A DNA stretch of 64,000 bases from Streptomyces sp. B21-105 (lineage in GTDB: Bacteria; Actinomycetota; Actinomycetes; Streptomycetales; Streptomycetaceae), in the NCBI RefSeq assembly GCF_036898465.1, contig NZ_JARUMJ010000001.1, forward strand, positions 4,526,001 to 4,590,000, written 5' to 3'. Shown here one piece after another: positions 1 to 64,000 of the stretch; position 1 is the first letter of the stretch; each line of letters starts with the position of its first letter. The notes below the pieces were generated by a model that was given only the letters and a program-made list of their open reading frames with translations, was not told where the DNA came from and ran no database searches. Made by a program: the position numbers and the translations under genes.

Positions 1-2
1 TG

Positions 3-59
3 TGCGATGCGGAACGCGCCCTCGCTCTCTCCCGCATCCATGGCGTGATGCCCGCGTAG
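3..59 (+). CDS. Possible 3' end of a gene cut by the window edge
   Basis: The third forward frame is open from the window edge to a TAG at 57-59 and encodes the tail CDAERALALSRIHGVMPA. The composition looks like protein, but 18 residues are too few to name a family. If real, the gene lies mostly outside the window and would belong to the same integrated element as the VapBC pair that follows. Confidence 0.25.
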   Translation, partial: CDAERALALSRIHGVMPA

Positions 60-150
60 GACCCGGTGGCCAGGCCGAGGCACCCGATACCACCCCACCA
101 GGCGCCTCGCGGGATATACTTGGCCCCACATTTGATATCAGGAGGCGTAC

Positions 151-366
151 ATGAGTCGTACGGTTATCGACCTGGACGACGACCTGGTCGCGGACGTGGC
201 CAAAGCCCTCGGGACGAACACCAAGAAGGAGACCGTCAACACCGCTCTTCGCGAGGTGCTGGAGAGTCGGCGTCGCGCCCTGGCTCTCGCCCGGCTGCGG
301 GCCACGGCCGGGGACGGCGCATTCGATCTGGAGCTGTTCGAGAACAAGGGGAACTACCGCCGGTGA
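151..366 (+). CDS. vapB: VapB-type ribbon-helix-helix antitoxin
   Basis: 71-residue protein starting MSRTVIDLDDDLVADVAKAL. This is the short beta strand plus helix pattern of VapB/RHH antitoxins (residues 1-45), with a DNA-contacting TNTKKETVNTALREVLE segment. The acidic and aromatic C-terminal tail (FDLELFENKGNY) is the part expected to plug the toxin active site. An AGGAGG ribosome site sits about 7 bases before the ATG. The stop codon overlaps the GTG of the next gene, as in translationally coupled toxin-antitoxin operons. The pair is expected to repress itself, but I did not identify an operator. It lies within an apparent integrated element, where such modules often act as stability systems. 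Confidence 0.85.
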   Translation: MSRTVIDLDDDLVADVAKALGTNTKKETVNTALREVLESRRRALALARLRATAGDGAFDLELFENKGNYRR

Positions 367-785
367 ACGCGGCCCAGTTCCTGATCGACACCAGCGCGCT
401 CGCTCGGTTCATGCGCGAGGACGCGGAGCAGTACGGCTGGGACCAAGCGGCAGCCGCCGGGCTCATCGCCACCTGCCCGATCACCGAGCTTGAGTTCTTC
501 TACAGCGCCCGGTCGGCCGCCGACAGGGCGCGCGGCATCGAGGACATGCGACTGATCTTCGGTTGGGTTCCCGTCGACGACCGCGCCTACGACCGCGCCT
601 GGCAGGTCCAAGAAGCCCTCACCAAACAGGGAAAGCATCGCAGTGCGGGTGCGGTGGATCTCGTCGTCGCCGCGACGGCCGAGCTGCAAGGGCTCACCCT
701 CCTGCACCGCGACCACGACTTCGCCTGCATCGCGGCAGTGACCGGCCAGGCTCTCCAGTGGTACGGCCCGGAGAGCGGCAAATAG
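363..785 (+). CDS. vapC: VapC-type PIN-domain ribonuclease toxin
   Basis: GTG start overlapping the vapB stop by four bases; 140 residues. PIN fold with its acidic active-site residues: Asp in FLIDTSALARF (about residue 9), Glu in ITELEFFYSAR (about residue 41), and Asp residues in AGAVDLVVAATA (about 96) and LLHRDHDF (about 117-119). The length is typical of VapC. VapC toxins cleave tRNA or rRNA once the antitoxin is degraded; the target here cannot be read from the sequence. A frame open further upstream from 66 is not needed, because the overlapping GTG gives the exact family start. All catalytic acids are present, so the toxin should be active. Confidence 0.85.
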   Translation: MNAAQFLIDTSALARFMREDAEQYGWDQAAAAGLIATCPITELEFFYSARSAADRARGIEDMRLIFGWVPVDDRAYDRAWQVQEALTKQGKHRSAGAVDLVVAATAELQGLTLLHRDHDFACIAAVTGQALQWYGPESGK

Positions 786-794
786 GCGGACGAT

Positions 795-813
795 GGTTGC
801 AGTTCTGGTTGCA
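795..813. repeat. Direct repeat GGTTGCA x2 before the tRNA fragment
   Basis: Two GGTTGCA copies lie five bases apart between vapC and the partial tRNA gene. Short direct repeats next to a tRNA-borne attachment core are the usual arrangement of integrase arm sites. That reading is an inference; the copies are too short to prove it. Confidence 0.35.
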
Positions 814-908
814 TTCACCTCCGTACAGCACCGTTCAGGAGCCTCACCCGCCACAGCCGCACCGCAGGTCAGAACGCTCCCGCACACCCCCGAACCCCCG
901 GACGAACA

Positions 909-965
909 TTTGGAAAGCGTGTTGGGTCCACACCCTCACGAGTTCGAATCTCGTATCCTCCGCCA
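909..965 (+). other. 3' half of tRNA-Ser(GGA): probable attachment site
   Basis: The sequence runs from the anticodon loop (TTGGAAAGC) through a long variable arm and the T arm (ACGAGTTCGAATCTCGT) to the 3' acceptor strand ATCCTCC, then G and CCA. No matching 5' GGAGGAT, D arm or anticodon 5' strand lies in the preceding 150 bases, so this is not a complete tRNA gene. A 50-60 bp 3' tRNA segment is the classic attB/attR core for actinomycete integrative elements and phages. Its orientation places the element to the left, with the restored tRNA gene beyond the window. Confidence 0.8.
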
Positions 966-986
966 GTGCCTCACCGGGCACGATGT

Positions 987-1020
987 CGAAGGGCCCCACC
1001 GTTCGCGGTGGGGCCCTTCG
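987..1020 (+). terminator. Strong hairpin after the tRNA-Ser fragment
   Basis: A perfect 15-bp stem (CGAAGGGCCCCACCG and its complement) closes on a TTCG tetraloop. It lies 21 bases past the tRNA 3' end, where the original tRNA-Ser transcript would end. There is no T-run, as is common in Streptomyces. Confidence 0.8.
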
Positions 1021-1111
1021 TCGGTGTGCGCCGCGATGCAGCCAGTTCCAGTGGGATACGAAACCACGGGCAAGGGCCACGGAGCCGTGCCGCCAAACCC
1101 GGGGAGCAGCC

Positions 1112-1471
1112 TCAGCCGATCTTCTTGAAGTCAGTGCGCACCGTGACCTCGACCCCGGCCAGGCTGAACCTGATCTCCTCACCGAATCGGTAAGGCACGG
1201 CCGACGTGTATTCGTCGCCCTTCGGCACTTGGTAGAGCACGCGCTCCCCAGTCAGCACGTCCACGATCAGATACGTCGGAATCCCGCGCGCCGCGTACTG
1301 GTTGAGCTTGCGCCCGTAGTCCTGCCCGACCGTCGAACGGGACACGCTCTCCGCGACGAAAAGCACATGCTCCTGATCGACGAACGCATCTCCCGGGCCG
1401 AGCGCGCCCGCGTCCACCACCAGCACATCGGGCTCGGGCGTGTACCCGTCCAGCTCTGGCTCATCGCGCCT
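1112..1471 (-). pseudogene. Truncated Uma2-family (DUF820) endonuclease-like gene
   Basis: The frame encodes PELDGYTPEPDVLVVDAG, then FVAESVSRSTVGQDYGRKL, NQYAARGIPTYLIVDVLTGE and a C-terminal beta-rich tail. This is the C-terminal two thirds of the Uma2 family of PD-(D/E)XK-like proteins, common in multicopy in Streptomyces. The Asp and Glu of the nuclease core (EPDVLVVD; VAESVS, family usually VEVLSPS) are visible. A TGA at about 1472-1474 stops the frame directly upstream, and the N-terminal third is missing, so the gene is broken or heavily truncated. It sits beside the integrated-element boundary, where decay is common. Confidence 0.65.
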
Positions 1472-1733
1472 TCACGCCCATCACGAGGTACCGCCATCGT
1501 ACGGGCCGGACGCAGCAAGCCATTGGTCTTCCCACGTGCACGTTTCCAGCGCGCTCGGTGACGGACGTCGCTCTGTCCACGGCCGTCCACCTGGCTCAGG
1601 GACGGCAGGGCGACCCCGGTGTTCCCCAGTCCGAGGTGATCCCGGTGCCCGGCGGGGATTCCGTTCCGCAGCGCAACCTCTCGGAGGGGCCGCCGCAGCG
1701 CGTGGTCGTGACGAACGCGACCAGGTCGGCTCC

Positions 1734-1955
1734 GAAGTACACCTCCTCGCCACCGCCCTCGGCAGCGGCATCGCCCTGGCCGTCCTGACCTCGTTCAGCG
1801 TCGGCATGACGGACCGAGCCGCACCGGCCGTCACACCGCTCGTGTACGTCACGGTGGTCGCAGGGGCGGGACCTCTCACGCTCGTCGCCACCGCCCTGCC
1901 CGGACGCGTGGCGTTGAGGGTCCGGGCGGTGACGGTGGCCACAGCCAAGGATTGA
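1734..1955 (+). pseudogene. C-terminal remnant of an FtsX-like ABC permease
   Basis: About 73 residues in one frame: EVHLLATALGSGIALAVLTSF, then PAVTPLVYVTVVAGAGPLTLVATALPGRVALR, ending TAKD. Two hydrophobic segments separated by a short loop, with the second followed by an (A/P)xRxALR-like end, match the last two membrane helices of FtsX/MacB-type permeases. No upstream frame supplies the rest of the protein or an ATPase partner, so only the end survives. Function is presumably lost. Confidence 0.5.
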
Positions 1956-1972
1956 AGATGCGTGGGGACCGG

Positions 1973-2332
1973 TCAGAGGAGCACGACCAGGACGACGACG
2001 GTCACGGCCAGGGGTCCCAGCAGTGCCCATCGGGCGGAGCGGGCGAGGCGGTTGACGCCGGGGGCGAAGTAGAGGGGGGTCAGCACGGCCGACGTGACGC
2101 CCATCTGGATCATGGTCACTTTCGCGGACGGGACCACCGACGGCAGCGGCTGCATCCACACGACGGACAGCGCAGCCAGGACAAGGGTGGGGCCGAACGT
2201 GATCAGCGCGGCCCAGCTCCAGAAGAACAGAGCGAGGTAACGGCAGGCCGGCCAGTCTGCCAGGTCGCGGGGTTCGACGTTGCGGGTGACGTTCACGGGT
2301 CCAGCCTGTGGCCGGCCGCCGGACAGCGACAT
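1973..2332 (-). CDS. Small hypothetical membrane protein
   Basis: 119 residues with three likely membrane segments: about 30-55 (LALFFWSWAALITFGPTLVL), about 68-90 (MIQMGVTSAVLTPLYFAPG) and the extreme C terminus (WALLGPLAVTVVVLVVLL). The N terminus is polar and Arg/Asp-rich. I recognise no family. It ends just before the FtsX remnant on the opposite strand. The ATG at 2332 has no convincing ribosome site, and an internal start is possible. Kept because of the clear membrane-protein pattern and good codon bias. Confidence 0.5.
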   Translation of the reverse strand: MSLSGGRPQAGPVNVTRNVEPRDLADWPACRYLALFFWSWAALITFGPTLVLAALSVVWMQPLPSVVPSAKVTMIQMGVTSAVLTPLYFAPGVNRLARSARWALLGPLAVTVVVLVVLL

Positions 2333-2393
2333 GAGTGCGACTACCCATCAGGTGCTCGCCGACTACTCACCTCCCGAATGCGCGGACGCCTCC

Positions 2394-3731
2394 TCACTCG
2401 CGTTCGGCGAGGAGGGTGACTTCGTCGAGGAAGGCCTCCGCCAGCAGTTCGGCGTCCTGGCTGCCCGAGTTCGTGGCGACGCTCAGCGTGTGTCCCCGGG
2501 TGCAGCCGCCCAGCGCGAAGGTCACCGTGTCGGCCGGGGGCACCATGGGGACGATGGTGACGCGGCGCAACGGCCGCCCGGCCAGGGTCTGGCCCTGTTC
2601 GCGCAGGTGGACGTAGGAGCAGGCGGCCGGTGCGTACGCGGGCGCGAAGATCTTTCCGCCGGCCAGGGCCATGGTCGCCCCGGGTACCGCCGCCAGCGTG
2701 CCCTCGAGCAGCTTCTCGGAGGTACGCCGGGGCCGGGTGACGGGGGTCAGCAGGCCGGTGCACGCCGTCAGCCGGGCCGCGGGGTCGGACAGGGTCACCG
2801 GCGCGGGGACGCGGACGTTGGCGAACGCGTTGCCCAGGAACTCACCGCAGTCCTCCGGGCGTTCGTCGACCGGTACGGACAGCCAGACCTGCCCCGGCTC
2901 CCGCCCCGGTTGCCGCCCCTTCTCGCGCCCCGGCCCCTGGTCGCCGTCGGATGCCGTCCGGGGGCCGGGCAGGGCGGGCGAGGCGGCGTCGGCGGCGGAG
3001 AGGCAGGCGCGCAGGACGCCCGAGACCGTCGCCAGGAACACCTCGTTGGTGGTCGCCGTGCGGGCGGGCGCGGCGTCGCGCGCGGTCCGCAGTACGTCGG
3101 CGCGCAGCCGTACGACCGTGTAGGCCGGCTCCGGCGCCCCCCGGTGCGGCAGGGGGACCGCGCGTCCCGCGGTGAGCAGCCCCGGCGGACCGCCCGGCGA
3201 GGGGGCCGGCCGGACCGTCCGCCGTCGGGGTCCCGGCATCGCCAGGGAGGCGGCGACGTCCAGCGGGCCGCCGTCGTCGAACAGGGCCCGCAGCAGGGTC
3301 GTCAGCGAACGGCCGTCGAGCAGGCTGTGGTGCATCCGGAAGAGGAGGGAGAACTCCCCCTCGGCGGAGCCCCGCAGCAGGTGCAGGCTCCACGGCGGCC
3401 GGTCGGCGGGGAACGGCGTGTGGAACCACAGCCGCACCGCCTCCCGCAGGGTGCCGTCCGCCTCGTCGACCTGCCGGCCCAGGTCGTGGCCGTCCCGTCG
3501 CGCCCAGCGGTGCCGGCCGGTCCACCAGGCGAGGCCGGTCCGGGGTCCGCCGGGGGCGACCAGGGTCTGCGTGAGCCGCGGCAGCGCCTTCCAGCGGTCG
3601 CCGACGAGCGCCCGCAGCTCGTCCAGCGCGGGCGGGACGCCCGTGAAATCGAGGGCGATCCCGGCGTTGGGCGGGCCGAACGGCCAGCGGGCCATGCCCT
3701 CTTCCATCAAGGGCAGATGCGATCCGGGCAT
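2394..3731 (-). CDS. WS/DGAT-family acyltransferase (wax ester synthase / diacylglycerol acyltransferase-like)
   Basis: 445 residues from the ATG at 3731, which has ACAGGAG nine bases upstream; longer in-frame starts lack a ribosome site. The catalytic HHxxxDG motif is present as HHSLLDG at about residues 133-139. The C-terminal half carries the family segments TTNEVFLATVSGVLR and LGNAFANVRVPAP (DUF1298-like). The protein is typical in length for WS/DGAT enzymes, which move an acyl group from acyl-CoA to a fatty alcohol, diacylglycerol or another hydroxyl. No signal peptide. It is divergent from a glycosyltransferase and next to a thioesterase, so a secondary-metabolite or glycolipid hydroxyl is a possible acceptor (inference). 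Confidence 0.8.
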   Translation of the reverse strand: MPGSHLPLMEEGMARWPFGPPNAGIALDFTGVPPALDELRALVGDRWKALPRLTQTLVAPGGPRTGLAWWTGRHRWARRDGHDLGRQVDEADGTLREAVRLWFHTPFPADRPPWSLHLLRGSAEGEFSLLFRMHHSLLDGRSLTTLLRALFDDGGPLDVAASLAMPGPRRRTVRPAPSPGGPPGLLTAGRAVPLPHRGAPEPAYTVVRLRADVLRTARDAAPARTATTNEVFLATVSGVLRACLSAADAASPALPGPRTASDGDQGPGREKGRQPGREPGQVWLSVPVDERPEDCGEFLGNAFANVRVPAPVTLSDPAARLTACTGLLTPVTRPRRTSEKLLEGTLAAVPGATMALAGGKIFAPAYAPAACSYVHLREQGQTLAGRPLRRVTIVPMVPPADTVTFALGGCTRGHTLSVATNSGSQDAELLAEAFLDEVTLLAERE

Positions 3732-3910
3732 GAAACTGCTCCTGTCGTGGGCGTCCCTGGCGGCGGCCGCCCCGCGCGGGGCCGGCCATCGGAGGACGGG
3801 GTCCTGTCCCTCCAACGGCCGATCCGGGCGGCGGTCACGTCCTGCGCGGCCCACGGGTGTCAACGCCCGGCCGCGACCGCTCCCTGATGGGGTGACACTG
3901 CAGCAGGTTT

Positions 3911-3959
3911 GCGGACGCGGACCGCGTCGGAGCGCCTTTAATCGGGACTCCGCGTCCGC
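3911..3959. promoter_or_regulatory. 11-bp inverted repeat in the divergent promoter region
   Basis: GCGGACGCGGA (3911-3921) and its exact complement TCCGCGTCCGC (3949-3959) flank 27 bases containing a CTTTAAT stretch. It lies between the divergent acyltransferase and glycosyltransferase genes. It could be a shared operator or a transcript hairpin; no regulator gene is adjacent. Confidence 0.4.
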
Positions 3960-4039
3960 CTTCGGGCACGCCGTTCCTTGTTCCCCGTCCACCGCCCCGT
4001 CCACCGCCCCGGCCCCGCGCCGGACAGGAGTTGTCTGTC

Positions 4040-5203
4040 GTGCCTGGTCGTCATCCGCATCCCGCGCACATCGCCGTGTTCAACGTTCCGATGCACGGGC
4101 ACGTCAATCCGACGCTGGGGGTCGTCGAGGAGCTCGTACGACGGGGGCACCGGGTCACCTACGCCGTCACCGAGGAGTTCGTGCACCAGGTGAAGGCGGC
4201 CGGCGCCGAGCCCGTCCTCTACCCGGACTCGGGGGACGGCTCGGAGGCGCCGGAGGAGATGGGCGAGGGGTTCGCCCGGGTCGTCGACACGGCGCTGGCC
4301 TCCCTGCCCGCCCTGACCCGGGCATTCGACCGGGACCGTCCGGACCTGGTGCTGTGCGACGTCTACGCCTTCGCCGGACTGCTGCTGGCGGCGAGCCGGC
4401 AGACGCCGGTCGTCGTGGCGTCCCCCACCCATCTGGCCTACGACGGCATCGTGCCCGAGTTCTTCGGTGTGCCCGGGCTGCCTCAGATCCCGGGCTTCGG
4501 GAAGCTGACGGCCGCCTTCGCGGAATACGGCGTGGACGGCGCCCGGATCCTCGAGCTCGTGCACCCGGAACACGCCGTCGCGTTCTTCCCCCGCGCCTTC
4601 CAGCGCAGGGCGGACACCGTCGCGGCACGCAACGTCGCCTATGTCGGACCCGCGCTCGGGGACCGCTCCTACCAGGGCTCCTGGCAGCCCCAGCGGCCGG
4701 ACCTGCCGGTCCTGCTGGTGTCGCTGGGCTCGCAGTTCACCCGGCGGCCGGACTTCTACCGGTCCTGCGTCCAGGCCTTCGCGGAGCTGCCCTGGCATGT
4801 GGTGATGTCCGTCGGCCACGCCGTCACGCCGGACGAGCTGGGGCCCCTCCCCGACACCGTCGAAGTCCATCCGCACGTGCCCCAACTGGCTGTGCTCGCC
4901 CACGCGGACGCCTTCGTCACCCATGCCGGGATGGGCGGCACGATGGAGGCGCTGCACTACGGCGTGCCGCTGGTGGCGGTGCCGCAGATGGCCGAACAGC
5001 GGGTCAACGCCGCCCGGATCGAACAGCTCCGGCTCGGCGTCCATCTGCCGCGCGAGACCGTCACGCCCGAGGCGCTGCGGGAGGCCGTCCTGCGGGTGTC
5101 GTCCGACCGGGACGTCCGCGCGGGCGTGGCGGCCATGCGCCGGGAGATCACTGAGGCCGGGGGCGCGGGCGCCGCGGCCGACCTGATCGAGCGGGCCCTT
5201 TAG
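4040..5203 (+). CDS. MGT-family (macrolide-type) glycosyltransferase, GT1
   Basis: 387 residues from the GTG at 4040. ACAGGAG ends at 4030 and favours this start over the TTG at 4031. GT-B fold: the N-terminal acceptor domain opens with HIAVFNVPMHGHVNPTLGVVEEL, and the catalytic base would be the His in MHGHVNP. The C-terminal donor domain has VLLVSLGSQF and the nucleotide-sugar signature THAGMGGTMEALHYGVPLVA with PQMAEQRVNAARI. Best match is the MGT/OleD group that glucosylates macrolides and other small molecules using UDP-sugars, either for self-protection or tailoring. No polyketide synthase is nearby, so an inactivating role or a tailoring role with the neighbouring acyltransferase are both open. 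Confidence 0.85.
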   Translation: MPGRHPHPAHIAVFNVPMHGHVNPTLGVVEELVRRGHRVTYAVTEEFVHQVKAAGAEPVLYPDSGDGSEAPEEMGEGFARVVDTALASLPALTRAFDRDRPDLVLCDVYAFAGLLLAASRQTPVVVASPTHLAYDGIVPEFFGVPGLPQIPGFGKLTAAFAEYGVDGARILELVHPEHAVAFFPRAFQRRADTVAARNVAYVGPALGDRSYQGSWQPQRPDLPVLLVSLGSQFTRRPDFYRSCVQAFAELPWHVVMSVGHAVTPDELGPLPDTVEVHPHVPQLAVLAHADAFVTHAGMGGTMEALHYGVPLVAVPQMAEQRVNAARIEQLRLGVHLPRETVTPEALREAVLRVSSDRDVRAGVAAMRREITEAGGAGAAADLIERAL

Positions 5204-5206
5204 CCC

Positions 5207-5277
5207 GCAGGCGGGCAGGGCAGGCAGGCGGGCAGGCGGGCAGGCACGAAGTCACGTAGGCAGGAAGGCAGGAAGGC
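5207..5277. repeat. Short (C/G)GGCAGG tandem repeats
   Basis: Irregular tandem copies of GGCAGGC/GGGCAGG and AGGCAGGA fill the gap after the glycosyltransferase stop codon. Probably slippage-derived simple sequence. The rest of the gap to 5465 shows no gene. Confidence 0.7.
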
Positions 5278-5465
5278 CCCACCTTCACGAACCGACGTCC
5301 CTCACCACCCGACCACCCTCACCACCCGACCGTTCTCTCCCCCCCCCACCACCCCGCAGTCACCGCAGGCTCGCGGTCGTCGCCGGGCCCGCCGTCCCGG
5401 CAGCCGCGACGCCGGGACCACACGCCGGCCCGGGAGGCCGGGACCCTGTTCCGAGGAGCAACCCC

Positions 5466-5951
5466 TTGATCCACGCCCTGGCTTCCGACGTCCGTCGCAC
5501 GAGCACCGCGCGCCCGCCCCACGACGTGCCGGACCGCCGACCGCACCTCTATCTCCGTCAGGTTCGCATGAGCGACCTGGACTCCATGCAGCACGTGAAC
5601 AACGCGCGGTTGCTCGAGATGATCCAGGACGCCCACATCGACCTGTTCTACCTGCGGCCCGGGCTGCCCGGGCAGGAGATCCGCCCGCGGTTCGTGTACG
5701 CGCGCCACGAGCTCGACTACACCGAGCCGCTCGTGCTGGAGCCGGAGCCGGTCACCATCGTCACCACCATCGGCGACCTGCGCCGCTCGTCCTTCCGGGT
5801 CACCAGCCGCGTCACCCGTGACACGCGGGTGTTCTGCACCTGCGTCAGCACGGCCGTCGCGTACGACCCCGACGCGCGCTGCTCGCGCCGCCTCGAGGAG
5901 GACGAACTCGCCCTGGCCGCCCGCCACGCCACGCCGGAGCCGGGTCGCTGA
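5466..5951 (+). CDS. Hotdog-fold acyl-CoA thioesterase family protein
   Basis: 161 residues. The TTG at 5466 is the likely start, with GAGGAG about 8 bases upstream. The core begins LYLRQVRMSDLDSMQHVNNA: the R.SDLD..QHVNNA segment is the 4HBT thioesterase signature (active-site Asp; HVNN loop before the long helix). RFVYARHELDYTEPLVLE follows as the central strand pair. Such enzymes hydrolyse acyl-CoA or acyl-carrier-protein thioesters as small oligomers. It is co-directional with the glycosyltransferase and near the WS/DGAT gene, so it may supply or edit acyl groups there (inference). Residues 1-30 are polar and not conserved-looking. Confidence 0.75.
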   Translation: MIHALASDVRRTSTARPPHDVPDRRPHLYLRQVRMSDLDSMQHVNNARLLEMIQDAHIDLFYLRPGLPGQEIRPRFVYARHELDYTEPLVLEPEPVTIVTTIGDLRRSSFRVTSRVTRDTRVFCTCVSTAVAYDPDARCSRRLEEDELALAARHATPEPGR

Positions 5952-5978
5952 CCTCGGATACGCCCCGGGGCGGTGTCG

Positions 5979-6050
5979 GACGGCCTCGGCGACGGCCTCG
6001 GCGACGGCCTCGGCGACGACTGCGGTGACGGCTGCGGTGACGGCCTCGAC
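5979..6050. repeat. 12-bp tandem repeat (GACGGCCTCGGC units)
   Basis: Three exact GACGGCCTCGGC units followed by diverged GACTGCGGTGACGGCTGCGGT units, between the thioesterase stop codon and the convergent end of the copper-resistance gene. Confidence 0.75.
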
Positions 6051-6066
6051 CAAGGCGGCTACGGCC

Positions 6067-8124
<2,058 letters not shown>

Positions 8125-8165
8125 GTCACCGCTCCGTCTTGCTCGAGACTCGAGACCCGCGTACT

Positions 8166-8190
8166 CACGTACCCCGTACTTCCGTACGTG
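8166..8190. promoter_or_regulatory. Inverted repeat CACGTAC-N11-GTACGTG upstream of copCD
   Basis: Exact 7-bp arms 42 bases before the copCD start, with another GTAC in the spacer. Candidate operator for copper-responsive control, but it does not match a CsoR site that I know well. Confidence 0.4.
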
Positions 8191-8253
8191 CGGATAGGTA
8201 CGCGTGCAAGGGCCATCCGGTTCACCGCGAGGCCTTACGGGTGGACGGGGCCG

Positions 8254-8967
8254 TCACGCGGGGAAGGCTACCTCCCGGCGCAGAAACGCCAGCTGGGCCT
8301 TCTTCTCGGGCAGATACACGTCCGGCAGGTCGATCTCGGGCAGGGTGACGACCGGGCCCGCCACGAAGCCCTGCCGCAGGAAGCGGGCGATCGCCTTCTC
8401 GTTGCGCACGTCGGGGTCCACCACGACCCGCGGCCGGTCGAGGACCAGCAGGACGTACGCGGTGAGCACGCCCATCAGCGCCGAGGACCAGCCGCTGCGC
8501 GCGCCCCGCGCGCCCGCCGGCGCGAGGAGCAGATGGATGCCGAGGTCGCCGGAGGTCACCTCGTAGCAGTCGCCGACCCGGTCCGCGGTCGGCTCGTAGG
8601 TCTGGAAGAGGGCGACCGGGACGCCGTCCAGCTCGACCAGGAACGCGTGGTGGGTGTCGAGGCCGGCCATGTGCGCGTAGACGTCGGCGACCTGGTCCCG
8701 CGTCAGGCCGTTCATGCCCCAGAACGCGGCCCGCTCCTCGCGGACCCAGCCGTGGACGACGTCCGCGTCGGCCTCGGCGTCGACGGGACGGACGCCGACG
8801 ACGCCGAACCCGCCGACCGTCTGCTGGTGGACGTACTGAGGTGTGGGGGTGTGGTCGGGGACGTCCTCGGGGACGTCGTGCGGCGTGGGCAGGCATGCGC
8901 CCTCCGGTGCCGAGGAGTCGTCCTGCGGCGCGAAACATTCGTAGTCCGTTACGGAACGGTCAGCCAT
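8254..8967 (-). CDS. GNAT acyltransferase of siderophore type (DesH/DesC-like)
   Basis: 237 residues. Residues 1-55 are variable. The rest is a GNAT domain of the IucB/RhbD/DesC kind: VREERAAFWGMNGLTRDQV, ALFQTYEPTADRVGDCYEV, LGIHLLLAPAG and VVVDPDVRNEKAIARFLRQGF. The ExTxDxxG-like element and the DPDxRNxxA end are hallmarks of acyl-CoA:N-hydroxyamine acyltransferases in hydroxamate siderophore pathways. The start overlaps the end of the acylase gene by 8 bases, so the two are translationally coupled and share the iron box. From memory, the desGH pair of S. chartreusis and relatives, linked to aryl-acylated desferrioxamines, has this composition. That assignment is an inference. Confidence 0.75.
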   Translation of the reverse strand: MADRSVTDYECFAPQDDSSAPEGACLPTPHDVPEDVPDHTPTPQYVHQQTVGGFGVVGVRPVDAEADADVVHGWVREERAAFWGMNGLTRDQVADVYAHMAGLDTHHAFLVELDGVPVALFQTYEPTADRVGDCYEVTSGDLGIHLLLAPAGARGARSGWSSALMGVLTAYVLLVLDRPRVVVDPDVRNEKAIARFLRQGFVAGPVVTLPEIDLPDVYLPEKKAQLAFLRREVAFPA

Positions 8968-11158
8968 CGTCGCTCTCCTTCTTCAGCCGCGCCCAGTCGG
9001 TGACGACGGGGGCCAGCTCGCCCTCGAGCCACCAGGGGAGCTGGTCGTGGTGGTGGGGATGCCCGGGGACGCCGGACGCGCCGTGCGGGACGATCCACCG
9101 GCTGTCCTCGCGGCGGGCCAGGTCCCACACATAGCGGGCGGCGGGGCCGCGGGCGGAAAGGTCGGTCCAGCCGGGCACCGAGGACGTGCACAGCACGCAG
9201 TCGTGGTCGCCGTCGAGGGCCGGTCCCCGGTACGCGGGGTCGGGCAGTGCCCGCCAGGGGGCGAGGCGGTGGGTGTCGCCCCAGCGGGCGGCCGGCTGCC
9301 CGGCCGCCTCCTCGAGGGCCTCCCGCACCAGCCGCGCCCGGTCGACGCCGTACAACTCCTCGGCGCGTAGCAGGTGTTCGAGGGCGAAGCCGATCCGGGG
9401 GAGGAGCGCCAGCCAGGGCAGGAGGACGTCCGGGTAGGCGGGCGGGGCCGTCAGGGCGGCGAAGGCCGGGTGCGCGGCGAGCCGGCGGACGACGGCGCCG
9501 CGCAGGGCGGCGTACCGGCCCGCGTCCTCGCTGTCGGCGTCCATACGGCGGTCCCAGCGCAGCAGCCGTTCGCGGAGTGCGGCGGCCGGGCCGGTCAGGC
9601 CGTCCAGTGCGGACACGTGTGCCAGCAGCGGCTCGGCGGAGGCCAGATGGGTGTCCGTGTGGACGGCCGCCATGTCGGACGCGGACCACTGCCGCCGCCC
9701 CGCCAGCAGCGTCCGGATGCGCTCGGCGCGGTGCGGCGCGGCGAACTCGACGCCCAGCCGCGCCGCGAGGCCGCGCTGGTTGGCCATCACGGCGACGCCG
9801 TCGGTCAGCCCCGCGCGGGGCGTCTCGTGCCAGCCGGTCCACTCGTGGCCCGGCTCCCAGGCGGGCACGACACGGGCGCCGTTGGCCGCGTCGCGGCGCG
9901 GCACCCGGCCCGCGACCCGGTGCAGCAGACCGCCCTCGGTGTCGGCCGCCTGCACGACGTTGACGGGCTCGACCCACTGGTCGAGAGCCCGGTCCACGTC
10001 GGCCACCCGGCGGGCCCGCAGCAGCGGGAGCAGCGTCTGGAAGCCGAGGTCGGACGTGACGCGAGGCGGATAGCGCAGACTCACCGCGAGCGGGAAGCCG
10101 GGGGCGTCGTCGGGTGAACCCGGGGCGCCGGCGACTGCGTCTGCTTCGGAGGCGCCGGGGACTGCGTCGGGGATACCGGAGGTGCCGTCGTCGAGGCCTT
10201 CCGGGCCTCCGGCGATCACCGGGCCCCGTTCGGTCTCGAGCACCTCCACCTCGACGGGCTCCTCCCCCGCCACCCGCACGAGTTCGGTGTGCCGGGACAC
10301 TCTCCGCCAGCCGCCGTCCGGGCCGAGCGCCTCGACTCCGGCGCCGGTGCGGCGCAGCCGTTCGCGGTAGAGGTCCTGGTAGTCGGCCATGGCGTTGGTG
10401 ATGGCCCAGGCGACGGTGCCGGTGTGCCCGAAGTGCGCGATGCCGGGGACGCCGGGGACGGCGAGTCCGACGACGTCGAACTCGTCGCAGGCCAGGCGGA
10501 TCTGCTGGTACACGCCGGGGTCCTCGACGAACCGGTGCGGGTCGCCGGCGATGACCGGCTGCCCGGTGACCGTGCGGTCGCCGCTCACCAGCCAGCCGTT
10601 GCTGCCGGAGGTGCCGGGCCCGTCCGTGGCGAACAGACCGACCGCTTCGGGGCCGAGGTGGCGGGCGGCCTCCTCGCGCCAGAGCTTGGCGGGGAACCCT
10701 GCGAACAGGAGGTGCGTGGCCAGCCAGACGGCCAGCGGCGTCCAGGGTTCCCAGCGGCCGGGCGTGAGACCGGCCCGCGCGAACTCGGGGGCGTGGCCGG
10801 GGGCGTGGCCGGCGCGCGCCGTCTCCCGCAGGCCTTCGTTGACGCCGTCGACGTACGCGCGCGTCCAGTCGGCGGTCTCGGGGTCGCGCCGGTCCAGGTC
10901 GTCGAAGCAGCGGCGCGCGGTGTCGTCGAGACGGGCGCGGCGCACGAGAAGGTCCCAGGAGAGGGCCTCGGGTCCGAGGAAGGACGCCGAGGAGCCCCGT
11001 GCGCGGTGACGTTCGACCTCCAGCTGCCAGGCGCGGTCGCGTGCGGTGACCAGCCCCTGAAGGCGGGCGAGCGACCGGGCGTCGTCGGCGCGCAGATGCG
11101 GGACGCCCCACGCGTCGCGGTAGATCTCGGTGGTCACCCTGCGTCCCAGCTTTCCCAT
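8960..11158 (-). CDS. Penicillin-acylase-family Ntn hydrolase (DesG-like)
   Basis: 732 residues. It opens TTEIYRDAWGVPHLRADD, the usual acylase N terminus. The self-processing point is GTSGSNGWLVSG, where Ser186 of SNGW would become the N-terminal nucleophile of the beta subunit. Conserved downstream parts include AHFGHTGTVAWAITNAMADY and VPAWEPGHEWTGWH. No signal peptide, unlike secreted penicillin G acylases, so it probably acts in the cytoplasm on acyl-amide intermediates. It is first in an operon with the GNAT gene, and its ATG lies 9 bases from the iron box. A GTG at 11137 is an alternative start. A role in amide chemistry of desferrioxamine variants fits the context but is not proven. 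Confidence 0.8.
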   Translation of the reverse strand: MGKLGRRVTTEIYRDAWGVPHLRADDARSLARLQGLVTARDRAWQLEVERHRARGSSASFLGPEALSWDLLVRRARLDDTARRCFDDLDRRDPETADWTRAYVDGVNEGLRETARAGHAPGHAPEFARAGLTPGRWEPWTPLAVWLATHLLFAGFPAKLWREEAARHLGPEAVGLFATDGPGTSGSNGWLVSGDRTVTGQPVIAGDPHRFVEDPGVYQQIRLACDEFDVVGLAVPGVPGIAHFGHTGTVAWAITNAMADYQDLYRERLRRTGAGVEALGPDGGWRRVSRHTELVRVAGEEPVEVEVLETERGPVIAGGPEGLDDGTSGIPDAVPGASEADAVAGAPGSPDDAPGFPLAVSLRYPPRVTSDLGFQTLLPLLRARRVADVDRALDQWVEPVNVVQAADTEGGLLHRVAGRVPRRDAANGARVVPAWEPGHEWTGWHETPRAGLTDGVAVMANQRGLAARLGVEFAAPHRAERIRTLLAGRRQWSASDMAAVHTDTHLASAEPLLAHVSALDGLTGPAAALRERLLRWDRRMDADSEDAGRYAALRGAVVRRLAAHPAFAALTAPPAYPDVLLPWLALLPRIGFALEHLLRAEELYGVDRARLVREALEEAAGQPAARWGDTHRLAPWRALPDPAYRGPALDGDHDCVLCTSSVPGWTDLSARGPAARYVWDLARREDSRWIVPHGASGVPGHPHHHDQLPWWLEGELAPVVTDWARLKKESDDG

Positions 11159-11166
11159 AGTACCTA

Positions 11167-11185
11167 TAAGGTTAGGCTATCCTAA
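11167..11185. promoter_or_regulatory. DmdR1/DtxR-type iron box in a divergent promoter
   Basis: TAAGGTTAGGCTATCCTAA matches the Streptomyces iron-box consensus TTAGGTTAGGCTCACCTAA at 16 of 19 positions. It sits between the acylase (minus) and siderophore-interacting protein (plus) genes, so one Fe(II)-DmdR1 site could repress both transcripts when iron is plentiful. Confidence 0.9.
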
Positions 11186-11223
11186 GTTCTTGCGCGGAAT
11201 CGTATGTGAAGGGTGGAAAACGA

Positions 11224-11961
11224 ATGGCACAGGGGCGGGGCTGGGAGGGTGCGGTCCTCAAGTTGATGCGGGCGAAGGACTTCACCCTCACCGTGACGGC
11301 TGCGGAGGACGTCACCGACGACTACCGCCGGCTGCACATGTCGGACGGCGGACTGCTCGCCGCGACCGGCGTCCACCCGACGATCTGGGTGCGGCTCTGG
11401 TTCGAGAACGCCGGCCGGCCGCACCAGCGGGCCTACACGCTGGTCGACCCCGACCCGGCGGCCGGCGCCTTCAGCCTGGAGTTCGCCCTGCACGACGGCG
11501 CGGCCAGCGACTGGGCCCGCGCGGCGAAGCCCGGCGACACCATCGACGCGACCGTCCAGGGCACCGGCTTCGTGCCGCCGGCCCCGGCTCCCTCGCACGT
11601 CCTCGTCATCGGCGACCCGGCCTCGCTGCCCGCCGTCAACTCGCTGCTCGGCGAGGGCGAGGGCGCGCTCGGCTTCGCACCGGCCACCGTCTGGTTCGAG
11701 GGCCAGGCCGACGGCGGGCTGCCCTTCCGGACCGACCCCGCCCGCCACGAGATACGGCACGTGCCCCGGCGCGAGGCCGGCGCGGAGCTCGTCGAACGGG
11801 TCAGGGCCGAGCTGCCCGAACTGCTGTCGGCCACCCCCGAGCCGTACGTCTGGATCGGCTGCGATACCCACACCACCCGGACGCTGTCGGCGTACGTGCG
11901 CAAGGAGCTCGGCGTCCCGAAGGAGCGGGTGCACGCCCTGGGGTACTGGCGCGCGAGCTGA
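11224..11961 (+). CDS. Siderophore-interacting protein (FAD ferric-siderophore reductase)
   Basis: 245 residues from the ATG at 11224 (GGGTGG upstream); a GTG at 11206 is also possible. The FAD-binding barrel carries the RAYTLVDPDP signature. The C-terminal SIP domain carries SHVLVIGDPASLPAVNSLL and ends with WIGCDTHTTRTLSAYVRKEL and GVPKERVHALGYWR, all typical of the ViuB/SIP family. These enzymes reduce Fe(III)-siderophores in the cytoplasm using NAD(P)H or ferredoxin and release iron. Divergent from the acylase/GNAT pair across a shared iron box, so one regulator would govern siderophore modification and iron release. The full family length is present. Confidence 0.9.
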   Translation: MAQGRGWEGAVLKLMRAKDFTLTVTAAEDVTDDYRRLHMSDGGLLAATGVHPTIWVRLWFENAGRPHQRAYTLVDPDPAAGAFSLEFALHDGAASDWARAAKPGDTIDATVQGTGFVPPAPAPSHVLVIGDPASLPAVNSLLGEGEGALGFAPATVWFEGQADGGLPFRTDPARHEIRHVPRREAGAELVERVRAELPELLSATPEPYVWIGCDTHTTRTLSAYVRKELGVPKERVHALGYWRAS

Positions 11962-11985
11962 CCGCCCAGGCGGGATCATCGATTC

Positions 11986-12648
11986 ATGGACGTCACCCTT
12001 CACCTCTCCCAGGATCCCGAGGCCGACGAGCTCCTCGGGCGGTCCCCGCTCGCCGCGCTGGTCGGGATGCTGCTGGACCAGCAGGTTCCGATGGAGTGGG
12101 CGTTCAAGGGCCCCCGGACGATCGCCGACCGGCTCGGCGCCGACGACCTGGACGCGCAGGACATCGCCGTCCAGGACCCGGAGGCCTTCGCCGCGCTGCT
12201 CTCCGACAAGCCGGCCGTGCACCGCTACCCCGGCTCCATGGCCAAGCGCGTCCAGCAGCTCTGCCAGTACCTCGTCGAGCATTACGACGGTGACGCGGCA
12301 GCCGTCTGGCAGGACGTCGCCACCGGCAAGGAGCTGCTCGCGCGCCTCGAGGAGCTGCCCGGGTTCGGCAGGCAGAAGGCGCAGATCTTCCTCGCGCTGC
12401 TGGGCAAACAGCTCGGCGTGCGGCCCACCGGCTGGCGGGAGGCCGCAGGCCTCTACGGGGAGCCGAAGTCCTTCCGGTCCGTCGCCGACATCACCGGACC
12501 GGAGTCGCTGGGCAAGGTCCGGGCGCACAAACAGGAGATGAAAGCGGCGGCGAAAGTCGCGAAGGCCGGAAAAGCGGTGGCAGCCGGGAAAACCGGGACA
12601 GCGAGGAAAGCCGGGAAACAGGCCGAGAAACAGAAACCGACCAGCTGA
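11986..12648 (+). CDS. HhH-GPD-type base-excision repair protein
   Basis: 220 residues. An all-helical glycosylase-like domain includes LVGMLLDQQVPMEWAFKGP (about 25-43) and a helix-hairpin-helix, LEELPGFGRQKAQIFLALL (about 120-138). The catalytic Lys or Asp of classical EndoIII/MutY is not obvious after the HhH, and no Fe-S cysteines are present. This is the stand-alone actinobacterial HhH-GPD subfamily whose substrate is not well known. The last 45 residues are a Lys/Ala-rich tail (AKVAKAGKAVAAGKTGTARK) that probably binds DNA non-specifically. It starts 24 bases after the SIP gene, so co-transcription is possible. Confidence 0.8.
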   Translation: MDVTLHLSQDPEADELLGRSPLAALVGMLLDQQVPMEWAFKGPRTIADRLGADDLDAQDIAVQDPEAFAALLSDKPAVHRYPGSMAKRVQQLCQYLVEHYDGDAAAVWQDVATGKELLARLEELPGFGRQKAQIFLALLGKQLGVRPTGWREAAGLYGEPKSFRSVADITGPESLGKVRAHKQEMKAAAKVAKAGKAVAAGKTGTARKAGKQAEKQKPTS

Positions 12649-12781
12649 CTCCTGCCCCTGCCCCTGCCCCGTCGGTAACGCTTTCATCCCCGCCTTCGCC
12701 CCCCGGCCACCCTGCTCCGAACAGGTGATTCTCCCGCCCGGCATGCTGAACGTCGGGCGTGTCGCGGGGAGATGACCTCTC

Positions 12782-13099
12782 ATGAACACCGCACGAAGGC
12801 ACCCGCGCAGCCGCACCTGGCTGCGCGTGCTCGTCGTGCTCGTCGCCCTGCTCACGCCTGGCGCTCCCGCCGCGTTCGCCGCGCCGCCGGCCACCGCCTC
12901 GGAGATCGTCGAATACGACGTCCACGCCCCGCCGCTGCGCCCGGCCTCCTGTCTCCGCCGCTGCGCCGTCCCGCCGCGGCCGGCCCTTCTCCCGCCGGGC
13001 ACCCCGGCGACCCGGCTGTTCTCCTCGCCGCCACGGCCCTCGCACACCCACACCCCGCGCCCCTGGTCCGCCCTGCGCACGGTGGTTCTGCGCTGCTGA
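12782..13099 (+). CDS. Small secreted hypothetical protein
   Basis: 105 residues with a clear Sec signal: basic MNTARRHPRSRTW, hydrophobic LRVLVVLVALLTPGAPAAF, then AFAAPPATA. The mature part is Pro-rich and ends ALRTVVLRC, with three Cys in all (CLRRC pair and C-terminal Cys). A GGGGAGATG ribosome site precedes the ATG. I recognise no domain. The next gene is a co-directional short ORF. The ending looks like a conserved Streptomyces family, but I cannot verify this here. Confidence 0.55.
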   Translation: MNTARRHPRSRTWLRVLVVLVALLTPGAPAAFAAPPATASEIVEYDVHAPPLRPASCLRRCAVPPRPALLPPGTPATRLFSSPPRPSHTHTPRPWSALRTVVLRC

Positions 13100-13163
13100 C
13101 CGACGCCGTCCCTCGGACCCGTCTGCCAGCACCCCAGCACTCAGCACCTTGCGAGGAACCACC

Positions 13164-13289
13164 ATGCCCACAGACCCGTACGCCGTCCTGCGCGCCCTGC
13201 TCCGCGCGGAAGCCGCCCGCACGGCTCCCAAGCCTCCCGCCCGGCAACCGACGCATCCGCAACAGCCGCTGGGGAAACGAGAGCGGTAA
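13164..13289 (+). CDS. 41-residue basic hypothetical protein
   Basis: ATG at 13164 with GAGGAACC just upstream. The product begins MPTDPYAVLRALLRAEAART and ends PQQPLGKRER. A short amphipathic helix is followed by a Pro/Lys/Arg tail. It lies 64 bases after the secreted protein gene and may share its transcript. Supported by the ribosome site and coding bias; function unknown. Confidence 0.5.
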   Translation: MPTDPYAVLRALLRAEAARTAPKPPARQPTHPQQPLGKRER

Positions 13290-13423
13290 CGGTTGCTATC
13301 GGGGGGCGGAGATGGGGGGCGGGAGAGCAGGCCCACAGGTCCCGGGTGCGGGAGAGCGGGGACCGCGAAGGCCCCGGGGGAATCGACCCCCGCCCCCGCC
13401 CCCGGTCCTGGTCCCGTCGGCGG

Positions 13424-14083
13424 CTAACGCCTTCTGCGGGTCGTCCCGAAGAGGGAGCGGGTGATCTCCCGACCGAGCTGGGTGCCGACCGAGCGGGCCA
13501 GCGACTTGAAGATCCCGCTGCCGACCACCTGTTTCCACGACGGAGGGGTCGGAGCTGCTCGGGTTGGAGTGTGCTCGAGAGCGTTCTGGTGAGTGGGTGT
13601 GGGTGGTCTGTGCCGGGTCGTGCGTCTGGGCTGTGGGGGCGGGTCTTCCGTGGCCCGCAGCGGGACGCCGTGCCCGAGACCGCCGAGGGCGTAGAACTGG
13701 GCGGGGAAACCCGTTGCCGTCCATTTCTGGCCGACTTCCGCCGCCCGCCCCCGCACCCGGTCGTTCGCCTCCCCCGGCGCCGAGACCCCCGACAGATCGC
13801 CCTTGACGTCGGCCAAAAACACCGGCACCCCCTGCGCCGAGAGCTGTTCGGCGATCAGATGGAGCGTCTTCGTCTTCCCGGTGCCGGTGGCGCCCGCGAC
13901 CAGACCGTGCCTGTTCAGCATGGGGAGCGGGATGCGGACCGCGGCCTCGGGCAGACACTTCCCGTCCCACAACAGGGCGCCCAGGTCGAGGGCGGGCCCG
14001 CTGAAGGCGTACCCGGCGGCGATGTCACCGGCGTTCGTCGACTCGCTCACAGCAGCCCCTAGTTCCGTTATGCCACTGTTCAT
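13424..14083 (-). pseudogene. Internally deleted DUF853 (HerA-like) ATPase gene
   Basis: The frame encodes about 219 residues, whereas DUF853 proteins are usually about 500. The N-terminal part is intact: LNRHGLVAGATGTGKTKTLH is the Walker A region, and ADVKGDLSGVSAPGEANDR and FPAQFYALGGLGHGVPLRAT follow. The sequence then turns into a low-complexity stretch (PPPQPRRTTRHRPPTPTHQN) of about 30 residues and resumes with the normal family end, GSGIFKSLARSVGTQLGREI. The middle of the ATPase, including Walker B, is missing although the frame stays open. It cannot work as a normal ATPase. Start at 14083, where GGAAAAG precedes the ATG. Confidence 0.8.
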
Positions 14084-14154
14084 CACGTCTTTTCCAGCGT
14101 CGCACTCCGTCTCCATGGCTGCGCCCGGAACGTCGGGACCGGTAGGCTTTCCGT

Positions 14155-14451
14155 GTGATCTTCAAGCGCATCGGAAACGGCCGGCCGTACCCCGACCACG
14201 GCCGGGAAAGCACCCGGCAGTGGGCGGACGTCGCACCGCGCCCGGTCCGCCTCGATCAGCTGGTGACCACCAAGCAGCAGCTCGACCTGGAAACCCTGCT
14301 CGCGGAGGACTCCACCTTCTACGGCGACCTGTTCGCGCACGTCGTGAAGTGGCAGGGCGACCTGTACCTGGAGGACGGACTGCACCGCGCGGTGCGAGCG
14401 GCGCTCCAGCAGAGACAGGTGCTGCACGCCCGCGTCCTCGAGCTGGACTGA
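14155..14451 (+). CDS. Conserved small protein, ParB/VapB-antitoxin-like
   Basis: 98 residues, GTG start. The body RPVRLDQLVTTKQQLDLETL and WQGDLYLEDGLHRAVRAALQ, then HARVLELD, recalls the ParB/Srx nuclease-like fold (a DGxHR motif after a preceding strand). Some Streptomyces annotations name this family a VapB-type antitoxin, but no PIN-domain toxin gene is adjacent here. I regard the antitoxin label as weak. The high coding quality and well-formed ends support a real gene. It is divergent from the deleted DUF853 gene. Confidence 0.65.
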   Translation: MIFKRIGNGRPYPDHGRESTRQWADVAPRPVRLDQLVTTKQQLDLETLLAEDSTFYGDLFAHVVKWQGDLYLEDGLHRAVRAALQQRQVLHARVLELD

Positions 14452-14702
14452 GCCCCGCCGGGCCGCCGCCCGCACCTCCGCCACGCCGGCCACGCGTCCC
14501 CGCGCGTCCGTCGGACATCGGGCGGGTCGGCCTCAGCGGGCTTCTTCCGTGCCGCATACGGGCTTCGCCGGACCTCCGTCGAGGCCTCGACGAGGCCTGG
14601 AGCGGCTGGCGCATTGACCCTTTCGGGTTCTTTCTCGCACCCCACGCGGCGTCGGATGATCGTTTATTAGTCACGGCAGCCCGGGCGCACTACGCTGCGC
14701 CC

Positions 14703-15428
14703 ATGAGCATGCTGACTCCCCCCGGCATGGGCGGCAAGTACCGGATCACGGGGGACAAGTACCCCCGCATGCGTCCCCATCGTCGACGCGGCCGGCTTGC
14801 CGTCGTGGTCGTCGGCTGCGGCGCCGTGCTCGGCGTGGCGGGCTGGGGCACCCTGCAGCTCATCGACGTCTTCACAGGCGGCGGGGGCACTGCCACGGCT
14901 GCGTCCGGCTGCTCGAAGACCACGACGAAGGCGGGTCCCGCGGCCTCCGCCTCCGCGTCCGCCGCAACAAGCGGAGGCACGGGCACCGGCGCGGGCACGA
15001 CAGCCGGTGCCCGTACTGGTGCCGGTGCCGGCCCCGGTGCGGTGCCCAAGCCCGCCCAGATCACGGTGAACGTCTTCAACGCCACCACCCGCAGCGGCCT
15101 CGCCAAGACGACCGCCGACGAGCTGAAGAAACGCGGCTTCAGGATCGGCGAGGTGGGCAACGCCGCCAAGCAGTACGACAAGAAGGTCACCGGGACCGGG
15201 GTGCTGCTCGGTCCCGCGTCCTCGCTCAACACCTCGCTGCCGGTCCTCGCGACGCAGCTCGGCACCGCCGAGCGCCGCACCGACGCCGCCCGCAAGGGCA
15301 CCACGGTCGACCTGATCATCGGCAACGGCTTCAAGGCCCTGACGAGCCGGCCCGAGGCGGCCAAGGCCCTGACGGCGCTGGCCGCCCCGCGCCCGACGGC
15401 AGGCGCCACCACGAAGAAGGGCTGCTGA
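14703..15428 (+). CDS. LytR C-terminal-domain membrane-anchored protein
   Basis: 241 residues, MSMLTPPGMGGKYRITGDKY at the N terminus. One membrane helix (about 32-55, LAVVVVGCGAVLGVAGWGTL) is followed by a Gly/Ala/Thr linker and then the LytR_C domain (about 118-220): ITVNVFNATTRSGLAKTTAD, LKKRGFRIGEVGNA, VLLGPASSLNTSL. The type II orientation puts the domain outside the cell. LytR_C domains occur in envelope-maintenance proteins; the catalytic LytR-CpsA-Psr domain is absent, so this is not a wall-polymer transferase itself. It is convergent with upp. Confidence 0.8.
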   Translation: MSMLTPPGMGGKYRITGDKYPRMRPHRRRGRLAVVVVGCGAVLGVAGWGTLQLIDVFTGGGGTATAASGCSKTTTKAGPAASASASAATSGGTGTGAGTTAGARTGAGAGPGAVPKPAQITVNVFNATTRSGLAKTTADELKKRGFRIGEVGNAAKQYDKKVTGTGVLLGPASSLNTSLPVLATQLGTAERRTDAARKGTTVDLIIGNGFKALTSRPEAAKALTALAAPRPTAGATTKKGC

Positions 15429-15485
15429 CGCCCGACTCACCGGCCGGCCGTCAGAGATCCGGCCGCCCGGCGCGGCGCCCGGAGG

Positions 15486-16121
15486 CTACTCGGCCGCCCC
15501 GTACAGCCGGTCTCCCGCGTCGCCCAGACCCGGCACGATGTAGCCGTGCTCGTTGAGGTGGTCGTCGACGGCCGCCGTGACGACGGTGACCGGGCCGCCC
15601 GCGAGCTCGCGCTCCATGACCGCCACGCCCTCCGGGGCGGCGAGCAGCACCACGGCCGTGACGTCGTCGGCGCCGCGCCGGATCAGCTCTCGGATCGCGG
15701 CGACCAGGGTGCCGCCGGTGGCCAGCATCGGGTCCAGGACGTACACCTGGCGGCCGGAGAGGTCCTCCGGCATGCGCGTGGCGTACGTGGACGCCTCCAG
15801 CGTCTCCTCGTTGCGGATCATGCCGAGGAAGCCCACCTCGGCCGTCGGCAGCAGCCGGACCATGCCGTCCAGCATGCCGAGGCCCGCGCGCAGGATCGGC
15901 ACGACCAGCGGGCGCGGGTAGGAGAGCTTGACGCCGGTGGTCGAGGCGACCGGCGTCTTGATGTCGACCTGTTCGGTGCGCACGTCCCGCGTGGCCTCGT
16001 AGGCGAGCAGGGTGACCAGTTCGTCGGCCAGCCGGCGGAAGGTCGCGGAGTCCGTGCGCTGGTCGCGCAGCGTGGTGAGTTTGTGAGCGACCAGGGGGTG
16101 GTCGACGACGTGGAGACGCAT
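15486..16121 (-). CDS. upp: Uracil phosphoribosyltransferase
   Basis: 211 residues from the ATG encoding [20 protein letters not shown]; a longer frame from 16163 is not needed. Characteristic segments are [20 protein letters not shown], the PRPP-binding loop [18 protein letters not shown] and the C-terminal uracil-binding segment [16 protein letters not shown]. The enzyme converts uracil and PRPP to UMP in pyrimidine salvage. Length and motifs match the family fully, with nothing missing. Single-gene unit, divergent from a small hypothetical gene across a purine/pyrimidine-biased spacer. Confidence 0.97.
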
Positions 16122-16318
16122 GTCGACAACAGTAACCGGGCCCGTCCTGCCCGGCGCCCCCACACTCGGTGAACCTTTCCCCCGGGCTTTCCCTCCTTCC
16201 CCCGGTCCTTCCCCGGCCCCTCCCTCGTCCTTCCCTCGTCCTTCCCTCGGCTTCGGCCGTTCGCTGGCCTCGCACCGGCCGTCGGAGGGAGGGAAACAGG
16301 GAAAAGTGGGAGGTAGTC

Positions 16319-16552
16319 ATGGAGACGGACCGGGGTACCCGGGGTGGTGTGCTGATGCCTGACCTGCCCGACCCGACCGACGGCGACTCGCCGATGAGGC
16401 CGCCCGAAACCGACGCGGAGCGCCGTCGGCGCCGCGCCCGGTTCCTGCGCGAGCTGGCCGAGGCCCGTGCACTGCGCGACCGGGTCCAGCCGCGACGCGC
16501 CAAGACCGCCCGCCTGCGCCACGCGATGCGTATGCGCACGTTCCGCTGGTAG
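16319..16552 (+). CDS. Small Arg-rich hypothetical protein
   Basis: 77 residues. The ATG at 16319 follows GGGAGGTAGTC, an excellent ribosome site. The N-terminal 35 residues are acidic and Pro-rich. The C-terminal half is a basic helix (RRRRRARFLRELAEARALRD, then KTARLRHAMRMRTFRW). The composition suggests a nucleic-acid- or partner-binding helix; I know of no named family. It lies between upp and the tadA operon and appears to have its own promoter region. Confidence 0.6.
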   Translation: METDRGTRGGVLMPDLPDPTDGDSPMRPPETDAERRRRRARFLRELAEARALRDRVQPRRAKTARLRHAMRMRTFRW

Positions 16553-16946
16553 AACCGCCCATGCCCCGGCCACGGCCAGGCCATGACCCGGCCGTGCGGC
16601 GTACCGGACTTGGGGCATACGGGGAAGATCACCACCGTCACGGGTGTCACGCGTGCGCCGCACGGACAGGCATGCGTGGGCGCACGGGAAAGCCGCGTAC
16701 GATCCGCTCGTGGCGGCAACGAGCGCGCTGGTGAGTCGGTCACGGACGTGACCACGACCGTGACCACGGGTGTGACCACAGCCGTGCGATCAAAACCACC
16801 GGACACAGGGAGCCGAAGAGGTCCCCTGGACGCCTTGTTTCTGCCACGATTCCGAGTGGGCGGGGCTCGGAGCCCGAGTTCTCCGCCCACAACCTCCGCC
16901 GGGGGGAACCCCAACCGGCACGCCTAGGACCAGTGGGAGAGTCACG
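16553..16946 (+). promoter_or_regulatory. 394-bp spacer with a hairpin before the tadA operon
   Basis: No gene is supported here. Features seen are a run of short GTGACCACGG-like repeats (about 16739-16785) and an inverted repeat GTGGGCGG ... CCGCCCAC (16856-16863 / 16883-16890) with a smaller GGGCTC-GAGCCC stem inside. The hairpin lies 57 bases before the next start codon and could be a leader structure or an upstream terminator. Confidence 0.45.
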
Positions 16947-17483
16947 GTGTACTTCGCCGCACTGCTCGCGCGCACCGAAGACGGGTGGGAAGCGAGCGAC
17001 ACAGAGCTCGACGATGTGGAGACCCTGTCGGATCTGGCCGACCTGGCCCGGGAGGCCTCTCCGGACGAGGACACGGTGCTCGTGCTGATCGAGCAGGAGG
17101 ACTCCTGGTTCGGGGTCGTCCGCATCGACGGCGAGGAGGATCCCCGCATCTACGTCTCCGACGCCGCTGCCGCCGCCCGCAGCTCGTACGGCGAGATCCT
17201 GCTCACCGACGAACTGCTCGGAAGGGATCCGGATGACGACGACCTGGACGCCCTGGATCTCGACGGCACCGAGGACGGTGAGGACGAGGACGAGGACGAG
17301 GGCTCCGACGTCGCCAAGAGCGGCGGCTCCGCGGAAGCCGTGCCGCACGGCCCGGTCGGCGACGCCGCCATCCTCGACGACCTCGGCGTCAGCGAGAAGG
17401 AACTGAAGGCGCTGTCCGACGACGCGCTCTCCGAGATCGCCGACGCCCTGGGCGCTTCGGCGGTCCTGGAGACGGTCCGCTGA
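16947..17483 (+). CDS. tRNA-adenosine-deaminase-associated protein
   Basis: 178 residues, starting MYFAALLARTEDGWEASDTE. It is very acidic. Residues 1-95 form a compact domain (SWFGVVRIDGEEDPRIYVSD, SSYGEILLTDELLG); an Asp/Glu linker of about 30 residues follows (DDDDLDALDLDGTEDGEDED), then a C-terminal helical part ending LSEIADALGASAVLETVR. The family is defined by its place directly before tadA in actinobacteria. Its stop codon overlaps a possible upstream tadA start, so the two are probably co-translated. Biochemical role not known; a TadA partner or chaperone is the usual guess. Confidence 0.8.
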   Translation: MYFAALLARTEDGWEASDTELDDVETLSDLADLAREASPDEDTVLVLIEQEDSWFGVVRIDGEEDPRIYVSDAAAAARSSYGEILLTDELLGRDPDDDDLDALDLDGTEDGEDEDEDEGSDVAKSGGSAEAVPHGPVGDAAILDDLGVSEKELKALSDDALSEIADALGASAVLETVR

Positions 17484-17533
17484 CCGCACCGGAGGCGCCG
17501 GCCGACCCCGTACGCGCCCCCTGGCGAGCCGCG

Positions 17534-17965
17534 ATGCGGCTCGCCCTGGACGAAGCCCGGCTGGCCGCCCGGGGCTCAGACGTCCCGGTCGGCGCCGTGA
17601 TGCTGGCTCCTGACGGCACGACGGTCCTCGCCAGAGGCCACAACGAACGCGAGGCCGGCGGCGATCCGACGGCCCACGCGGAGGTGCTCGCCGTCCGGCG
17701 GGCGGCCGAGGTGACCGGCGCGTGGCGGCTGTCCGGCTGCACGCTCGTCGTGACCCTCGAACCGTGCACGATGTGCGCGGGCGCGATCGTGCAGTCTCGG
17801 GTGGACCGGGTCGTCTACGGCGCCCGCGACGACAAGGCGGGCGCGGTCGGCTCCCTCTGGGACGTCGTCCGCGACCGACGGCTCAATCACAGGGCCGAGG
17901 TGATCGAGGGCGTGCTCGCGAAGGAGTGCGCGGAACTCCTCACGGACTTCTTCCGCGAGCGCTGA
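17534..17965 (+). CDS. tadA: tRNA-specific adenosine deaminase
   Basis: 143 residues from the ATG at 17534. Zinc site: His48 and Glu50 in the HAE motif (TAHAEVLAVR), and Cys78 and Cys81 in LEPCTMCAGAI. The C-terminal KECAELLTDFFRER is typical. TadA converts the wobble A34 of tRNA-Arg(ACG) to inosine; that tRNA gene is also in this window at 45040. The in-frame sequence continues upstream to a CTG (17480) overlapping the previous stop codon and reads LTAPEAPADPVRAPWRAA. That resembles related proteins, so translation may begin at a coupled non-ATG start. Confidence 0.95.
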   Translation: MRLALDEARLAARGSDVPVGAVMLAPDGTTVLARGHNEREAGGDPTAHAEVLAVRRAAEVTGAWRLSGCTLVVTLEPCTMCAGAIVQSRVDRVVYGARDDKAGAVGSLWDVVRDRRLNHRAEVIEGVLAKECAELLTDFFRER

Positions 17966-18023
17966 TCCGGCCGCCGCAGAACCGATTTCAAACCGGGCCG
18001 CACCTTGCTGTAAGGTCTCCCTC

Positions 18024-18108
18024 GGTAGCGTGTCCGAGCGGCCGAAGGAGCTCGCCTCGAAAGCGAGTGTGGCGCAAGTCACCGAGGGTTCAAATCCCTC
18101 CGCTACCG
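18024..18108 (+). tRNA. tRNA-Ser(CGA)
   Basis: Acceptor stem GGTAGCG/CGCTACC, anticodon stem CTCGC/GCGAG around the loop CTCGAAA giving anticodon CGA. A long type II variable arm and a T arm AGGGTTCAAATCCCT are present. CCA is not encoded. About 85 bases, length typical for serine tRNA. Confidence 0.95.
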
Positions 18109-18313
18109 CTCTCACACCCTCTTGATCAGCGGAAACGCAATCAGGAGGGTGTTTTGCGTGCGCCGCGTGCCGCCGTTCGGCTGTTCATCGCACGGCTCCC
18201 CGGAACGGTTCAAGAACGCGCCACAGGCGATCAAAAGCGGTATGTAAATCGCACTTGCGGATACACTCGCCGCCGTCAGCGGGGCCCGAGCGGCCACATA
18301 CAGGGGAGGCCAG

Positions 18314-18490
18314 GTGGCGGTGAACGCCAAGAAGATCGCCGTCTACGTGCTCGTGGTGTTCGTGCTCTACGTGATCATCACGGACCCGGCGAAGGCGGCG
18401 GACTACGTCCAGATAGGCTTCGAGGGCATATCGGACGCGGCCCAGGCCATCGGTGACTTCTTCACCTGGCTCGCCGACGGGGCGCGATAG
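18314..18490 (+). CDS. 58-residue single-pass membrane protein
   Basis: GTG start (18314, or in-frame GTG at 18320) after GGGGAGG. The product reads MAVNAKKIAVYVLVVFVLYV at the start: a basic N terminus and a membrane helix. A conserved-looking soluble tail follows (DPAKAADYVQIGFEGISDAA, then IGDFFTWLADGAR). It lies between tRNA-Ser and the Dabb gene, 33 bases before the latter. The tail is amphipathic. Strong ribosome site and clean ends support it; function unknown. Confidence 0.75.
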   Translation: MAVNAKKIAVYVLVVFVLYVIITDPAKAADYVQIGFEGISDAAQAIGDFFTWLADGAR

Positions 18491-18523
18491 CCGAGACCGT
18501 CGTCGCACGTACTGGGAGTGCCC

Positions 18524-18817
18524 ATGATCCGCCACCTGGTCCTTTTCAAGCTCAACGAGGGCGTCGAGCGCGACGACCCCCGGGTGGTGCAGGGTGAGGC
18601 GGCCTTCCGGGCCCTGGGCGGACAGATCGACGAGCTGCGCTTCTGGGAGCTGGGCTGGAACATCAGCGAGCGGCCCATCGCCTACGACTTCGCGATCAAC
18701 TCGGCGGTCGAGGACGCGGACGCCCTCAAGCGGTACCTCGAGCACCCGGCCCACCAGGCGGGCGTCGCGCTGTGGCGGGAGTTCGCCACGTGGGTGGTCG
18801 CCGACTACGAGGCCTGA
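18524..18817 (+). CDS. Dabb (stress-responsive A/B barrel) domain protein
   Basis: 97 residues from the ATG at 18524 (GGGAG five bases upstream). The whole protein is one ferredoxin-like Dabb domain: MIRHLVLFKLNEGVE, RFWELGWNISERPIAYDFAI and the C-terminal ALKRYLEHPAHQAGVALWRE. The HPAHQ.....E region is the family signature. Dabb proteins are dimeric; some catalyse steps in aromatic or polyketide cyclisation, and most bacterial ones have no known function. A strong terminator follows, closing the transcription unit. Confidence 0.85.
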   Translation: MIRHLVLFKLNEGVERDDPRVVQGEAAFRALGGQIDELRFWELGWNISERPIAYDFAINSAVEDADALKRYLEHPAHQAGVALWREFATWVVADYEA

Positions 18818-18852
18818 GCCGGCCGGACGCCGATCCTCCCTTCCGAACGGAG

Positions 18853-18880
18853 CCCTCCGCCGGACCGGCGGAGGGTTTTT
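18853..18880 (+). terminator. Rho-independent terminator after the Dabb gene
   Basis: CCCTCCGCCG / CGGCGGAGGG hairpin with a 3-base loop followed by TTTTT. Textbook intrinsic terminator 35 bases past the stop codon. Confidence 0.92.
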
Positions 18881-19027
18881 GCGTGCCCTCGTGCGAGGTC
18901 GGCGCCCACCTCCACCCCTCAACACGGTGTTATGGGGTGCTTGCACACAGTGCACATGTCTTGTGATGCTATGACCGCTTTTGATGGATGAGTTGACCGA
19001 TGTTGTTGACCTGACGAAGAGGTGGCG

Positions 19028-20083
19028 TTGACCGTGTCGGCCAGTACTGCGCCGCCTCAGACAGAGGCACCCCCGGCAGTCGTCCCGGAGTCGGCCCCTG
19101 CATCCGTTCCCGGCCCGGTCTCGGGCCCAGCCGCAGGCCCGGCCTCGGTTCCGGTCTCGGGCACGGTCCCGGCTTCGGCCTCGACCCCGGCGCCCGCCAT
19201 GGAGGCCGCCATGGAGGCCGTGGCGGGCGTGGAGGCCATGCAGGCCGTGGCGGCCGTGGCGGCCGTGGCGGCCTCACAGACCGCTCCGGTCCCGGAGGTC
19301 CCTCCAGCCCCGGAGCGCCGCCGCGGCGCCGACACCCGTGCGCTGACCCAGGTGCTGTTCGGCGAGCTCAAGGAGCTCCAGCCGGGCACGCCGGAGCACA
19401 ACCGCGTGCGCGGAGCGCTCATCGAGGCGAACCTCCCGCTCGTGCGCTACGCGGCCGCCCGCTTCCGCTCCCGCAACGAGCCGATGGAGGACGTGGTCCA
19501 GGTCGGCACCATCGGCCTGATCAACGCCATCGACCGCTTCGACCCGGAACGAGGCGTGCAGTTCCCGACGTTCGCCATGCCCACGGTCATCGGCGAGATC
19601 AAGCGGTACTTCCGGGACAACGTCCGCACGGTGCACGTACCACGCCGGCTCCACGAGCTGTGGGTGCAGGTCAACAGCGCGACCGAGGACCTGACGACCG
19701 CCTTCGGGCGCACCCCGACGACGGCGGAGATCGCCGAGCGGCTGCGCATCGGCGAGGACGAGGTGCTGTCCTGCATCGAGGCGGGCCGCTCGTACCACGC
19801 CACGTCGCTCGAGGCGGCCCAGGAGGGCGACGGCCTGCCCGGCCTGCTCGACCGCCTCGGCTACGAGGACCCGGCGCTGGACGGCGTGGAGCACCGCGAC
19901 CTCGTCCGGCACCTCCTGGTCCAGCTCCCGGAGCGCGAGCAGCGCATCCTTCTGCTGCGCTACTACAGCAACCTGACGCAGTCCCAGATCAGCGCGGAGC
20001 TCGGCGTCTCCCAGATGCACGTCTCCCGCCTGCTGGCACGCAGCTTCCAGCGACTGCGCTCCGCCAACCGCATCGAGGCGTGA
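19028..20083 (+). CDS. sigF: SigB-family RNA polymerase sigma factor (SigF-like)
   Basis: About 351 residues. GAAGAGG favours the TTG at 19028; a GTG at 19034 is the alternative. The first 90 residues are an Ala/Pro/Val-rich extension containing [15 protein letters not shown]. Region 2 (about 130-190) reads [20 protein letters not shown] and [20 protein letters not shown]; region 3 has [16 protein letters not shown]; region 4 ends [20 protein letters not shown]. Group 3 sigma of the SigB/SigF type, used in stress response and spore maturation. In S. coelicolor, sigF acts late in sporulation and is followed by sigN, as here; assignment is by order and similarity. Preceded by a terminator, so it has its own promoter. 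Confidence 0.85.
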
Positions 20084-20275
20084 CCCGACGCCGGCACCCG
20101 GCACCCTCCGTTCGCGGTTCCCCCCTTCGGCGCCGCGCGACACGTCACTCGATGGGGTATCGCAAGCACGACCGACCGGTCACCGCTGAGAGCGAATCGC
20201 CCACCTTCGCCCTTCTCGGCGGATCCCTGCTGAGAAACCGTCACACCCCCTTTTTCCAGGGCTGATTCATCACTC

Positions 20276-20289
20276 ACATGTCGACATGT
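20276..20289. promoter_or_regulatory. Perfect palindrome ACATGTCGACATGT upstream of the second sigma gene
   Basis: 14-bp perfect palindrome. A half copy, CGACATGTGACA, follows about 20 bases later. It lies in the sigF-sigN interval about 45 bases before a SigB-type promoter-like sequence. Candidate binding site for an unidentified regulator. Confidence 0.5.
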
Positions 20290-20332
20290 CTCTACAGCGT
20301 GTTGCCGACATGTGACATTCTGCCGGAAGAGC

Positions 20333-20359
20333 GTTTGCCGGGGCTTCGGCTCCGGTATT
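20333..20359 (+). promoter_or_regulatory. Candidate SigB/SigN-type promoter of the second sigma gene
   Basis: GTTTGC (20333-20338) and GGTATT (20354-20359) are 15 bases apart, resembling the GTTT-N-GG(G)TAT pattern of SigB-family promoters. It lies about 70 bases before the start codon, consistent with auto-control. Inferred from pattern only. Confidence 0.5.
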
Positions 20360-20429
20360 CAGGTGAAGGCTGACGTTCCTCAAGCGGGGGCGTTGCGCCG
20401 CGACCGTCCCGCGACCCAAAGGGGGTGGC

Positions 20430-21338
20430 ATGTCCGCAGAACAGGGCAGCTCGAAGGTGCTCACGCTCACGCTCACGCCGAGCGAGTCCGCGCCCGTCGC
20501 GCCTGTCGAGCCCGACGTGCTCGACGACGTCACAGCCCCCGAGGCCCCCGCGGCCCCGGCTCTCACGGCCACGGGGGCCATCGACACCCGCACCCTGTCC
20601 CGCTCTCTGTTCCTGCGACTGGCCACTCTCGCCGAGGACAGCCCCGAGCGCGTGTACGTCCGCGACACCCTCATCGAGCTCAACCTCCCGCTCGTGCGCT
20701 ACGCGGCGGCCCGCTTCCGCTCGCGCAACGAGCCGATGGAGGACATCGTCCAGGTCGGCACCATCGGCCTGATCAAGGCGATCGACCGCTTCGACTGCGA
20801 ACGGGGCGTGGAGTTCCCGACGTTCGCGATGCCGACGGTCGTGGGCGAGATCAAGCGCTTCTTCCGCGACACGTCGTGGTCGGTGCGCGTGCCGCGCCGG
20901 CTGCAGGAGCTGCGGCTCGCGCTCACCAAGGCCAGCGACGAGCTCTCGCAGAAGCTGGACCGCTCCCCGACGGTCGCCGAACTCGCCGCGGTGCTGGGCG
21001 TCTCCGAGGAGGACGTCGTCGACGGCCTCGCCGTCGGCAACGCCTACACGGCCTCCTCCCTGGACTCCCCGGCTCCGGAGGACGACGGCGGCGAAGGCTC
21101 CCTCGCCGACCGCCTCGGCTACGAGGACACCGCGCTCGAGGGCGTCGAGTACCGCGAGTCGCTGAAGCCGCTGCTGGCCAAGCTCCCGCCGCGCGAGCGC
21201 CGCATCATCATGCTGCGCTTCTTCGCCAACATGACCCAGTCGCAGATCGGCGAGGAGGTCGGCATCTCCCAGATGCACGTCTCCCGCCTCCTCACCCGGA
21301 CGCTGGCCCAGCTGCGCGAGGGCCTCATCTCCGACTAG
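20430..21338 (+). CDS. sigN: SigB-family RNA polymerase sigma factor (SigN-like)
   Basis: 302 residues, ATG after AAAGGGGG. Paralogue of the preceding sigma factor with near-identical region 2 ([38 protein letters not shown]) but a different region 2.4/3 segment ([20 protein letters not shown]), so promoter choice may overlap or differ. Region 4 is [20 protein letters not shown]. The N-terminal extension is shorter, about 50 residues. In S. coelicolor the equivalent gene (sigN) acts in aerial development; identity here is by synteny. A possible self-type promoter lies upstream, and a MITE-like element begins at the stop codon, so the 3' end may be hairpin-bound. Confidence 0.85.
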
Positions 21339-21529
21339 GGCGTGTTTCGAAAGTAGCGTCGTCTGCCCGAAGGGCAGGCCCGGCGGCGTCTGGTGCGTGC
21401 GATCGCAAGGCGGAGGGTCGCCCCGATACTGGTTGTATCGGGGTGATCCCGACAACGCGGCTGGAGGTCCCCTCCGGGGGAGGGCGTGCCAGGCGTCGCC
21501 GGGCAGACGGGACTCTCGAAACACACCCC
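21338..21529. mobile_element. MITE-like element with about 30-bp terminal inverted repeats
   Basis: The left end GGGCGTGTTTCGAAAGT and the right end (complement GGGGTGTGTTTCGAGAGT) continue as an imperfect inverted repeat to GTCTGCCCG on both sides. The 192-bp element has no coding capacity and an inner stem CCCCGATAC-TGGTT-GTATCGGGG. Size, termini and lack of genes fit a miniature inverted-repeat element, possibly mobilised by a transposase elsewhere. It abuts the sigN stop codon and may act as its terminator. Confidence 0.8.
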
Positions 21530-21953
21530 AGGACCTGACCGGTCGGCGCACAGGGGTTGTCAGCTGCTCGCTCTGGAGCATGCATAACGTCGTTTCAGCT
21601 CGATCGTGCGATGGTCGGCTTCTGGGCTTGCGGCGCGATGGGTCGTTCGGGCTACGGTGACCGTGCGGTCTGGGACGCCGGGTACGGCGCCGGTGTGCGG
21701 GGCCCCCGGCTCCACCAGCGAGACGGCCCGGGGCCTCCCCGTCACCTTTGGCCGTACCCATATGTCCAGGTCGTGCGGAAGCCGGCCTCCCGGGTTCGGA
21801 CCACGCACCGGATGCGTGTCGCTGCCCCGGGGTCGAGTACGCCGGTAACCGGTGCGCCCAAGACCGTCCGGGGCGTGCGGCTGAGCAGGACCCACTTCTG
21901 CTCAGTCCACAGGAACGGTTCCTGACTGACGGTGCGTCAGGCACACTGGCGCG
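21530..21953. other. 424-bp intergenic region, no gene found
   Basis: No frame shows a recognisable product. A few short inverted stretches are seen, such as GACTGACGGTGCGTCAG just before the lipoprotein gene. It probably contains the lipoprotein promoter. Confidence 0.6.
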
Positions 21954-22772
21954 ATGCGCAGTCCGACACGGGTACATGGCCGCCGGGGCGCCCTCTGGGG
22001 CGCGTCGGCGGCCGCCGTCTTCGCGGTGGGCGCGGCGGGCCTGCTCGCCGGATGCGGCGGAGACGGCGGTAGCGGCGGCTACGTCGCCCTCGGCTCGGCG
22101 GGCGATTCGGCCCGGACGGGCGGCCCCGGGCGGCCGACGGGCGGGATACGGCTCGTTCCACTGGACGGCGAGAGCGGATCCCCCACCGGAAAACCGGGCC
22201 GGGATCCGGGTCCGCGCCAGGGTCCGGGTTCAGGTCCTCGTCCGGGTACGACGGCCCGGGCTCCCGGCGCCGGCAGCGGCGCCGATGGCAATGCCGATGC
22301 CGATGCCGGGGGAGACAAGGCAGCGGGCACCTCGGTCGTCTCGGGGCCGGACGCCGCGGACGACCCCGTCGGCGGCACGCCCCCGAACCCACCCCCGGAT
22401 GCGCCCCAGGGCTCACCCTCGCCCTCGCCCGGCCCCACGGCCCCGTCCGGACCACCGTCGGGCGAACCCGCCGTCCTCACCGTGAGTGGGCCGGTCCGCG
22501 TGAGCACGGAGCAGCGGTGGTGCGAGGACGTGACCCTCGTCTTCCACAACTCGGGTGGCAGAGCCGTCGGTTCGGGCACGGTCGACTTCGGCACCCATAT
22601 CGTCGACGGACTCGGCATCGACTGGGCCACGCGCGATTCGACGGTCCCGCTCCCGACCCCGATCCGCGCGGGCGCACGCCGGGAGCAGACCTGGACGGTG
22701 TGCGTCGACGCGTGGCGCGTACCGCTGGGCATGCACATCGAGACCCGGGACGTCTCGGTGCGGTGGCGCTGA
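21954..22772 (+). CDS. Putative lipoprotein
   Basis: 272 residues. A signal peptide ends in the lipobox LLAGC (Cys about 34), preceded by GASAAAVFAVGAAGL. Residues 35-170 are a disordered Gly/Pro/Asp linker. Residues about 175-272 form a compact beta domain with two Cys (RWCEDVTLVFHNSGGRAVGS; REQTWTVCVDAWRVPLGMHI) that could be disulphide-linked. The domain reads like a secreted beta sandwich, but I cannot name the family. Monocistronic between the MITE and an empty spacer. Surface or cell-wall role inferred from the anchor only. Confidence 0.7.
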   Translation: MRSPTRVHGRRGALWGASAAAVFAVGAAGLLAGCGGDGGSGGYVALGSAGDSARTGGPGRPTGGIRLVPLDGESGSPTGKPGRDPGPRQGPGSGPRPGTTARAPGAGSGADGNADADAGGDKAAGTSVVSGPDAADDPVGGTPPNPPPDAPQGSPSPSPGPTAPSGPPSGEPAVLTVSGPVRVSTEQRWCEDVTLVFHNSGGRAVGSGTVDFGTHIVDGLGIDWATRDSTVPLPTPIRAGARREQTWTVCVDAWRVPLGMHIETRDVSVRWR

Positions 22773-23262
22773 CAAACTCCCGCGCGGTGCGCCGGGCGGG
22801 ACGCCGGTTGTGCCTCGGCACCTCGGTGGCGGCGCGATGAGGGACGTACCGGTGCAGGGGGAGAGCGCGGTGCACAGGGTCGTCCGAGCCGCGGTGGCGT
22901 CGGGGCCTCCCTACGCGGGGGACGGCCCGGTGCCGCACCGCTGGCGGAAAGCCGTGCCCCTGACGCCGGATGCGCCTTGGCGTGGTGCGCCCGCGGCGGC
23001 TTCCCGTTGCGAAGGCGCTGAGCGCTGAGCCCTGAGACGGCAGCGGAGAGCGAGCCTCCGTGGCAACCACCGCCGTGCCGACCAGGCCACGGACGACCAG
23101 GCCTCGGGAAACCGGATGTCGGGCAACCGCGGGCGGCCGGGCGTCGGGCGGGGCCGTTACCCGCCCGCCGACTGGGCGGCGGGCGGCGGGTGGAGGCATG
23201 GGCCGTGCACCCGTCGCGCGGGTGCACGGACGAGCGGACGTCCGGACGTCCGGACGTCCGGG
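22773..23262. other. 490-bp intergenic region with a CCGGACGTC tandem repeat
   Basis: No supported gene. Near the right end (23236-23260) the 9-base unit CCGGACGTC is repeated about three times, directly after the stop codon of the small membrane protein gene on the minus strand. Confidence 0.55.
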
Positions 23263-23460
23263 CTACTTCAGCGCCAGCCAGGCGACCGCTGCGACGATCA
23301 CCAGCGCGGCGACGACGCCGACGATCAGGCCGATGCGGGGGCCGGCCGGCGCGGGAGCCGGCGCGGCGGCCCGGGGAGCGCCCTCGTCGACGAACGCGCG
23401 GAACATCTGGGTGCTGCCGGCGGGGTCGTGGTTGCCCTGGGGGCCCTGGGTGTTAGCCAT
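23263..23460 (-). CDS. Small C-tail-anchored membrane protein
   Basis: 65 residues starting MANTQGPQGNHDPAGSTQMF. A 40-residue soluble N-terminal part has RAFVDEGAPRAAAPAPAPAG, then a single C-terminal membrane helix (IGLIVGVVAALVIVAAVAW) ends the protein with Lys. The frame is open further upstream, but only this start gives a sensible protein. The ribosome site is weak. Function unknown. It is divergent from the MarR gene. Confidence 0.6.
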   Translation of the reverse strand: MANTQGPQGNHDPAGSTQMFRAFVDEGAPRAAAPAPAPAGPRIGLIVGVVAALVIVAAVAWLALK

Positions 23461-23677
23461 GGGCCGAGACACTAGCGAAGACGGGTGGTCGGGCCCAAGT
23501 GCGGGTCGCGCGGAGCGCCCTGCCCAGTCGGCGGGACCGGCCCCGACCCGGTCCCTGCCCGGCCCCGACCCGGTCCCGGTCGGGGCGTCGCTCGGGCCGC
23601 CCAAGCCGCCACCAGCCCATTTACCCCCGCAATACTTGCCTTTGCCAACTTTTTGCGGCCGCAGAGCCCTTGTTTAT

Positions 23678-23720
23678 TTGCCTGTAGCAACCAACCTCTC
23701 CTATGGTTGCCTCGAGCAAC
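23678..23720 (+). promoter_or_regulatory. Two palindromic TTGC-N5-GCAA operators before the MarR gene
   Basis: TTGCCTGTAGCAA (23678-23690) and TTGCCTCGAGCAA (23707-23719) are the same 13-mer except for two central bases, 29 bases apart. The second lies 17 bases before the marR ATG. Paired symmetric sites this close to a MarR gene strongly suggest autoregulation and control of the downstream exporter. Confidence 0.8.
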
Positions 23721-23736
23721 GAATCCGGGAGGTGTG

Positions 23737-24342
23737 ATGGCCGAGCAGGCGCAGTACGAGGAGCTGGCGCGTCAGCTCAGGGCCTTCGGGGCCGTGAAGC
23801 GCGGCCTCGGACGGATCCTGCCGCAGGACTGCTCGGCCGGCTCGGCCGCGGTGCTGGCACTGCTGGGCAGCCACGGCGACATGCGAATGAGCAATCTGTC
23901 CGAGCTGCTCGCCGTCGACATGTCCGTGACGAGCCGGCACGCCGCGCACCTGGCCGAGCGAGGCTGGATCACGCGCTCCCCCGACCCGGCGGACAAACGC
24001 TCACGCATCCTGCACCTCACGCCCGAGGGTCACGCGATGCTCGCCGACCTGTCCCGCCGCAGCACGAACCTGCTGGCCGATCGGTTGGGCGACTGGACCG
24101 ACGCCGAGGTCGGCCGGCTCATCGGGCTGCTGACCCGGCTGCGCGCCAGCTTCGGCGACTGCCGGAGCACCTCCCACCGACCGCCGTCCGCCGCGCCCCC
24201 GCCCGAGCCCGAGCCGCCCGAGCCCCGGCCACCCGCCCAGCGGCCGTCTGCACCCCCGATCCCTGTTCGCGAACGCGAACGGATGCAGACCGATCCAGCA
24301 CCCGTACAGCCGTACCCCCGTACACCCGCACAAGCGACGTAG
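23737..24342 (+). CDS. MarR-family transcriptional regulator
   Basis: 201 residues. ATG at 23737 after GGGAGGTG. Winged-helix core: LPQDCSAGSAAVLALLGSHG, MRMSNLSELLAVDMSVTSRH (recognition helix), AERGWITRSPDPADKRSRIL (wing) and a C-terminal dimer helix to about residue 145. A 50-residue Pro-rich tail follows (PPSAAPPPEPEPPEPRPPAQ), unusual for MarR and probably disordered. The gene is 13 bases before the exporter gene, and two palindromes overlap its promoter, so it probably represses the operon until it binds a small ligand that the exporter removes. Confidence 0.88.
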   Translation: MAEQAQYEELARQLRAFGAVKRGLGRILPQDCSAGSAAVLALLGSHGDMRMSNLSELLAVDMSVTSRHAAHLAERGWITRSPDPADKRSRILHLTPEGHAMLADLSRRSTNLLADRLGDWTDAEVGRLIGLLTRLRASFGDCRSTSHRPPSAAPPPEPEPPEPRPPAQRPSAPPIPVRERERMQTDPAPVQPYPRTPAQAT

Positions 24343-24355
24343 GAGAAGGAAGCTC

Positions 24356-26893
24356 ATGGCAACGACCACACCAGCCGGTGTGCGGGCCCACGCGAAGCAC
24401 GGCGGAGGATCCCACGGCTCCGCCGCGGACGCTCCGATGACCCACCGGCAGATCATGGAGGCGCTCTCCGGGCTGCTGCTCGGCATGTTCGTGGCGATCC
24501 TGTCGTCCACGATCGTCTCCAACGCCCTCCCCGAGATCATCGGCGACCTCGGCGGCGGACAGTCCGCCTACACCTGGGTGGTGACCGCCACCCTGCTGTC
24601 GATGACGGCGACGACCCCGCTGTGGGGCAAGCTCGCCGACCTGTACAGCAAGAAGGCGCTCGTCCAGATCGCGCTCGTCATCTACGTGCTGGGTTCGGCG
24701 GCCGCCGGGCTCTCGCAGAACGCGGGCATGCTGATCGCCTGCCGTGTCGTGCAGGGCGTCGGCGTGGGCGGTCTCTCCGCCCTGGCGCAGATCGTCATGG
24801 CGGCGATGATCTCCCCGCGTGAGCGCGGCCGTTACTCCGGTTACCTCGGGGCCACCTTCGCCGTGGCGACCGTCGGCGGTCCGCTGCTCGGCGGCGTCAT
24901 CACGGACACCTCCTGGCTGGGCTGGCGCTGGTGCTTCTACGTCGGCGTCCCCTTCGCCGTCATCGCGCTGATCGTGCTGCAGAAGACGCTGCACCTGCCG
25001 GTCGTGAAGCGGGACGTGAAGGTCGACTGGGCCGGCGCGTTCTTCATCTCGGCCGCGGTCTCGCTGCTGCTGGTCTGGGTCACCTTCGCCGGCGACAAGT
25101 ACGACTGGCTGTCGTGGCAGACGTACTCGATGATCGCGGGCTCGGTCGTGCTCGCGCTGCTGTTCGTGCTCGTCGAGAGCAGGGCCGCCGAGCCGATCAT
25201 CCCGCTGCGCCTGTTCCGCAACCGCACCATCACCCTGTCGTCGATCGCCTCGATGTTCGTGGGCGTGGCGATGTTCTCCGGGACCGTCTTCTTCGCCCAG
25301 TACTTCCAGCTGGCCCGGGACGAGTCCCCGACGATGTCGGGCATCATGACGATCCCGATGATCGGCGGTCTGTTCGTCTCCTCCACCGTCTCCGGGCAGT
25401 TCATCACCCGCACCGGAAAGTGGAAGGCGTGGCTGGTCAGCGGTGGTGTGCTCATCACCGCGGGCCTCGGGCTGCTCGGCACGATCCGCTACGACACGGA
25501 CTACTGGAAGACCGCGCTCTTCATGGCGCTGCTGGGTCTCGGCGTCGGCATGATGATGCAGAACCTGGTGCTCTCGACGCAGAACCAGGTGGACCCGTCC
25601 GACCTCGGCTCGGCCAGCTCCACGGTCACGTTCTTCCGTTCGCTCGGCGGCGCGATCGGCGTCTCGGCGCTCGGCGCCGTCATGGCGAACCGCATCACCG
25701 GCTACGCCGAGGACGGCATCGCCGGCCTCGACCCGAAGTACGCCGCCCTCGCGTCCGGCTCCGGCTCCTCCGGTCAGATCCCGGACATGGACAAGCTGCC
25801 CGTGCCGCTGCGCACGGTCATGGAGAGCGCGTACGGCCACGGCATCGCCGACGTCTTCATGATCGCCGCGATGCTGGCGCTGCTCGCCTTCCTGATCACC
25901 CTCTTCATCAGGGAGGTCCCGCTGCGGACCAAGGGCGCGCTGGCACAGGCGGCGGAGGACGACACCCCGGCAGGCGCGAAGACCCCGGCCGGCACGGAGA
26001 CCACCCCGGCGGGCACGGAGACCACCCTGTCCGGCGTGGAGACGTCGGCCGCCACGGCGACACTGTCCGGCGCGGAGACCGCCCTGTCCGGGACGGAGAC
26101 CGTCGAGCCCCAGGAGACCCCCTCGAACGGCATCTCCGTGCACGGCTTCGTCCGAGGTGCCGAGAACGCGCCCGTCCCGCAGGCCGCCGTCACCCTGATC
26201 TCACTGACCGGACGGCAGCTCAGCCGGCACGTCGCGCGGTCCGACGGGTCCTACGCGGTGGACGCGCCGGGCGCGGGCTCGTACGTGCTGATCGCCTCCG
26301 CGGACGGCTTCCAGCCCCAGGCCTCCACGATCGTGGTGAACGGCGCGGAGCCGGTGGCCTACGACATCCTGCTCAGCGGGACCAGCGGGCTCACCGGTGT
26401 GGTGCGGGCCGCCGGGTCGGGCGAGTGCGTCAAGGACGCGATGGTGATCGTCACCGATGTGCGCGGTGATCTGCTGGCCACCGGGACCACCGGTGAGCAG
26501 GGCGGGTTCTCCTTCACGGAGCTGGTGCCGGGCGCGGTGACCGTGGCGGTGAACGCCGCCGGGTTCCGGCCGCGCGCCCTGCCCGTCGAGATCGGCGGCA
26601 CCGGCGTGACCCGTACGGAGGTCGTCCTCGACGCGGGCTCCCAGCTCCGCGGCGTCGTCCGGGCGCCCCACGGTCCGCTGGCCGACGCGCGCGTGACGCT
26701 CGTGGACGCGGCGGGCAACGTGGTCGGCACCGCCACCACAGGCGCCGACGGCGCCTACGCCTTCGCCGACCTCGACGGCGGCGAGTACACGGTCATCGCG
26801 ACCGGATACCCGCCGGTGGCCACCGCGCTGACGGTCGCGGGAGCCGGCGTCGACGGCCACGACATCGAACTCGCCCACCCCGGCGAGCAGTAG
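24356..26893 (+). CDS. DHA2 (EmrB/QacA) exporter fused to carboxypeptidase-regulatory-like domains
   Basis: 845 residues. Residues 1-525 are a 14-helix major-facilitator drug:proton antiporter: MTHRQIMEALSGLLLGMFVA, the GK(L)ADLY loop in TPLWGKLADLYSKKALVQIA, and RVVQGVGVGGLSALAQIVMA. A Thr/Gly/Glu repeat linker follows (about 540-585; TPAGTETTPAGTETT, LSGAETALSGTETVE). Three beta-sandwich CarboxypepD_reg-like repeats fill about 590-845 (VHGFVRGAENAPVPQAAVTL; LTGVVRAAGSGECVKDAMVI; LRGVVRAPHGPLADARVTLV). The same module opens the next gene's product. MarR-linked. The beta domains may bind substrate or envelope partners; their side of the membrane is unclear. Confidence 0.88.
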   Translation: MATTTPAGVRAHAKHGGGSHGSAADAPMTHRQIMEALSGLLLGMFVAILSSTIVSNALPEIIGDLGGGQSAYTWVVTATLLSMTATTPLWGKLADLYSKKALVQIALVIYVLGSAAAGLSQNAGMLIACRVVQGVGVGGLSALAQIVMAAMISPRERGRYSGYLGATFAVATVGGPLLGGVITDTSWLGWRWCFYVGVPFAVIALIVLQKTLHLPVVKRDVKVDWAGAFFISAAVSLLLVWVTFAGDKYDWLSWQTYSMIAGSVVLALLFVLVESRAAEPIIPLRLFRNRTITLSSIASMFVGVAMFSGTVFFAQYFQLARDESPTMSGIMTIPMIGGLFVSSTVSGQFITRTGKWKAWLVSGGVLITAGLGLLGTIRYDTDYWKTALFMALLGLGVGMMMQNLVLSTQNQVDPSDLGSASSTVTFFRSLGGAIGVSALGAVMANRITGYAEDGIAGLDPKYAALASGSGSSGQIPDMDKLPVPLRTVMESAYGHGIADVFMIAAMLALLAFLITLFIREVPLRTKGALAQAAEDDTPAGAKTPAGTETTPAGTETTLSGVETSAATATLSGAETALSGTETVEPQETPSNGISVHGFVRGAENAPVPQAAVTLISLTGRQLSRHVARSDGSYAVDAPGAGSYVLIASADGFQPQASTIVVNGAEPVAYDILLSGTSGLTGVVRAAGSGECVKDAMVIVTDVRGDLLATGTTGEQGGFSFTELVPGAVTVAVNAAGFRPRALPVEIGGTGVTRTEVVLDAGSQLRGVVRAPHGPLADARVTLVDAAGNVVGTATTGADGAYAFADLDGGEYTVIATGYPPVATALTVAGAGVDGHDIELAHPGEQ

Positions 26894-27050
26894 CCGGGGG
26901 CCGCGCGCGGCCAGGACGAGGACGAGAACGAGGACGAGGACGCAGGGCAGGCCTGGTGCAGGCAACCGGCCAGGCTGTCGCAGACATCGCTCCGGCCCGG
27001 TGCGGGGTACGTCCCCGCACCGGGCCGTTTCCAGTCGAGGAGTACGTGAG

Positions 27051-27878
27051 ATGGGACTGACTGCGAAGATCCGCACGCGGGACGGGTGGGCCGTGTCGCA
27101 CGCGGTCGTCACGGTGACCGACATGACGGGCGGCCAGGTGCTGCGCGCGGAGGCCGACGCGGAAGGGGCCGTGCGGGACGCGACCGTACTCGCCCCCGGG
27201 GCCTACACGGTGATCGTCACCGCCGTCGGGTACGCGCCCGCGGCCCGCAGCGCGATCGTCACGGCGAGCGGAAGGGCGGAGGTCGGGACCGTGCCCCTGA
27301 CCCGGCAGGGCGGCTCGGAGCTGCCCCCGCCCGGCCCCTGGACCGTCGATCCGGCGCACTCCGCCGTCGCAGCAGTTGCCCGGCACCTGGGCATCTCCAG
27401 CGTGCACGGCAGGTTCACGGAGTTCGCGGCGGCCGTCGAGGTCGCCCCGGACGACGTCACGAAGTCCCGGGTGGAGGCGGTGATCCGCGCGGCCTCCATC
27501 GACACCGGCAACGCCGTGCGCGACGCCCATCTGCGCTCGGCGGACTTCCTGGACGTCGAGCGGTACCCGGAGATCGTCTACCGCTCGGACGGACTGGCCC
27601 CGGCCGGCCCCGACCGCTGGACGGTCCACGGTGAGCTGACCATGCGCGGCGTCGCCCGCCCGGTGGAACTGGACCTGGCCTACCTCGGCACGGGCTCCGA
27701 CCTCTGGGGCGGCACCCGGGCCGCCTTCCGGGCGACCGCGCAGCTGCGGCGCGAGGACTTCGCCATGAACTACAACCAGGTCGTCCAGGCGGGCATCGCG
27801 GCCATCGGGACGACGCTGAAGGTGGAGCTGGACGTCCAGGCGGTACAGGGGGACGCGCTGCCGCAGCTCGAAGCGTGA
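27051..27878 (+). CDS. YceI-family protein with N-terminal carboxypeptidase-regulatory domain
   Basis: 275 residues from the ATG at 27051 (GAGGAG upstream). Residues 1-85 repeat the CarboxypepD_reg fold of the exporter (MGLTAKIRTRDGWAVSHAVV; LAPGAYTVIVTAVGYAPAAR). Residues about 98-270 are a YceI domain: PWTVDPAHSAVAAVARHLGI, VHGRFTEF, YPEIVYRSDGLA, LTMRGVARPVELDLAYLG. YceI proteins bind isoprenoid or other lipid-like ligands in a lipocalin-like barrel. No signal peptide, so cytoplasmic unless exported otherwise. Shares the domain and direction with the exporter and may deliver a hydrophobic compound to it (inference). Confidence 0.85.
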   Translation: MGLTAKIRTRDGWAVSHAVVTVTDMTGGQVLRAEADAEGAVRDATVLAPGAYTVIVTAVGYAPAARSAIVTASGRAEVGTVPLTRQGGSELPPPGPWTVDPAHSAVAAVARHLGISSVHGRFTEFAAAVEVAPDDVTKSRVEAVIRAASIDTGNAVRDAHLRSADFLDVERYPEIVYRSDGLAPAGPDRWTVHGELTMRGVARPVELDLAYLGTGSDLWGGTRAAFRATAQLRREDFAMNYNQVVQAGIAAIGTTLKVELDVQAVQGDALPQLEA

Positions 27879-27880
27879 TC

Positions 27881-27939
27881 ACGGGCACACGGGCGCAGCG
27901 TCCCACGGGCACACGGGCACACGGGCACACGGGCACAGG
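27881..27939. repeat. CACGGGCA tandem repeat
   Basis: About six copies of an 8-9 base unit (CACGGGCACA) after the YceI stop codon. The remaining spacer to 28052 has no gene. Confidence 0.8.
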
Positions 27940-28052
27940 GGAGCGACGACAGCCACGGGCAAGGCGGCGACTGCCATGGGCATCGCGACGGCCGCAGGCG
28001 TAGGCACAGCGGGGTCAGCCTGATGGGACTTCACGCGGCCTAGGCTGAGGGC

Positions 28053-28529
28053 ATGGCACCGAACATCGCGACGAACACCAAGGTCTCCCTGGACGAGCTG
28101 CTGGACTTCGTCCGTCCCCGCCACCGGGCGATCCTGCTGACCCGGCGTGCCGACGGCAGCCCCCAGGCGTCGCCGCTGACCTGCGGGGTCGACGACTCGG
28201 GGCGCATCGTCGTCTCCACGTACCCCGAGCGGGCCAAGACGCGCAACGCCAAGCGGGACGCGCGCGTCGCCGTCCTCGTGCTCAGCGACGACTGGAACGG
28301 GCCGTGGGTCCAGATCGACGGGGCCGCCGAGGTGGTCGACGCCCCCGACTCCGTCGAACCGCTCGTGGAGTACTACCGCAACATCGCCGGCGAGCACCCC
28401 GACTGGGACGAGTACCGGCAGGCCATGCGGAAGCAGGGCAAGTCGATCATCCGGATCACCCCGGAACGGTGGGGCCCGGTGGCCACCGGCGGCTTCCCGG
28501 CACACCTGGTCACCGACACGGGCGAGTAG
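28053..28529 (+). CDS. PPOX-class F420-dependent oxidoreductase
   Basis: 158 residues. Split-barrel flavin-fold pattern: LDFVRPRHRAILLTRRADGS, PQASPLTCGVDDSGRIVVST, RAKTRNAKRDARVAVLVLSD and a C-terminal IIRITPERWGPVATGGF. The K(T/V)RN(A/L)KRDPRV stretch is the family's phosphate/cofactor-binding segment. Members use F420H2 or FMN to reduce small aromatic or tetrapyrrole-like substrates. Single gene, no operon partner. Substrate not predictable. Confidence 0.85.
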   Translation: MAPNIATNTKVSLDELLDFVRPRHRAILLTRRADGSPQASPLTCGVDDSGRIVVSTYPERAKTRNAKRDARVAVLVLSDDWNGPWVQIDGAAEVVDAPDSVEPLVEYYRNIAGEHPDWDEYRQAMRKQGKSIIRITPERWGPVATGGFPAHLVTDTGE

Positions 28530-28618
28530 GCCGGACCGCCCTGGTCACCCGCGCGGGCGAGTGAGCCGGACCGCCCCGGCTCTCGGCCTGGGTGCCCGGC
28601 CCTCCACTGGACGGTCCG

Positions 28619-29389
28619 TCAGCCGCGCTCGGCCATCGTCTCGATGCCCGCGATCAGCAGGTCCAGGGCGAAGTCGAAGTCCCGCTCCCACATCTCCCGC
28701 ACCGTGTCGCCGCCGCGGGCCGCCATGACGTCCTCGGCCTCCTTGACCACGTCGGCGGCCGGCGGAACCCGGCCGGCCTCGCTCATCGCGTGGCGGAAGT
28801 AGTCGTCCGGGGTCATGCCGACGGCCGTGCAGCGGGCGAGGAAATGGCCCTCGACGGTGCCGAAGCCGTACACGAACTGGAAGACGGCGGCGATGGCCGC
28901 TTTGAGGCCGCGCGTCGGGATCCCGGTGCGGCGGACGACGCGCTGGACGACGCGGCAGAAGGCGAGGTGGTCGGGGCCGACGTTGAGGAACGAGCCGGCG
29001 AGCGGCGACAGCCAGGGATGCCGGACCAGCAGGTCGCGGTAGGCACGGGCGAGCGTGCGCAGCTGGTCGCGCCAGTCCACGTCGTCGTCCGCCGGATCGG
29101 GCAGCAGCTCCGCCAACTCGCCGAAGGCGGCGTCCAGGGCGAGTTCGAGCAGGTCGTCCTTGGTGTCGACGTACCAGTAGACGGACATCGCCGTCACGTT
29201 CAGCTCGGCCGCCAGTCGCCGCATGGAGAACCCGGCCGGCCCCTCGGCGTCCAGCAGCCGCACGGCGGCCTCGGTGATCCGGTCCCGGTCCAGCCCGGAG
29301 GGTCGGCCCCCGCCACGGCCGCGGCGCCGCGCCTTGCCTTCCAGCCACACGCTGGTGTGCGCGGCGGGATCCTTGGCGGTCTCGGCCAT
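28619..29389 (-). CDS. TetR/AcrR-family regulator with a TetR_C (tetracycline-type) domain
   Basis: 256 residues. N-terminal extension rich in Arg/Gly (KARRRGRGGGRPSG), then the HTH: LDRDRITEAAVRLLDAEGPA, FSMRRLAAELNVTAMSVYWY, VDTKDDLLELALDAAFGEL. The C-terminal half (about 115-250) is the larger TetR_C ligand/dimer domain, usual in drug-responsive repressors. No transporter gene is adjacent: the neighbours are the convergent F420 oxidoreductase and, beyond a terminator, the glycosyltransferase operon. The target is therefore unknown; the F420 oxidoreductase is one possibility. Confidence 0.85.
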   Translation of the reverse strand: MAETAKDPAAHTSVWLEGKARRRGRGGGRPSGLDRDRITEAAVRLLDAEGPAGFSMRRLAAELNVTAMSVYWYVDTKDDLLELALDAAFGELAELLPDPADDDVDWRDQLRTLARAYRDLLVRHPWLSPLAGSFLNVGPDHLAFCRVVQRVVRRTGIPTRGLKAAIAAVFQFVYGFGTVEGHFLARCTAVGMTPDDYFRHAMSEAGRVPPAADVVKEAEDVMAARGGDTVREMWERDFDFALDLLIAGIETMAERG

Positions 29390-29501
29390 CGCACGGCACC
29401 TTCCTGCACTCGCCGGTCACTGGGGACGATGCTAAGCGGCGGCCGGCGTTCCGCAGCCGGGCGGGCCCCGCCCGGGCTGGGGCTTCACCGTCCCGGAAGA
29501 C

Positions 29502-29540
29502 GGCGACAGGGCGGTGGCACCAAGCCACCGCCCTGTCGCC
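29502..29540 (-). terminator. Terminator of the two-component/glycosyltransferase operon
   Basis: Perfect 17-bp stem GGCGACAGGGCGGTGGC / GCCACCGCCCTGTCGCC with an ACCAA loop, 39 bases past the GT39 stop codon. It isolates the operon from the downstream tetR gene. Confidence 0.9.
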
Positions 29541-29578
29541 GCGAACCCGCTGCTTCGAGCCCGTCCTCGGGACCCTCG

Positions 29579-31801
29579 TCAGCTGCCCGACTTCTGGGTC
29601 AGGTCGTAGAAGGTGGACGAACCGACCGTCACCTTCTTGAAGTTGGCCTCGACCCAGGACGCGATCTGCGACGACGTACCGCTGCCGCCGCCCATACCGC
29701 CGCCGGAACCGCTGCTGATGAAGTAGTGGATCTCACCGTCGGCCACGTACTGCTTGAACTGCGCCGGCGTCGGGGACGGGTCGGTGCCGTTGAAGCCGCC
29801 GACCGCCATCACCGCGTCACCGGTGGCGAGTTGGTAGCTCGCGGCGTTCTGGGCGCCGACCGCCGCCGCGGCCCACGTGTACTTCCCCGAGTCGGCCTCC
29901 AGGAGCTTCTTGGCCTCGGCCGAGACGCTCGCGCCGTTCAGCAGGCCGCCGACGCCACCGCCGCCGCGCATACCGCCGCCGCCCCCGTCACCGGTCTGCC
30001 CGCCGGGCATGCCGCCCTGCTGGTTCTGGCCCTGGCCCTGCATACCGGCATTGCCGCCGCCGGGGAAGCCGCCCGTGCCGCCGCCCTGCTGGTTCTGCCC
30101 TTGGCCTTGCCCCTGGCCCTGCCCCTGCGTGTTGCCGGTGCCGTTGCCGTTCTGCTGGCTCTGGCCGCCGGGGCCACCGCCGTTGCCGCCGAAGCCGCCC
30201 CGGCCGCCGCCACCTCCCGGACCGCCGCCCATCATGCTCGCGCCGGCCGGACCGGCGGTGACGATGGATCCGGTGTGGCCCTCCTGCAGCGTGCTGAGGG
30301 TATACGCCGTCGGACCGGCCAGCGCGGCCATGAGGCCGACGGAGGCCGCGGCGAGCGCGAGTTGCCGGTTGACGCGGCCCGCGAAGACCAGGCCGAGCGC
30401 GGCGGTCAGCCCGCCGAGCAGCACCAGCCACTTCAGCCAGGGCAGGTAGTCGGGCGTGCGGTTGAGCAGGACGTAGCTCCAGGCCGCCGCCGCCACGACC
30501 GAGGCCGCGAGGGTCGGCGCGGCCCAGATCTCCGACCGCTTCTCCCACAGGAGACCGGCGCCCATGCCGATCACGGCCGCCGTGTAGGGGGCGAGGGCCA
30601 CCGTGTAGTACTGGTGGAAGATGCCCGCCATGTAGCTGAAGACGGCCATGGTGATCAGCAGCGAGCCGCCCCAGACCAGGAACAGGGCGCGGGTCGTCGA
30701 CGTCCGGCTCAGCTTCCGGGCCGCCACCAGACCGCCGGCCAGCAGGATCAGCGCGGCCGGCAGCAGCCAGGAGATCTGGCCGCCGATCTCGGAGTTGAAC
30801 ATCCGGTCCCAGCCGGTCTCACCCCACTGGCCGGTGTTCCCGCCGCCACCGCCGCCGCCGACGCTGCCGGTCTCCTCGCCGTTGAGGCGGCCGAGACCGT
30901 TGTAGCCGAAGGTCAGCTCCAGGAAGGAGTTGTTCTGCGAGCCGCCGATGTACGGGCGGGAGGAGGCCGGCCACAGTTCGACGATCGCGACCCACCAGCC
31001 GCCGGACACGATCACCGCGCCCGTGGCGACGGCCAGCTGCCCCAGCCGCTTCTTCACCGGCACCGGCGCGCAGACCGCGTGGACGAGCGCGAGCGGCGGC
31101 AGGATCAGGAACGCCTGCAAGGTCTTGGCGAGGAACGCGAAGCCGATCGCGACCCCGGCCCACACCAGCCACTTCGTCCGGCCGTCCTCGACTGCGCGAG
31201 CCGTGAAGTAGCAGGCCACGGCCATCAGGAGGGCGAGCATGGCGTCCGGGTTGTTGAACCGGAACATCAGCGCGGCGACGGGGGTCAGGGCCAGCACCGC
31301 GCCGGCGATGAGACCGGCCGCGGGGCTGAACCGGCGGCGCACCGAGGCGTACACGACGGCGACCGTGCCGACGCCCATCAGCACCTCGGGCGCGAGGATC
31401 GCCCACGAGCTCAGGCCGAAGATCCGCACCGACAGCGCCATCGGCCACAGGGAGGCCGGGGGCTTGTCGACGGTGATGGCGTTGCCCGCGTCCAGCGAGC
31501 CGAAGAACAGGGCCTTCCAGCTCTGACTGCCGGCCTGGACGGCCGCCGAGTAGAAGGAGTTGGCATAGCCGGAGGCGCTCAGGTTGTAGAGGTAGAGGAG
31601 GAGCGTGGCGGCCAGCAGGCCGAGGAGCGCCGGGCGGGCCCAGCGCGGGTCCTCGGGGCGGCCCCGCCACAGTCTGCGGTGCAGGGGCTGCTTCGGCTCA
31701 CCCGAGTCGGGGGCCGGGACGACGGTTTCCCGCGCGGACGCCGGGGAGTGCTCCGGCGGCGCGCCCCAGGCGGCCGTCGGCTGGTCGAGGTGGGTGGTCA
31801 T
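29579..31801 (-). CDS. GT39/PMT-type membrane glycosyltransferase
   Basis: 740 residues. About 11-12 membrane helices from residue 55 to about 505. The catalytic region after the first helix is FFGSLDAGNAITVDKPPASL, with the acidic residues expected of GT-C enzymes that use lipid-phosphate sugars. A Gly/Gln-rich outer loop follows (about 515-630; GQGQGQGQGQNQQGGGTGG), then a small extracellular C-terminal domain (AVMAVGGFNGTDPSPTPAQF; GEIHYFISSGSGGGMGGGSG). The family is annotated as ArnT- or mannosyltransferase-like. It overlaps the GT2-GtrA gene by 4 bases; together they could make and use polyprenyl-phosphate sugars. The QGQ tract is a slippage-prone repeat. Confidence 0.87.
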   Translation of the reverse strand: MTTHLDQPTAAWGAPPEHSPASARETVVPAPDSGEPKQPLHRRLWRGRPEDPRWARPALLGLLAATLLLYLYNLSASGYANSFYSAAVQAGSQSWKALFFGSLDAGNAITVDKPPASLWPMALSVRIFGLSSWAILAPEVLMGVGTVAVVYASVRRRFSPAAGLIAGAVLALTPVAALMFRFNNPDAMLALLMAVACYFTARAVEDGRTKWLVWAGVAIGFAFLAKTLQAFLILPPLALVHAVCAPVPVKKRLGQLAVATGAVIVSGGWWVAIVELWPASSRPYIGGSQNNSFLELTFGYNGLGRLNGEETGSVGGGGGGGNTGQWGETGWDRMFNSEIGGQISWLLPAALILLAGGLVAARKLSRTSTTRALFLVWGGSLLITMAVFSYMAGIFHQYYTVALAPYTAAVIGMGAGLLWEKRSEIWAAPTLAASVVAAAAWSYVLLNRTPDYLPWLKWLVLLGGLTAALGLVFAGRVNRQLALAAASVGLMAALAGPTAYTLSTLQEGHTGSIVTAGPAGASMMGGGPGGGGGRGGFGGNGGGPGGQSQQNGNGTGNTQGQGQGQGQGQNQQGGGTGGFPGGGNAGMQGQGQNQQGGMPGGQTGDGGGGGMRGGGGVGGLLNGASVSAEAKKLLEADSGKYTWAAAAVGAQNAASYQLATGDAVMAVGGFNGTDPSPTPAQFKQYVADGEIHYFISSGSGGGMGGGSGTSSQIASWVEANFKKVTVGSSTFYDLTQKSGS

Positions 31802-33422
31802 CGGGCGTCCCCCGGGTCGGTGTCGTGGGGGCGCACCGGCTGCATCCGCAGGGTGGCGTCCCTCCAGGTGCCGTCCGCGGCTTCGCCGGCGCGGAGATGG
31901 GTCGTGGATACGGACGTGGACGTGGACGTGCTCATGGACGTGCTCGTGGACGTGGACGTGGACGTGGTCCGGGCGGTGCCGTGCGGATGGGCTACCGGCC
32001 GCTGCGGCGGGCCCGAGCGCTGGGGCAGCGGCCCGAAGTGGCCGCCGGCCGGCGCGGACGAGGTCGCCGGGTGCGTCGCCGGGTGCGTCGTGGGCGTGGT
32101 CGTCGGGTACGTCACTGAGGGCGGGCCCGCGGGTGAGGCAGGGATGGCGGCGGCCCCGGTCGTCGTCGCCGGGTCGTCACCGTCGCGCCGGTCGGGGAAC
32201 ACCCACACGCGGAAGAGCAGGAAGCGCAGCACCGTCGCCGCGAGGTTGGCCGCGACGAGGGCCGCCAGCTCGGTCGCGTGCGCGGGGTCGGAGGTCGCCG
32301 CGTTCAGCGCGACGAGCGAGCCGCTGGTCAGCGCCAGGCCGATACCGAAGACGACCAGGCCCTGCGCCTGGTGCTTGACGGCCCCGCCGCGTCCCCGCAC
32401 CCCGAAGGTGAGGCGCCGGTTGGCGGCGGTGTTGGCGACCGCGGACACCAGCAGGGCGAGCGCGTTGGCGATCTGCGAGCCGCCGAACTGGCGGAAACCG
32501 CTGTAGAGAAGGAGGTAGAAGAGGGTGGACAGTCCGCCGACGACGCAGAACCCGACCAGCTGACGGGCCAGGCCGCCCGGCACGTCCTGGATCTCGCGGT
32601 CGCGCGGGTCGTCGCCGAACGGACGGCGGAGCCGGTCGAGGGACAGCGAACCGGTGGCCAGGGCCTTGCCCACGCGCCACACCCCTTTCAGGTCGTCGGT
32701 CGCCGTCTTCACGATGTGCACCGTGGAGTCCGGGTCGTCGACCCAGTCGACCGGCACCTCGTGGATACGGAGGCCGGCGCGCTCGGCGAGCACCAGCATC
32801 TCAGTGTCGAAGAACCAGCCGGTGTCTTCCACCAGGGGAGCAGAATCCGTGCGACGTCACGCCGGATCGCCTTGAACCCGCACTGCGCGTCCGAGAAGCG
32901 GGCCTGTAGCGAGCCGCGCAGGATCAGGTTGTAGGCGCGGCTGATGAACTCCCGCTTCGGCCCGCGCACCACCCGGGAGTCACGGGCGAGCCGGGAGCCG
33001 ATCGCCAGGTCGGAGTGGCCGGAGATCAGCGGCGCCACCAGCGGCAGCAGCGCGTTGAGGTCGGTGGACAGGTCCACGTCCATGTACGCGAGGATCGGGG
33101 CGTCCGAGGCGGACCAGACGGTCCGCAGGGCTCGGCCGCGGCCCTTCTGCTCGAGCCGGAAGTTCCGCACCTCCGGGATCCGCGCCTCCAGCCGGCGCGC
33201 CACCGAGGGGGTCGCGTCGGTCGACGCGTTGTCCGCGATGGTGATGCGGAAGGAGTAGGGGAACGTCCGCGTCAGGTGGTCGTGCAGTCTCCGGACGCAG
33301 GGCTGGAGGTCCTTCTCCTCGTTGAAGACGGGGATCACTACGTCCAGGACAGGCGTACCGGCTGTGGCGGCCGGGAGGTGCTCCCGCGCCGGCAGGGTGC
33401 CGGGAGAAGAGTCGGTTCGCAT
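31798..33422 (-). pseudogene. GT2 (polyprenyl-phosphate sugar synthase)-GtrA fusion, frameshifted
   Basis: Residues 1-196 in the first frame are a GT2 domain: LDVVIPVFNEEKDLQPCVRR, ADNASTDATPSV, AYMDVDLSTDLNALLPLV and SDAQCGFKAIRRDVARILLP. The reading then fails, and the rest (VEDTGWFFDTEMLVLAERAG; VPVDWVDDPDSTVHIVKTAT) continues in another frame, followed by a four-helix GtrA membrane domain (LARQLVGFCVVGGLSTLFYL) and a Thr/Ser-repeat tail. The break is at a run of four C (plus-strand G at 32835-32838); a fifth C restores LLPLVEDTGW. Either a one-base deletion or a sequencing error. If genuine, the operon's sugar-phosphate donor enzyme is inactive. Confidence 0.85.
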
Positions 33423-33436
33423 GTCGTCGACTTTCG

Positions 33437-35038
33437 TCAGGCGCCCTGTTGCACCCATGTGGTGGCACTGTGCTCGACCTGTGAGTCGAGTTGCCAGCTC
33501 GTTTCGGGTGCGGGCTGGGGCACGGCCGGGCCGAGCGCGGGCAGGTGCACGGTGAACACGGTCTGTCCGGGCACGCTGTCGACGGTCACGGCGCCGCCGT
33601 GCGCGGTCGCGACAGCCTGCACGATGGCGAGGCCGAGGCCGGTCGAGCCGGACGCGCGGGAGCGCGAGGAGTCGCCGCGCGCGAACCGTTCGAAGACATG
33701 CGGCAGCAGGTCGGGCGGAATGCCCTGGCCGTTGTCCTGGACGTCCACGCACAGCCACGGCCCGCGGCGCTGCACGCGCGCGGTGACGGTGGTGCCGGGC
33801 GGGGTGTGCGTCCGGGCGTTGGCGAGGAGGTTGACGAGGACCTGTTGAAGTCGCGCCGAGTCGGCGGAGACCAGGGCCGGCTCGTCGGGCAGTTCGAGGC
33901 GCCAGGCGTGCTCGTCGCCGGCGACGCGGGCGTCGCTGACGGTGTCGATGACCAGGGGGACGAGGTCGGTCTGCTCGAACTGCAGGGGCCGGCCCGCGTC
34001 GAGCCGGGCGAGCAGGAGCAGGTCCTCGACGAGGAAGGTCATCCGGCCGGCCTCGGACTCGATGCGGCCGAGCGCGTGCTTGGTGTCGGGCCCGACCTCC
34101 TCGCGTCCGCGCCGGGTCAGCTCGGCGTAGCCGCGGATGGAGGCGAGGGGCGTGCGCAGCTCGTGACTGGCGTCCGCGACGAACTGCCGGACCCGCATCT
34201 CGCTCTCCTGGCGGGCGTGCAGCGCGCCGTGGACGTGGTTCAGCATCCGGTTGAGGGCCGCGCCGACCTGCCCGACCTCGGTGTGCGGATCGGTCTCGGA
34301 CTCCGGCACCCGCTCGCTGAGGTTCACCTCGCCGGTGTGCAGGGGGAGTTCGGAGACCCGGGTGGCGGTGGCGGCGACCTTGCGGAGCGGCCGGGTGGCG
34401 ACGCCGACCATGACGGTGCCGGCGAGGCCGGCGGCGAGGAGACCCGCGACGGTCAGACTGATCTCGACGACGATCAGGGTGTTGATGGTCTTGTCGACGT
34501 CGGCCGTGGGGATGGCCACGTAGTAGGCGGAGGTGTCGTTGCTGGCGTACTTGACGAGGTAGTCGCCCAGTCCGGGGATCGTCACGGTGTGCGTCTTGTC
34601 GTCCCGGGAGACCGAGTTGAGCGCTGTCTTCTGGGCTTTCGTGAGCTCCTTGCTGCCCATCGAGAAGTCCTGCGACTTCACGCCGCGCGCGGCCTCGGTG
34701 ATGGCGCCGTTCACGACCTTGGCCGCGATGGTGCTGTCCGACTGGGGGCCCGTGACCAGCTGACCGAGCTGCCGGCCGGGCGTGGTGGTGTCGGTCTTCG
34801 CCGACGGGCCGGGCGGCCCGGCGAAGCCGTCGCGGGGCGCCGCACGCGCCGCGACCTCGCCCAGCCGCTCGTTGAGCTGGCCGTACAGATGGTCCCGGAG
34901 CACGAGGGTGGTCACCGTGCCGATCACCGCGCAGACGACGGCGATCAGGGTCACCGACACGACGACGAGCCGGGTCCGCAGGGTGCGCGGCTTTCCCGCT
35001 CGTCTCTTCTGCGGACGCGGCCGTCGTCGCCCGTTCAT
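33437..35038 (-). CDS. Sensor histidine kinase with HAMP domain
   Basis: 533 residues. Basic N terminus, membrane helix 1 (about 22-45, LVVVSVTLIAVVCAVIGTVT), extracellular sensor about 45-185, helix 2 (about 188-212, TVAGLLAAGLAGTVMVGVAT), HAMP, then DHp with the phospho-acceptor His in DASHELRTPLASIRGYAELT (about 290). The ATPase domain has VLVNLLANARTHTPPGTTVT (N box), DNGQGIPPDLLPHVFERFAR (G1) and GLGLAIVQAVATAHGG (G2). Complete and apparently active. Overlaps the response-regulator gene by 4 bases and is followed 15 bases later by the glycosyltransferases, suggesting a cell-surface signal. Confidence 0.93.
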   Translation of the reverse strand: MNGRRRPRPQKRRAGKPRTLRTRLVVVSVTLIAVVCAVIGTVTTLVLRDHLYGQLNERLGEVAARAAPRDGFAGPPGPSAKTDTTTPGRQLGQLVTGPQSDSTIAAKVVNGAITEAARGVKSQDFSMGSKELTKAQKTALNSVSRDDKTHTVTIPGLGDYLVKYASNDTSAYYVAIPTADVDKTINTLIVVEISLTVAGLLAAGLAGTVMVGVATRPLRKVAATATRVSELPLHTGEVNLSERVPESETDPHTEVGQVGAALNRMLNHVHGALHARQESEMRVRQFVADASHELRTPLASIRGYAELTRRGREEVGPDTKHALGRIESEAGRMTFLVEDLLLLARLDAGRPLQFEQTDLVPLVIDTVSDARVAGDEHAWRLELPDEPALVSADSARLQQVLVNLLANARTHTPPGTTVTARVQRRGPWLCVDVQDNGQGIPPDLLPHVFERFARGDSSRSRASGSTGLGLAIVQAVATAHGGAVTVDSVPGQTVFTVHLPALGPAVPQPAPETSWQLDSQVEHSATTWVQQGA

Positions 35039-35775
35039 GACGCGGCGGGCTTGATCAGGTAACCGGCCCCACGACGGGTGTGGATCATCGGCTCACGGCC
35101 CGCGTCTATCTTGCGCCGCAGGTAGGAGATGTACAGCTCGACGACGTTGGCCTGACCGCCGAAGTCGTACGACCACACCCGGTCCAGGATCTGCGCCTTG
35201 CTGAGCACGCGCCGCGGGTTGCGCATCAGGAAGCGCAGCAGCTCGAACTCGGTGGCGGTGAGGTGGATGTCGGCGCCGGCCCGCGACACCTCGTGGCTGT
35301 CCTCGTCGAGGGTCAGGTCCCCGACCACCAGCATGGAGTCGGACCGCCGGTCGGCGGCGCCGGTACGCCGGATGAGCCCGCGCAGCCGTGCCACGACCTC
35401 CTCGAGGCTGAACGGCTTGGTGACGTAGTCGTCGCCGCCGGCGGTGAGCCCGGCGATCCGGTCCTCGACGGCGTCCTTGGCCGTGAGGAACAGCACCGGG
35501 ACGTCCGGCAGCTCACGCCGCAGCCGCCCCAGGACCGTCAGCCCGTCCATGTCGGGCAGCATCATGTCGAGGACGACGGCGTCGGGCCGGAACTCACGGG
35601 CGGTCTGGATCGCACCCGTGCCGTCACCGGCACTCCGGATCTGCCAACCCTCATAGCGCAGGGCCATGGACAGCAGCTCGGTGATCGACAGCTCGTCGTC
35701 CACCACAAGCACGCGGACGGGGCTCCCGTCCGGCCTCAGCAGTTCGGTGCGCCCCTGGGGCGAGGTCGTGGTCAT
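35035..35775 (-). CDS. OmpR/PhoB-family response regulator
   Basis: 246 residues from the ATG at 35775 (a longer frame to 35844 is unlikely). Receiver: acidic pair in VRVLVVDDELS, phospho-acceptor Asp70 in AVVLDMMLPDMDG, Thr98 in VLFLTAKD and Lys120 in DDYVTKPFSLEE. Winged-helix effector: LTATEFELLRFLMRNPRRVL, LDRVWSYDFGGQANVVELYI and REPMIHTRRGAGYLIKP. First gene of a four-gene operon with its kinase and two glycosyltransferases. CTGAGAG/CTCTCAG-type repeats in its promoter region could be self-binding sites. Confidence 0.94.
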   Translation of the reverse strand: MTTTSPQGRTELLRPDGSPVRVLVVDDELSITELLSMALRYEGWQIRSAGDGTGAIQTAREFRPDAVVLDMMLPDMDGLTVLGRLRRELPDVPVLFLTAKDAVEDRIAGLTAGGDDYVTKPFSLEEVVARLRGLIRRTGAADRRSDSMLVVGDLTLDEDSHEVSRAGADIHLTATEFELLRFLMRNPRRVLSKAQILDRVWSYDFGGQANVVELYISYLRRKIDAGREPMIHTRRGAGYLIKPAAS

Positions 35776-36101
35776 GGTGAACACCCTGTCGGGGCCCGCT
35801 GAGAGCACTCTTTCACTTGTCTGTGATTTCTCTGAGAAACGCACAGGCGCCTCTCAGGCAACACCTGGGAAGCGCTTGCTCCGCGTTTTCTCCGTGCTTG
35901 GTTTCCGCGCTTGCTCCGCTCCAGCCCCGCCCCTCGCCCTGGGGGGCGAATTGCCCGCGAACACCCGATCTTGCGGCGTCGGGGTGCGACGTCGTGGTGC
36001 GACGCCGGGCCCACTCCCCGAAGATCTCATGGGCCGCCGACCGGGAGCCCGGCTGTGATCCACCTTGGCGACGCACAGGAACGGGCGGGATCGCGCCTCC
36101 G
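35776..36101 (-). promoter_or_regulatory. 326-bp promoter region of the response-regulator operon
   Basis: No gene. Several CTGAGAG or CTCTCAG half sites occur in the 75 bases before the start (about 35798-35805, 35831-35837, 35851-35857). Spaced repeats of this kind suit an OmpR-type regulator binding its own promoter, but this is inference from pattern alone. Confidence 0.35.
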
Positions 36102-37085
36102 TCAGAACAGGCCGTCCTGACGGTGCTCCGTCCCCCTGAACCGCCGTACCGGAAAGCCCACTTCGCCGCTCCCCGCAGGGACCAGCTCCCACCCTCGCAT
36201 CAACCGCGTGTCGAGCACGACCACCCCACCCCGGTCGGCCGCGGCCGGGTCGGCGGGCTGGGGCGGATCGGCGGATCGGGGCGGATCGGCGGCCGGAAGC
36301 GGGACGACGTCCGGACTCGGGCCGACGGCCGGACTCGGGCCGACGGCCAGATGCAGGTCGGGGCCGACGGCCGCCACCAGCTCGCCACTCACCGAGCCGC
36401 CGGGCACGAGCTCGCTCACCTCACCGTACGCGGCCGGAGCCCCGGCGAGCCCGAACGCCCGTACATGGTCGACGGATCGGAACGGCGCGGGCTCCAACGA
36501 CTCGGGCCAGTCGCCCAGTTGAACGGCCCGGCCGTACACCTCGCGCAGCTCACCCGCCCGTTCCTCCTCCCCCGTCGGCAGCGCGGACCGCACCGCCCGC
36601 TTGACGGCGTACGGAACCCGGTCCGGCACGCGCAGCGCGGCCCGCAACAGTTCCTCGGTGCGGCGGGCTGCCATCAACGGCCCGACGCCGAGCCAGCTGA
36701 AGCAGACCGCGCCCTGCTCCAGCAGTCGCACGGGCCCCCGCTCGGCGGCAGTGATCCCCACCTTGACGAGCCCGGGCCCGAACCAGGCGAGGTACACCCG
36801 GTAGGGGCGCGGGTCGTCGGCGATCCCGTCCGCCGCGACGGAGTGCGCCCGGTCCAGCCGCGCGCACTCCTCGCACCGGGCCCCCGTGCTCCTTCCCGGC
36901 ACGGCCGCCCGCACCGGACACGGATTCCCCCGAGCCCCGACACACTGCCGCACACCGCCCGCCACCACGCCGAACGAGACCCGCTTGCCCCAGGTCAGCG
37001 GGCTAGGACGGGCCCCGTCCCAGATCAGCGCGGGGCCCTCCGCCGCCGACCACCGCAGCCCCGCACACCTCCATGCCCGTGCCAT
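36102..37085 (-). CDS. DUF2797-domain protein
   Basis: 327 residues from the ATG encoding MARAWRCAGLRWSAAEGPAL. A Cys-rich segment (about 47-78: VRQCVGARGNPCPVRAAVPG, then CEECARLDRAHS) is probably a zinc site. The DUF2797 core follows: YRVYLAWFGPGLVKVGITAA, ERGPVRLLEQGAVCFSWLGV and GPLMAARRTEELLRAALRVP. The YLxxFGxxxVKVGIT pattern recalls GIY-YIG-like folds. The C-terminal 90 residues include a Pro/Asp repeat (PAADPPRSADPPQPADPAAA). Biochemical role not established. The start lies 83 bases inside the upstream gene's 3' end, an unusually long overlap. Confidence 0.75.
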   Translation of the reverse strand: MARAWRCAGLRWSAAEGPALIWDGARPSPLTWGKRVSFGVVAGGVRQCVGARGNPCPVRAAVPGRSTGARCEECARLDRAHSVAADGIADDPRPYRVYLAWFGPGLVKVGITAAERGPVRLLEQGAVCFSWLGVGPLMAARRTEELLRAALRVPDRVPYAVKRAVRSALPTGEEERAGELREVYGRAVQLGDWPESLEPAPFRSVDHVRAFGLAGAPAAYGEVSELVPGGSVSGELVAAVGPDLHLAVGPSPAVGPSPDVVPLPAADPPRSADPPQPADPAAADRGGVVVLDTRLMRGWELVPAGSGEVGFPVRRFRGTEHRQDGLF

Positions 37086-37431
37086 CACCCGCAACGCTAG
37101 GCCCCGGCACCGACAGCGCGGTGACGGCCGTGCGCCCGCGCCCGGCGAGCCGGCACCCGACACACCCCGGATGACCTTCCCGGGCCCACGGATCCCGTAC
37201 CCGCATCCCCCATTCCGACCGCGGGCGCACCCCCGGCGGCTTGCCCCACCCGGCGAGATGCAGCCCCCAGGTGACCAGCGCGGCCAATCCGAGGACGACA
37301 CCGCCGACGACCAGCGCGGGCACCGAGCCGACGCACACACCGACGCCCGCCGCGGAGCCCCCGACGGCCACGATCGCCACGCCGGTCCATCCGGCGATCG
37401 TGTGCCCCTCGTCGTATCCATGCCCGGCCAT
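37003..37431 (-). CDS. Small membrane protein, HGxxPAAW-like family
   Basis: 142 residues from the ATG encoding MAGHGYDEGHTIAGWTGVAI. Two membrane helices (about 12-35 and 38-60; VAIVAVGGSAAGVGVCVGSV, LVVGGVVLGLAALVTWGLHL) and a short cytoplasmic part, GWGKPPGVRPRSEWGMRVRD, PGCVGCRLAGRGR. The HG...GHT.AGW start is the family mark. Coding signal becomes weak after about residue 105, where the frame overlaps the start of the DUF2797 gene, so the natural stop may have been lost and the tail may be spurious read-through. A divergent MarR gene lies upstream. Confidence 0.65.
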   Translation of the reverse strand: MAGHGYDEGHTIAGWTGVAIVAVGGSAAGVGVCVGSVPALVVGGVVLGLAALVTWGLHLAGWGKPPGVRPRSEWGMRVRDPWAREGHPGCVGCRLAGRGRTAVTALSVPGPSVAGDGTGMEVCGAAVVGGGGPRADLGRGPS

Positions 37432-37469
37432 GAATCCCTCACTATCTAAGAAGTTCATACTGGAAACCT

Positions 37470-37482
37470 CTTACAAGGTAAG
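37470..37482. promoter_or_regulatory. CTTAC-AAG-GTAAG inverted repeat in a divergent promoter
   Basis: Exact 5-bp arms with a 3-base spacer, between the small membrane protein gene (minus) and the MarR gene (plus), 39 bases before the former. Plausible operator for the adjacent MarR protein. Confidence 0.45.
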
Positions 37483-37615
37483 ACAAACCGAAAGCGGATA
37501 ACAAGGACCCAGCACGAACCCGTCCCCGTCCCACGAGCCACCGCCCCCGCAGCTCACGCAGCTCCCTCAGCCGAGCTCACGCACTCGAACGCCCCGGAGA
37601 GGAACCGGCCCCGCG

Positions 37616-38119
37616 ATGACACCAGAGCCGCCGCCTCCGTCCCCCCGCCCCGCAGCCACCCCCGCCGAGGCGCTCTCCGCGATGGACGACCTCATCGCGG
37701 CCAGCATGATCGGGCAGCAGGAGATGGCCCAGCGCCTGGGCCTGAACGTCACCGACCTGACCTGCTTCGGCTACGTCCTTCAGGCCGGCGAGGACCTTCT
37801 GACGGCCGGCGACCTCGCGGCACACGTCCAGGTCACGACAGGCGCCGTGACCGGCATCCTCAACCGTCTGGAACGCGCCGGCTACGTCACCCGCCGGGCC
37901 GACCCCCAGGACCGCCGCCGGGTCCGCGTCGCGGCCGTCCCCTCGGCGGTGGCCAGGGTCTACGCCCTCTACGAGCCGCATTACGCCCGCCTGAACGCCC
38001 TCTTCGCCGAATACTCGGTGGAGGAGATCGCCGTCCTGACGGACTGGTTCACCCGCGCGACCGCCCTCGCCAACGCCTACCGCGAGGAACTGCGCCTCAG
38101 CCACGACCGGAGCGAGTGA
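37616..38119 (+). CDS. MarR-family transcriptional regulator
   Basis: 167 residues. A Pro-rich first 15 residues, then helices with MDDLIAASMIGQQEMAQRLG and the winged helix NVTDLTCFGYVLQAGEDLLT, LAAHVQVTTGAVTGILNRLE (recognition helix), AGYVTRRADPQDRRRVRVAA (wing). The C-terminal dimer helix ends at LRLSHDRSE. Ligand unknown. No transporter or enzyme gene is directly coupled; the divergent small membrane protein gene is the nearest possible target. Confidence 0.88.
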   Translation: MTPEPPPPSPRPAATPAEALSAMDDLIAASMIGQQEMAQRLGLNVTDLTCFGYVLQAGEDLLTAGDLAAHVQVTTGAVTGILNRLERAGYVTRRADPQDRRRVRVAAVPSAVARVYALYEPHYARLNALFAEYSVEEIAVLTDWFTRATALANAYREELRLSHDRSE

Positions 38120-38153
38120 CCCCCGGCGACCAGGACCCCCGTCGACCAGCGCT

Positions 38154-38196
38154 CTAATCAAGGATGTGATTAGTCATTTCTTTGAGTAATCTACTC
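38154..38196 (+). promoter_or_regulatory. Two inverted repeats before the padR gene
   Basis: CTAATCA-N6-TGATTAG (38154-38173, exact 7-bp arms) and GAGTA-ATC-TACTC (38184-38196, exact 5-bp arms) lie 44-86 bases before the padR start, in unusually AT-rich sequence. Good candidates for PadR binding sites overlapping the promoter. Confidence 0.65.
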
Positions 38197-38239
38197 TCGA
38201 GGAGACGGACGGCCGAACCGGGACGAGGGGGCAGCCTCG

Positions 38240-38809
38240 ATGGCCTTGCGACATGCCGTGCTGGCGGCGCTGCTGGACGGCGAGTACAGCGGATACCAGC
38301 TGGCGAAGGCGTTCGATGTCGGCGTGGCGAACTTCTGGCACGCCCTGCCCCAGCAGCTGTACGCCGAGCTGGCCAAGCTGGAGGGGGAAGGGCTGGTCGC
38401 CGGTCGGCAGGTGATCCAGGAGACGCGGCCCAACAAGCGCCTGTTCCACGTCACCGACGCCGGCCGCGCCGAGCTGGAGAAGTTCGCCGCAGCCGTGGCG
38501 AAGCCCTCGTTCATCCGCGACGACCTGCTGGTCAAGGTCCAGGTCGCCGACCGCATCGGTACCGCGTCGGTGATCGAACAGCTCGAGGAGCGGGCGTCCG
38601 CGGCCGAGGGCAAGATCGAACTGCTCGGCAAGCTGCTGCGACAACTGCGCGGCGAGCAGGACGAAGCGGAGTTCCTCCTCAGAGGCGAGCGGATCGGGCC
38701 GTACCTGACCTGCCTGCGCGGCCTCGCATTCGAGCAGGGCCACCGGGACTGGTGCCTGCGGATCGCGACTGTCCTGCGGGAAAGGCGGACGACTCATGCA
38801 CAACGGTGA
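38240..38809 (+). CDS. PadR-family transcriptional regulator
   Basis: 189 residues. N-terminal PadR winged helix: MALRHAVLAALLDGEYSGYQ, LAKAFDVGVANFWHALPQQL, YAELAKLEGEGLVAGRQVIQ and the wing KRLFHVTDAGRAELEKF. A C-terminal Vir-like helical bundle (about 95-185, VIEQLEERASAAEGKIELLG) mediates dimerisation. PadR repressors respond to phenolic acids or drugs and repress adjacent genes. The 3' end overlaps the SGNH hydrolase start by 14 bases, so the hydrolase is probably the regulated partner. Confidence 0.9.
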   Translation: MALRHAVLAALLDGEYSGYQLAKAFDVGVANFWHALPQQLYAELAKLEGEGLVAGRQVIQETRPNKRLFHVTDAGRAELEKFAAAVAKPSFIRDDLLVKVQVADRIGTASVIEQLEERASAAEGKIELLGKLLRQLRGEQDEAEFLLRGERIGPYLTCLRGLAFEQGHRDWCLRIATVLRERRTTHAQR

Positions 38810-39614
38810 CTACCTGCGCTATGTCGCCCTGGGCGACAGCCAGACCGAAGGGCTCGGCGACGGCGACGACACCCTGGGCCTACGCGGCTTCGCCGACCGG
38901 CTCGCCGAGCACCTCGCCGCCGTCAACCCCGGTCTCCGGTACGCCAATCTGGCCGTACGAGGGCGTACCGCCGGCCAGGTCCACACCGAACAGCTGGGGC
39001 CGGCCCTGGCTCTGCGCCCCGACCTGGCCACCGTCGTCGCCGGTGTCAACGACCTGCTCCGGCCCCGGTACGACGCCGCGGAAGTGGCAGGGCACCTGGA
39101 GGACATGTTCGCCGCCCTCACGGCCGCCGGCACCCACGTGGTGACGCTGACCTTCCCCGACGTCGGAAGGATCATGCCGCTGGCCCGGCCCGTCAGGTCC
39201 CGCGTGTTCGACCTCAACACCCGCATCCGTGCCGCGGCCGCCCGGCACGGGGTCACCGTCGCCGAGACCGGCCGACAGACCGCCACCACCGACCCACGGA
39301 TGTGGACCGCGGACCGCCTCCACGCCAGCCCCCTCGGTCACGAACGGATCGCCGCAGCCCTCGCCCACGCCATCCACCTGCCCGGAACCGACGACACCTG
39401 GACACGCCCCCTGCCACCGCAGAGGGTTCCCTCGCGCCGACAGGCAGCAGGAGCCGAACTCCGCTGGGTGGCCGCACACCTCGGCCCCTGGCTCGTACGC
39501 CGCCTGCGCGGCCGATCCTCCGGCGACGGCCGCACCGCCAAGCGCCCCCAGCTCCTGCCCGTGACTCCCACGCCCGACTCCGCCGCGCACACCGGTCGAC
39601 GCGAGTCTCCTTAG
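38796..39614 (+). CDS. SGNH/GDSL-family hydrolase
   Basis: 272 residues. Block I YVALGDSQTEGLGDGDD (nucleophile Ser about 15, with GDSQ in place of GDSL). Block II Gly is in YANLAVRGRTAGQVH. Block III is VVAGVNDLLRP (GxND). Block V, Asp and His, is TADRLHASPLGHERIA (about 170-185). All catalytic parts are present. No signal peptide, so intracellular. Such enzymes remove acyl or acetyl groups from lipids, sugars or drugs. The C-terminal 60 residues are Arg/Pro-rich and disordered. Coupled to padR by overlap; a role against a phenolic or acylated compound is inferred. Confidence 0.9.
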   Translation: MHNGDYLRYVALGDSQTEGLGDGDDTLGLRGFADRLAEHLAAVNPGLRYANLAVRGRTAGQVHTEQLGPALALRPDLATVVAGVNDLLRPRYDAAEVAGHLEDMFAALTAAGTHVVTLTFPDVGRIMPLARPVRSRVFDLNTRIRAAAARHGVTVAETGRQTATTDPRMWTADRLHASPLGHERIAAALAHAIHLPGTDDTWTRPLPPQRVPSRRQAAGAELRWVAAHLGPWLVRRLRGRSSGDGRTAKRPQLLPVTPTPDSAAHTGRRESP

Positions 39615-39619
39615 CGTGC

Positions 39620-39817
39620 GACGGCGTCGGGCCCGGCGGGCACCCCGGTCTTGCCTCCAACGGCCCGGCGTTGTGCGGCATGCCGGAGGCCCGGATTCGG
39701 TTTCTCCGGATGTCGGCCCGTGTGCACTCGGCGGGGCTTGTCGAACCCGGCTACGACGCCGTCGCCGGATGACGCGCCCGTCACATACTCCAGCGGGTAC
39801 TTCCTCGGGGCAGGCAT
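39620..39817 (-). pseudogene. Possible remnant of an insertion-sequence transposase
   Basis: On the minus strand an AGGAG site precedes an ATG encoding MPAPRKYPLE, the usual opening of IS3-family OrfA transposases in Streptomyces. After ten residues the similarity ends (YVTGASSGDGVVAGFDKP), so only a stub remains if this is right. The surrounding 400-bp spacer (39615-40013) has no other gene. The match is short and could be chance. Confidence 0.3.
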
Positions 39818-40013
39818 CGTCCGGGCTCCTCTCATGAGACCCATCTGACCTGCTGTCATCTTTCCCCGCATCTCGGGGGAACCTCAAACCGGCCCGATGT
39901 CCTGCCGGCCCCACGCCAGGAAGGCGTTGCAGACCGCCGGGTCGGCTTGTTCCGCCGACGTCGCCCCGAGCGCGCGACCTCCGGCACCGAACCCGCGAGT
40001 GCGGCCCGCCGGG

Positions 40014-40523
40014 CTACCAGCCGGGAGCGCCGGGCGGTACGGGCGTCCGGTCGGCGGGGGTGACGCCGGTGGCGGCGAGAATCCGTTCGGCCGAGGCGTC
40101 GTTGTCGTCCCGTACGGCCATGGCCATCGCGGCGCGAGCGAGCGAGGGAGCCGTCTGCGGAGGGATCACCAGGAACATGAAGTGGTCCTGATCGCCCCGA
40201 GTGACGATCATGGTGTCGTCGCTGACGGCAGCCCAGTCGATGCGGACGGTACGACCGTCGACGAGAAGATGGCCCGGCCTCTCGTCCCAGGCGCCCGCGT
40301 CGAGGCCGACACGGGCGAGTGGACCCAGCCGGGCACTCAACACGGCGAGCAGTCCGGACAGTTGACTCCCGAGATCACGTGACCGCGGCCACCACGCGCC
40401 GTCGAACGTCCCCGTGCGCCGGGGCGTCGTCTCCATCCGCAGGACCGCGGTGCCGGGGAGTATCGGCTCCCTGCTGGTGTCCGCCAGGAGGGAGCCCGGG
40501 AGCAGCGGGATCGTGGGGATCAC
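40014..40523 (-). CDS. DUF5994-family protein
   Basis: 169 residues. Core: GTFDGAWWPRSRDLGSQLSG, the AWWPRSRDL family signature, also found in the paralogue 200 bases upstream. GHLLVDGRTVRIDWAAVSDD and HFMFLVIPPQTAPSLARAAM follow. No membrane helix or signal peptide. It ends PADRTPVPPGAPGW. Lies 6 bases after a 54-residue membrane protein gene, in a three-gene run of DUF5994, small membrane protein, DUF5994. Function not established for the family. Confidence 0.75.
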   Translation of the reverse strand: MIPTIPLLPGSLLADTSREPILPGTAVLRMETTPRRTGTFDGAWWPRSRDLGSQLSGLLAVLSARLGPLARVGLDAGAWDERPGHLLVDGRTVRIDWAAVSDDTMIVTRGDQDHFMFLVIPPQTAPSLARAAMAMAVRDDNDASAERILAATGVTPADRTPVPPGAPGW

Positions 40524-40529
40524 GGGGAC

Positions 40530-40694
40530 TCACCTCAGTCCCTTCCAGGTGCTGCGTCTCCGCAGGGTCGCCCCGGGGGCGGCCTTGGTGGAAGGCGGCG
40601 GCGCGATCGCGTGCTGCCGGTTCGCCAGGTGGACGATGAGCACACCCAGAGCGATCATCGCCATGACGACGACCAGGGTCACAAAGGTCTCCAT
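40530..40694 (-). CDS. 54-residue membrane protein paired with DUF5994 genes
   Basis: Starts METFVTLVVVMAMIALGVLI and ends in the basic tail GATLRRRSTWKGLR. One membrane helix. It starts 5 bases after the upstream DUF5994 stop codon and stops 6 bases before the next DUF5994 gene, so all three are surely co-transcribed. It is homologous to the N terminus of the divergent gene at 41863 (METVVTAVLIIAVIAMGIAL). Too short for most gene finders, but the paralogy supports it. Confidence 0.75.
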   Translation of the reverse strand: METFVTLVVVMAMIALGVLIVHLANRQHAIAPPPSTKAAPGATLRRRSTWKGLR

Positions 40695-40699
40695 GGTCC

Positions 40700-41329
40700 T
40701 CACATCCCCATCAGCGCAGGGCCGGGCCGCGACGGGTGCAACGGCTCGACTCCGCCCTCGGCCATGACTCCCGGGCTCCGTGGACGCGCGGCCGGATCGC
40801 GGGCCCCGTGCCCTCCCTCGGAGTCCCAGACCGCTTCCCGGGCCCGGTCGGTCTCGGACGCCGTCCGCAGAAGTACGGCCTCCTCCATCAACCGGCTCGC
40901 GGTCGACGTGCCCCACGGGTCGCTCGCGGCGGCCATCAGCCAGGCGGCCATGACGGGGTCCGTCCACGGCGGGACCACCAGCAGGTTCCAGCGGCCCGTG
41001 CGGTAGGAGAGCAGCAGCAGTTCGTGCGGGTCCTGCTCGGCCAGGAACCAGCCCACCTTCACGACGTGACCGGCGACGGGCACCTTGCGCGGGAGGACCG
41101 GCCACTGGGTGGGGTTCACCGTGACCCTGGTGATCCGCCCCCACAGCGGATCCAGTACCGCCGTCAGGATCGGCAGTTCCGCCGCCAGATCACGGGAGCG
41201 GGGCCACCAGGCGCCGTCCAGAAGAGCCGGCGCGGCGCAGACGGGGGCCAGCGACAGGCGGAGAGAGGAAGAAGTAGTGGAGGACAGCCGATCTTCGAGT
41301 ATCGGCGAGAGGGAAATGGTCGCAGTCAT
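40700..41329 (-). CDS. DUF5994-family protein
   Basis: 209 residues, MTATISLSPILEDRLSSTTS at the start. The DUF5994 core: LLDGAWWPRSRDLAAELPIL, WGRITRVTVNPTQWPVLPRK, VKVGWFLAEQDPHELLLLSY, WNLLVVPPWTDPVMAAWLMA. About 60 C-terminal residues are variable and Pro/Arg-rich. First gene of the three-gene minus-strand unit. Its upstream region is an inverted near-copy of the region before the plus-strand unit at 41786, so the locus arose by duplication. Confidence 0.78.
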   Translation of the reverse strand: MTATISLSPILEDRLSSTTSSSLRLSLAPVCAAPALLDGAWWPRSRDLAAELPILTAVLDPLWGRITRVTVNPTQWPVLPRKVPVAGHVVKVGWFLAEQDPHELLLLSYRTGRWNLLVVPPWTDPVMAAWLMAAASDPWGTSTASRLMEEAVLLRTASETDRAREAVWDSEGGHGARDPAARPRSPGVMAEGGVEPLHPSRPGPALMGM

Positions 41330-41382
41330 GACGCGAACCCTGCCCCGAGCCGACCGTGGTCGGCCCGGCCTATGCGATCGCC

Positions 41383-41757
41383 GAAAACGACACGAGCATG
41401 GAAGCCGGTGCGCGGAATATCCTCGGTACTTCGAGCCTACTCCCCGGCCACGCCGAACGGACCCGGGCCGTCGGCGGGGGGACCGTCGCCCCTGTGCTCC
41501 TCCTCCGCACGGACCCGCTCCAGGGGCACTGTCCGGAGAGGCGCCGTGTGATCACCCAGCCGGAGGCGCGGCAAACGGTGCCCGGTATCGAGGCGACGTC
41601 CCGCACGGTGGCCCGGACGGCGCACTGTCCGGGAGAACGGCTGGTCACACGCACTCACAGGGGCTTCGGGCGGAGTAGGGTCGGAATACCGGGAGCACTT
41701 CGCGCACCGACTTCCCTGCTGGTGCCGTTCTCGGTGAGCGACAGGACCGGAACGTCC
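41383..41757. repeat. Inverted duplication of a promoter region (arms 41383-41457 and 41682-41757)
   Basis: The left arm on the plus strand and the right arm on the minus strand align along about 75 bases at roughly 75 percent identity by eye. Shared blocks include GGAAG.CGGTGCGCG and CCTACTCC, and both end in a GTTCGCG(T/C)CATGAC.GCGAC start-codon block outside the arms. The two arms are the promoters of the divergent DUF5994-type units. Confidence 0.7.
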
Positions 41758-41785
41758 AGGACGAGCCCGGGGACAGGTTCGCGCC

Positions 41786-41890
41786 ATGACCGCGACCAGC
41801 AGAGGTACGACCCCCACCGGACAGGACCGCCCCGGCGCGCTCGGCCCGAGGGAGGTGAGGACGTGGAGACCGTCGTCACAGCGGTACTGA
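41786..41890 (+). pseudogene. Remnant of a DUF5994 gene start
   Basis: The ATG at 41786 sits in the same context as the minus-strand DUF5994 start and encodes MTATSRGTTPTGQDRPGALG, sharing MTAT with it. The frame ends after 34 residues, past the start of the next gene, and the AWWPRSRDL core is absent. It looks like the deleted counterpart of the DUF5994 gene in the duplicated half of the locus, though it could act as a leader peptide. Confidence 0.45.
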
Positions 41891-42399
41891 TCATCGCCGT
41901 GATCGCCATGGGAATCGCCCTGATCCATCGGCTCAACGCGCAGCACGACGCAAGGATCGCGGCCTACCGCTACGGCGAGGCGCTGCCGGGAGCCGGCCGC
42001 CTGCGGGCGAAGAACCGACGAGCGGCAAAGCCTTCCGCGTCGCCCGCTGTCGACGGCGCCGAGCCGGGCGGCACCGCGGATGACGCGGCCCGCTCCCCGA
42101 GGGAAGCCGTGAGCAGGCCGGAACGGCTTCACCCCGCGGAGTCACCGGACCCGCCCCCTGCCGGGAACGTCGACGTGCGTCTCGTCGCCTCGTCCCCCGA
42201 GGCCGCGCGCAAGGTCGCGGAGGTTCTCCGCCGCTGCTTCGCCTCGTCCGAGCAGCGCAGCTATCCCGTCGGCACGGTGGCCGGCGGAACCCGCCTCCAC
42301 CTCACGGTGGACACCGCTCGCGCAGCCGAGCCTGCGCGCTCCTGGCTGGTCACCAGTCGGTCCTCCGGAAACGACCGTACGCAGACTGACGAAACCTGA
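41863..42399 (+). CDS. Single-pass membrane protein with a soluble C-terminal domain
   Basis: 178 residues. The GTG at 41863 after GGAGGTGAGGAC gives METVVTAVLIIAVIAMGIAL followed by IHRLNAQHDARIAAYRYGEA. This N-terminal third matches the small membrane protein at 40530. After a Pro/Ala/Glu linker a compact domain follows (about 103-165): VDVRLVASSPEAARKVAEVL, RRCFASSEQRSYPVGTVAGG, TRLHLTVDTARA. That alternating beta-alpha pattern may be a small nucleic-acid- or ligand-binding fold, not recognised. It is the divergent twin of the DUF5994 unit. Confidence 0.7.
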   Translation: METVVTAVLIIAVIAMGIALIHRLNAQHDARIAAYRYGEALPGAGRLRAKNRRAAKPSASPAVDGAEPGGTADDAARSPREAVSRPERLHPAESPDPPPAGNVDVRLVASSPEAARKVAEVLRRCFASSEQRSYPVGTVAGGTRLHLTVDTARAAEPARSWLVTSRSSGNDRTQTDET

Positions 42400-43033
42400 C
42401 CAACGAGAACCAAAAAGCACCATATGCCCGGAATCTTCACCAGGGCTACCATGAAAGCGGGTCGGCACACTCTCACGTGCGACCGGCCCGTAAGGGCGAC
42501 CCCGGTGTGTCTACGCCGGGGTCGTTGAAGCACCACGGGCACGGCCGTCGGGAGCAGGGCGCGATCCGTTCCGCCCATGGCCACCGACGGCCACTTCGTT
42601 CAAGACCGGTATCCCTGCCCTGGCCCGCTCATCGGTCGACGTGCTCCCGCCGCCCCAGCCGCAGCCGCAGCCGCCCAAGGCTCTTGGGGTGACCGACGTT
42701 CGGGGCGACATGCCGCCCCATGGCGTAATCGGCTCGTCGGGCCGGTAGGCGATGCGAGCCTGTGACGGTCGACTGCGCCGTGCCTCGCTGCTCGCCGCTG
42801 CCTGCCGGGTGGATCCGAGAGGAGCAGGGTGCGTCGCGCGTCGGGGCGCCGCGTCGGGCGCCACGTCGGGACCCGTGGTCGGGATGCCGGAAGCTCCGAC
42901 GCCGTCCGGTCGGCACCGCCCGCACCGGCTGCGGTTCGACGAGTCCAGGGGAACCGGGCCGCCCGGTGAACACCGCGTGGACGCTGCCACCCCGTGATTT
43001 CCCCCTGCCCGGGACGAAGGAAAGAAGACAGCC
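42400..43033 (+). other. 634-bp spacer with a hairpin, no gene
   Basis: CGACCCCGG (42497-42505) and CCGGGGTCG (42516-42524) form a 9-bp hairpin 98 bases past the preceding stop codon, a likely terminator. No frame in the remainder gives a recognisable product. The last 60 bases should hold the promoter of the phosphatase gene. Confidence 0.55.
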
Positions 43034-44275
43034 ATGACGGACGGTGGGCGGCAGCCGGACCGGGTCGGGGTGGACCGGTCGGAGGGATTCGGCGAACGGC
43101 TGTTGGGGGTGCTGCTGGACCGCGCCCACGAGATGCCGCCGCAGTTGATCGCCCCACTCGTCGCGGAAGAGGTGGCCAGGGTCGGGGGACGGGACGTCTC
43201 CATCCTCCTGCAGGACTACGAGCAGGTGCTGCTGGTGCCGCTGCCGGGACGGAGGCTGAAGCTCAGCGGCCCCGAGCCGGTCGAGAACTCCCCCGCAGGC
43301 GACGCGTTCCTGAGCCGCAGAACCGTGGAGGTGCCGCAGGACGGCAGTGTGCGGATGTACCTGCCGCTGCTGGACGGCAGCGACCAGATCGGGGTGATGG
43401 CCGTCACCCTGGACAGCGTCGATGACGACGACAGGCGATTGCTGCGCAGACTCGCCGGCCTGGTCGCGGACATGATCGTCACCAAGGACGCCTACACCGA
43501 CCAGTTCTTCCAGGCCCGCCGCAGTGCGCCGATGAGTGTGGCCGCGGAGATCCAGTGGTCGTTGCTGCCCCCGCTGTCCATGACGGTGCCGCAGGTCGAG
43601 GTGGCCGGCATCCTGGAGCCCGCCTACGACGTGGCCGGCGACAGCTTCGACTACGCCCTCAACGGCGACATCCTGCACGTGGCCATGATCGACGCGATGG
43701 GCCACGGACTGGACGCGGCGACCATGGCGACGGTGGCCATCGGCGCCTATCGCCACACGCGACGGGCCCATACGGATCTGTCCCAGGTGTATGCGTTCAT
43801 GGACAGGGCCATCAATGAGCAGTTCGGCCAAGACCACTTCGTCACCGCTCAGATGATGATCCTCGACGTGACCACAGGCCGGCTGCAGTGGGTCAACGCC
43901 GGCCACCCGGCTCCGTTCCTGATCCGTGACCGCGCTGTGGTGGACCGGCTGGAGAGCCCGACCACGCTGCCGGTCGGCTTCGGCGGTGAGGAGCCGGTGG
44001 TCAGCGAGCGGATGCTGGAACCCGGGGACCGGTTGCTGTGCTTCACCGACGGCCTGTTCGAGGAGCACCAGGCCGGTGGAGAACAGTTCGGTGAGGAGCA
44101 GTTGATCGAGTGGACCAATCGGATCCTCCGCGACCGCCCCCAGGTACGGGCTGTGGTACGAGCGCTCTCCCACGCCCTGAAACAGGAACGCGGCGGCACC
44201 ACGACCGACGACGCGACCATCTTCCTCATCGAGTGGCGAGGCGGCGACGCCCATCACCTCACCACCCTCGATTGA
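43034..44275 (+). CDS. GAF/SpoIIE-type PP2C phosphatase (RsbU-like)
   Basis: 413 residues. N-terminal GAF-like sensory part (about 25-155: DVSILLQDYEQVLLVPLPGR; VRMYLPLLDGSDQIGVMAVT). Then a SpoIIE/PP2C domain (about 175-405): AAEIQWSLLPPLSMTVPQVE, AYDVAGDSFDYALNGDILHV (metal Asp), MIDAMGHGLDAATMATVAIG (metal Asp), WVNAGHPAPFLI, LLCFTDGLFEEHQ and TTDDATIFLIEW (metal Asp). Soluble. Dephosphorylates anti-anti-sigma proteins in partner-switching control of SigB-type sigma factors; two such sigmas are in this window, though linkage to them is only an inference. Ribosome site AAGGAAAG. Confidence 0.88.
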   Translation: MTDGGRQPDRVGVDRSEGFGERLLGVLLDRAHEMPPQLIAPLVAEEVARVGGRDVSILLQDYEQVLLVPLPGRRLKLSGPEPVENSPAGDAFLSRRTVEVPQDGSVRMYLPLLDGSDQIGVMAVTLDSVDDDDRRLLRRLAGLVADMIVTKDAYTDQFFQARRSAPMSVAAEIQWSLLPPLSMTVPQVEVAGILEPAYDVAGDSFDYALNGDILHVAMIDAMGHGLDAATMATVAIGAYRHTRRAHTDLSQVYAFMDRAINEQFGQDHFVTAQMMILDVTTGRLQWVNAGHPAPFLIRDRAVVDRLESPTTLPVGFGGEEPVVSERMLEPGDRLLCFTDGLFEEHQAGGEQFGEEQLIEWTNRILRDRPQVRAVVRALSHALKQERGGTTTDDATIFLIEWRGGDAHHLTTLD

Positions 44276-44344
44276 GCCCGCCGACGATCCACCGACTCCC
44301 TCGCCGAAGCCTGCCGCTGCCCCATGGTCCGCACGCGAGGTCGC

Positions 44345-44827
44345 TCAGGACGGGATCGGCGCGTCGACGTACGTCCTGGCGATGTCGGTGATGAAGTCGC
44401 GCCTGCCGTCCGGGGTGAGGGCCTGCGCCTGGCGGTGGTCGTACCTCGCGTTGTGGTGCCACACCTCGAACGGCTTCTCCAGGCAGAGATCGCCGGCGAA
44501 CCGCTCCAGGTACACCACCCCCGCCTCGGGGCTGTCGGCGAACCGCAGGATGGAGAACTGCCCTGACAGACCCGGATGAGCGCCGGCCGTGTACGGAAGG
44601 ACCTGCACCGTGATGTGCGACTCCGCGCTGAGTGCCTTCAGGTGCTCCAGCTGTTCACGCATGACGTCCGGGCCGCCGACGACTCGGCGCAGGGCCGATT
44701 CGTCGATGAACCCAAACAGGCCGATGTAGACGCCGTCGGAGAGTTCGCCATAGGGGTGCCACCAGCCCCGCTCACCGGATTCCCTGGCCATCTCCATCAG
44801 GGAGTCGATGACCTGCTGGTCCGTCAC
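44345..44827 (-). pseudogene. Gutted XRE/DUF5753 regulator
   Basis: 160 residues carry the DUF5753 C-terminal half: GFIDESALRRVVGGPDVMRE, ESHITVQVLPYTAGAHPGLS and FADSPEAGVVYLERFAGDLC. The start, MARESGERGWWHPYGELSDG, is the beginning of the DUF5753 domain, but the usual 70-80 residues in between (exit of the ligand pocket, LLQTEDYARA region) are missing and no helix-turn-helix lies upstream. It cannot bind DNA as its relatives do. Such regulators normally pair with DUF397 genes; none is here. Remnant beside a tRNA gene. Confidence 0.75.
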
Positions 44828-44998
44828 TTCGGCCCCTGAACCCGTGTTGTCTGAGAGTCGGCCGGAGTCCGGAGTGTCCCTGGGCGCGCCCCACAGTTGT
44901 CAGGTTGATCAGGTTGGTCGGACGACGCGCTTTTGCCTATGGGCATCCTCGGCGGCTGAACAGCCCGTTCCGGGGCGTTGACGCCACCCGTTGACGCC

Positions 44999-45031
44999 AA
45001 AGGCCCCGCCGGATGCACCGGCGGGGCCTTT
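44999..45031 (-). terminator. Terminator downstream of tRNA-Arg
   Basis: AAAGGCCCCGCCGG / CCGGCGGGGCCTTT, a 14-bp perfect stem with a 5-base loop, 8 bases past the tRNA-Arg 3' end on the minus strand. Confidence 0.9.
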
Positions 45032-45039
45032 GATCTGTG

Positions 45040-45112
45040 TGCACTCGGCAGGATTCGAACCTGCAACCTTCTGATCCGTAGTCAGATGCTCTATCCGTTA
45101 AGCTACGAGTGC
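45040..45112 (-). tRNA. tRNA-Arg(ACG)
   Basis: Minus strand: acceptor GCACTCG/CGAGTGC with discriminator A. Anticodon stem TCTGA/TCAGA around loop CTACGGA gives ACG. T arm GCAGGTTCGAATCCTGC. CCA not encoded. A34 of this tRNA is the substrate of TadA (17534). Confidence 0.95.
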
Positions 45113-45316
45113 TTGTTATTCTGTTTTTCTGTCTTTGCTTCCCGGCCCTTCCGGCCCGATCGCGGCGACAGGAAGAACATTACATGACTGCCGCCGACAT
45201 GTGAAATCCGTTAGCCGTACCCCTTGTGACCTGCGGAAACATCCTGAACGGGCCCTGCGGGCGAGGGCGGGGACGACGAAGCCCCGATCGGGTGGACCGG
45301 GGCTTCGGTGATCGAG

Positions 45317-45407
45317 CGGAGGCGGAGGGATTTGAACCCTCGATGGGATGTAAGTCCCAAACCGCATTAGCAGTGCGGCGCCATAGACCGGACTAGGCGA
45401 CGCCTCC
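45317..45407 (-). tRNA. tRNA-Ser(GCT)
   Basis: Minus strand: acceptor GGAGGCG/CGCCTCC, anticodon stem CCGCA/TGCGG around loop CTGCTAA giving GCT, long variable arm, T arm GAGGGTTCAAATCCCTC. About 91 bases; CCA not encoded. Confidence 0.95.
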
Positions 45408-45564
45408 AGCACAACCGCTCGCGTGCGTGCGAGTGGTGCGTGCAGATGATGACACAGTCGAGCGTGGTGTCACCAATCGACGTCCACGGTACTAGGCAGT
45501 CGGGTCGCAGGGCAAAGCGCTTCTTCGGGCGCAACGTCGCCGTCGGCCCGGCGTTAGTCCCGGC

Positions 45565-46131
45565 ATGTTCCAGGTCACCCCGCTTCGACGCCTCGCCGTC
45601 ACCGCCTCTGCCGTCTGCGCCGTCGTGATCACCTCGTCGGCCGCGGGCCCCGTCAGCGCGTACGCCGCGCGTCCCGGGAGCGTCGGCACGACGGCGGGCG
45701 CGTCCGCCACCGCCGGCGGACGTGCCCCGCTCGCGCCGCCGCCGGTCCGGGAGGAGGACCGGATGAGCGGCGATCACCTCACTGTCACCGTCCGGCACAG
45801 CGGTAGGCGGACGGACGGTACGTTCGAGGTGTACTGCCACCCCGACCGCGGCAGCCACCCGGACCCGGGCGGCGCCTGCGGGGCCGTGGACCGCAACACC
45901 CGGTGGGGCAGGGACGCCTTCGCGCCCGTGCCGGGCGGCGAGCTCTGCACGATGCGGTACGGCGGGCCGGCCACCGCCCATGTCACCGGCCGCTGGGCCG
46001 GACGTCCCGTCGACGCGACGTTCGACCGCAGCAACGGCTGCCAGATCGAGCGGTGGGACCGGTTCGTGCCGCTCCTCCCCGGCCCGCGTCCGGCGGGCGC
46101 GGTCGGCGTGGCGGAAGCACCGGTTCCGTAA
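45565..46131 (+). CDS. SSI-family (Streptomyces subtilisin inhibitor) secreted protein
   Basis: 188 residues. Signal peptide to about 34 (LAVTASAVCAVVITSSAAGP). A 35-residue linker precedes the SSI domain (about 68-172). Four cysteines, at about 91, 105, 128 and 159, are spaced like the two SSI disulphides (FEVYCHPDRGSHPDPGGACG; GELCTMRYGGPATAHVTGRW; DRSNGCQIERWDRF). The reactive loop CTMRYGGP corresponds to CPMVYDP of SSI. P1 is Met130 as in SSI, but P1' is Arg instead of Val and the following Asp-Pro is Gly-Gly-Pro. Expected to inhibit secreted serine or transglutaminase-activating proteases, possibly with altered target choice. Confidence 0.8.
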   Translation: MFQVTPLRRLAVTASAVCAVVITSSAAGPVSAYAARPGSVGTTAGASATAGGRAPLAPPPVREEDRMSGDHLTVTVRHSGRRTDGTFEVYCHPDRGSHPDPGGACGAVDRNTRWGRDAFAPVPGGELCTMRYGGPATAHVTGRWAGRPVDATFDRSNGCQIERWDRFVPLLPGPRPAGAVGVAEAPVP

Positions 46132-46390
46132 AGGTCGCGCGGAGGTCCCGCGAAGTCGGGCGGCGCCGGGCGCGGGACTCGGAGCGGACCGACGTGCGCG
46201 GGGACCGGTCAGGGCGGGTCGGGGCGGGGCCGGACATACGTTCTGGGTCACTTCGTCGTGCGAGCTCGCTCTCATCCGGCGTCACCGGCGGGACCCCAGC
46301 CCTTAGACTCCCTCGCGTGACACGCTGCGGACCGGTTGGCACTATGGCCCGAGCGGTCGGCAGAGTGCGGTAACAGGGAGGAAGCGACTC

Positions 46391-49300
46391 GTGAGCAGCA
46401 GGCCATCCCGAGGCGCTGCTCGCCTCGCAGCCATACTCGACGCGCTTCCCGACGCGTTGGTCCTGGTCAACGCCAACGGGACGGTCGTCAACGCGAACAC
46501 CATCGCGCTCGAGGCGTTCGAGACGCCGGGTACGGCTCTGGTGGGGCGGGGGCTGCTCGATCTGCTGCCGCAGTTCGACTCCAAGCTCATCCCGGGGTCC
46601 ATGCGGCGCCCCGACCACATGGACCCGCGCGGGCGGACCAAGCCGACCCGGATGGTCGCGCGCCGCACCGACGGCACCGAGTTCCCGGTCGAGGTCACCA
46701 GCGCCAACCTGGAGAACGGCCAGCAGGCCTACGACGGCTACGGATACTCCTCCGCCTCCGACGAGCTGCTGATGCTCGTCGTGCGCGACCTCTCCGGCAC
46801 CGTCGACACCGAGGCCGAGCTGGCGCGCTCGCAGCGGCAGACCGAGATGATCCTGCGGGCCGCGGCCGAGGGCGTCGTCGGCACCGACACCGACGGGCGG
46901 ATCGTGCTCGTCAACCCGGCCGCCGCCCAGATACTGGGATATCGGGCGAGCGATCTCGGCGGCAAGGAGCTGCACACCCTGGTGCTGCACTCGCGCGGAG
47001 ACGGCTCGCCCTTCCCGTACGACGAGTCGCCGCTCGCCGACACCCTGCGCTCCGGGCGCAAGCACCGGGTGCGCGGCCAGGTGCTGTGGTCCAAGGGCGG
47101 CGACCGGGTCTCGGTCGACCTGACGACCGCGCCCGTGCGTGACGGCGACCAACTCGTCGGCGCCGTCATGACCTTCACCGACCGCCGGCCCTACGACGCC
47201 CTGGCGGAGGAGAAGGAGTCCGTCGAGCAGCGACACGCGAACGAGCTGGAGAAGCTCTCCGAGGAGCACGCCGCCGACCTCACCGCACTGCGCCAGCAGC
47301 ACGTCGCCGAGCTCGAGGAGCTGCGCGGGCGCCACGAGGAGCAGATCGCGGCCGGCGAGGAGCGTTACGCCGCGCTCGGCGAGCGGGAGAAGGACCGGTA
47401 CGAGGCGCTCGCCGGGCGGCACGAACAGCTGCTCACCCTGCTCGGGGGTTCCCTGCGCGGACCGCTGGACGAGCTGCGCCGGGAGCTGGCCGCGCTCGCC
47501 GCGGACGACGCCGGACAGCTCTGGCCTGAGGCCAACCAGGTGCTGCACCACCTGTCCGCCGGCTATTCGCGAATCACCACCCTCATCGACAACGTGCTCG
47601 GATACCAGCGGCTCGACACGGGGGCGGAGACCGTCGTCCGGACGAAGGTGATGCTCGACGCGGTCGTCGCCGCGGGCGTCGACGGCGCGGTGGAGCTCAT
47701 CGGGCCCGGCCGGGTCCAGTTCGCCGTGCACGCGCCGCCCATCGAGGCCGAGGTCGACGTGCGGCTCCTCGCGACCGCGCTCGCGCATCTCGTGGCGGAC
47801 GTCGCCGGCGTCGACGCCACCGGCAACGCGCCCGTCTCGGCGGGCGGTTACATGGACAACACCGTCGTGGTGGCGGCCGCCCAGCGCGGCGAGGTGGTGC
47901 GCATCGAGGTGCGCGGACCGTACGCCGGCGGCGACCCCGTGCACGAGCCGATCGTGCGGGGGATCGTCCGGGCCCACGGGGGCGTGCTGCAGACGCACGA
48001 GGTGCCGGGCATGAGCGGCAGCGCGTACGTGCTGGAGGTGCCGTTGGGCGGTGGGGCGGGGGCCGTCGCGGCTCCGCCGGCCGCTGCGCTGCCCGCCCTC
48101 ACGGTGGGCGACGGCGCGGCGGGACAGCACGAGGGCCCGGCCGAGCAGGCCGCCGGTGGACGGCGGCGGGCACGGCGGTCCTCCGTGGACGCCTTCCTGG
48201 AGAGCGACGTCCCCGAGGCGGAGGGCGGCGCCGACGCCGACGCGACGGTGCCGACCGGACGCCGGCGCAGGCATGGCGCGCCCGCCGCGGAGACGCCGGG
48301 CGAGTTGCCGCCGGCGGTGGGCGAGGTCGAGGGGTTCGAGGGGCGGCCCGAGGGGTCCGAGGGTGCGGGCGGCACCGGACGGCGGCGTGGGCGTTCCGCC
48401 GAGCTCGCCGTCGCGGGGGCCGACTCCGGAGTGAGCGAGGGCGCCGTCGTCATGGCCGCTGAGCACGCGGCGGGCACGGCGGCTTCGGGGACGGGACTCG
48501 GCGGCACCGTTCCGCCGCAGGGCGTACCGGCCCAGGGCGTACCGGCTACGGACGGGCGACGTGCCCTGCACGCGGCCGACGGTCAGCAGCCGCAGAACGC
48601 CCTGCCACCGGCGCTGCCGGCTCTCGCGGGCCCGTCGGCCGAGGCGGCCCCCGCGATGACCGGCGCGGACACGACCGGCACAGACCCGACCGGCGCGGAC
48701 ACTGGTGCGGGCTCCCAGGGCGACGCCGAGGCGGAGGGCGGACAGCCGACCGGGCGCCGTCGGCGTGCGCTGGCCGCCGCGAACGAGCGTGCCGCCGCGC
48801 AGGAGGCGGGGCCCCGCACGGTCTTCGCCCTGCCGCCCGCGGAGGCGGACCGGACCACGGACGTTGCCGGTAACGTTCCCGGTAGCGCTCCCGGCCCTGT
48901 TTCCGGCGGATCCGGGCCAGCTCACGTCCAGGGCCAGGATCAGGGGCAGGGGCAGGGGCAGGGGCAGGGGCAGCCCGACGGTCCCGTTCCGGTACCGGTT
49001 GCGGGCGTGATGCAGGCTCCGGGCCTGGTCCAGGCGCCCGGGCAGGCACCCGGGCAGGTGCCGGCGGCCGCTCAGGCCCCGATGCCGTCTCAGGCCCCGA
49101 TGCCGGCGCAGGCGCCGATTCCCGCGCAGGCCCATGCACCCGTGCCGGATTCCGGTCCCCTCGGGGACTCCGGCGCCGACCACGGACGTCATGACGCCGT
49201 CCCGCACGACCAGGCCGACGACCACACCCCGCCCCAGCCGCACCCGACCAGCGCGCCGACCGGCCGCCGGCGACGGGCCGTCGGCCAGCCCGCGGAAGCC

Positions 49301-50926
49301 GTCCCGGGCCAGGCCCAGGCGCAGGGTGTGCAGCCCGGTTCCGTCGCGCAGCCGGTGCCCGGGCAGGGGTTGCCGCTCCCCGCCGAAGCGCCTGCCGCGG
49401 CCTCCCCGGCCGTATCGGCCGTGTCGACCCCCAGCACAGGCACCCCGCTGCCGCCCGAGGCCGTCGTCGGACAGCCGCGCGCGGCACAGCCGTTGCCCGC
49501 CGAGGCCGCCATGGCCGCGTCCGTCGACCCCAACTCGACGCAGGGGCGGGCCATCAGCGTGCGGACGCTGGGGCAGGGCGTGCCCTTCACCCGGCAGGCC
49601 GCCCAGGTGCAACAGGTCCAGCAAGCCCAGCACGTGCAGCAAGCACACCAGGTGCAGCATGCCCATCAGGCCCCGTCGGCGCAGCGCTCCCAGCCCGGCC
49701 TGCCGTCCCCGCAGCCGACCTCCACACCTGCCCCGCACACCCCCGCCCCGCACACCCCGGGCGGGTCCGGGCGGCGCCGCAAGCTGGGGACCCCGCCCGA
49801 CCCGGCGACGCGTCCGGAGCAGACGGCCCGGCCGCACCCGTCGGGCGAGCAGAGCACCGGCCCGCAGCCGACGGGGGCGACGCGGGCCGTGGCGGCTCCG
49901 ACTCAGCATGCCGCCCCAGCCCCAGCCCCCGCGCCCACGCCCATGCCCGCTCCCGCTCCCGCTCCCGTCTCGTCACAGCAGTCCCAGCCGTCAGCCCCGA
50001 CCCAGCCGTCTCAGCAGTCCCAGCCGTCCCTCGCGGGTCAGTCGCGGCTCGTGGCCGGTGGGACGGGCACCGAGGGGGCCGGACGGTCGTACGCCATAGG
50101 CGCCCCGGACGAGAACGCCGCCGAGGGACCCGAACCGCTGGACGGACCCGGCGGTGCCGTCGAGGTGGCGGATCCGCCGCGCCCGCAGCCGTTGGACGAC
50201 GAGCTGCCGCCGGAGCCGCTGGACAACCCGCGTCGGCTGCTGGTGTGGCCGGCGCCCGACGTCAGCACCCAGCAGGCGCTCAGCGACCGCGGCTACCGTC
50301 CGGTCATCGTGCACTCGCGCGAGGAGGTCGACGCGCAGATCGCCGCGTTCCCCGCGGCGCTGTTCGTGGACCCGCTGACCGGGCCGATCACCCGCACCGC
50401 GCTGCAGTCGCTGCGGACCGCCGCCGTCGCCGCAGAGGTGCCGGTGCTGGTCACGGCCGGGCTCGGGCAGGCGACGCGCGAGGCGGCGTACGGCGCCGAC
50501 CCCGCCGTCCTGCTGAAGGCGCTCGCGCCGCGCGACACCGAGCAGCATCCGCCTCGGGTGCTGCTCATCGAGGAACACGCCGAGATCGCACTCGCGCTGA
50601 CCTCGACGCTCGAGCGGCGCGGAATGCAGGTGGCGCGTGCGGCGAGCGACGCGGACGCCGTCGCGCTCGCCGGACAGCTGCGGCCGAACCTGGTGGTGAT
50701 GGACCTGATGCAGGTGCATCGTCGGCAGGCCGGGATCCTGGACTGGCTGCGGGCGAACGGGCAGCTCAACCGCACCCCGCTCGTCGTCTACACGGCCGCC
50801 GTCGACCAGGCGGACCTGCCGCGGCTGGCGTCGGGGGAGACGGTCCTCTTCCTCGCCGAGCGGTCGACCAGCCCGGAGGTGCAGAGCAGGATCGTGGACC
50901 TGCTGGCGCGGATCGGCACCAACTAG
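46391..50926 (+). CDS. Giant PAS / pseudo-histidine-kinase / receiver hybrid protein
   Basis: 1511 residues, soluble. PAS1 about 10-130 (LAAILDALPDALVLVNANGT), PAS2 about 148-268 (MILRAAAEGVVGTDTDGRIV), coiled coil about 275-345 (EELRGRHEEQIAAGEERYAA), then a DHp-like helix LLTLLGGSLRGPLDELRREL in which the usual H-E-L-R-T-P has no His. A degenerate ATPase domain about 435-560 (LLATALAHLVADVAGVD; SGSAYVLEVPLG) lacks clear N and G boxes. Residues about 560-1275 are Pro/Gln/Ala-rich disorder with GRRRR motifs and QGQGQG repeats. The C terminus (about 1280-1511) holds two receiver-like domains; the second has VLLIEEHAEIALALTSTLER and VVMDLMQVHRRQAG with a possible phospho-Asp. Probably a scaffold or sensor without kinase activity. 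Confidence 0.8.
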   Translation: MSSRPSRGAARLAAILDALPDALVLVNANGTVVNANTIALEAFETPGTALVGRGLLDLLPQFDSKLIPGSMRRPDHMDPRGRTKPTRMVARRTDGTEFPVEVTSANLENGQQAYDGYGYSSASDELLMLVVRDLSGTVDTEAELARSQRQTEMILRAAAEGVVGTDTDGRIVLVNPAAAQILGYRASDLGGKELHTLVLHSRGDGSPFPYDESPLADTLRSGRKHRVRGQVLWSKGGDRVSVDLTTAPVRDGDQLVGAVMTFTDRRPYDALAEEKESVEQRHANELEKLSEEHAADLTALRQQHVAELEELRGRHEEQIAAGEERYAALGEREKDRYEALAGRHEQLLTLLGGSLRGPLDELRRELAALAADDAGQLWPEANQVLHHLSAGYSRITTLIDNVLGYQRLDTGAETVVRTKVMLDAVVAAGVDGAVELIGPGRVQFAVHAPPIEAEVDVRLLATALAHLVADVAGVDATGNAPVSAGGYMDNTVVVAAAQRGEVVRIEVRGPYAGGDPVHEPIVRGIVRAHGGVLQTHEVPGMSGSAYVLEVPLGGGAGAVAAPPAAALPALTVGDGAAGQHEGPAEQAAGGRRRARRSSVDAFLESDVPEAEGGADADATVPTGRRRRHGAPAAETPGELPPAVGEVEGFEGRPEGSEGAGGTGRRRGRSAELAVAGADSGVSEGAVVMAAEHAAGTAASGTGLGGTVPPQGVPAQGVPATDGRRALHAADGQQPQNALPPALPALAGPSAEAAPAMTGADTTGTDPTGADTGAGSQGDAEAEGGQPTGRRRRALAAANERAAAQEAGPRTVFALPPAEADRTTDVAGNVPGSAPGPVSGGSGPAHVQGQDQGQGQGQGQGQPDGPVPVPVAGVMQAPGLVQAPGQAPGQVPAAAQAPMPSQAPMPAQAPIPAQAHAPVPDSGPLGDSGADHGRHDAVPHDQADDHTPPQPHPTSAPTGRRRRAVGQPAEAVPGQAQAQGVQPGSVAQPVPGQGLPLPAEAPAAASPAVSAVSTPSTGTPLPPEAVVGQPRAAQPLPAEAAMAASVDPNSTQGRAISVRTLGQGVPFTRQAAQVQQVQQAQHVQQAHQVQHAHQAPSAQRSQPGLPSPQPTSTPAPHTPAPHTPGGSGRRRKLGTPPDPATRPEQTARPHPSGEQSTGPQPTGATRAVAAPTQHAAPAPAPAPTPMPAPAPAPVSSQQSQPSAPTQPSQQSQPSLAGQSRLVAGGTGTEGAGRSYAIGAPDENAAEGPEPLDGPGGAVEVADPPRPQPLDDELPPEPLDNPRRLLVWPAPDVSTQQALSDRGYRPVIVHSREEVDAQIAAFPAALFVDPLTGPITRTALQSLRTAAVAAEVPVLVTAGLGQATREAAYGADPAVLLKALAPRDTEQHPPRVLLIEEHAEIALALTSTLERRGMQVARAASDADAVALAGQLRPNLVVMDLMQVHRRQAGILDWLRANGQLNRTPLVVYTAAVDQADLPRLASGETVLFLAERSTSPEVQSRIVDLLARIGTN

Positions 50927-51230
50927 GCACCCGACCCTTCGTACAGGGTCCGTGTGATCCCACGTCTCCCGTTCCCGCGCCCGCCGCCGTTCCCGTGCCC
51001 ACGCCTGCTGCCGTTTCCGTTCCTTCTTCCCGGTCCCGGTCGGCGGCGGAGCGTCCGCGGCGGTCGTGGCCTGGATCGCGTCGGTCGCCCGTTCGGACCC
51101 GCGGCCGGCCTGCTCTTCTCCGCTCCCCCCGGGGGGAGCGGAGGGTCGGCGCCGGGCCGGACGACCACGGCCGTCCGCCGATGAACACGCCGATGAACAC
51201 GCCGGTGACCCGCTGAGCCGCCGGACGGGC

Positions 51231-51292
51231 GGGTCAGCGGGTCAGGGGTCAGCGGGTCAGAGGTCAGGGGGTCAGGGGTCAGGGGTCAGGGT
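51231..51292. repeat. GGGTCAG heptamer tandem repeat
   Basis: About eight copies of GGTCAG with one or two extra G (GGGTCAGCG, GGGGTCAG) in tandem, 24 bases beyond the acyl-CoA ligase stop codon. The remaining spacer (50927-51230) has a GC-rich hairpin CTCCCCCC/GGGGGGAG (about 51124) but no gene. Confidence 0.85.
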
Positions 51293-51315
51293 GCTGACCT
51301 GCTCCGCTTCACGCG

Positions 51316-52971
<1,656 letters not shown>

Positions 52972-53032
52972 GGCGTCCTCCCAGGGCGGCGACATTGCCT
53001 ACGCGGTGGTAACGGTTGTGCTGATTCTGCGC

Positions 53033-53050
53033 ACATACCGCGCGGTATGT
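53033..53050. promoter_or_regulatory. Perfect 18-bp palindrome ACATACCGCGCGGTATGT
   Basis: Fully symmetric site 62 bases before the acyl-CoA ligase start and 85 bases from the sigma-factor stop codon. Length and symmetry suit a TetR-family dimer; overlaps the expected ligase promoter. Operator function is inferred. Confidence 0.75.
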
Positions 53051-53134
53051 CACTAGGCGGCGGTGATCGATCAGATCACGTCCCAGCCCCGGCCCGTCAC
53101 GTTCAAGCCCTGGTCAAAACACCACTTCGGCCCG

Positions 53135-53683
53135 CTATCTCACAAGTCCCAGCTCAGGGTCCTCGCGCAGCTTGCCGAGCGCCCGCGACACTGCCGACTT
53201 CACGGTGCCCACGGAGACGCCTAGCACTTCGGCCGTTTGGGCTTCGCTGAGGTCCTCGTAGTACCTGAGGACCACCATCGCGCGCTGCCGCGCGGGCAGC
53301 TTCATGATCGCGTGCCACATCGCGTCGTGCAGTGCCTGCCGCTCGGCCGGGTCGTCGCCGCCGACGTCGGGCTCCGGCTCCGGCAGCTCGTCGCACATGT
53401 ACTCGTCGACCTTGCGCTTGCGCCACTGCGACGTGCGGGTGTTCACCAGGGCCCGGCGCACGTAACCGTCGAGCGCCCGGTGGTCCTCGATCCGCTCCCA
53501 CGCGACGTACGTCTTGGCGAGGGCGGTCTGCAGCAGGTCCTCCGCGTCGTTCGGGTTCGCGGTCAGCGACCTGGCGGTACGCAGCAGCACCGGCTGACGG
53601 GCTCTGACATACGAGGCGAAGGACGGATACGGTGAGGGCCGCGTCCTGCCGTTCGACGCGCTGGTGCAGACGGATGTGGTCAT
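53135..53683 (-). CDS. SigE-family ECF RNA polymerase sigma factor
   Basis: 182 residues. Region 2 (about 25-95): FASYVRARQPVLLRTARSLT, NPNDAEDLLQTALAKTYVAW, ALDGYVRRALVNTRTSQWRK. Region 4 (about 118-175): MWHAIMKLPARQRAMVVLRY, YEDLSEAQTAEVLGVSVGTV, KSAVSRALGKLREDP. It belongs to the short actinobacterial SigE-family ECFs, with no visible anti-sigma gene next to it. The acidic spacer between domains (ELPEPEPDVGGDDPAE) is longer than in many. Signal and regulon unknown. Confidence 0.92.
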   Translation of the reverse strand: MTTSVCTSASNGRTRPSPYPSFASYVRARQPVLLRTARSLTANPNDAEDLLQTALAKTYVAWERIEDHRALDGYVRRALVNTRTSQWRKRKVDEYMCDELPEPEPDVGGDDPAERQALHDAMWHAIMKLPARQRAMVVLRYYEDLSEAQTAEVLGVSVGTVKSAVSRALGKLREDPELGLVR

Positions 53684-53808
53684 GGCTCCACGCTAGGTTC
53701 GCCTGCCGGGCGGGCGGATCGGCCGCAGGTCCCTAAGACGCGTCCCTCTCAGGTTGTAGGGGTGGCGCCTGCCCCACCTCCTACAGGTGGACGAGCCACC
53801 ACCCCCCG

Positions 53809-53945
53809 TCGGGGATGACCCTGGCCCCATCGCCCTTCGGGGATGGCCCTGGGCCCTTCCCCGTCGGGACGACCCTGGCCCCTCCACCCCTCGGGGAAGC
53901 CCATGGCCCCTCCACCCCTCGGGGATGACCCTGGGCCCCTGAACC
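53809..53945. repeat. Imperfect 26-30 bp tandem repeats, five units
   Basis: Units resembling TCGGGGATGACCCTGGCCCC, then TCCACCCC, repeat about five times with substitutions in the gap 53684-54094 between the sigma gene and the end of the Ltp2-like gene. Each unit can form a GGGG/CCCC stem. No gene is seen in this 400-bp gap. Confidence 0.75.
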
Positions 53946-54094
53946 TCGCGGCCGTGCGCTCCTGGGCGTACGCGGGCTCCTTGACCGTGCACACCAGGCC
54001 GCCGTCGCGCCACCCCTCGCGCCATCGCCGGATGCTGCCGGCGGCACGGACCCGCTGGGTCCGTCCTCGGGCTCTCAGGACGCCACTCGGGCTC

Positions 54095-55264
54095 TCAGGC
54101 GTCCGAGACCAGTACCAGGCCCGAGGTCGGCACGCCGGTTCCCGCCGTCACCAGCGCCCGTGCGGCGTCCGGCACCTGGTTCACGGACGTGCCCCGCAGC
54201 TGCCGTACGGCCTCCGCGATGCCGTTCATCCCGTGCAGGTAGGCCTCGCCGAGCTGGCCGCCGTGGGTGTTCAGCGGCAGCCGGTCCTCCGTCACGAAAC
54301 CGGCGGCCTCGCCCGGCGCGCAGAAGCCGAACTCCTCCAGCTGCATCAGCACGAACGGGGTGAAGTGGTCGTACAGGATCCCCACGTCGATGTCGGCCGG
54401 CGCCAGCCCGGAGGTCCGCCACAGCTGACGGGCGACCACGGACATCTCCGGCAAGCCCGTCAGGTCGTCGCGGTAGAAGCTGGTCATCTGCTCCTGGGCC
54501 CGGGCCGCCCCCTGCGCCGCGGCGGCGATCACGGCGGGCGGCCGCGCCAGGTCGCGGGCCCGCTCCACCGAGGTGACGACCAGGGCCTGGCCGCCGTCGG
54601 TCTCCTGGCAGCAGTCCAGCAGCCGCAGGGGTTCGGCGATCCAACGGGACGCCGCGTGGTCCGCGAGGGTGATCGGACGGCCGTGGAAGTAGGCGGCCGG
54701 GTTGTGCGCCGCGTGCCGGCGGGCCGTGACGGCCACCGGGCCGAAGGCCTCCTGCGCCGTCAACCCGTACGCGTACAGGTACCGCTGGGCCGCCATCGCC
54801 ACCCAGGACGCGGGGGTGAGCAGCCCGAACGGCAGCGCCCAGCCGAGTGCCGCCCCCTCGGCCGACGGCTCCCGGTGCTGCACCCCCGAGCCGAAGCGGC
54901 GTCCCGAACGCTCGTTGAAGGCGCGGTAGCAGACGACGACCTCGGCCACGCCCGCCGCCACGGCCAGCGCCGCCTGCTGCACGGTCGCGCAGGCCGCCCC
55001 GCCGCCGTAGTGGACCCGCGAGAAGAAGGACAGCTCGCCCATCCCGCAGGCCTGCGCCACGGTGATCTCCGGGCTGGTGTCCATCGTGAACGTCACCATC
55101 CCGTCCACGTCGGCCGGCACGAGGCCCGCGTCGTCCAGTGCGGCTCGTACCGCCTCCGCCGCCAGCCGCAGTTCGCTGCGCCCGGAGTCCTTGGAGAACT
55201 CCGTCGCTCCGATCCCGACGACGGCGGCCCGCCCCCCGAGCCGATCGCGCTCCCGCACACTCAT
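54095..55264 (-). CDS. Thiolase-like lipid-transfer protein (Ltp2-like side-chain aldolase)
   Basis: 389 residues. Thiolase fold: AAVVGIGATEFSKDSGRSEL, AVRAALDDAGLVPADVDGMV, SRVHYGGGAACATVQQAALA, then C-terminal VGILYDHFTPFVLMQLEEFG and LPLNTHGGQLGEAYLHGMNG. This is the SCP-x/Ltp2 group. In actinobacterial steroid degradation, Ltp2 pairs with the DUF35 domain of ChsH2 to cleave the propionyl side chain by retro-aldol reaction. Last of three overlapping genes in the order ChsH2-like, ChsH1-like, Ltp2-like. Substrate here is uncertain; few Streptomyces degrade sterols fully. Confidence 0.85.
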   Translation of the reverse strand: MSVRERDRLGGRAAVVGIGATEFSKDSGRSELRLAAEAVRAALDDAGLVPADVDGMVTFTMDTSPEITVAQACGMGELSFFSRVHYGGGAACATVQQAALAVAAGVAEVVVCYRAFNERSGRRFGSGVQHREPSAEGAALGWALPFGLLTPASWVAMAAQRYLYAYGLTAQEAFGPVAVTARRHAAHNPAAYFHGRPITLADHAASRWIAEPLRLLDCCQETDGGQALVVTSVERARDLARPPAVIAAAAQGAARAQEQMTSFYRDDLTGLPEMSVVARQLWRTSGLAPADIDVGILYDHFTPFVLMQLEEFGFCAPGEAAGFVTEDRLPLNTHGGQLGEAYLHGMNGIAEAVRQLRGTSVNQVPDAARALVTAGTGVPTSGLVLVSDA

Positions 55265-55704
55265 CGAGCCCCCGCCTCCGACCCGGCTTCCGCTCCCGCT
55301 CCCGCTCCCGCTCCCGCTCCCGCTCCCGGGACGGTGAGCGTGACCGTGCCGGTGACATGACGGCCGACGCCGTTGTCCCCGGTGACCCGCACCACGGCGG
55401 TGTCCCCGTCGACCTCCTCGATCCGGCCTCTCAACACCATGGTGTCGCCCGGGTGGTTGGGCGCCCCGAGCCTGATGGCCACCTTGTGCAGCACGGCCGT
55501 CGGGCCGAACCGGTCGGTGAGGTAGCGGCCGACCAGGCCGTTGGTCGTGAGGATGTTCATGAAGATGTCGGGCGACCCCTTCTGCCGGGCGAGTTCCGGG
55601 TCGTGGTGGACGTCCTGGTAGTCGCGCGAGGCGAGGGCGCCGGCCACGATCAGGGTGCGGGTGACCTCGATCTCCAGCGGCGGCAGCACGTCACCGGCCT
55701 TCAT
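55261..55704 (-). CDS. MaoC-like hydratase (ChsH1-like)
   Basis: 147 residues, one hotdog domain: IVAGALASRDYQDVHHDPEL is the hydratase motif region (Asp and His), followed by GSPDIFMNILTTNGLVGRYL and VAIRLGAPNHPGDTMVLRGR. Ends in a slippage-type Gly-Ala repeat (GAGAGAGAGAEAGSEAGAR), coded by CTCCCG units, just before the 4-base overlap with the Ltp2-like gene. In the known complex ChsH1 forms a heterodimeric enoyl-CoA hydratase with the MaoC half of ChsH2. Overlaps on both sides imply a stoichiometric complex. Confidence 0.85.
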   Translation of the reverse strand: MKAGDVLPPLEIEVTRTLIVAGALASRDYQDVHHDPELARQKGSPDIFMNILTTNGLVGRYLTDRFGPTAVLHKVAIRLGAPNHPGDTMVLRGRIEEVDGDTAVVRVTGDNGVGRHVTGTVTLTVPGAGAGAGAGAGAEAGSEAGAR

Positions 55705-56639
55705 ACGGCTCCCTCACGCGCGCGGAACACGGGCAGCGTCAACTCGTCGTCGTACGTACGGAACTCCAGCTCCACGGGCATGCCGACGCGCACCTTGTCG
55801 TAGGGGACGTCCACCACGTCGCTGATCACCCGGACGCCCTCGGCGAGTTCGATCAGCCCCACCGCGTAGGGCGGGGAGAACGCCGGGAAGGGCGGGTGGT
55901 GCATCACCACGTACGAGAAGACCGTCCCCGCGCCGCCCGCCTCGACGACGTCCCACTCGGCCGCGCCGCACGCGTTGCAGCCCGGGAGCCACGGGAACCG
56001 GAGGGTGTCGCAGTCGGCACAGCGCTGGATGAGGAAGCGGCGGTCGCGGACGCCCTCCCAGAAACCGGCGTTGTCGCGGTTCACGACGGGGCGGGGGCGG
56101 TGCTCGCGCGGTCGCGACGTCCGCTTGGCCGGGGCGTACTTGAGGATGCGGAAGCGGTGGGTGCCGACGAGCGTCCCGGCCACGCGCACATCCGTCCGGG
56201 TCGTGACGAAGTAGCCGGCGCCCAGCTTGGTGGTCTTGCGCGGCGAGACCGACTCGATCACCGTGTCGAATGCGACCTCGTCACCCGGCCGCAGGGGGCG
56301 CAGATACTCCTGCTCGCAGTCGGTGGCCACCACCGCGGTGCAGCCCGCGCCGTCGAGCAGGGTGAGCAACTCGTCGTAGGCCTGCGCACGCCCCTGGGTG
56401 GCCTGGGCGGCCGGATCGTCCCCGCCGCCCAGGCCGCCCAGGCCACGCATGATCCACGCCTGCAGCATGGTGGGCGGGGCGATCGCGCCGAGACCGGTGT
56501 ACGCGGGGTTGCGATCGCCCATCGCCTCGCACCAGTGCCGGATCATGGGCACGTTGACGGGGTCCCGGCCGGTGCCGGCGACGGCGGCGGGACAGCCCTC
56601 GTAGGCCTTGAGCCGCGCGTGGAGATCGTCGTCGTCCAC
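55701..56639 (-). CDS. MaoC-DUF35 fusion protein (ChsH2-like)
   Basis: 312 residues from the GTG at 56639 (GGAAGGAG about 7 bases upstream). Hotdog MaoC-like domain about 10-170 (IRHWCEAMGDRNPAYTGLGA; IAPPTMLQAWIMRGLGGLGG). Then a DUF35 part: a rubredoxin-like zinc ribbon with Cys207, Cys210, Cys221, Cys224 (RCADCDTLRFPWLPGCNACG) and an OB fold (GAGTVFSYVVMHHPPFPAFS). The fusion and gene order match M. tuberculosis ChsH2-ChsH1-Ltp2. The DUF35 part would recruit the aldolase. First gene of the operon; a palindrome 69 bases upstream is a likely operator. Confidence 0.88.
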   Translation of the reverse strand: MDDDDLHARLKAYEGCPAAVAGTGRDPVNVPMIRHWCEAMGDRNPAYTGLGAIAPPTMLQAWIMRGLGGLGGGDDPAAQATQGRAQAYDELLTLLDGAGCTAVVATDCEQEYLRPLRPGDEVAFDTVIESVSPRKTTKLGAGYFVTTRTDVRVAGTLVGTHRFRILKYAPAKRTSRPREHRPRPVVNRDNAGFWEGVRDRRFLIQRCADCDTLRFPWLPGCNACGAAEWDVVEAGGAGTVFSYVVMHHPPFPAFSPPYAVGLIELAEGVRVISDVVDVPYDKVRVGMPVELEFRTYDDELTLPVFRAREGAV

Positions 56640-56707
56640 GACCGCACTCCTTCCAGGACCGGGACGGGAGAGGCGTGAGGAGACTGATTGCCGAAGACAG
56701 AAGGATT

Positions 56708-56724
56708 TCTGACTGTCCGTCAGA
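56708..56724. promoter_or_regulatory. Palindrome TCTGAC-N5-GTCAGA before the ChsH2-like gene
   Basis: Exact 6-bp arms, 69 bases upstream of the operon start and 143 bases before the divergent Prim-Pol gene. The CTGAC-N-GTCAG pattern suits TetR-type regulators of acyl-CoA metabolism. It does not resemble the KstR box. Confidence 0.65.
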
Positions 56725-56866
56725 TGACGACCTCTGTCAAGCCTTCGCCAAGCCTTCACCAAGGTCACCGACGCCTCGCATCCCGCCCCGCACCGCACCG
56801 CCGCAGACCCCCCGCGCCACCGGCCATCCCCTTCCCCATTTCGAACATATGTACGACAATAGAGGT

Positions 56867-57796
56867 ATGGCCACCACCGACCGGTTCCCCCGGCAGGCCA
56901 CCACGCTGGCCCTCGCCCATGCCCTGTCGGCCGCCGAACGCGGCCTGGCCGTCATCCCCCTGTCCCGGACCAAGCTCCCGGCCCTGCGCTCCCCCCACCG
57001 GGCCGAACACCACGACGACCCCCGCGACGCCCCCACTGCCTCCGCCACCCCCGCCGCCCCGCCCTGCCACGGCGAATGCGGCCGCCCCGGCCACGGCGTG
57101 TACGACGCCACCACCGACCCCGCCCGCATTCGCGCGCTCTTCGCCGCCGCCCCCTGGGCCACCGGATACGGCATCGCCTGCGGCCTGCCCCCGCACCACC
57201 TCATCGGCGTCGACCTGGACACCAAGTCCGGCACGGACTCCTCATCGGCCTTGCGCGAACTGGCCCTGCGGCACCTCTTCACGATCCCGCCGACGGTCGT
57301 CGTCCTCACGCCGTCCGGCGGACGGCACCTCTGGCTCACCGGCCCGCCGGACGTCGTCGTCCCCAACTCGGCCGGCCGGCTCGCCCCCGGCATCGACATC
57401 CGCGGCGCCGGCGGCTACCTGGTCGGCCCCGGATCCCGCACCGCCCACGGCGTCTACGCCGCCGACCCCGGCAGCGCCCACCTCCCGCCGGCGCCCTGTC
57501 CGCCCTCCCTGCTGCGGCTGCTGGTCCCACCGCCGCGCCCCGCCCGCCCGGGACGGCAGCCTTCGGCGGGCGGTGCGCACGGCCGGGGCCTGATCCAGTT
57601 CGTCCTGGCCGCGCACGAGGGTCAGCGCAACACCCGGCTGTTCTGGGCGGCCTGCCGGGCCCACGAGAACGGCATCGCAGCGGAACTGACCGAGGACCTG
57701 ATCACCGCGGCCGTCCACACCGGCCTGACGGCCCGCGAGGCCCGGGAAACGATCGCGTCAGCCGCCCGAATGACGGCCCACCGCCCAGCTTCGTGA
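56867..57796 (+). CDS. Stand-alone bifunctional DNA primase/polymerase (Prim-Pol domain)
   Basis: 309 residues; ATG with GAGG just upstream. Prim-Pol (AEP) domain about 10-215: LAHALSAAERGLAVIPLSRT, Cys-containing insert CHGECGRPGHGVYDATTDPA, the metal-binding LIGVDLDTKSGTDSSS (DxD), then VVVLTPSGGRHLWLTGP (sxH-like basic site) and IDIRGAGGYLVGPGS. The C terminus (about 235-309) is a small helical primase-associated domain. No helicase part, unlike plasmid Rep proteins, and no replication genes nearby. These orphan actinobacterial Prim-Pols may serve repair or be relics of mobile elements. Confidence 0.85.
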   Translation: MATTDRFPRQATTLALAHALSAAERGLAVIPLSRTKLPALRSPHRAEHHDDPRDAPTASATPAAPPCHGECGRPGHGVYDATTDPARIRALFAAAPWATGYGIACGLPPHHLIGVDLDTKSGTDSSSALRELALRHLFTIPPTVVVLTPSGGRHLWLTGPPDVVVPNSAGRLAPGIDIRGAGGYLVGPGSRTAHGVYAADPGSAHLPPAPCPPSLLRLLVPPPRPARPGRQPSAGGAHGRGLIQFVLAAHEGQRNTRLFWAACRAHENGIAAELTEDLITAAVHTGLTAREARETIASAARMTAHRPAS

Positions 57797-57972
57797 ACCC
57801 CGCCCACCGGCCGACGCAGCGCCCGTCAGCCCCCTGCCTCCGAGGATTGCTCGTCGGAAAAAGGAACGTCACCCCGGGCAAGGCACAACGAACAAGTGGT
57901 CATGATCAGGCGCGCGACTGGTCAAGAATCAGCCTGAAAAGGCTCGTTACCCCGACCGGACTGGAGAGCACC

Positions 57973-58278
57973 ATGCCCCGATGGGCCGTCCTGCAAACCG
58001 AAGGCGAGGCGGAGGGCTTCCGGTACTCCGTCCGCGGCGAACTCGAAGGGACCGAGGCCGAAGCGCTGGCCGGGATGCTGTACATGCTCGACACCTTCGA
58101 AGAGGCCCTGACCGCCGCGGGTCGGCGACGCCAGCAGAGACAGGTCTACCGCGTCTCCGAACGCAGCTACTTCGTCCGCGTCGAGAACCGGCTGTCGCGC
58201 AAGGAGGCCCACTTCACCCTCGCCGAACTCATAGCCGACACCCACGACGAGGGCCTCCCCGACACCGCGTACGCCTGA
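57973..58278 (+). CDS. Hypothetical 101-residue protein
   Basis: ATG at 57973 after CTGGAGAG. Reads MPRWAVLQTEGEAEGFRYSV, LEGTEAEALAGMLYMLDTFE, VYRVSERSYFVRVENRLSRK, AHFTLAELIADTHDEGLPDT. Alternating strand/helix pattern with a central helix. Full codon bias. No membrane part. Family not recognised; looks like a conserved small Streptomyces cytosolic protein. It follows Prim-Pol by 176 bases. Confidence 0.65.
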   Translation: MPRWAVLQTEGEAEGFRYSVRGELEGTEAEALAGMLYMLDTFEEALTAAGRRRQQRQVYRVSERSYFVRVENRLSRKEAHFTLAELIADTHDEGLPDTAYA

Positions 58279-58658
58279 CACGCAGACAAGCCGTCCCGGC
58301 CACGCCCTGGCCGGATTCCGGCGCCCACCAGAAGGGACGGCCCTCGTGGGGCTCAGGCTTCTGGCGGGGGGCACCGTTCGCGATCGCCGGCCGATCGGTG
58401 GCGTGGCGGGGAGCCACGGCCGAGGTCCAGGGTTCCGGTCAGCGGAAAATGAGGGGAACCGCTTGCACCAGCAGGGGCCAGAAAAACCGAACGCCGATCC
58501 TGATGCAGCAAGAGAGCGCTACAACTCAGACATGCAGGCATCACGAGCTGCGGTGCGGAATCTGTTTCGTGTGGAACTGTCCGTCGCCCACATGGGCTTG
58601 GCGATCACGATCACCGCAAGCGTCCTTGCAGGGGAAGGCTTGGTCGCCGAGTACGGGC

Positions 58659-58790
58659 GTGATCATCGCTGGCGGCTTTGCCGCGCTCTTCGTCGTCGCC
58701 CTGGCTGTAGTGCTCCTGGCCGGTAGCCGCGGGCGGAACGCCGTACGCACCGCATACGAATCTACCTTCGGCTGGGCAGAGTGGATCTAG
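58659..58790 (+). CDS. Possible 43-residue membrane peptide
   Basis: A GTG start gives MIIAGGFAALFVVALAVVLL, then AGSRGRNAVRTAYESTFGWA and EWI. One membrane helix with a basic then aromatic tail. The upstream sequence in another frame (MGLAITITASVLAGEGLV) is also hydrophobic, so this could be the second half of a frameshifted two-helix protein. No clear ribosome site for the GTG. Confidence 0.35.
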   Translation: MIIAGGFAALFVVALAVVLLAGSRGRNAVRTAYESTFGWAEWI

Positions 58791-58866
58791 CGCCGTGCCC
58801 CGACCGTGCCCGATGAACCGGGAAGTCCCAGGGAACAGCGGTGTCCTTCAGCCAAGGACCACGGCG

Positions 58867-58902
58867 ACGGCCCCCGACCGTATTTCCTGGTCGGGGGCCG
58901 TT
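58867..58902 (-). terminator. Terminator downstream of tRNA-Ser(TGA)
   Basis: ACGGCCCCCGACC / GGTCGGGGGCCGT, a 13-bp stem with a 9-base loop, 7 bases beyond the tRNA 3' end on the minus strand. Confidence 0.88.
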
Positions 58903-58908
58903 TCGCTG

Positions 58909-58995
58909 CGGTGGGTGTGGGATTTGAACCCACGGTGACATCGCTGCCACGACGGTTTTCAAGACCGTTCCCTTAGGCCGCTCGGGCAACCCACC
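58909..58995 (-). tRNA. tRNA-Ser(TGA)
   Basis: Minus strand: acceptor GGTGGGT/ACCCACC. Anticodon stem ACGGT/ACCGT around loop CTTGAAA gives TGA. Long variable arm; T arm GTGGGTTCAAATCCCAC. About 87 bases; CCA not encoded. Confidence 0.95.
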
Positions 58996-59800
58996 TACGC
59001 CCCGGCCCACCTGGGGCGGAGCGGGTACAGAGTACCCGGCGCGGGCGGTGCTCGGGGGGCGTGGTCCACACGGGGTCCACTGGCTCTGTCCACACCCGTG
59101 CCCAATGCGCCGATCACCAGCACCCGGCCCCCGCGTCACCCAGCCGACGCGAGCAAGCCTGGGGGCTGCGCTGACCTTGTTTGCATCCCCAGAACGTCCG
59201 TGTCTACCGAGTTACGACTTTGCTACTGATTCATGGTGGCTCGCCCCGCTCCGCGCCCGCGGAGCGGCCCCCGGTCGACCTGCGCTCAGGTCTCCGCCCC
59301 GCTCCAGCCCGGCCGGCGTCCGGGCCGCACGTTCAGCAATCGGCCGCCTGACGCTGGAGAAGGGATATGCCGTGGCTGGGGCTGTCGGCTCCAAGGCCCT
59401 ACGCACCCACTTGGCGCGAGCCTCGAAGATCACGGCACCAGCGTCGTGCTCACCTGACAGGCCCACAGGCTCCCAACGCGCCGGAGGCTTAAGGGGCCTG
59501 ATCACTCCCGCCAAAGCAGCTCCAGCCCAAGCCGCTACGCCGGCCTTGCTCGCACTCACGGCAGCCGTGCTCGTTCGCCCCTGAGCCGATACCACCTACT
59601 CCGAACGGGAAAGGGCCGAACCCGGAACGGCCTGTCTGAGCCGGTCGGTTCGGCTTTGATCCGGCCGACGCCCGGGCCTCCCGAGACCAAGCCGATGGCT
59701 CGGAATCAAGCACCGACACCACCAGCAGGGTGAAAAAACGCACCCCCTTACCCCCTTCAGCCTCTTATCTTCATGTACTTTCATACGCTTATTGCTAGTT
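58996..59800. other. 800-bp region without a convincing gene
   Basis: Frames are open on both strands (for example 59212-59595 minus; 59048-59584 plus), but none has a ribosome site, known motif or consistent codon bias. The minus-strand frame ARTPAGLERGGDLSAGRPGA resembles peptides often annotated in other Streptomyces from repeated sequence, so this may be a non-coding repeated segment. It becomes AT-richer from about 59750. Confidence 0.5.
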
Positions 59801-59812
59801 TTCGATTGGTAA

Positions 59813-59827
59813 GTGATGTTTCATCAC
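59813..59827. promoter_or_regulatory. GTGATG-TTT-CATCAC palindrome in an AT-rich promoter region
   Basis: Exact 6-bp arms in the AT-rich leader region, 160 bases before the ice-binding/collagen gene. Candidate operator; no regulator gene adjacent. Confidence 0.5.
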
Positions 59828-59987
59828 CCCATCTCCAAGCACTCGCGCCGCGGACCTCTATTCACGGCTACGGCCGCAGAACCTCGACACGAGACACGAC
59901 TTCTGGCCTGACCGGAACTCACTAGGAGAGCTCGGAATCCCTTTGCCGGGGCGACTGAGCTCAACGGCGACAAGAAAGGTCACCCCC

Positions 59988-61487
59988 ATGGCAGTGGTTG
60001 CCAACTCGTCCCGTTCGCCAGGCAAAATCCGTATAATCCATCGCCTCAAGACACGTCTTGCACTCTTGCCGGGTGTAGCGCTGCTGGCCACGGCCACGGT
60101 CGCGCTCACTTCAGGCGTAGCGCAGGCCGCAGAAGCCCCCGTCGAACTGGGGACGGCCAAGAGTTACGCGGTCCTGGCCGGTTCCACGATCACCAACACC
60201 GGCCCCACCGTCATCAACGGTGACGTGGGACTGAGTCCTGGCTCTTCGGTGACGGGCTTCTCATCCTCGACGCCCTCCGGCCCCGGGCAGATCTTCGGCG
60301 ATCTGCACGTGGCCGACGCCGAGGCCGCTCAGGCGAAGACGGATCTGACCACCGCCTACAACGATGCGGCTGGCCGAGGCCCTGGAGCCGCTGTTACAGC
60401 CGATCTCGGCGGACAGGTACTGGTCCCCGGCGTCTACACGGCCTCGTCGTCAATGGGACTCACCGGAGCCCTCACCCTCAACGCCAAGGGTGATCCCAAC
60501 GCCGTCTTCATCTTCCAGGCCGGATCGACACTGACCACCGCTTCGGCCAGCAGCGTCATCCTCGTCAACGGTGCACAGCCCTGCAACGTGTTCTGGAAGG
60601 TGGGCAGCTCCGCTACTCTCGGGACCAATTCCACCTTCGTGGGCACCATCATGGCCGACCAGTCGATCACGGTAACAACCGGCGCCAAGATCCAGGGCCG
60701 TGCCCTTGCGAGAATCGGCGCGGTAACGCTGGACGACAACGTCATCACAACGCCGATCTGCGCGACTGGCCCCACCGGCCCCACTGGGCCCGCCGGACCC
60801 GCCGGACCCGCCGGACCCGCCGGACCCGCCGGGCCTGCCGGGCCTGCCGGGCCTGCCGGGCCTGCCGGGCCTGCCGGACCCACGGGAGACACCGGCCCTG
60901 CCGGACCCGCCGGACCCGCCGGACCCGCCGGACCCAAGGGCGACACCGGACCTGCCGGACCTCAAGGTCCTGAAGGGTCCCAGGGACCCGCCGGACCTGC
61001 CGGACCCACGGGAGACACCGGACCTGCCGGACCTGCCGGACCCAAGGGCGACACCGGACCTGCCGGACCCACGGGAGACACCGGCCCTGCCGGACCTCAA
61101 GGTCCTGAAGGGTCCCAGGGACCCGCCGGACCTGCCGGACCCACGGGAGACACCGGACCTACCGGACCTGCCGGACCCAAGGGCGACACCGGACCCGCCG
61201 GACCTCAAGGCCCCAAGGGTCCCAAGGGGGACACCGGCCCGGTCGGACCTAAGGGCCCTAAGGGTCCCAAGGGGGACACCGGCCCGGTCGGACCTAAAGG
61301 ACCTAAAGGACCTAAAGGACCCCAGGGTCCTGCGGGACCTGGCGGTGAAGGTGATCACGGGCACCACGGCGACCACGGCCACCACGGCGACCACGGGCCC
61401 AACTGCCAAGAGCACCAAGGCAAACAGCCCTGGTGGCACGACGGGAAGCGCGTGTCGCTGACATCCCCGGCGGCGTGCAGGGACTAA
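59988..61487 (+). CDS. Secreted DUF3494 (ice-binding-like) protein with collagen-like Gly-X-Y tail
   Basis: 499 residues from the ATG at 59988 (AAAGG upstream). Signal peptide about 1-47 ending [12 protein letters not shown]3494 domain about 50-258: [74 protein letters not shown]. About 60 Gly-X-Y triplets follow (about 260-450), mostly GPAGPAG and GPKGDTG, with charge increasing toward the C terminus. A His/Asp-rich segment ([16 protein letters not shown]) and a short end with Cys ([17 protein letters not shown]) close the protein. No LPxTG. Probably a triple-helical extracellular adhesin or matrix protein. The His repeats could bind metal. Own promoter and terminator. Confidence 0.85.
60770..61340 (+). 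repeat. Tandem DNA repeats coding the collagen-like tract
   Basis: Nine-base units (GCCGGACCC, GCCGGGCCT, CCTAAAGGA) and longer blocks such as the duplicated segment [20 protein letters not shown] (coded near 60958-61015 and again near 61096-61150) show recent slippage or recombination growth. Length is expected to differ between strains and may be misassembled. Confidence 0.9.
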
Positions 61488-61530
61488 GCGAAACCTCGTC
61501 TGCATCTCCTTGAGGCGAAGGGATATACGA

Positions 61531-61563
61531 GTAAGGGGCGTCTTCTCCGAAGGCGCCCCTTAC
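61531..61563 (+). terminator. Terminator of the ice-binding/collagen gene
   Basis: GTAAGGGGCG / CGCCCCTTAC stem, extended by a GTCTTC/GAAGGC-like inner pairing, 44 bases past the stop codon. Likely intrinsic or bidirectional terminator. Confidence 0.8.
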
Positions 61564-61720
61564 TGACGTTCACGAGCCAATCTGCCGGCTGTTCGTGCAG
61601 AGAACAGGCGATATGGCAGTGACCAGCCAACTTCCAGCGGCCGTCTGGAGCCCCGAACTCCCCAAGCGCATGTTCCCTCATGTGCTCCATGCCTACATCA
61701 GAGGAATCCCCAACTGAGCA

Positions 61721-62011
61721 ATGCTCAACGATCAGAAGACCGGTCGCGCGGTGGCTGGTGAAGAGCTGTCAGAGAGCCTTGCCCGCTTCGTGGTCGTCCA
61801 CAACGGGCTGTCCCCGAGCGCGCCGAGCGGATCGCGGATCAGGCGGTCGGCGTTCCTCGCCACGGCGGCTACCGCAACCGTGCCCATGGTTCCGTCCGAC
61901 GACGTCGATCTCGGCCTTCACGCGCTCATCCTGCACACGAAGGAATACGCCGGACCGTGCGAGCGGTACGCGGGCCGCGCATCACCACCATGCCGGTGGA
62001 GGCGGCCGTGA
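61721..62011 (+). pseudogene. Degraded glycine-rich-domain (GRDP-like) gene fragment
   Basis: The segment SDDVDLGLHALILHTKEYAG, then PCERYAGR, matches the VDxxWHxFIL.T.EYAxFCxRVAGRFIHH signature of bacterial glycine-rich-domain proteins. It has lost key residues (Trp to Leu) and shifts frame after AGR: the neighbouring frame continues ITTMPVEAAV, corresponding to the FIHHxP end. Preceding residues (ESLARFVVVHNGLSPS) fit the same family start. Not functional as written. Confidence 0.5.
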
Positions 62012-62037
62012 CCCGGAGAAGGTCTCCGCCTCGGCTC

Positions 62038-62214
62038 ATGCCCACGACTCAGCGCTTGGTCGTCAACCGTCGAGGTTCCACGGTGTGGGAGGTGGAGAGC
62101 GGCCGGGGCCACTTCGCGGTGAAGCTTGGCTGTCCGATCGAGGCGACTGCTGAGTGGACCGCCCAGCCGTGGACTGCGCTCGCGCCCGCACGGGAGGGCG
62201 CTGTCCTGCAGTGA
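62038..62214 (+). pseudogene. N-terminal fragment of a kinase-like protein
   Basis: Encodes MPTTQRLVVNRRGSTVWEVE, then SGRGHFAVKLGCPIEATAEW and ALAPAREGAVLQ, followed by a stop. The VWEV.SGRG.FAVKLG stretch is a nucleotide-binding strand pair with the invariant-type Lys (VAVK-like) of protein or antibiotic kinases. The rest of the domain is absent. Together with the preceding fragment it is the residue of a decayed locus. Confidence 0.45.
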
Positions 62215-62320
62215 CGGAACGTATTCCGACTGCACGCGCGCGGGCGGTGTTCGGGGGGCGTGGTCCGCGGCAGCGGAAATGCCTCGACAAAGCCTGGGGC
62301 CGGCCGGGATGCTCGGCGCG

Positions 62321-62827
62321 ATGACGAGAACAGACGACATGCCTGCCGCGTGGGACGAGCGCACCCAGCTCACCACCTTCCTCGACTACGCCCGCGACAC
62401 CGCTCGCGCCAAGTGCGAGGACCTGTCCGATGCGGATGCCCGCAAGGCGCCCCTGCCGGGGTCGCCGCTGATGACTGCGAGCGGCCTGATCAGCCACCTG
62501 CGCTGGGTCGAGTACTACTGGTTCCGGGTGGTGTTCCTCGGCGAGGAGGACGAGGGGCCGTGGACCGACGAGGATCCCGACCGCGAGATGCGCATCGCCG
62601 TGGACCTCCCGCTCGCGCGGTTGCTCGAGGAGTACGCCGAGAACGCCGAGCAGCACCGCACACTGGTCGCCCGGCACGACCTCGACGTCCGGGCTCAGCG
62701 GGCGACGCGCGACGGCCGTCATGTGGACCTGCGCTGGATCCTTCTGCACCTGCTCGAGGAGACGGCCCGGCACAACGGCCACCTCGATGTGCTGCGCGAA
62801 CTGATCGACGGCAGGACGGGCGTCTAA
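62321..62827 (+). CDS. DinB-family (DUF664) protein
   Basis: 168 residues from the ATG encoding MTRTDDMPAAWDERTQLTTF. Four-helix DinB bundle: FLDYARDTARAKCEDLSDAD, TASGLISHLRWVEYYWFRVV (first metal His), VDLRWILLHLLEETARHNGH, LDVLRELIDGRTGV. Metal-binding His residues sit in SHLRWVE and in ARHNGHLD, as in mycothiol- or bacillithiol-dependent transferases. Streptomyces use mycothiol, so a thiol-S-transferase role in detoxification is plausible. Single gene. Confidence 0.88.
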   Translation: MTRTDDMPAAWDERTQLTTFLDYARDTARAKCEDLSDADARKAPLPGSPLMTASGLISHLRWVEYYWFRVVFLGEEDEGPWTDEDPDREMRIAVDLPLARLLEEYAENAEQHRTLVARHDLDVRAQRATRDGRHVDLRWILLHLLEETARHNGHLDVLRELIDGRTGV

Positions 62828-62992
62828 CCGGTGCGCTGACCGGGCAGGGCGGCCGGACAGTCGGACAGCCGGCTCGGTCGAGCCTCGGGAAGGCTGAGAG
62901 ACGCTTGCCCCGCCTCCCTCATTTTCACGAGCCGCACGCGCGCGTGCGTTCCGAGGGAATGTGGGAGGCAGCGGAAAGCGCGGCCGCAGCGG

Positions 62993-64000
62993 TCAGTTGT
63001 CGCCCTTGCGGGAGCCGAGGGTCAGGTCGACGGTCTGGGTCTTGCCGCCCCGCTCGTAGGTGATCGTGACCTTGTCGCCGGGCTGGTGGGTCCAGATCTC
63101 GCCGATGAGGGTCGGACCGCTGTCGATCACCATGTCGTCGAGCTTGGTGATGACGTCGCCGGGCTTGAGGCCGGCCTTGGCCGCCGGACCGCCGGGCTCG
63201 ACCGCGGACGCACCGCCCTCGGCCGTGTCCGTGATCTTCGCGCCGCCCGAGGAGTCCTGCAGCGAGACCGACGCGCCGATCTTGGCGTAGACGGGCTCAC
63301 CGGTCTTGATCAGCTGCTGGGCGACGTACCTGGCCTGGTTGATCGGGATCGCGAAGCCGAGGCCGATCGAGCCGGACTGGGTGGCGCCGCCCAGACCGCC
63401 GCCGCCGGTGGACTGGATCGCGGAGTTGATGCCGATGACATTGCCCGAGGCGTCCAGCAGCGGGCCGCCCGAGTTGCCCGGGTTGATGGAGGCGTCCGTC
63501 TGCAGGGCGCTCATGTACGAGGCCGAGCTGCCGGTGCTGTCGCTGGAGGCGACCGGGCGGTTCTTCGCGCTGATGATGCCCGTGGTGACCGTGTTGGACA
63601 GGCCGAAGGGCGCGCCGATCGCGATCGTCGAGTCGCCGACCGCCACCTTGTCGGAGTCGCCGAGGGTGAGCGGCTTCAGGTTCGAGGGGGCGTTCTTGAG
63701 CTTGATGACGGCGACGTCGTAGCCCTGGGCGTGCCCCACGACCTCGGCGTTGTACTTCTTGCCGTCCGCGAAGGTGGCCGTCACCTTGCCGCCGTCGACC
63801 GCTTCGGCGACCACGTGGTTGTTGGTGACGATGTGGCCCTGGGTGTCGAACACGAAGCCGGTGCCGGTGCCGCCCTCGCCGCTGCTGGACTCGGCCTGGA
63901 TGGTCACCGTGCTGGGCAGAGCCTTGGCGGCGACCCCGGCGACGGTGCCCGGGTCGCGCTTGACCTCGCCGCCGTTGGTGGAGGAGGAGACGGTGGTGGA
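62993..64000 (-). CDS. HtrA/DegP-type S1C serine protease with PDZ domain (5' end outside window)
   Basis: 336 codons, open to the right edge, so the start and N-terminal membrane anchor are missing. Trypsin-like domain: GTGTGFVFDTQGHIVTNNHV (catalytic His), GYDVAVIKLKNAP (catalytic Asp) and DASINPGNSGGPLLDASGNV (catalytic Ser). It also has PFGLSNTVTTGIISAKNRPV. PDZ at the C terminus: GASVSLQDSSGGAKITDTAE, GPAAKAGLKPGDVITKLDDM. Ends VDLTLGSRKGDN. Actinobacterial HtrA-like proteases are membrane-bound with the protease outside and act in protein quality control. All three catalytic residues present. Confidence 0.93.
   Translation of the reverse strand, partial: STTVSSSTNGGEVKRDPGTVAGVAAKALPSTVTIQAESSSGEGGTGTGFVFDTQGHIVTNNHVVAEAVDGGKVTATFADGKKYNAEVVGHAQGYDVAVIKLKNAPSNLKPLTLGDSDKVAVGDSTIAIGAPFGLSNTVTTGIISAKNRPVASSDSTGSSASYMSALQTDASINPGNSGGPLLDASGNVIGINSAIQSTGGGGLGGATQSGSIGLGFAIPINQARYVAQQLIKTGEPVYAKIGASVSLQDSSGGAKITDTAEGGASAVEPGGPAAKAGLKPGDVITKLDDMVIDSGPTLIGEIWTHQPGDKVTITYERGGKTQTVDLTLGSRKGDN

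Follow-up and report, generated by a model that had tools for sequence, protein, structure and literature searches.

The window, that is, the whole stretch of 64 000 nucleotides of Streptomyces sp. B21-105 DNA that was analysed, holds a gene whose product joins an ice-binding-type head of the DUF3494 family to a collagen-like tract and a His-rich, Cys-bearing end. The question raised by this locus is what kind of protein this is, what its end stands for and how the gene travels. The analysis points to a real, recurring kind of protein with a plausible trimeric design and a presumed function.

Gene, protein layout and head domain

The coding sequence was placed by frame call and Pfam match (Table 1); the open-frame listing gives the same frame, begun at an upstream TTG. 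From the N-terminus, the protein consists of a Sec-type signal, a DUF3494/PF11999 head, a Gly-X-Y tract, a GDHGHH stretch and a two-Cys end. A secreted DUF3494 head followed by a collagen tract and a His/Cys end, with the sortase signal absent, had been described in the initial annotation, and Pfam, hydropathy and a motif pattern agreed with this. The signal-peptide cleavage site (AQA|AEAP) was placed by eye, and an RR pair is absent from the first 45 residues. The head is the single PF11999 match at E ≤ 0.001 in this genome.

Table 1. Positions in the window of the gene, its parts and the flanking elements
Feature	Position	Strand	Basis
Left copy of 29-bp direct repeat, 5' side of tRNA-Ser(UGA)	59039..59067	+	Repeat search
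Upstream region travelling with the gene	59630..59987	+	Alignment of 10 clade members (mean column identity 82%)
Presumed promoter, AT-rich (39% GC), with conserved TATTGCTA-like core	59755..59830	+	GC scan, alignment
Palindrome GTGATG-TTT-CATCAC (GTGATGTTTCATCAC)	59813..59827	.	Perfect in 4/10 aligned upstream regions
Gene, 499 aa	59988..61487	+	ATG start, frame call and Pfam; SD-like AAGAAAGG before ATG
Sec-type signal peptide, AQA/AEAP cleavage	59988..60128	+	Hydropathy peak, residues 24–42
DUF3494 ice-binding-type head, residues 48–258	60129..60761	+	Pfam, alignment to 6eio, AF2 model, Foldseek
Collagen-like tract, 65 Gly-X-Y triplets without break, residues 261–455	60768..61352	+	Pfam, triplet count
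Two 135-bp repeat units within collagen tract, 96.3% identical	60919..61188	+	Sequence self-comparison
His/Gly/Asp-rich stretch	61353..61403	+	Residue composition, relatives
C-terminal end, Cys473 to Asp499, with Cys473 and Cys497	61404..61484	+	Protein sequence, relatives
Terminator-like stem-loop	61531..61563	+	z −6.7 against shuffles; similar inverted repeats after the gene in relatives
Right copy of 29-bp direct repeat	62238..62266	+	Repeat search

PF11999 was matched over residues 62–254 (E 1.7e-69; 234.1 bits against a curated cut-off of 28.7), and the cut-off of NF045625 (IBP_CFB ice-binding protein) was not reached (104.5 against 400). Structure prediction, which the initial annotation had proposed as a check, was run on the head with AlphaFold2 from a 61-sequence alignment and returned the fold of ice-binding proteins, a beta-solenoid with a long helix as in solved DUF3494 members, at pLDDT 95. 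Searched against the PDB with Foldseek, the model gave 31 matches at E ≤ 0.001, each entitled ice-binding or antifreeze protein, the best being 6eio (TM 0.93, 48% identity, E 5.6e-20). Four Ser/Thr-bearing strand stretches were compared with 6eio by a by-eye count on the sequence alignment, in which 17 of 24 residues are identical (STLTT 5/5, SSATLGT 5/7, SITVTT 4/6 and AVTLDD 3/6); these strands are the presumed ice-binding face, as read from the repeat. Values of dN/dS for the head were 0.10–0.35 in six comparisons with the window and 0.51 between two relatives (G128 and G267), and by these ratios the head is under purifying selection.

The head might no longer serve for ice and instead be an adhesive domain for another polymer or a mineral, which would make the protein a Streptomyces matrix adhesin. 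Streptomyces are known mainly from temperate soil, which was counted in favour of this alternative. Also in its favour is a Bacillus protein with an ice-binding-like fold, described as collagen-binding in the available text of PMC9210967. However, the presumed ice-binding strands are largely kept, as counted above, and in the available text of PMC8286594 PF11999 is counted as an adhesive domain that binds ice, not hosts or other bacteria. We regard this alternative as rather unlikely.

Relatives and distribution

PF11999 was found in 72 of 295 Streptomyces genomes (about a quarter), and loci were taken for all listed matches in the genus (n = 87). Their tails were classed as collagen in 23 and non-collagen in 60; one locus (L085) was dropped from the collagen class, its 11 triplets lying within another repeat type. 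The 87 genus loci were joined with loci of named relatives, a head match being present in 149 loci, and a tree was built from 127 heads (124 of the 149 loci and three database proteins; partial heads and the most distant loci were left out).

The window's protein falls in a clade of 12, all collagen-tailed, with SH-aLRT 98 (12 rows) and 99 in a second tree (11 rows). This clade is present in 7 of the 295 genus genomes (G000, G013, G087, G128, G226, G253 and G267), and its named members are those of S. europaeiscabiei, S. lacrimifluminis, S. fructofermentans (partial), Streptomyces sp. LBL (cut by a contig end) and NBC_00620, and an S. phaeochromogenes protein. A second clade of 20, again all collagen-tailed, has SH-aLRT 99. 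Thirteen of its ends were labelled sortase-type, five other, and two carry a Cys end (L040 and P0094). Among the 13, a strict pattern found a clear LAxTG in eight (L027, L035, L066, L101, L102, L105, L107 and L129, from Streptomyces and Kitasatospora), and the remaining five have a degenerate motif on a hydrophobic/basic end (L026, L045, L046, L051 and L053). Outside the two clades, on a long branch of its own, is one more collagen protein labelled sortase-type (L073). A single origin of the two collagen clades is compatible with the data (p-AU 0.716, 62 rows); the free tree does not settle their relation.

The architecture had at first been noted as one not known from a described Streptomyces protein; its uniqueness was not supported, given close orthologues in the 7 genomes, a related head-and-collagen clade that is often sortase-ended, and the combination PF11999 with PF01391 tabulated in the available text of PMC9957290. 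Both Pfam domains occur together in 4 of the 120 matches listed for a search with the head, and in 5 of the 120 listed for residues 190–330, where the matches are mostly plain collagens. One clade-bearing genome (G128) has a second DUF3494 gene (L087), which was matched as three pieces in different frames.

Collagen-like tract

PF01391 was matched at residues 261–319 (101.9 bits against a cut-off of 27.2), within a long, unbroken, Pro-rich Gly-X-Y tract as in bacterial collagen-like proteins. Position X is Pro in 82% of the 65 triplets, and five KG[DE] pairs are present. The tract had been noticed from the start with about 60 triplets; its presence stands, and the count is corrected to 65. Likewise, the internal duplication noted in the repeats was recovered as the 135-bp units of Table 1; since G013 and G226 show the same duplicated protein pattern, the duplication is not peculiar to this strain.

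One unbroken Gly-X-Y run of 44–72 triplets lies between head and His stretch in all 10 clade members examined. Compared with the window, 7–51 of 86–124 X/Y positions differ (nine comparisons), and the net charge ranges from +4 to −38. No Gly changes appear in these pairwise counts by construction, the triplets having been aligned in Gly register; it is the unbroken runs that count as evidence. Because all 10 members keep such a run while X and Y residues drift, a trimeric, multi-headed protein fits, and the collagen stalk probably bundles three heads together.

The tract could also be a flexible repeat spacer without triple helix, on a monomeric protein like its sisters with TGTTTG or GDAAT repeats. 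Other Gly/Thr repeats do occupy the same place in most DUF3494 tails of the genus (60 of 87 loci are non-collagen), and the repeat number changes easily. Set against this are the 10 of 10 unbroken runs of the clade; the breaks in the run of two second-clade proteins (L005 and L007) were entered on the same side. We give a monomeric spacer very little credence.

The His-rich, Cys-bearing end

A pattern search found no LPxTG-like motif, the protein ending in ...SPAACRD, and no hydrophobic segment is present at the C-terminus, the peak 19-residue mean past residue 60 being 1.26 and lying inside the head. The protein hence lacks the LPxTG-type C-terminal signal by which a sortase-anchored fibrillar adhesin is recognized. 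The model of the tail is poor (pLDDT 60).

The two-Cys end is homologous and in frame in nine of the 11 clade members with a complete end (the window, G013, G226, G128, G267, NBC_00620, S. europaeiscabiei, P0014 and P0072), three of which (G267, NBC_00620 and P0014) are near-copies. The two exceptions are G253, which is out of frame yet has two Cys there, and L097, which is cut short; L140/L086 and L096 run off contig ends and are outside the 11. Tail dN/dS was 0.27–1.7 on very few sites, and as far as such values go, the tail is loosely constrained.

End composition was counted for 136 of the 149 loci, the 13 dropped being partial heads, tails of fewer than 60 residues and two loci cut by contig ends. 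Within Streptomycetaceae, a His content of 5% or more over the last 120 residues was found in 9/9 proteins with collagen and Cys end, 13/14 labelled sortase-type, 3/6 other collagen and 71/78 non-collagen proteins, as against 3/29 in other taxa; the median His content of the heads is 1%. By these counts the His-rich end is general to DUF3494 proteins of Streptomycetaceae, with collagen or without: most of them bear a C-terminal His-rich stretch, whatever their stalk. Two or more Cys among the final 120 residues were found in 9/9, 0/14, 0/6 and 18/78 of the same classes and in 13/29 in other taxa. Given the 18/78 and 13/29, the class with collagen and Cys end is not alone in having a Cys pair near the end.

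When the tail was searched for as a module on other proteins, none of 22 candidates reached E ≤ 10, a weak result, known orthologues having been missed by the same search. Cross-linking by lysyl oxidase was considered and rejected: PF01186 is absent from this genome and present in 90 of 295 genus genomes, including two of the seven with the window's clade (G128 and G267), so that there is no sign of a link between lysyl oxidase and this clade. In the available text of PMC4448552, collagen-like sequences and lysyl oxidases are reported for Streptomyces and cross-linking is thought unlikely.

These ends bear on whether the protein is tethered at all. Attachment to a surface is a guess, because no anchor was seen in the protein, and this same finding, together with the uniformly ice-binding or antifreeze titles of the 31 Foldseek matches, speaks for a free, secreted, multivalent ice-recrystallization inhibitor or antifreeze, in which collagen would only raise avidity and the Cys end only lock the trimer, with no tether. 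The kin clade with the same head and collagen nevertheless has sortase-type ends in 13 of 20 members, which points to surface use in kin. We regard a freely secreted inhibitor or antifreeze of this kind as rather unlikely.

Chromosomal site and mobility

The gene sits in a 3.9-kb insert beside tRNA-Ser. The htrA-like gene of the window, named by eye from its sequence, was searched in 61 genomes; these include 36 other genomes of the genus, of which 12 were compared. tRNA-Ser(UGA) is present in all 12, and nine lack the insert, which leaves an empty site as for an element at a tRNA gene: from the tRNA-flank match to the htrA-like match the gap is 5–95 bp in these nine and 1.0–1.7 kb in three, against 3.9 kb here.

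A 3.2-kb segment that holds the gene (59039–62266) is bounded by the 29-bp direct repeat. The two copies of the repeat differ by one mismatch, and a search of the genome that allowed 3 mismatches returned these two alone. In G013 the repeat is degenerate, and neither the 12 relatives nor L090–L092 yielded a copy within 5 errors, which weakens the case for an attachment site. The ORFs tested in the insert did not include an integrase: four further ORF readings lacked a Pfam match at E ≤ 0.1, and the one other gene recognized there is mycothiol-S-transferase-like (62321–62827; PF04978, E 1.7e-42). It lies past the right repeat, ahead of the htrA-like gene, and its stretch is mostly without match at this place in G226. 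A Prim-Pol (PF09250) gene lies at 56675–57796, near the variable tRNA-Ser site, and its distance to the tRNA varies widely among relatives.

The wider neighbourhood is common to the window, G013 and G226. The neighbourhoods in G128, G253 and G267 are unrelated, only the gene, its upstream region and the terminator region being held in common with the window. In G226 (L089), the tRNA-side sequence occurs a second time ahead of the gene, together with part of the tRNA gene and some 2 kb away from the intact tRNA, as would result if elements had piled up at the tRNA-Ser site. The copies of the gene at other places in G267 and NBC_00620 are surrounded by an 85–89-bp direct repeat (76% and 87%), which holds terminator-like sequence and may be unrelated. 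No match was obtained in a phage collection searched for phage origin. DUF3494 heads were found on 38 plasmid records, 15 of them from Streptomyces, with 17 at 60–80% identity to the window's head, 21 lower and none above 80%.

Upstream and downstream regions

Beyond the upstream region of Table 1 the flanks differ in G128, G253 and G267. The SD-like AAGAAAGG ahead of the ATG is invariant in 10 of 10 aligned clade members, and a core CTTAT...TATGT...TTAT...TATTGCTA is largely kept over 10 relatives; no match to the sigma-70 consensus was found in the presumed promoter stretch. Upstream distances to the window (0.06–0.32) resemble head dS (0.08–0.38), so the region is not shown to be more conserved than synonymous sites.

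This stretch had been singled out as differing from the rest of the window by its AT-rich promoter and a palindrome. The low GC holds (39% against 71.8% for the window) and is one of two such 76-bp dips; the sole other stretch as AT-rich lies at 37429–37505. The palindrome is real, but it is not a conserved operator, being perfect only in the window, G013, G226 and L097. A regulon was rejected, since GTGATGNNNCATCAC occurs at one place only in the 9.2-Mb genome. A BldD operator was rejected as well: the box TNAC(N)5GTNA, as given in the available text of PMC4151990, is not matched, the half-sites of GTGATGTTTCATCAC running the opposite way.

Within 58900–61700 only the tRNA reached an Rfam gathering score in the search for an RNA element in the leader. 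When the upstream region was folded as a consensus, the covariation term came out slightly unfavourable (+0.48); 6 of 63 pairs differ at both positions. Downstream, a simple terminator scan that requires a T run found none, while the stem-loop at 61531–61563 folds far better than its shuffles.

Proposed mode of action

As a whole, we lean, by a small measure of confidence, towards a fibre of three chains and three heads that binds ice or another surface, has no wall anchor and is spread as a small unit. The protein, exported by Sec, would trimerize by way of its collagen tract and so form a rod with three heads at the N-terminal side, built like ice-binding proteins, and the heads would bind a regular surface, either ice or another crystalline or ordered one. 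The His-rich/Cys end may register or lock the trimer, presumably by disulphides, and/or hold the fibre to the cell surface or matrix, possibly through metal, and would stand where some members of the related clade have a sortase-type end. The gene would move as a small monocistronic unit.

More speculative, and in our estimation unlikely, is an extension in which these proteins form a swappable Streptomyces kit: an ice-binding-type head on a collagen rod, ending either in a sortase anchor or in a knot that is rich in His and locked by disulphides. The knot would nucleate the triple helix from the C-terminus and, on the hyphal surface, bind metal or polyanion; as a one-gene cassette, the kit would spread to sites such as a tRNA flank without a recombinase of its own. 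If true, the kit would parallel, in bacteria, C-propeptide-nucleated collagen, with a head that binds ice or mineral. The three-headed fibre would likewise be a compact natural design for multivalent binding of ice or crystals.

Comparison with known systems

The literature was searched by titles and abstract beginnings, with few subscription journals covered. Within it, no published description of a Streptomyces DUF3494-collagen protein was found, nor a role described for the DUF3494 proteins of the genus, though 72 of 295 sampled genomes carry them; the split between sortase-ended and Cys/His-ended proteins, the His-rich ends of Streptomycetaceae in general and a spread in the manner of a cassette were not seen there either. 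A tail-containing eCIS fibre was considered and set aside, the available text of PMC12923769 concerning other domains. Further background literature comprised the available text of PMC5014055 and PMC7374567.

The domain pair itself is already known: in the available text of PMC9957290, pfam11999_pfam01391 is tabulated as cell adhesion among ice-binding proteins of the central Arctic Ocean. These have the same Pfam pair in the same order as the window's protein; they are metagenomic and marine, and that text does not contain the His/Cys end, the sortase-type branch or the cassette.

For single parts, other systems come close. The head fold is held in common with 6eio, an ice-binding protein from an Antarctic consortium, at the identity and TM given above; unlike the window's protein, the solved chain (237 residues) is nearly all head and has no collagen tract. 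We take 6eio to be EfcIBP. SclA, SclB and Lcl have a Gly-X-Y tract like the window's, and their best-scoring stretches lie in its collagen part, at scores far short of the NCBIfam cut-offs (92.3 against 400, 133.4 against 325 and 135.4 against 500 bits, respectively). The globular part of these proteins differs from DUF3494.

The sortase-ended collagen DUF3494 proteins of Streptomyces and Kitasatospora, as classified in this analysis (e.g. L035, L102 and L129), have head, collagen tract and His-rich stretch as in the window, with heads 63–72% identical to the window's in the 9 of 20 second-clade members aligned. They differ in bearing a LAxTG-type signal at the end and, unlike the window's protein, in having two Cys in the last 120 residues in none of 14 cases. 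With head and collagen in common and the ends different, these relatives offer a direct test of what trimerization by collagen and wall anchoring each contribute to DUF3494 function.
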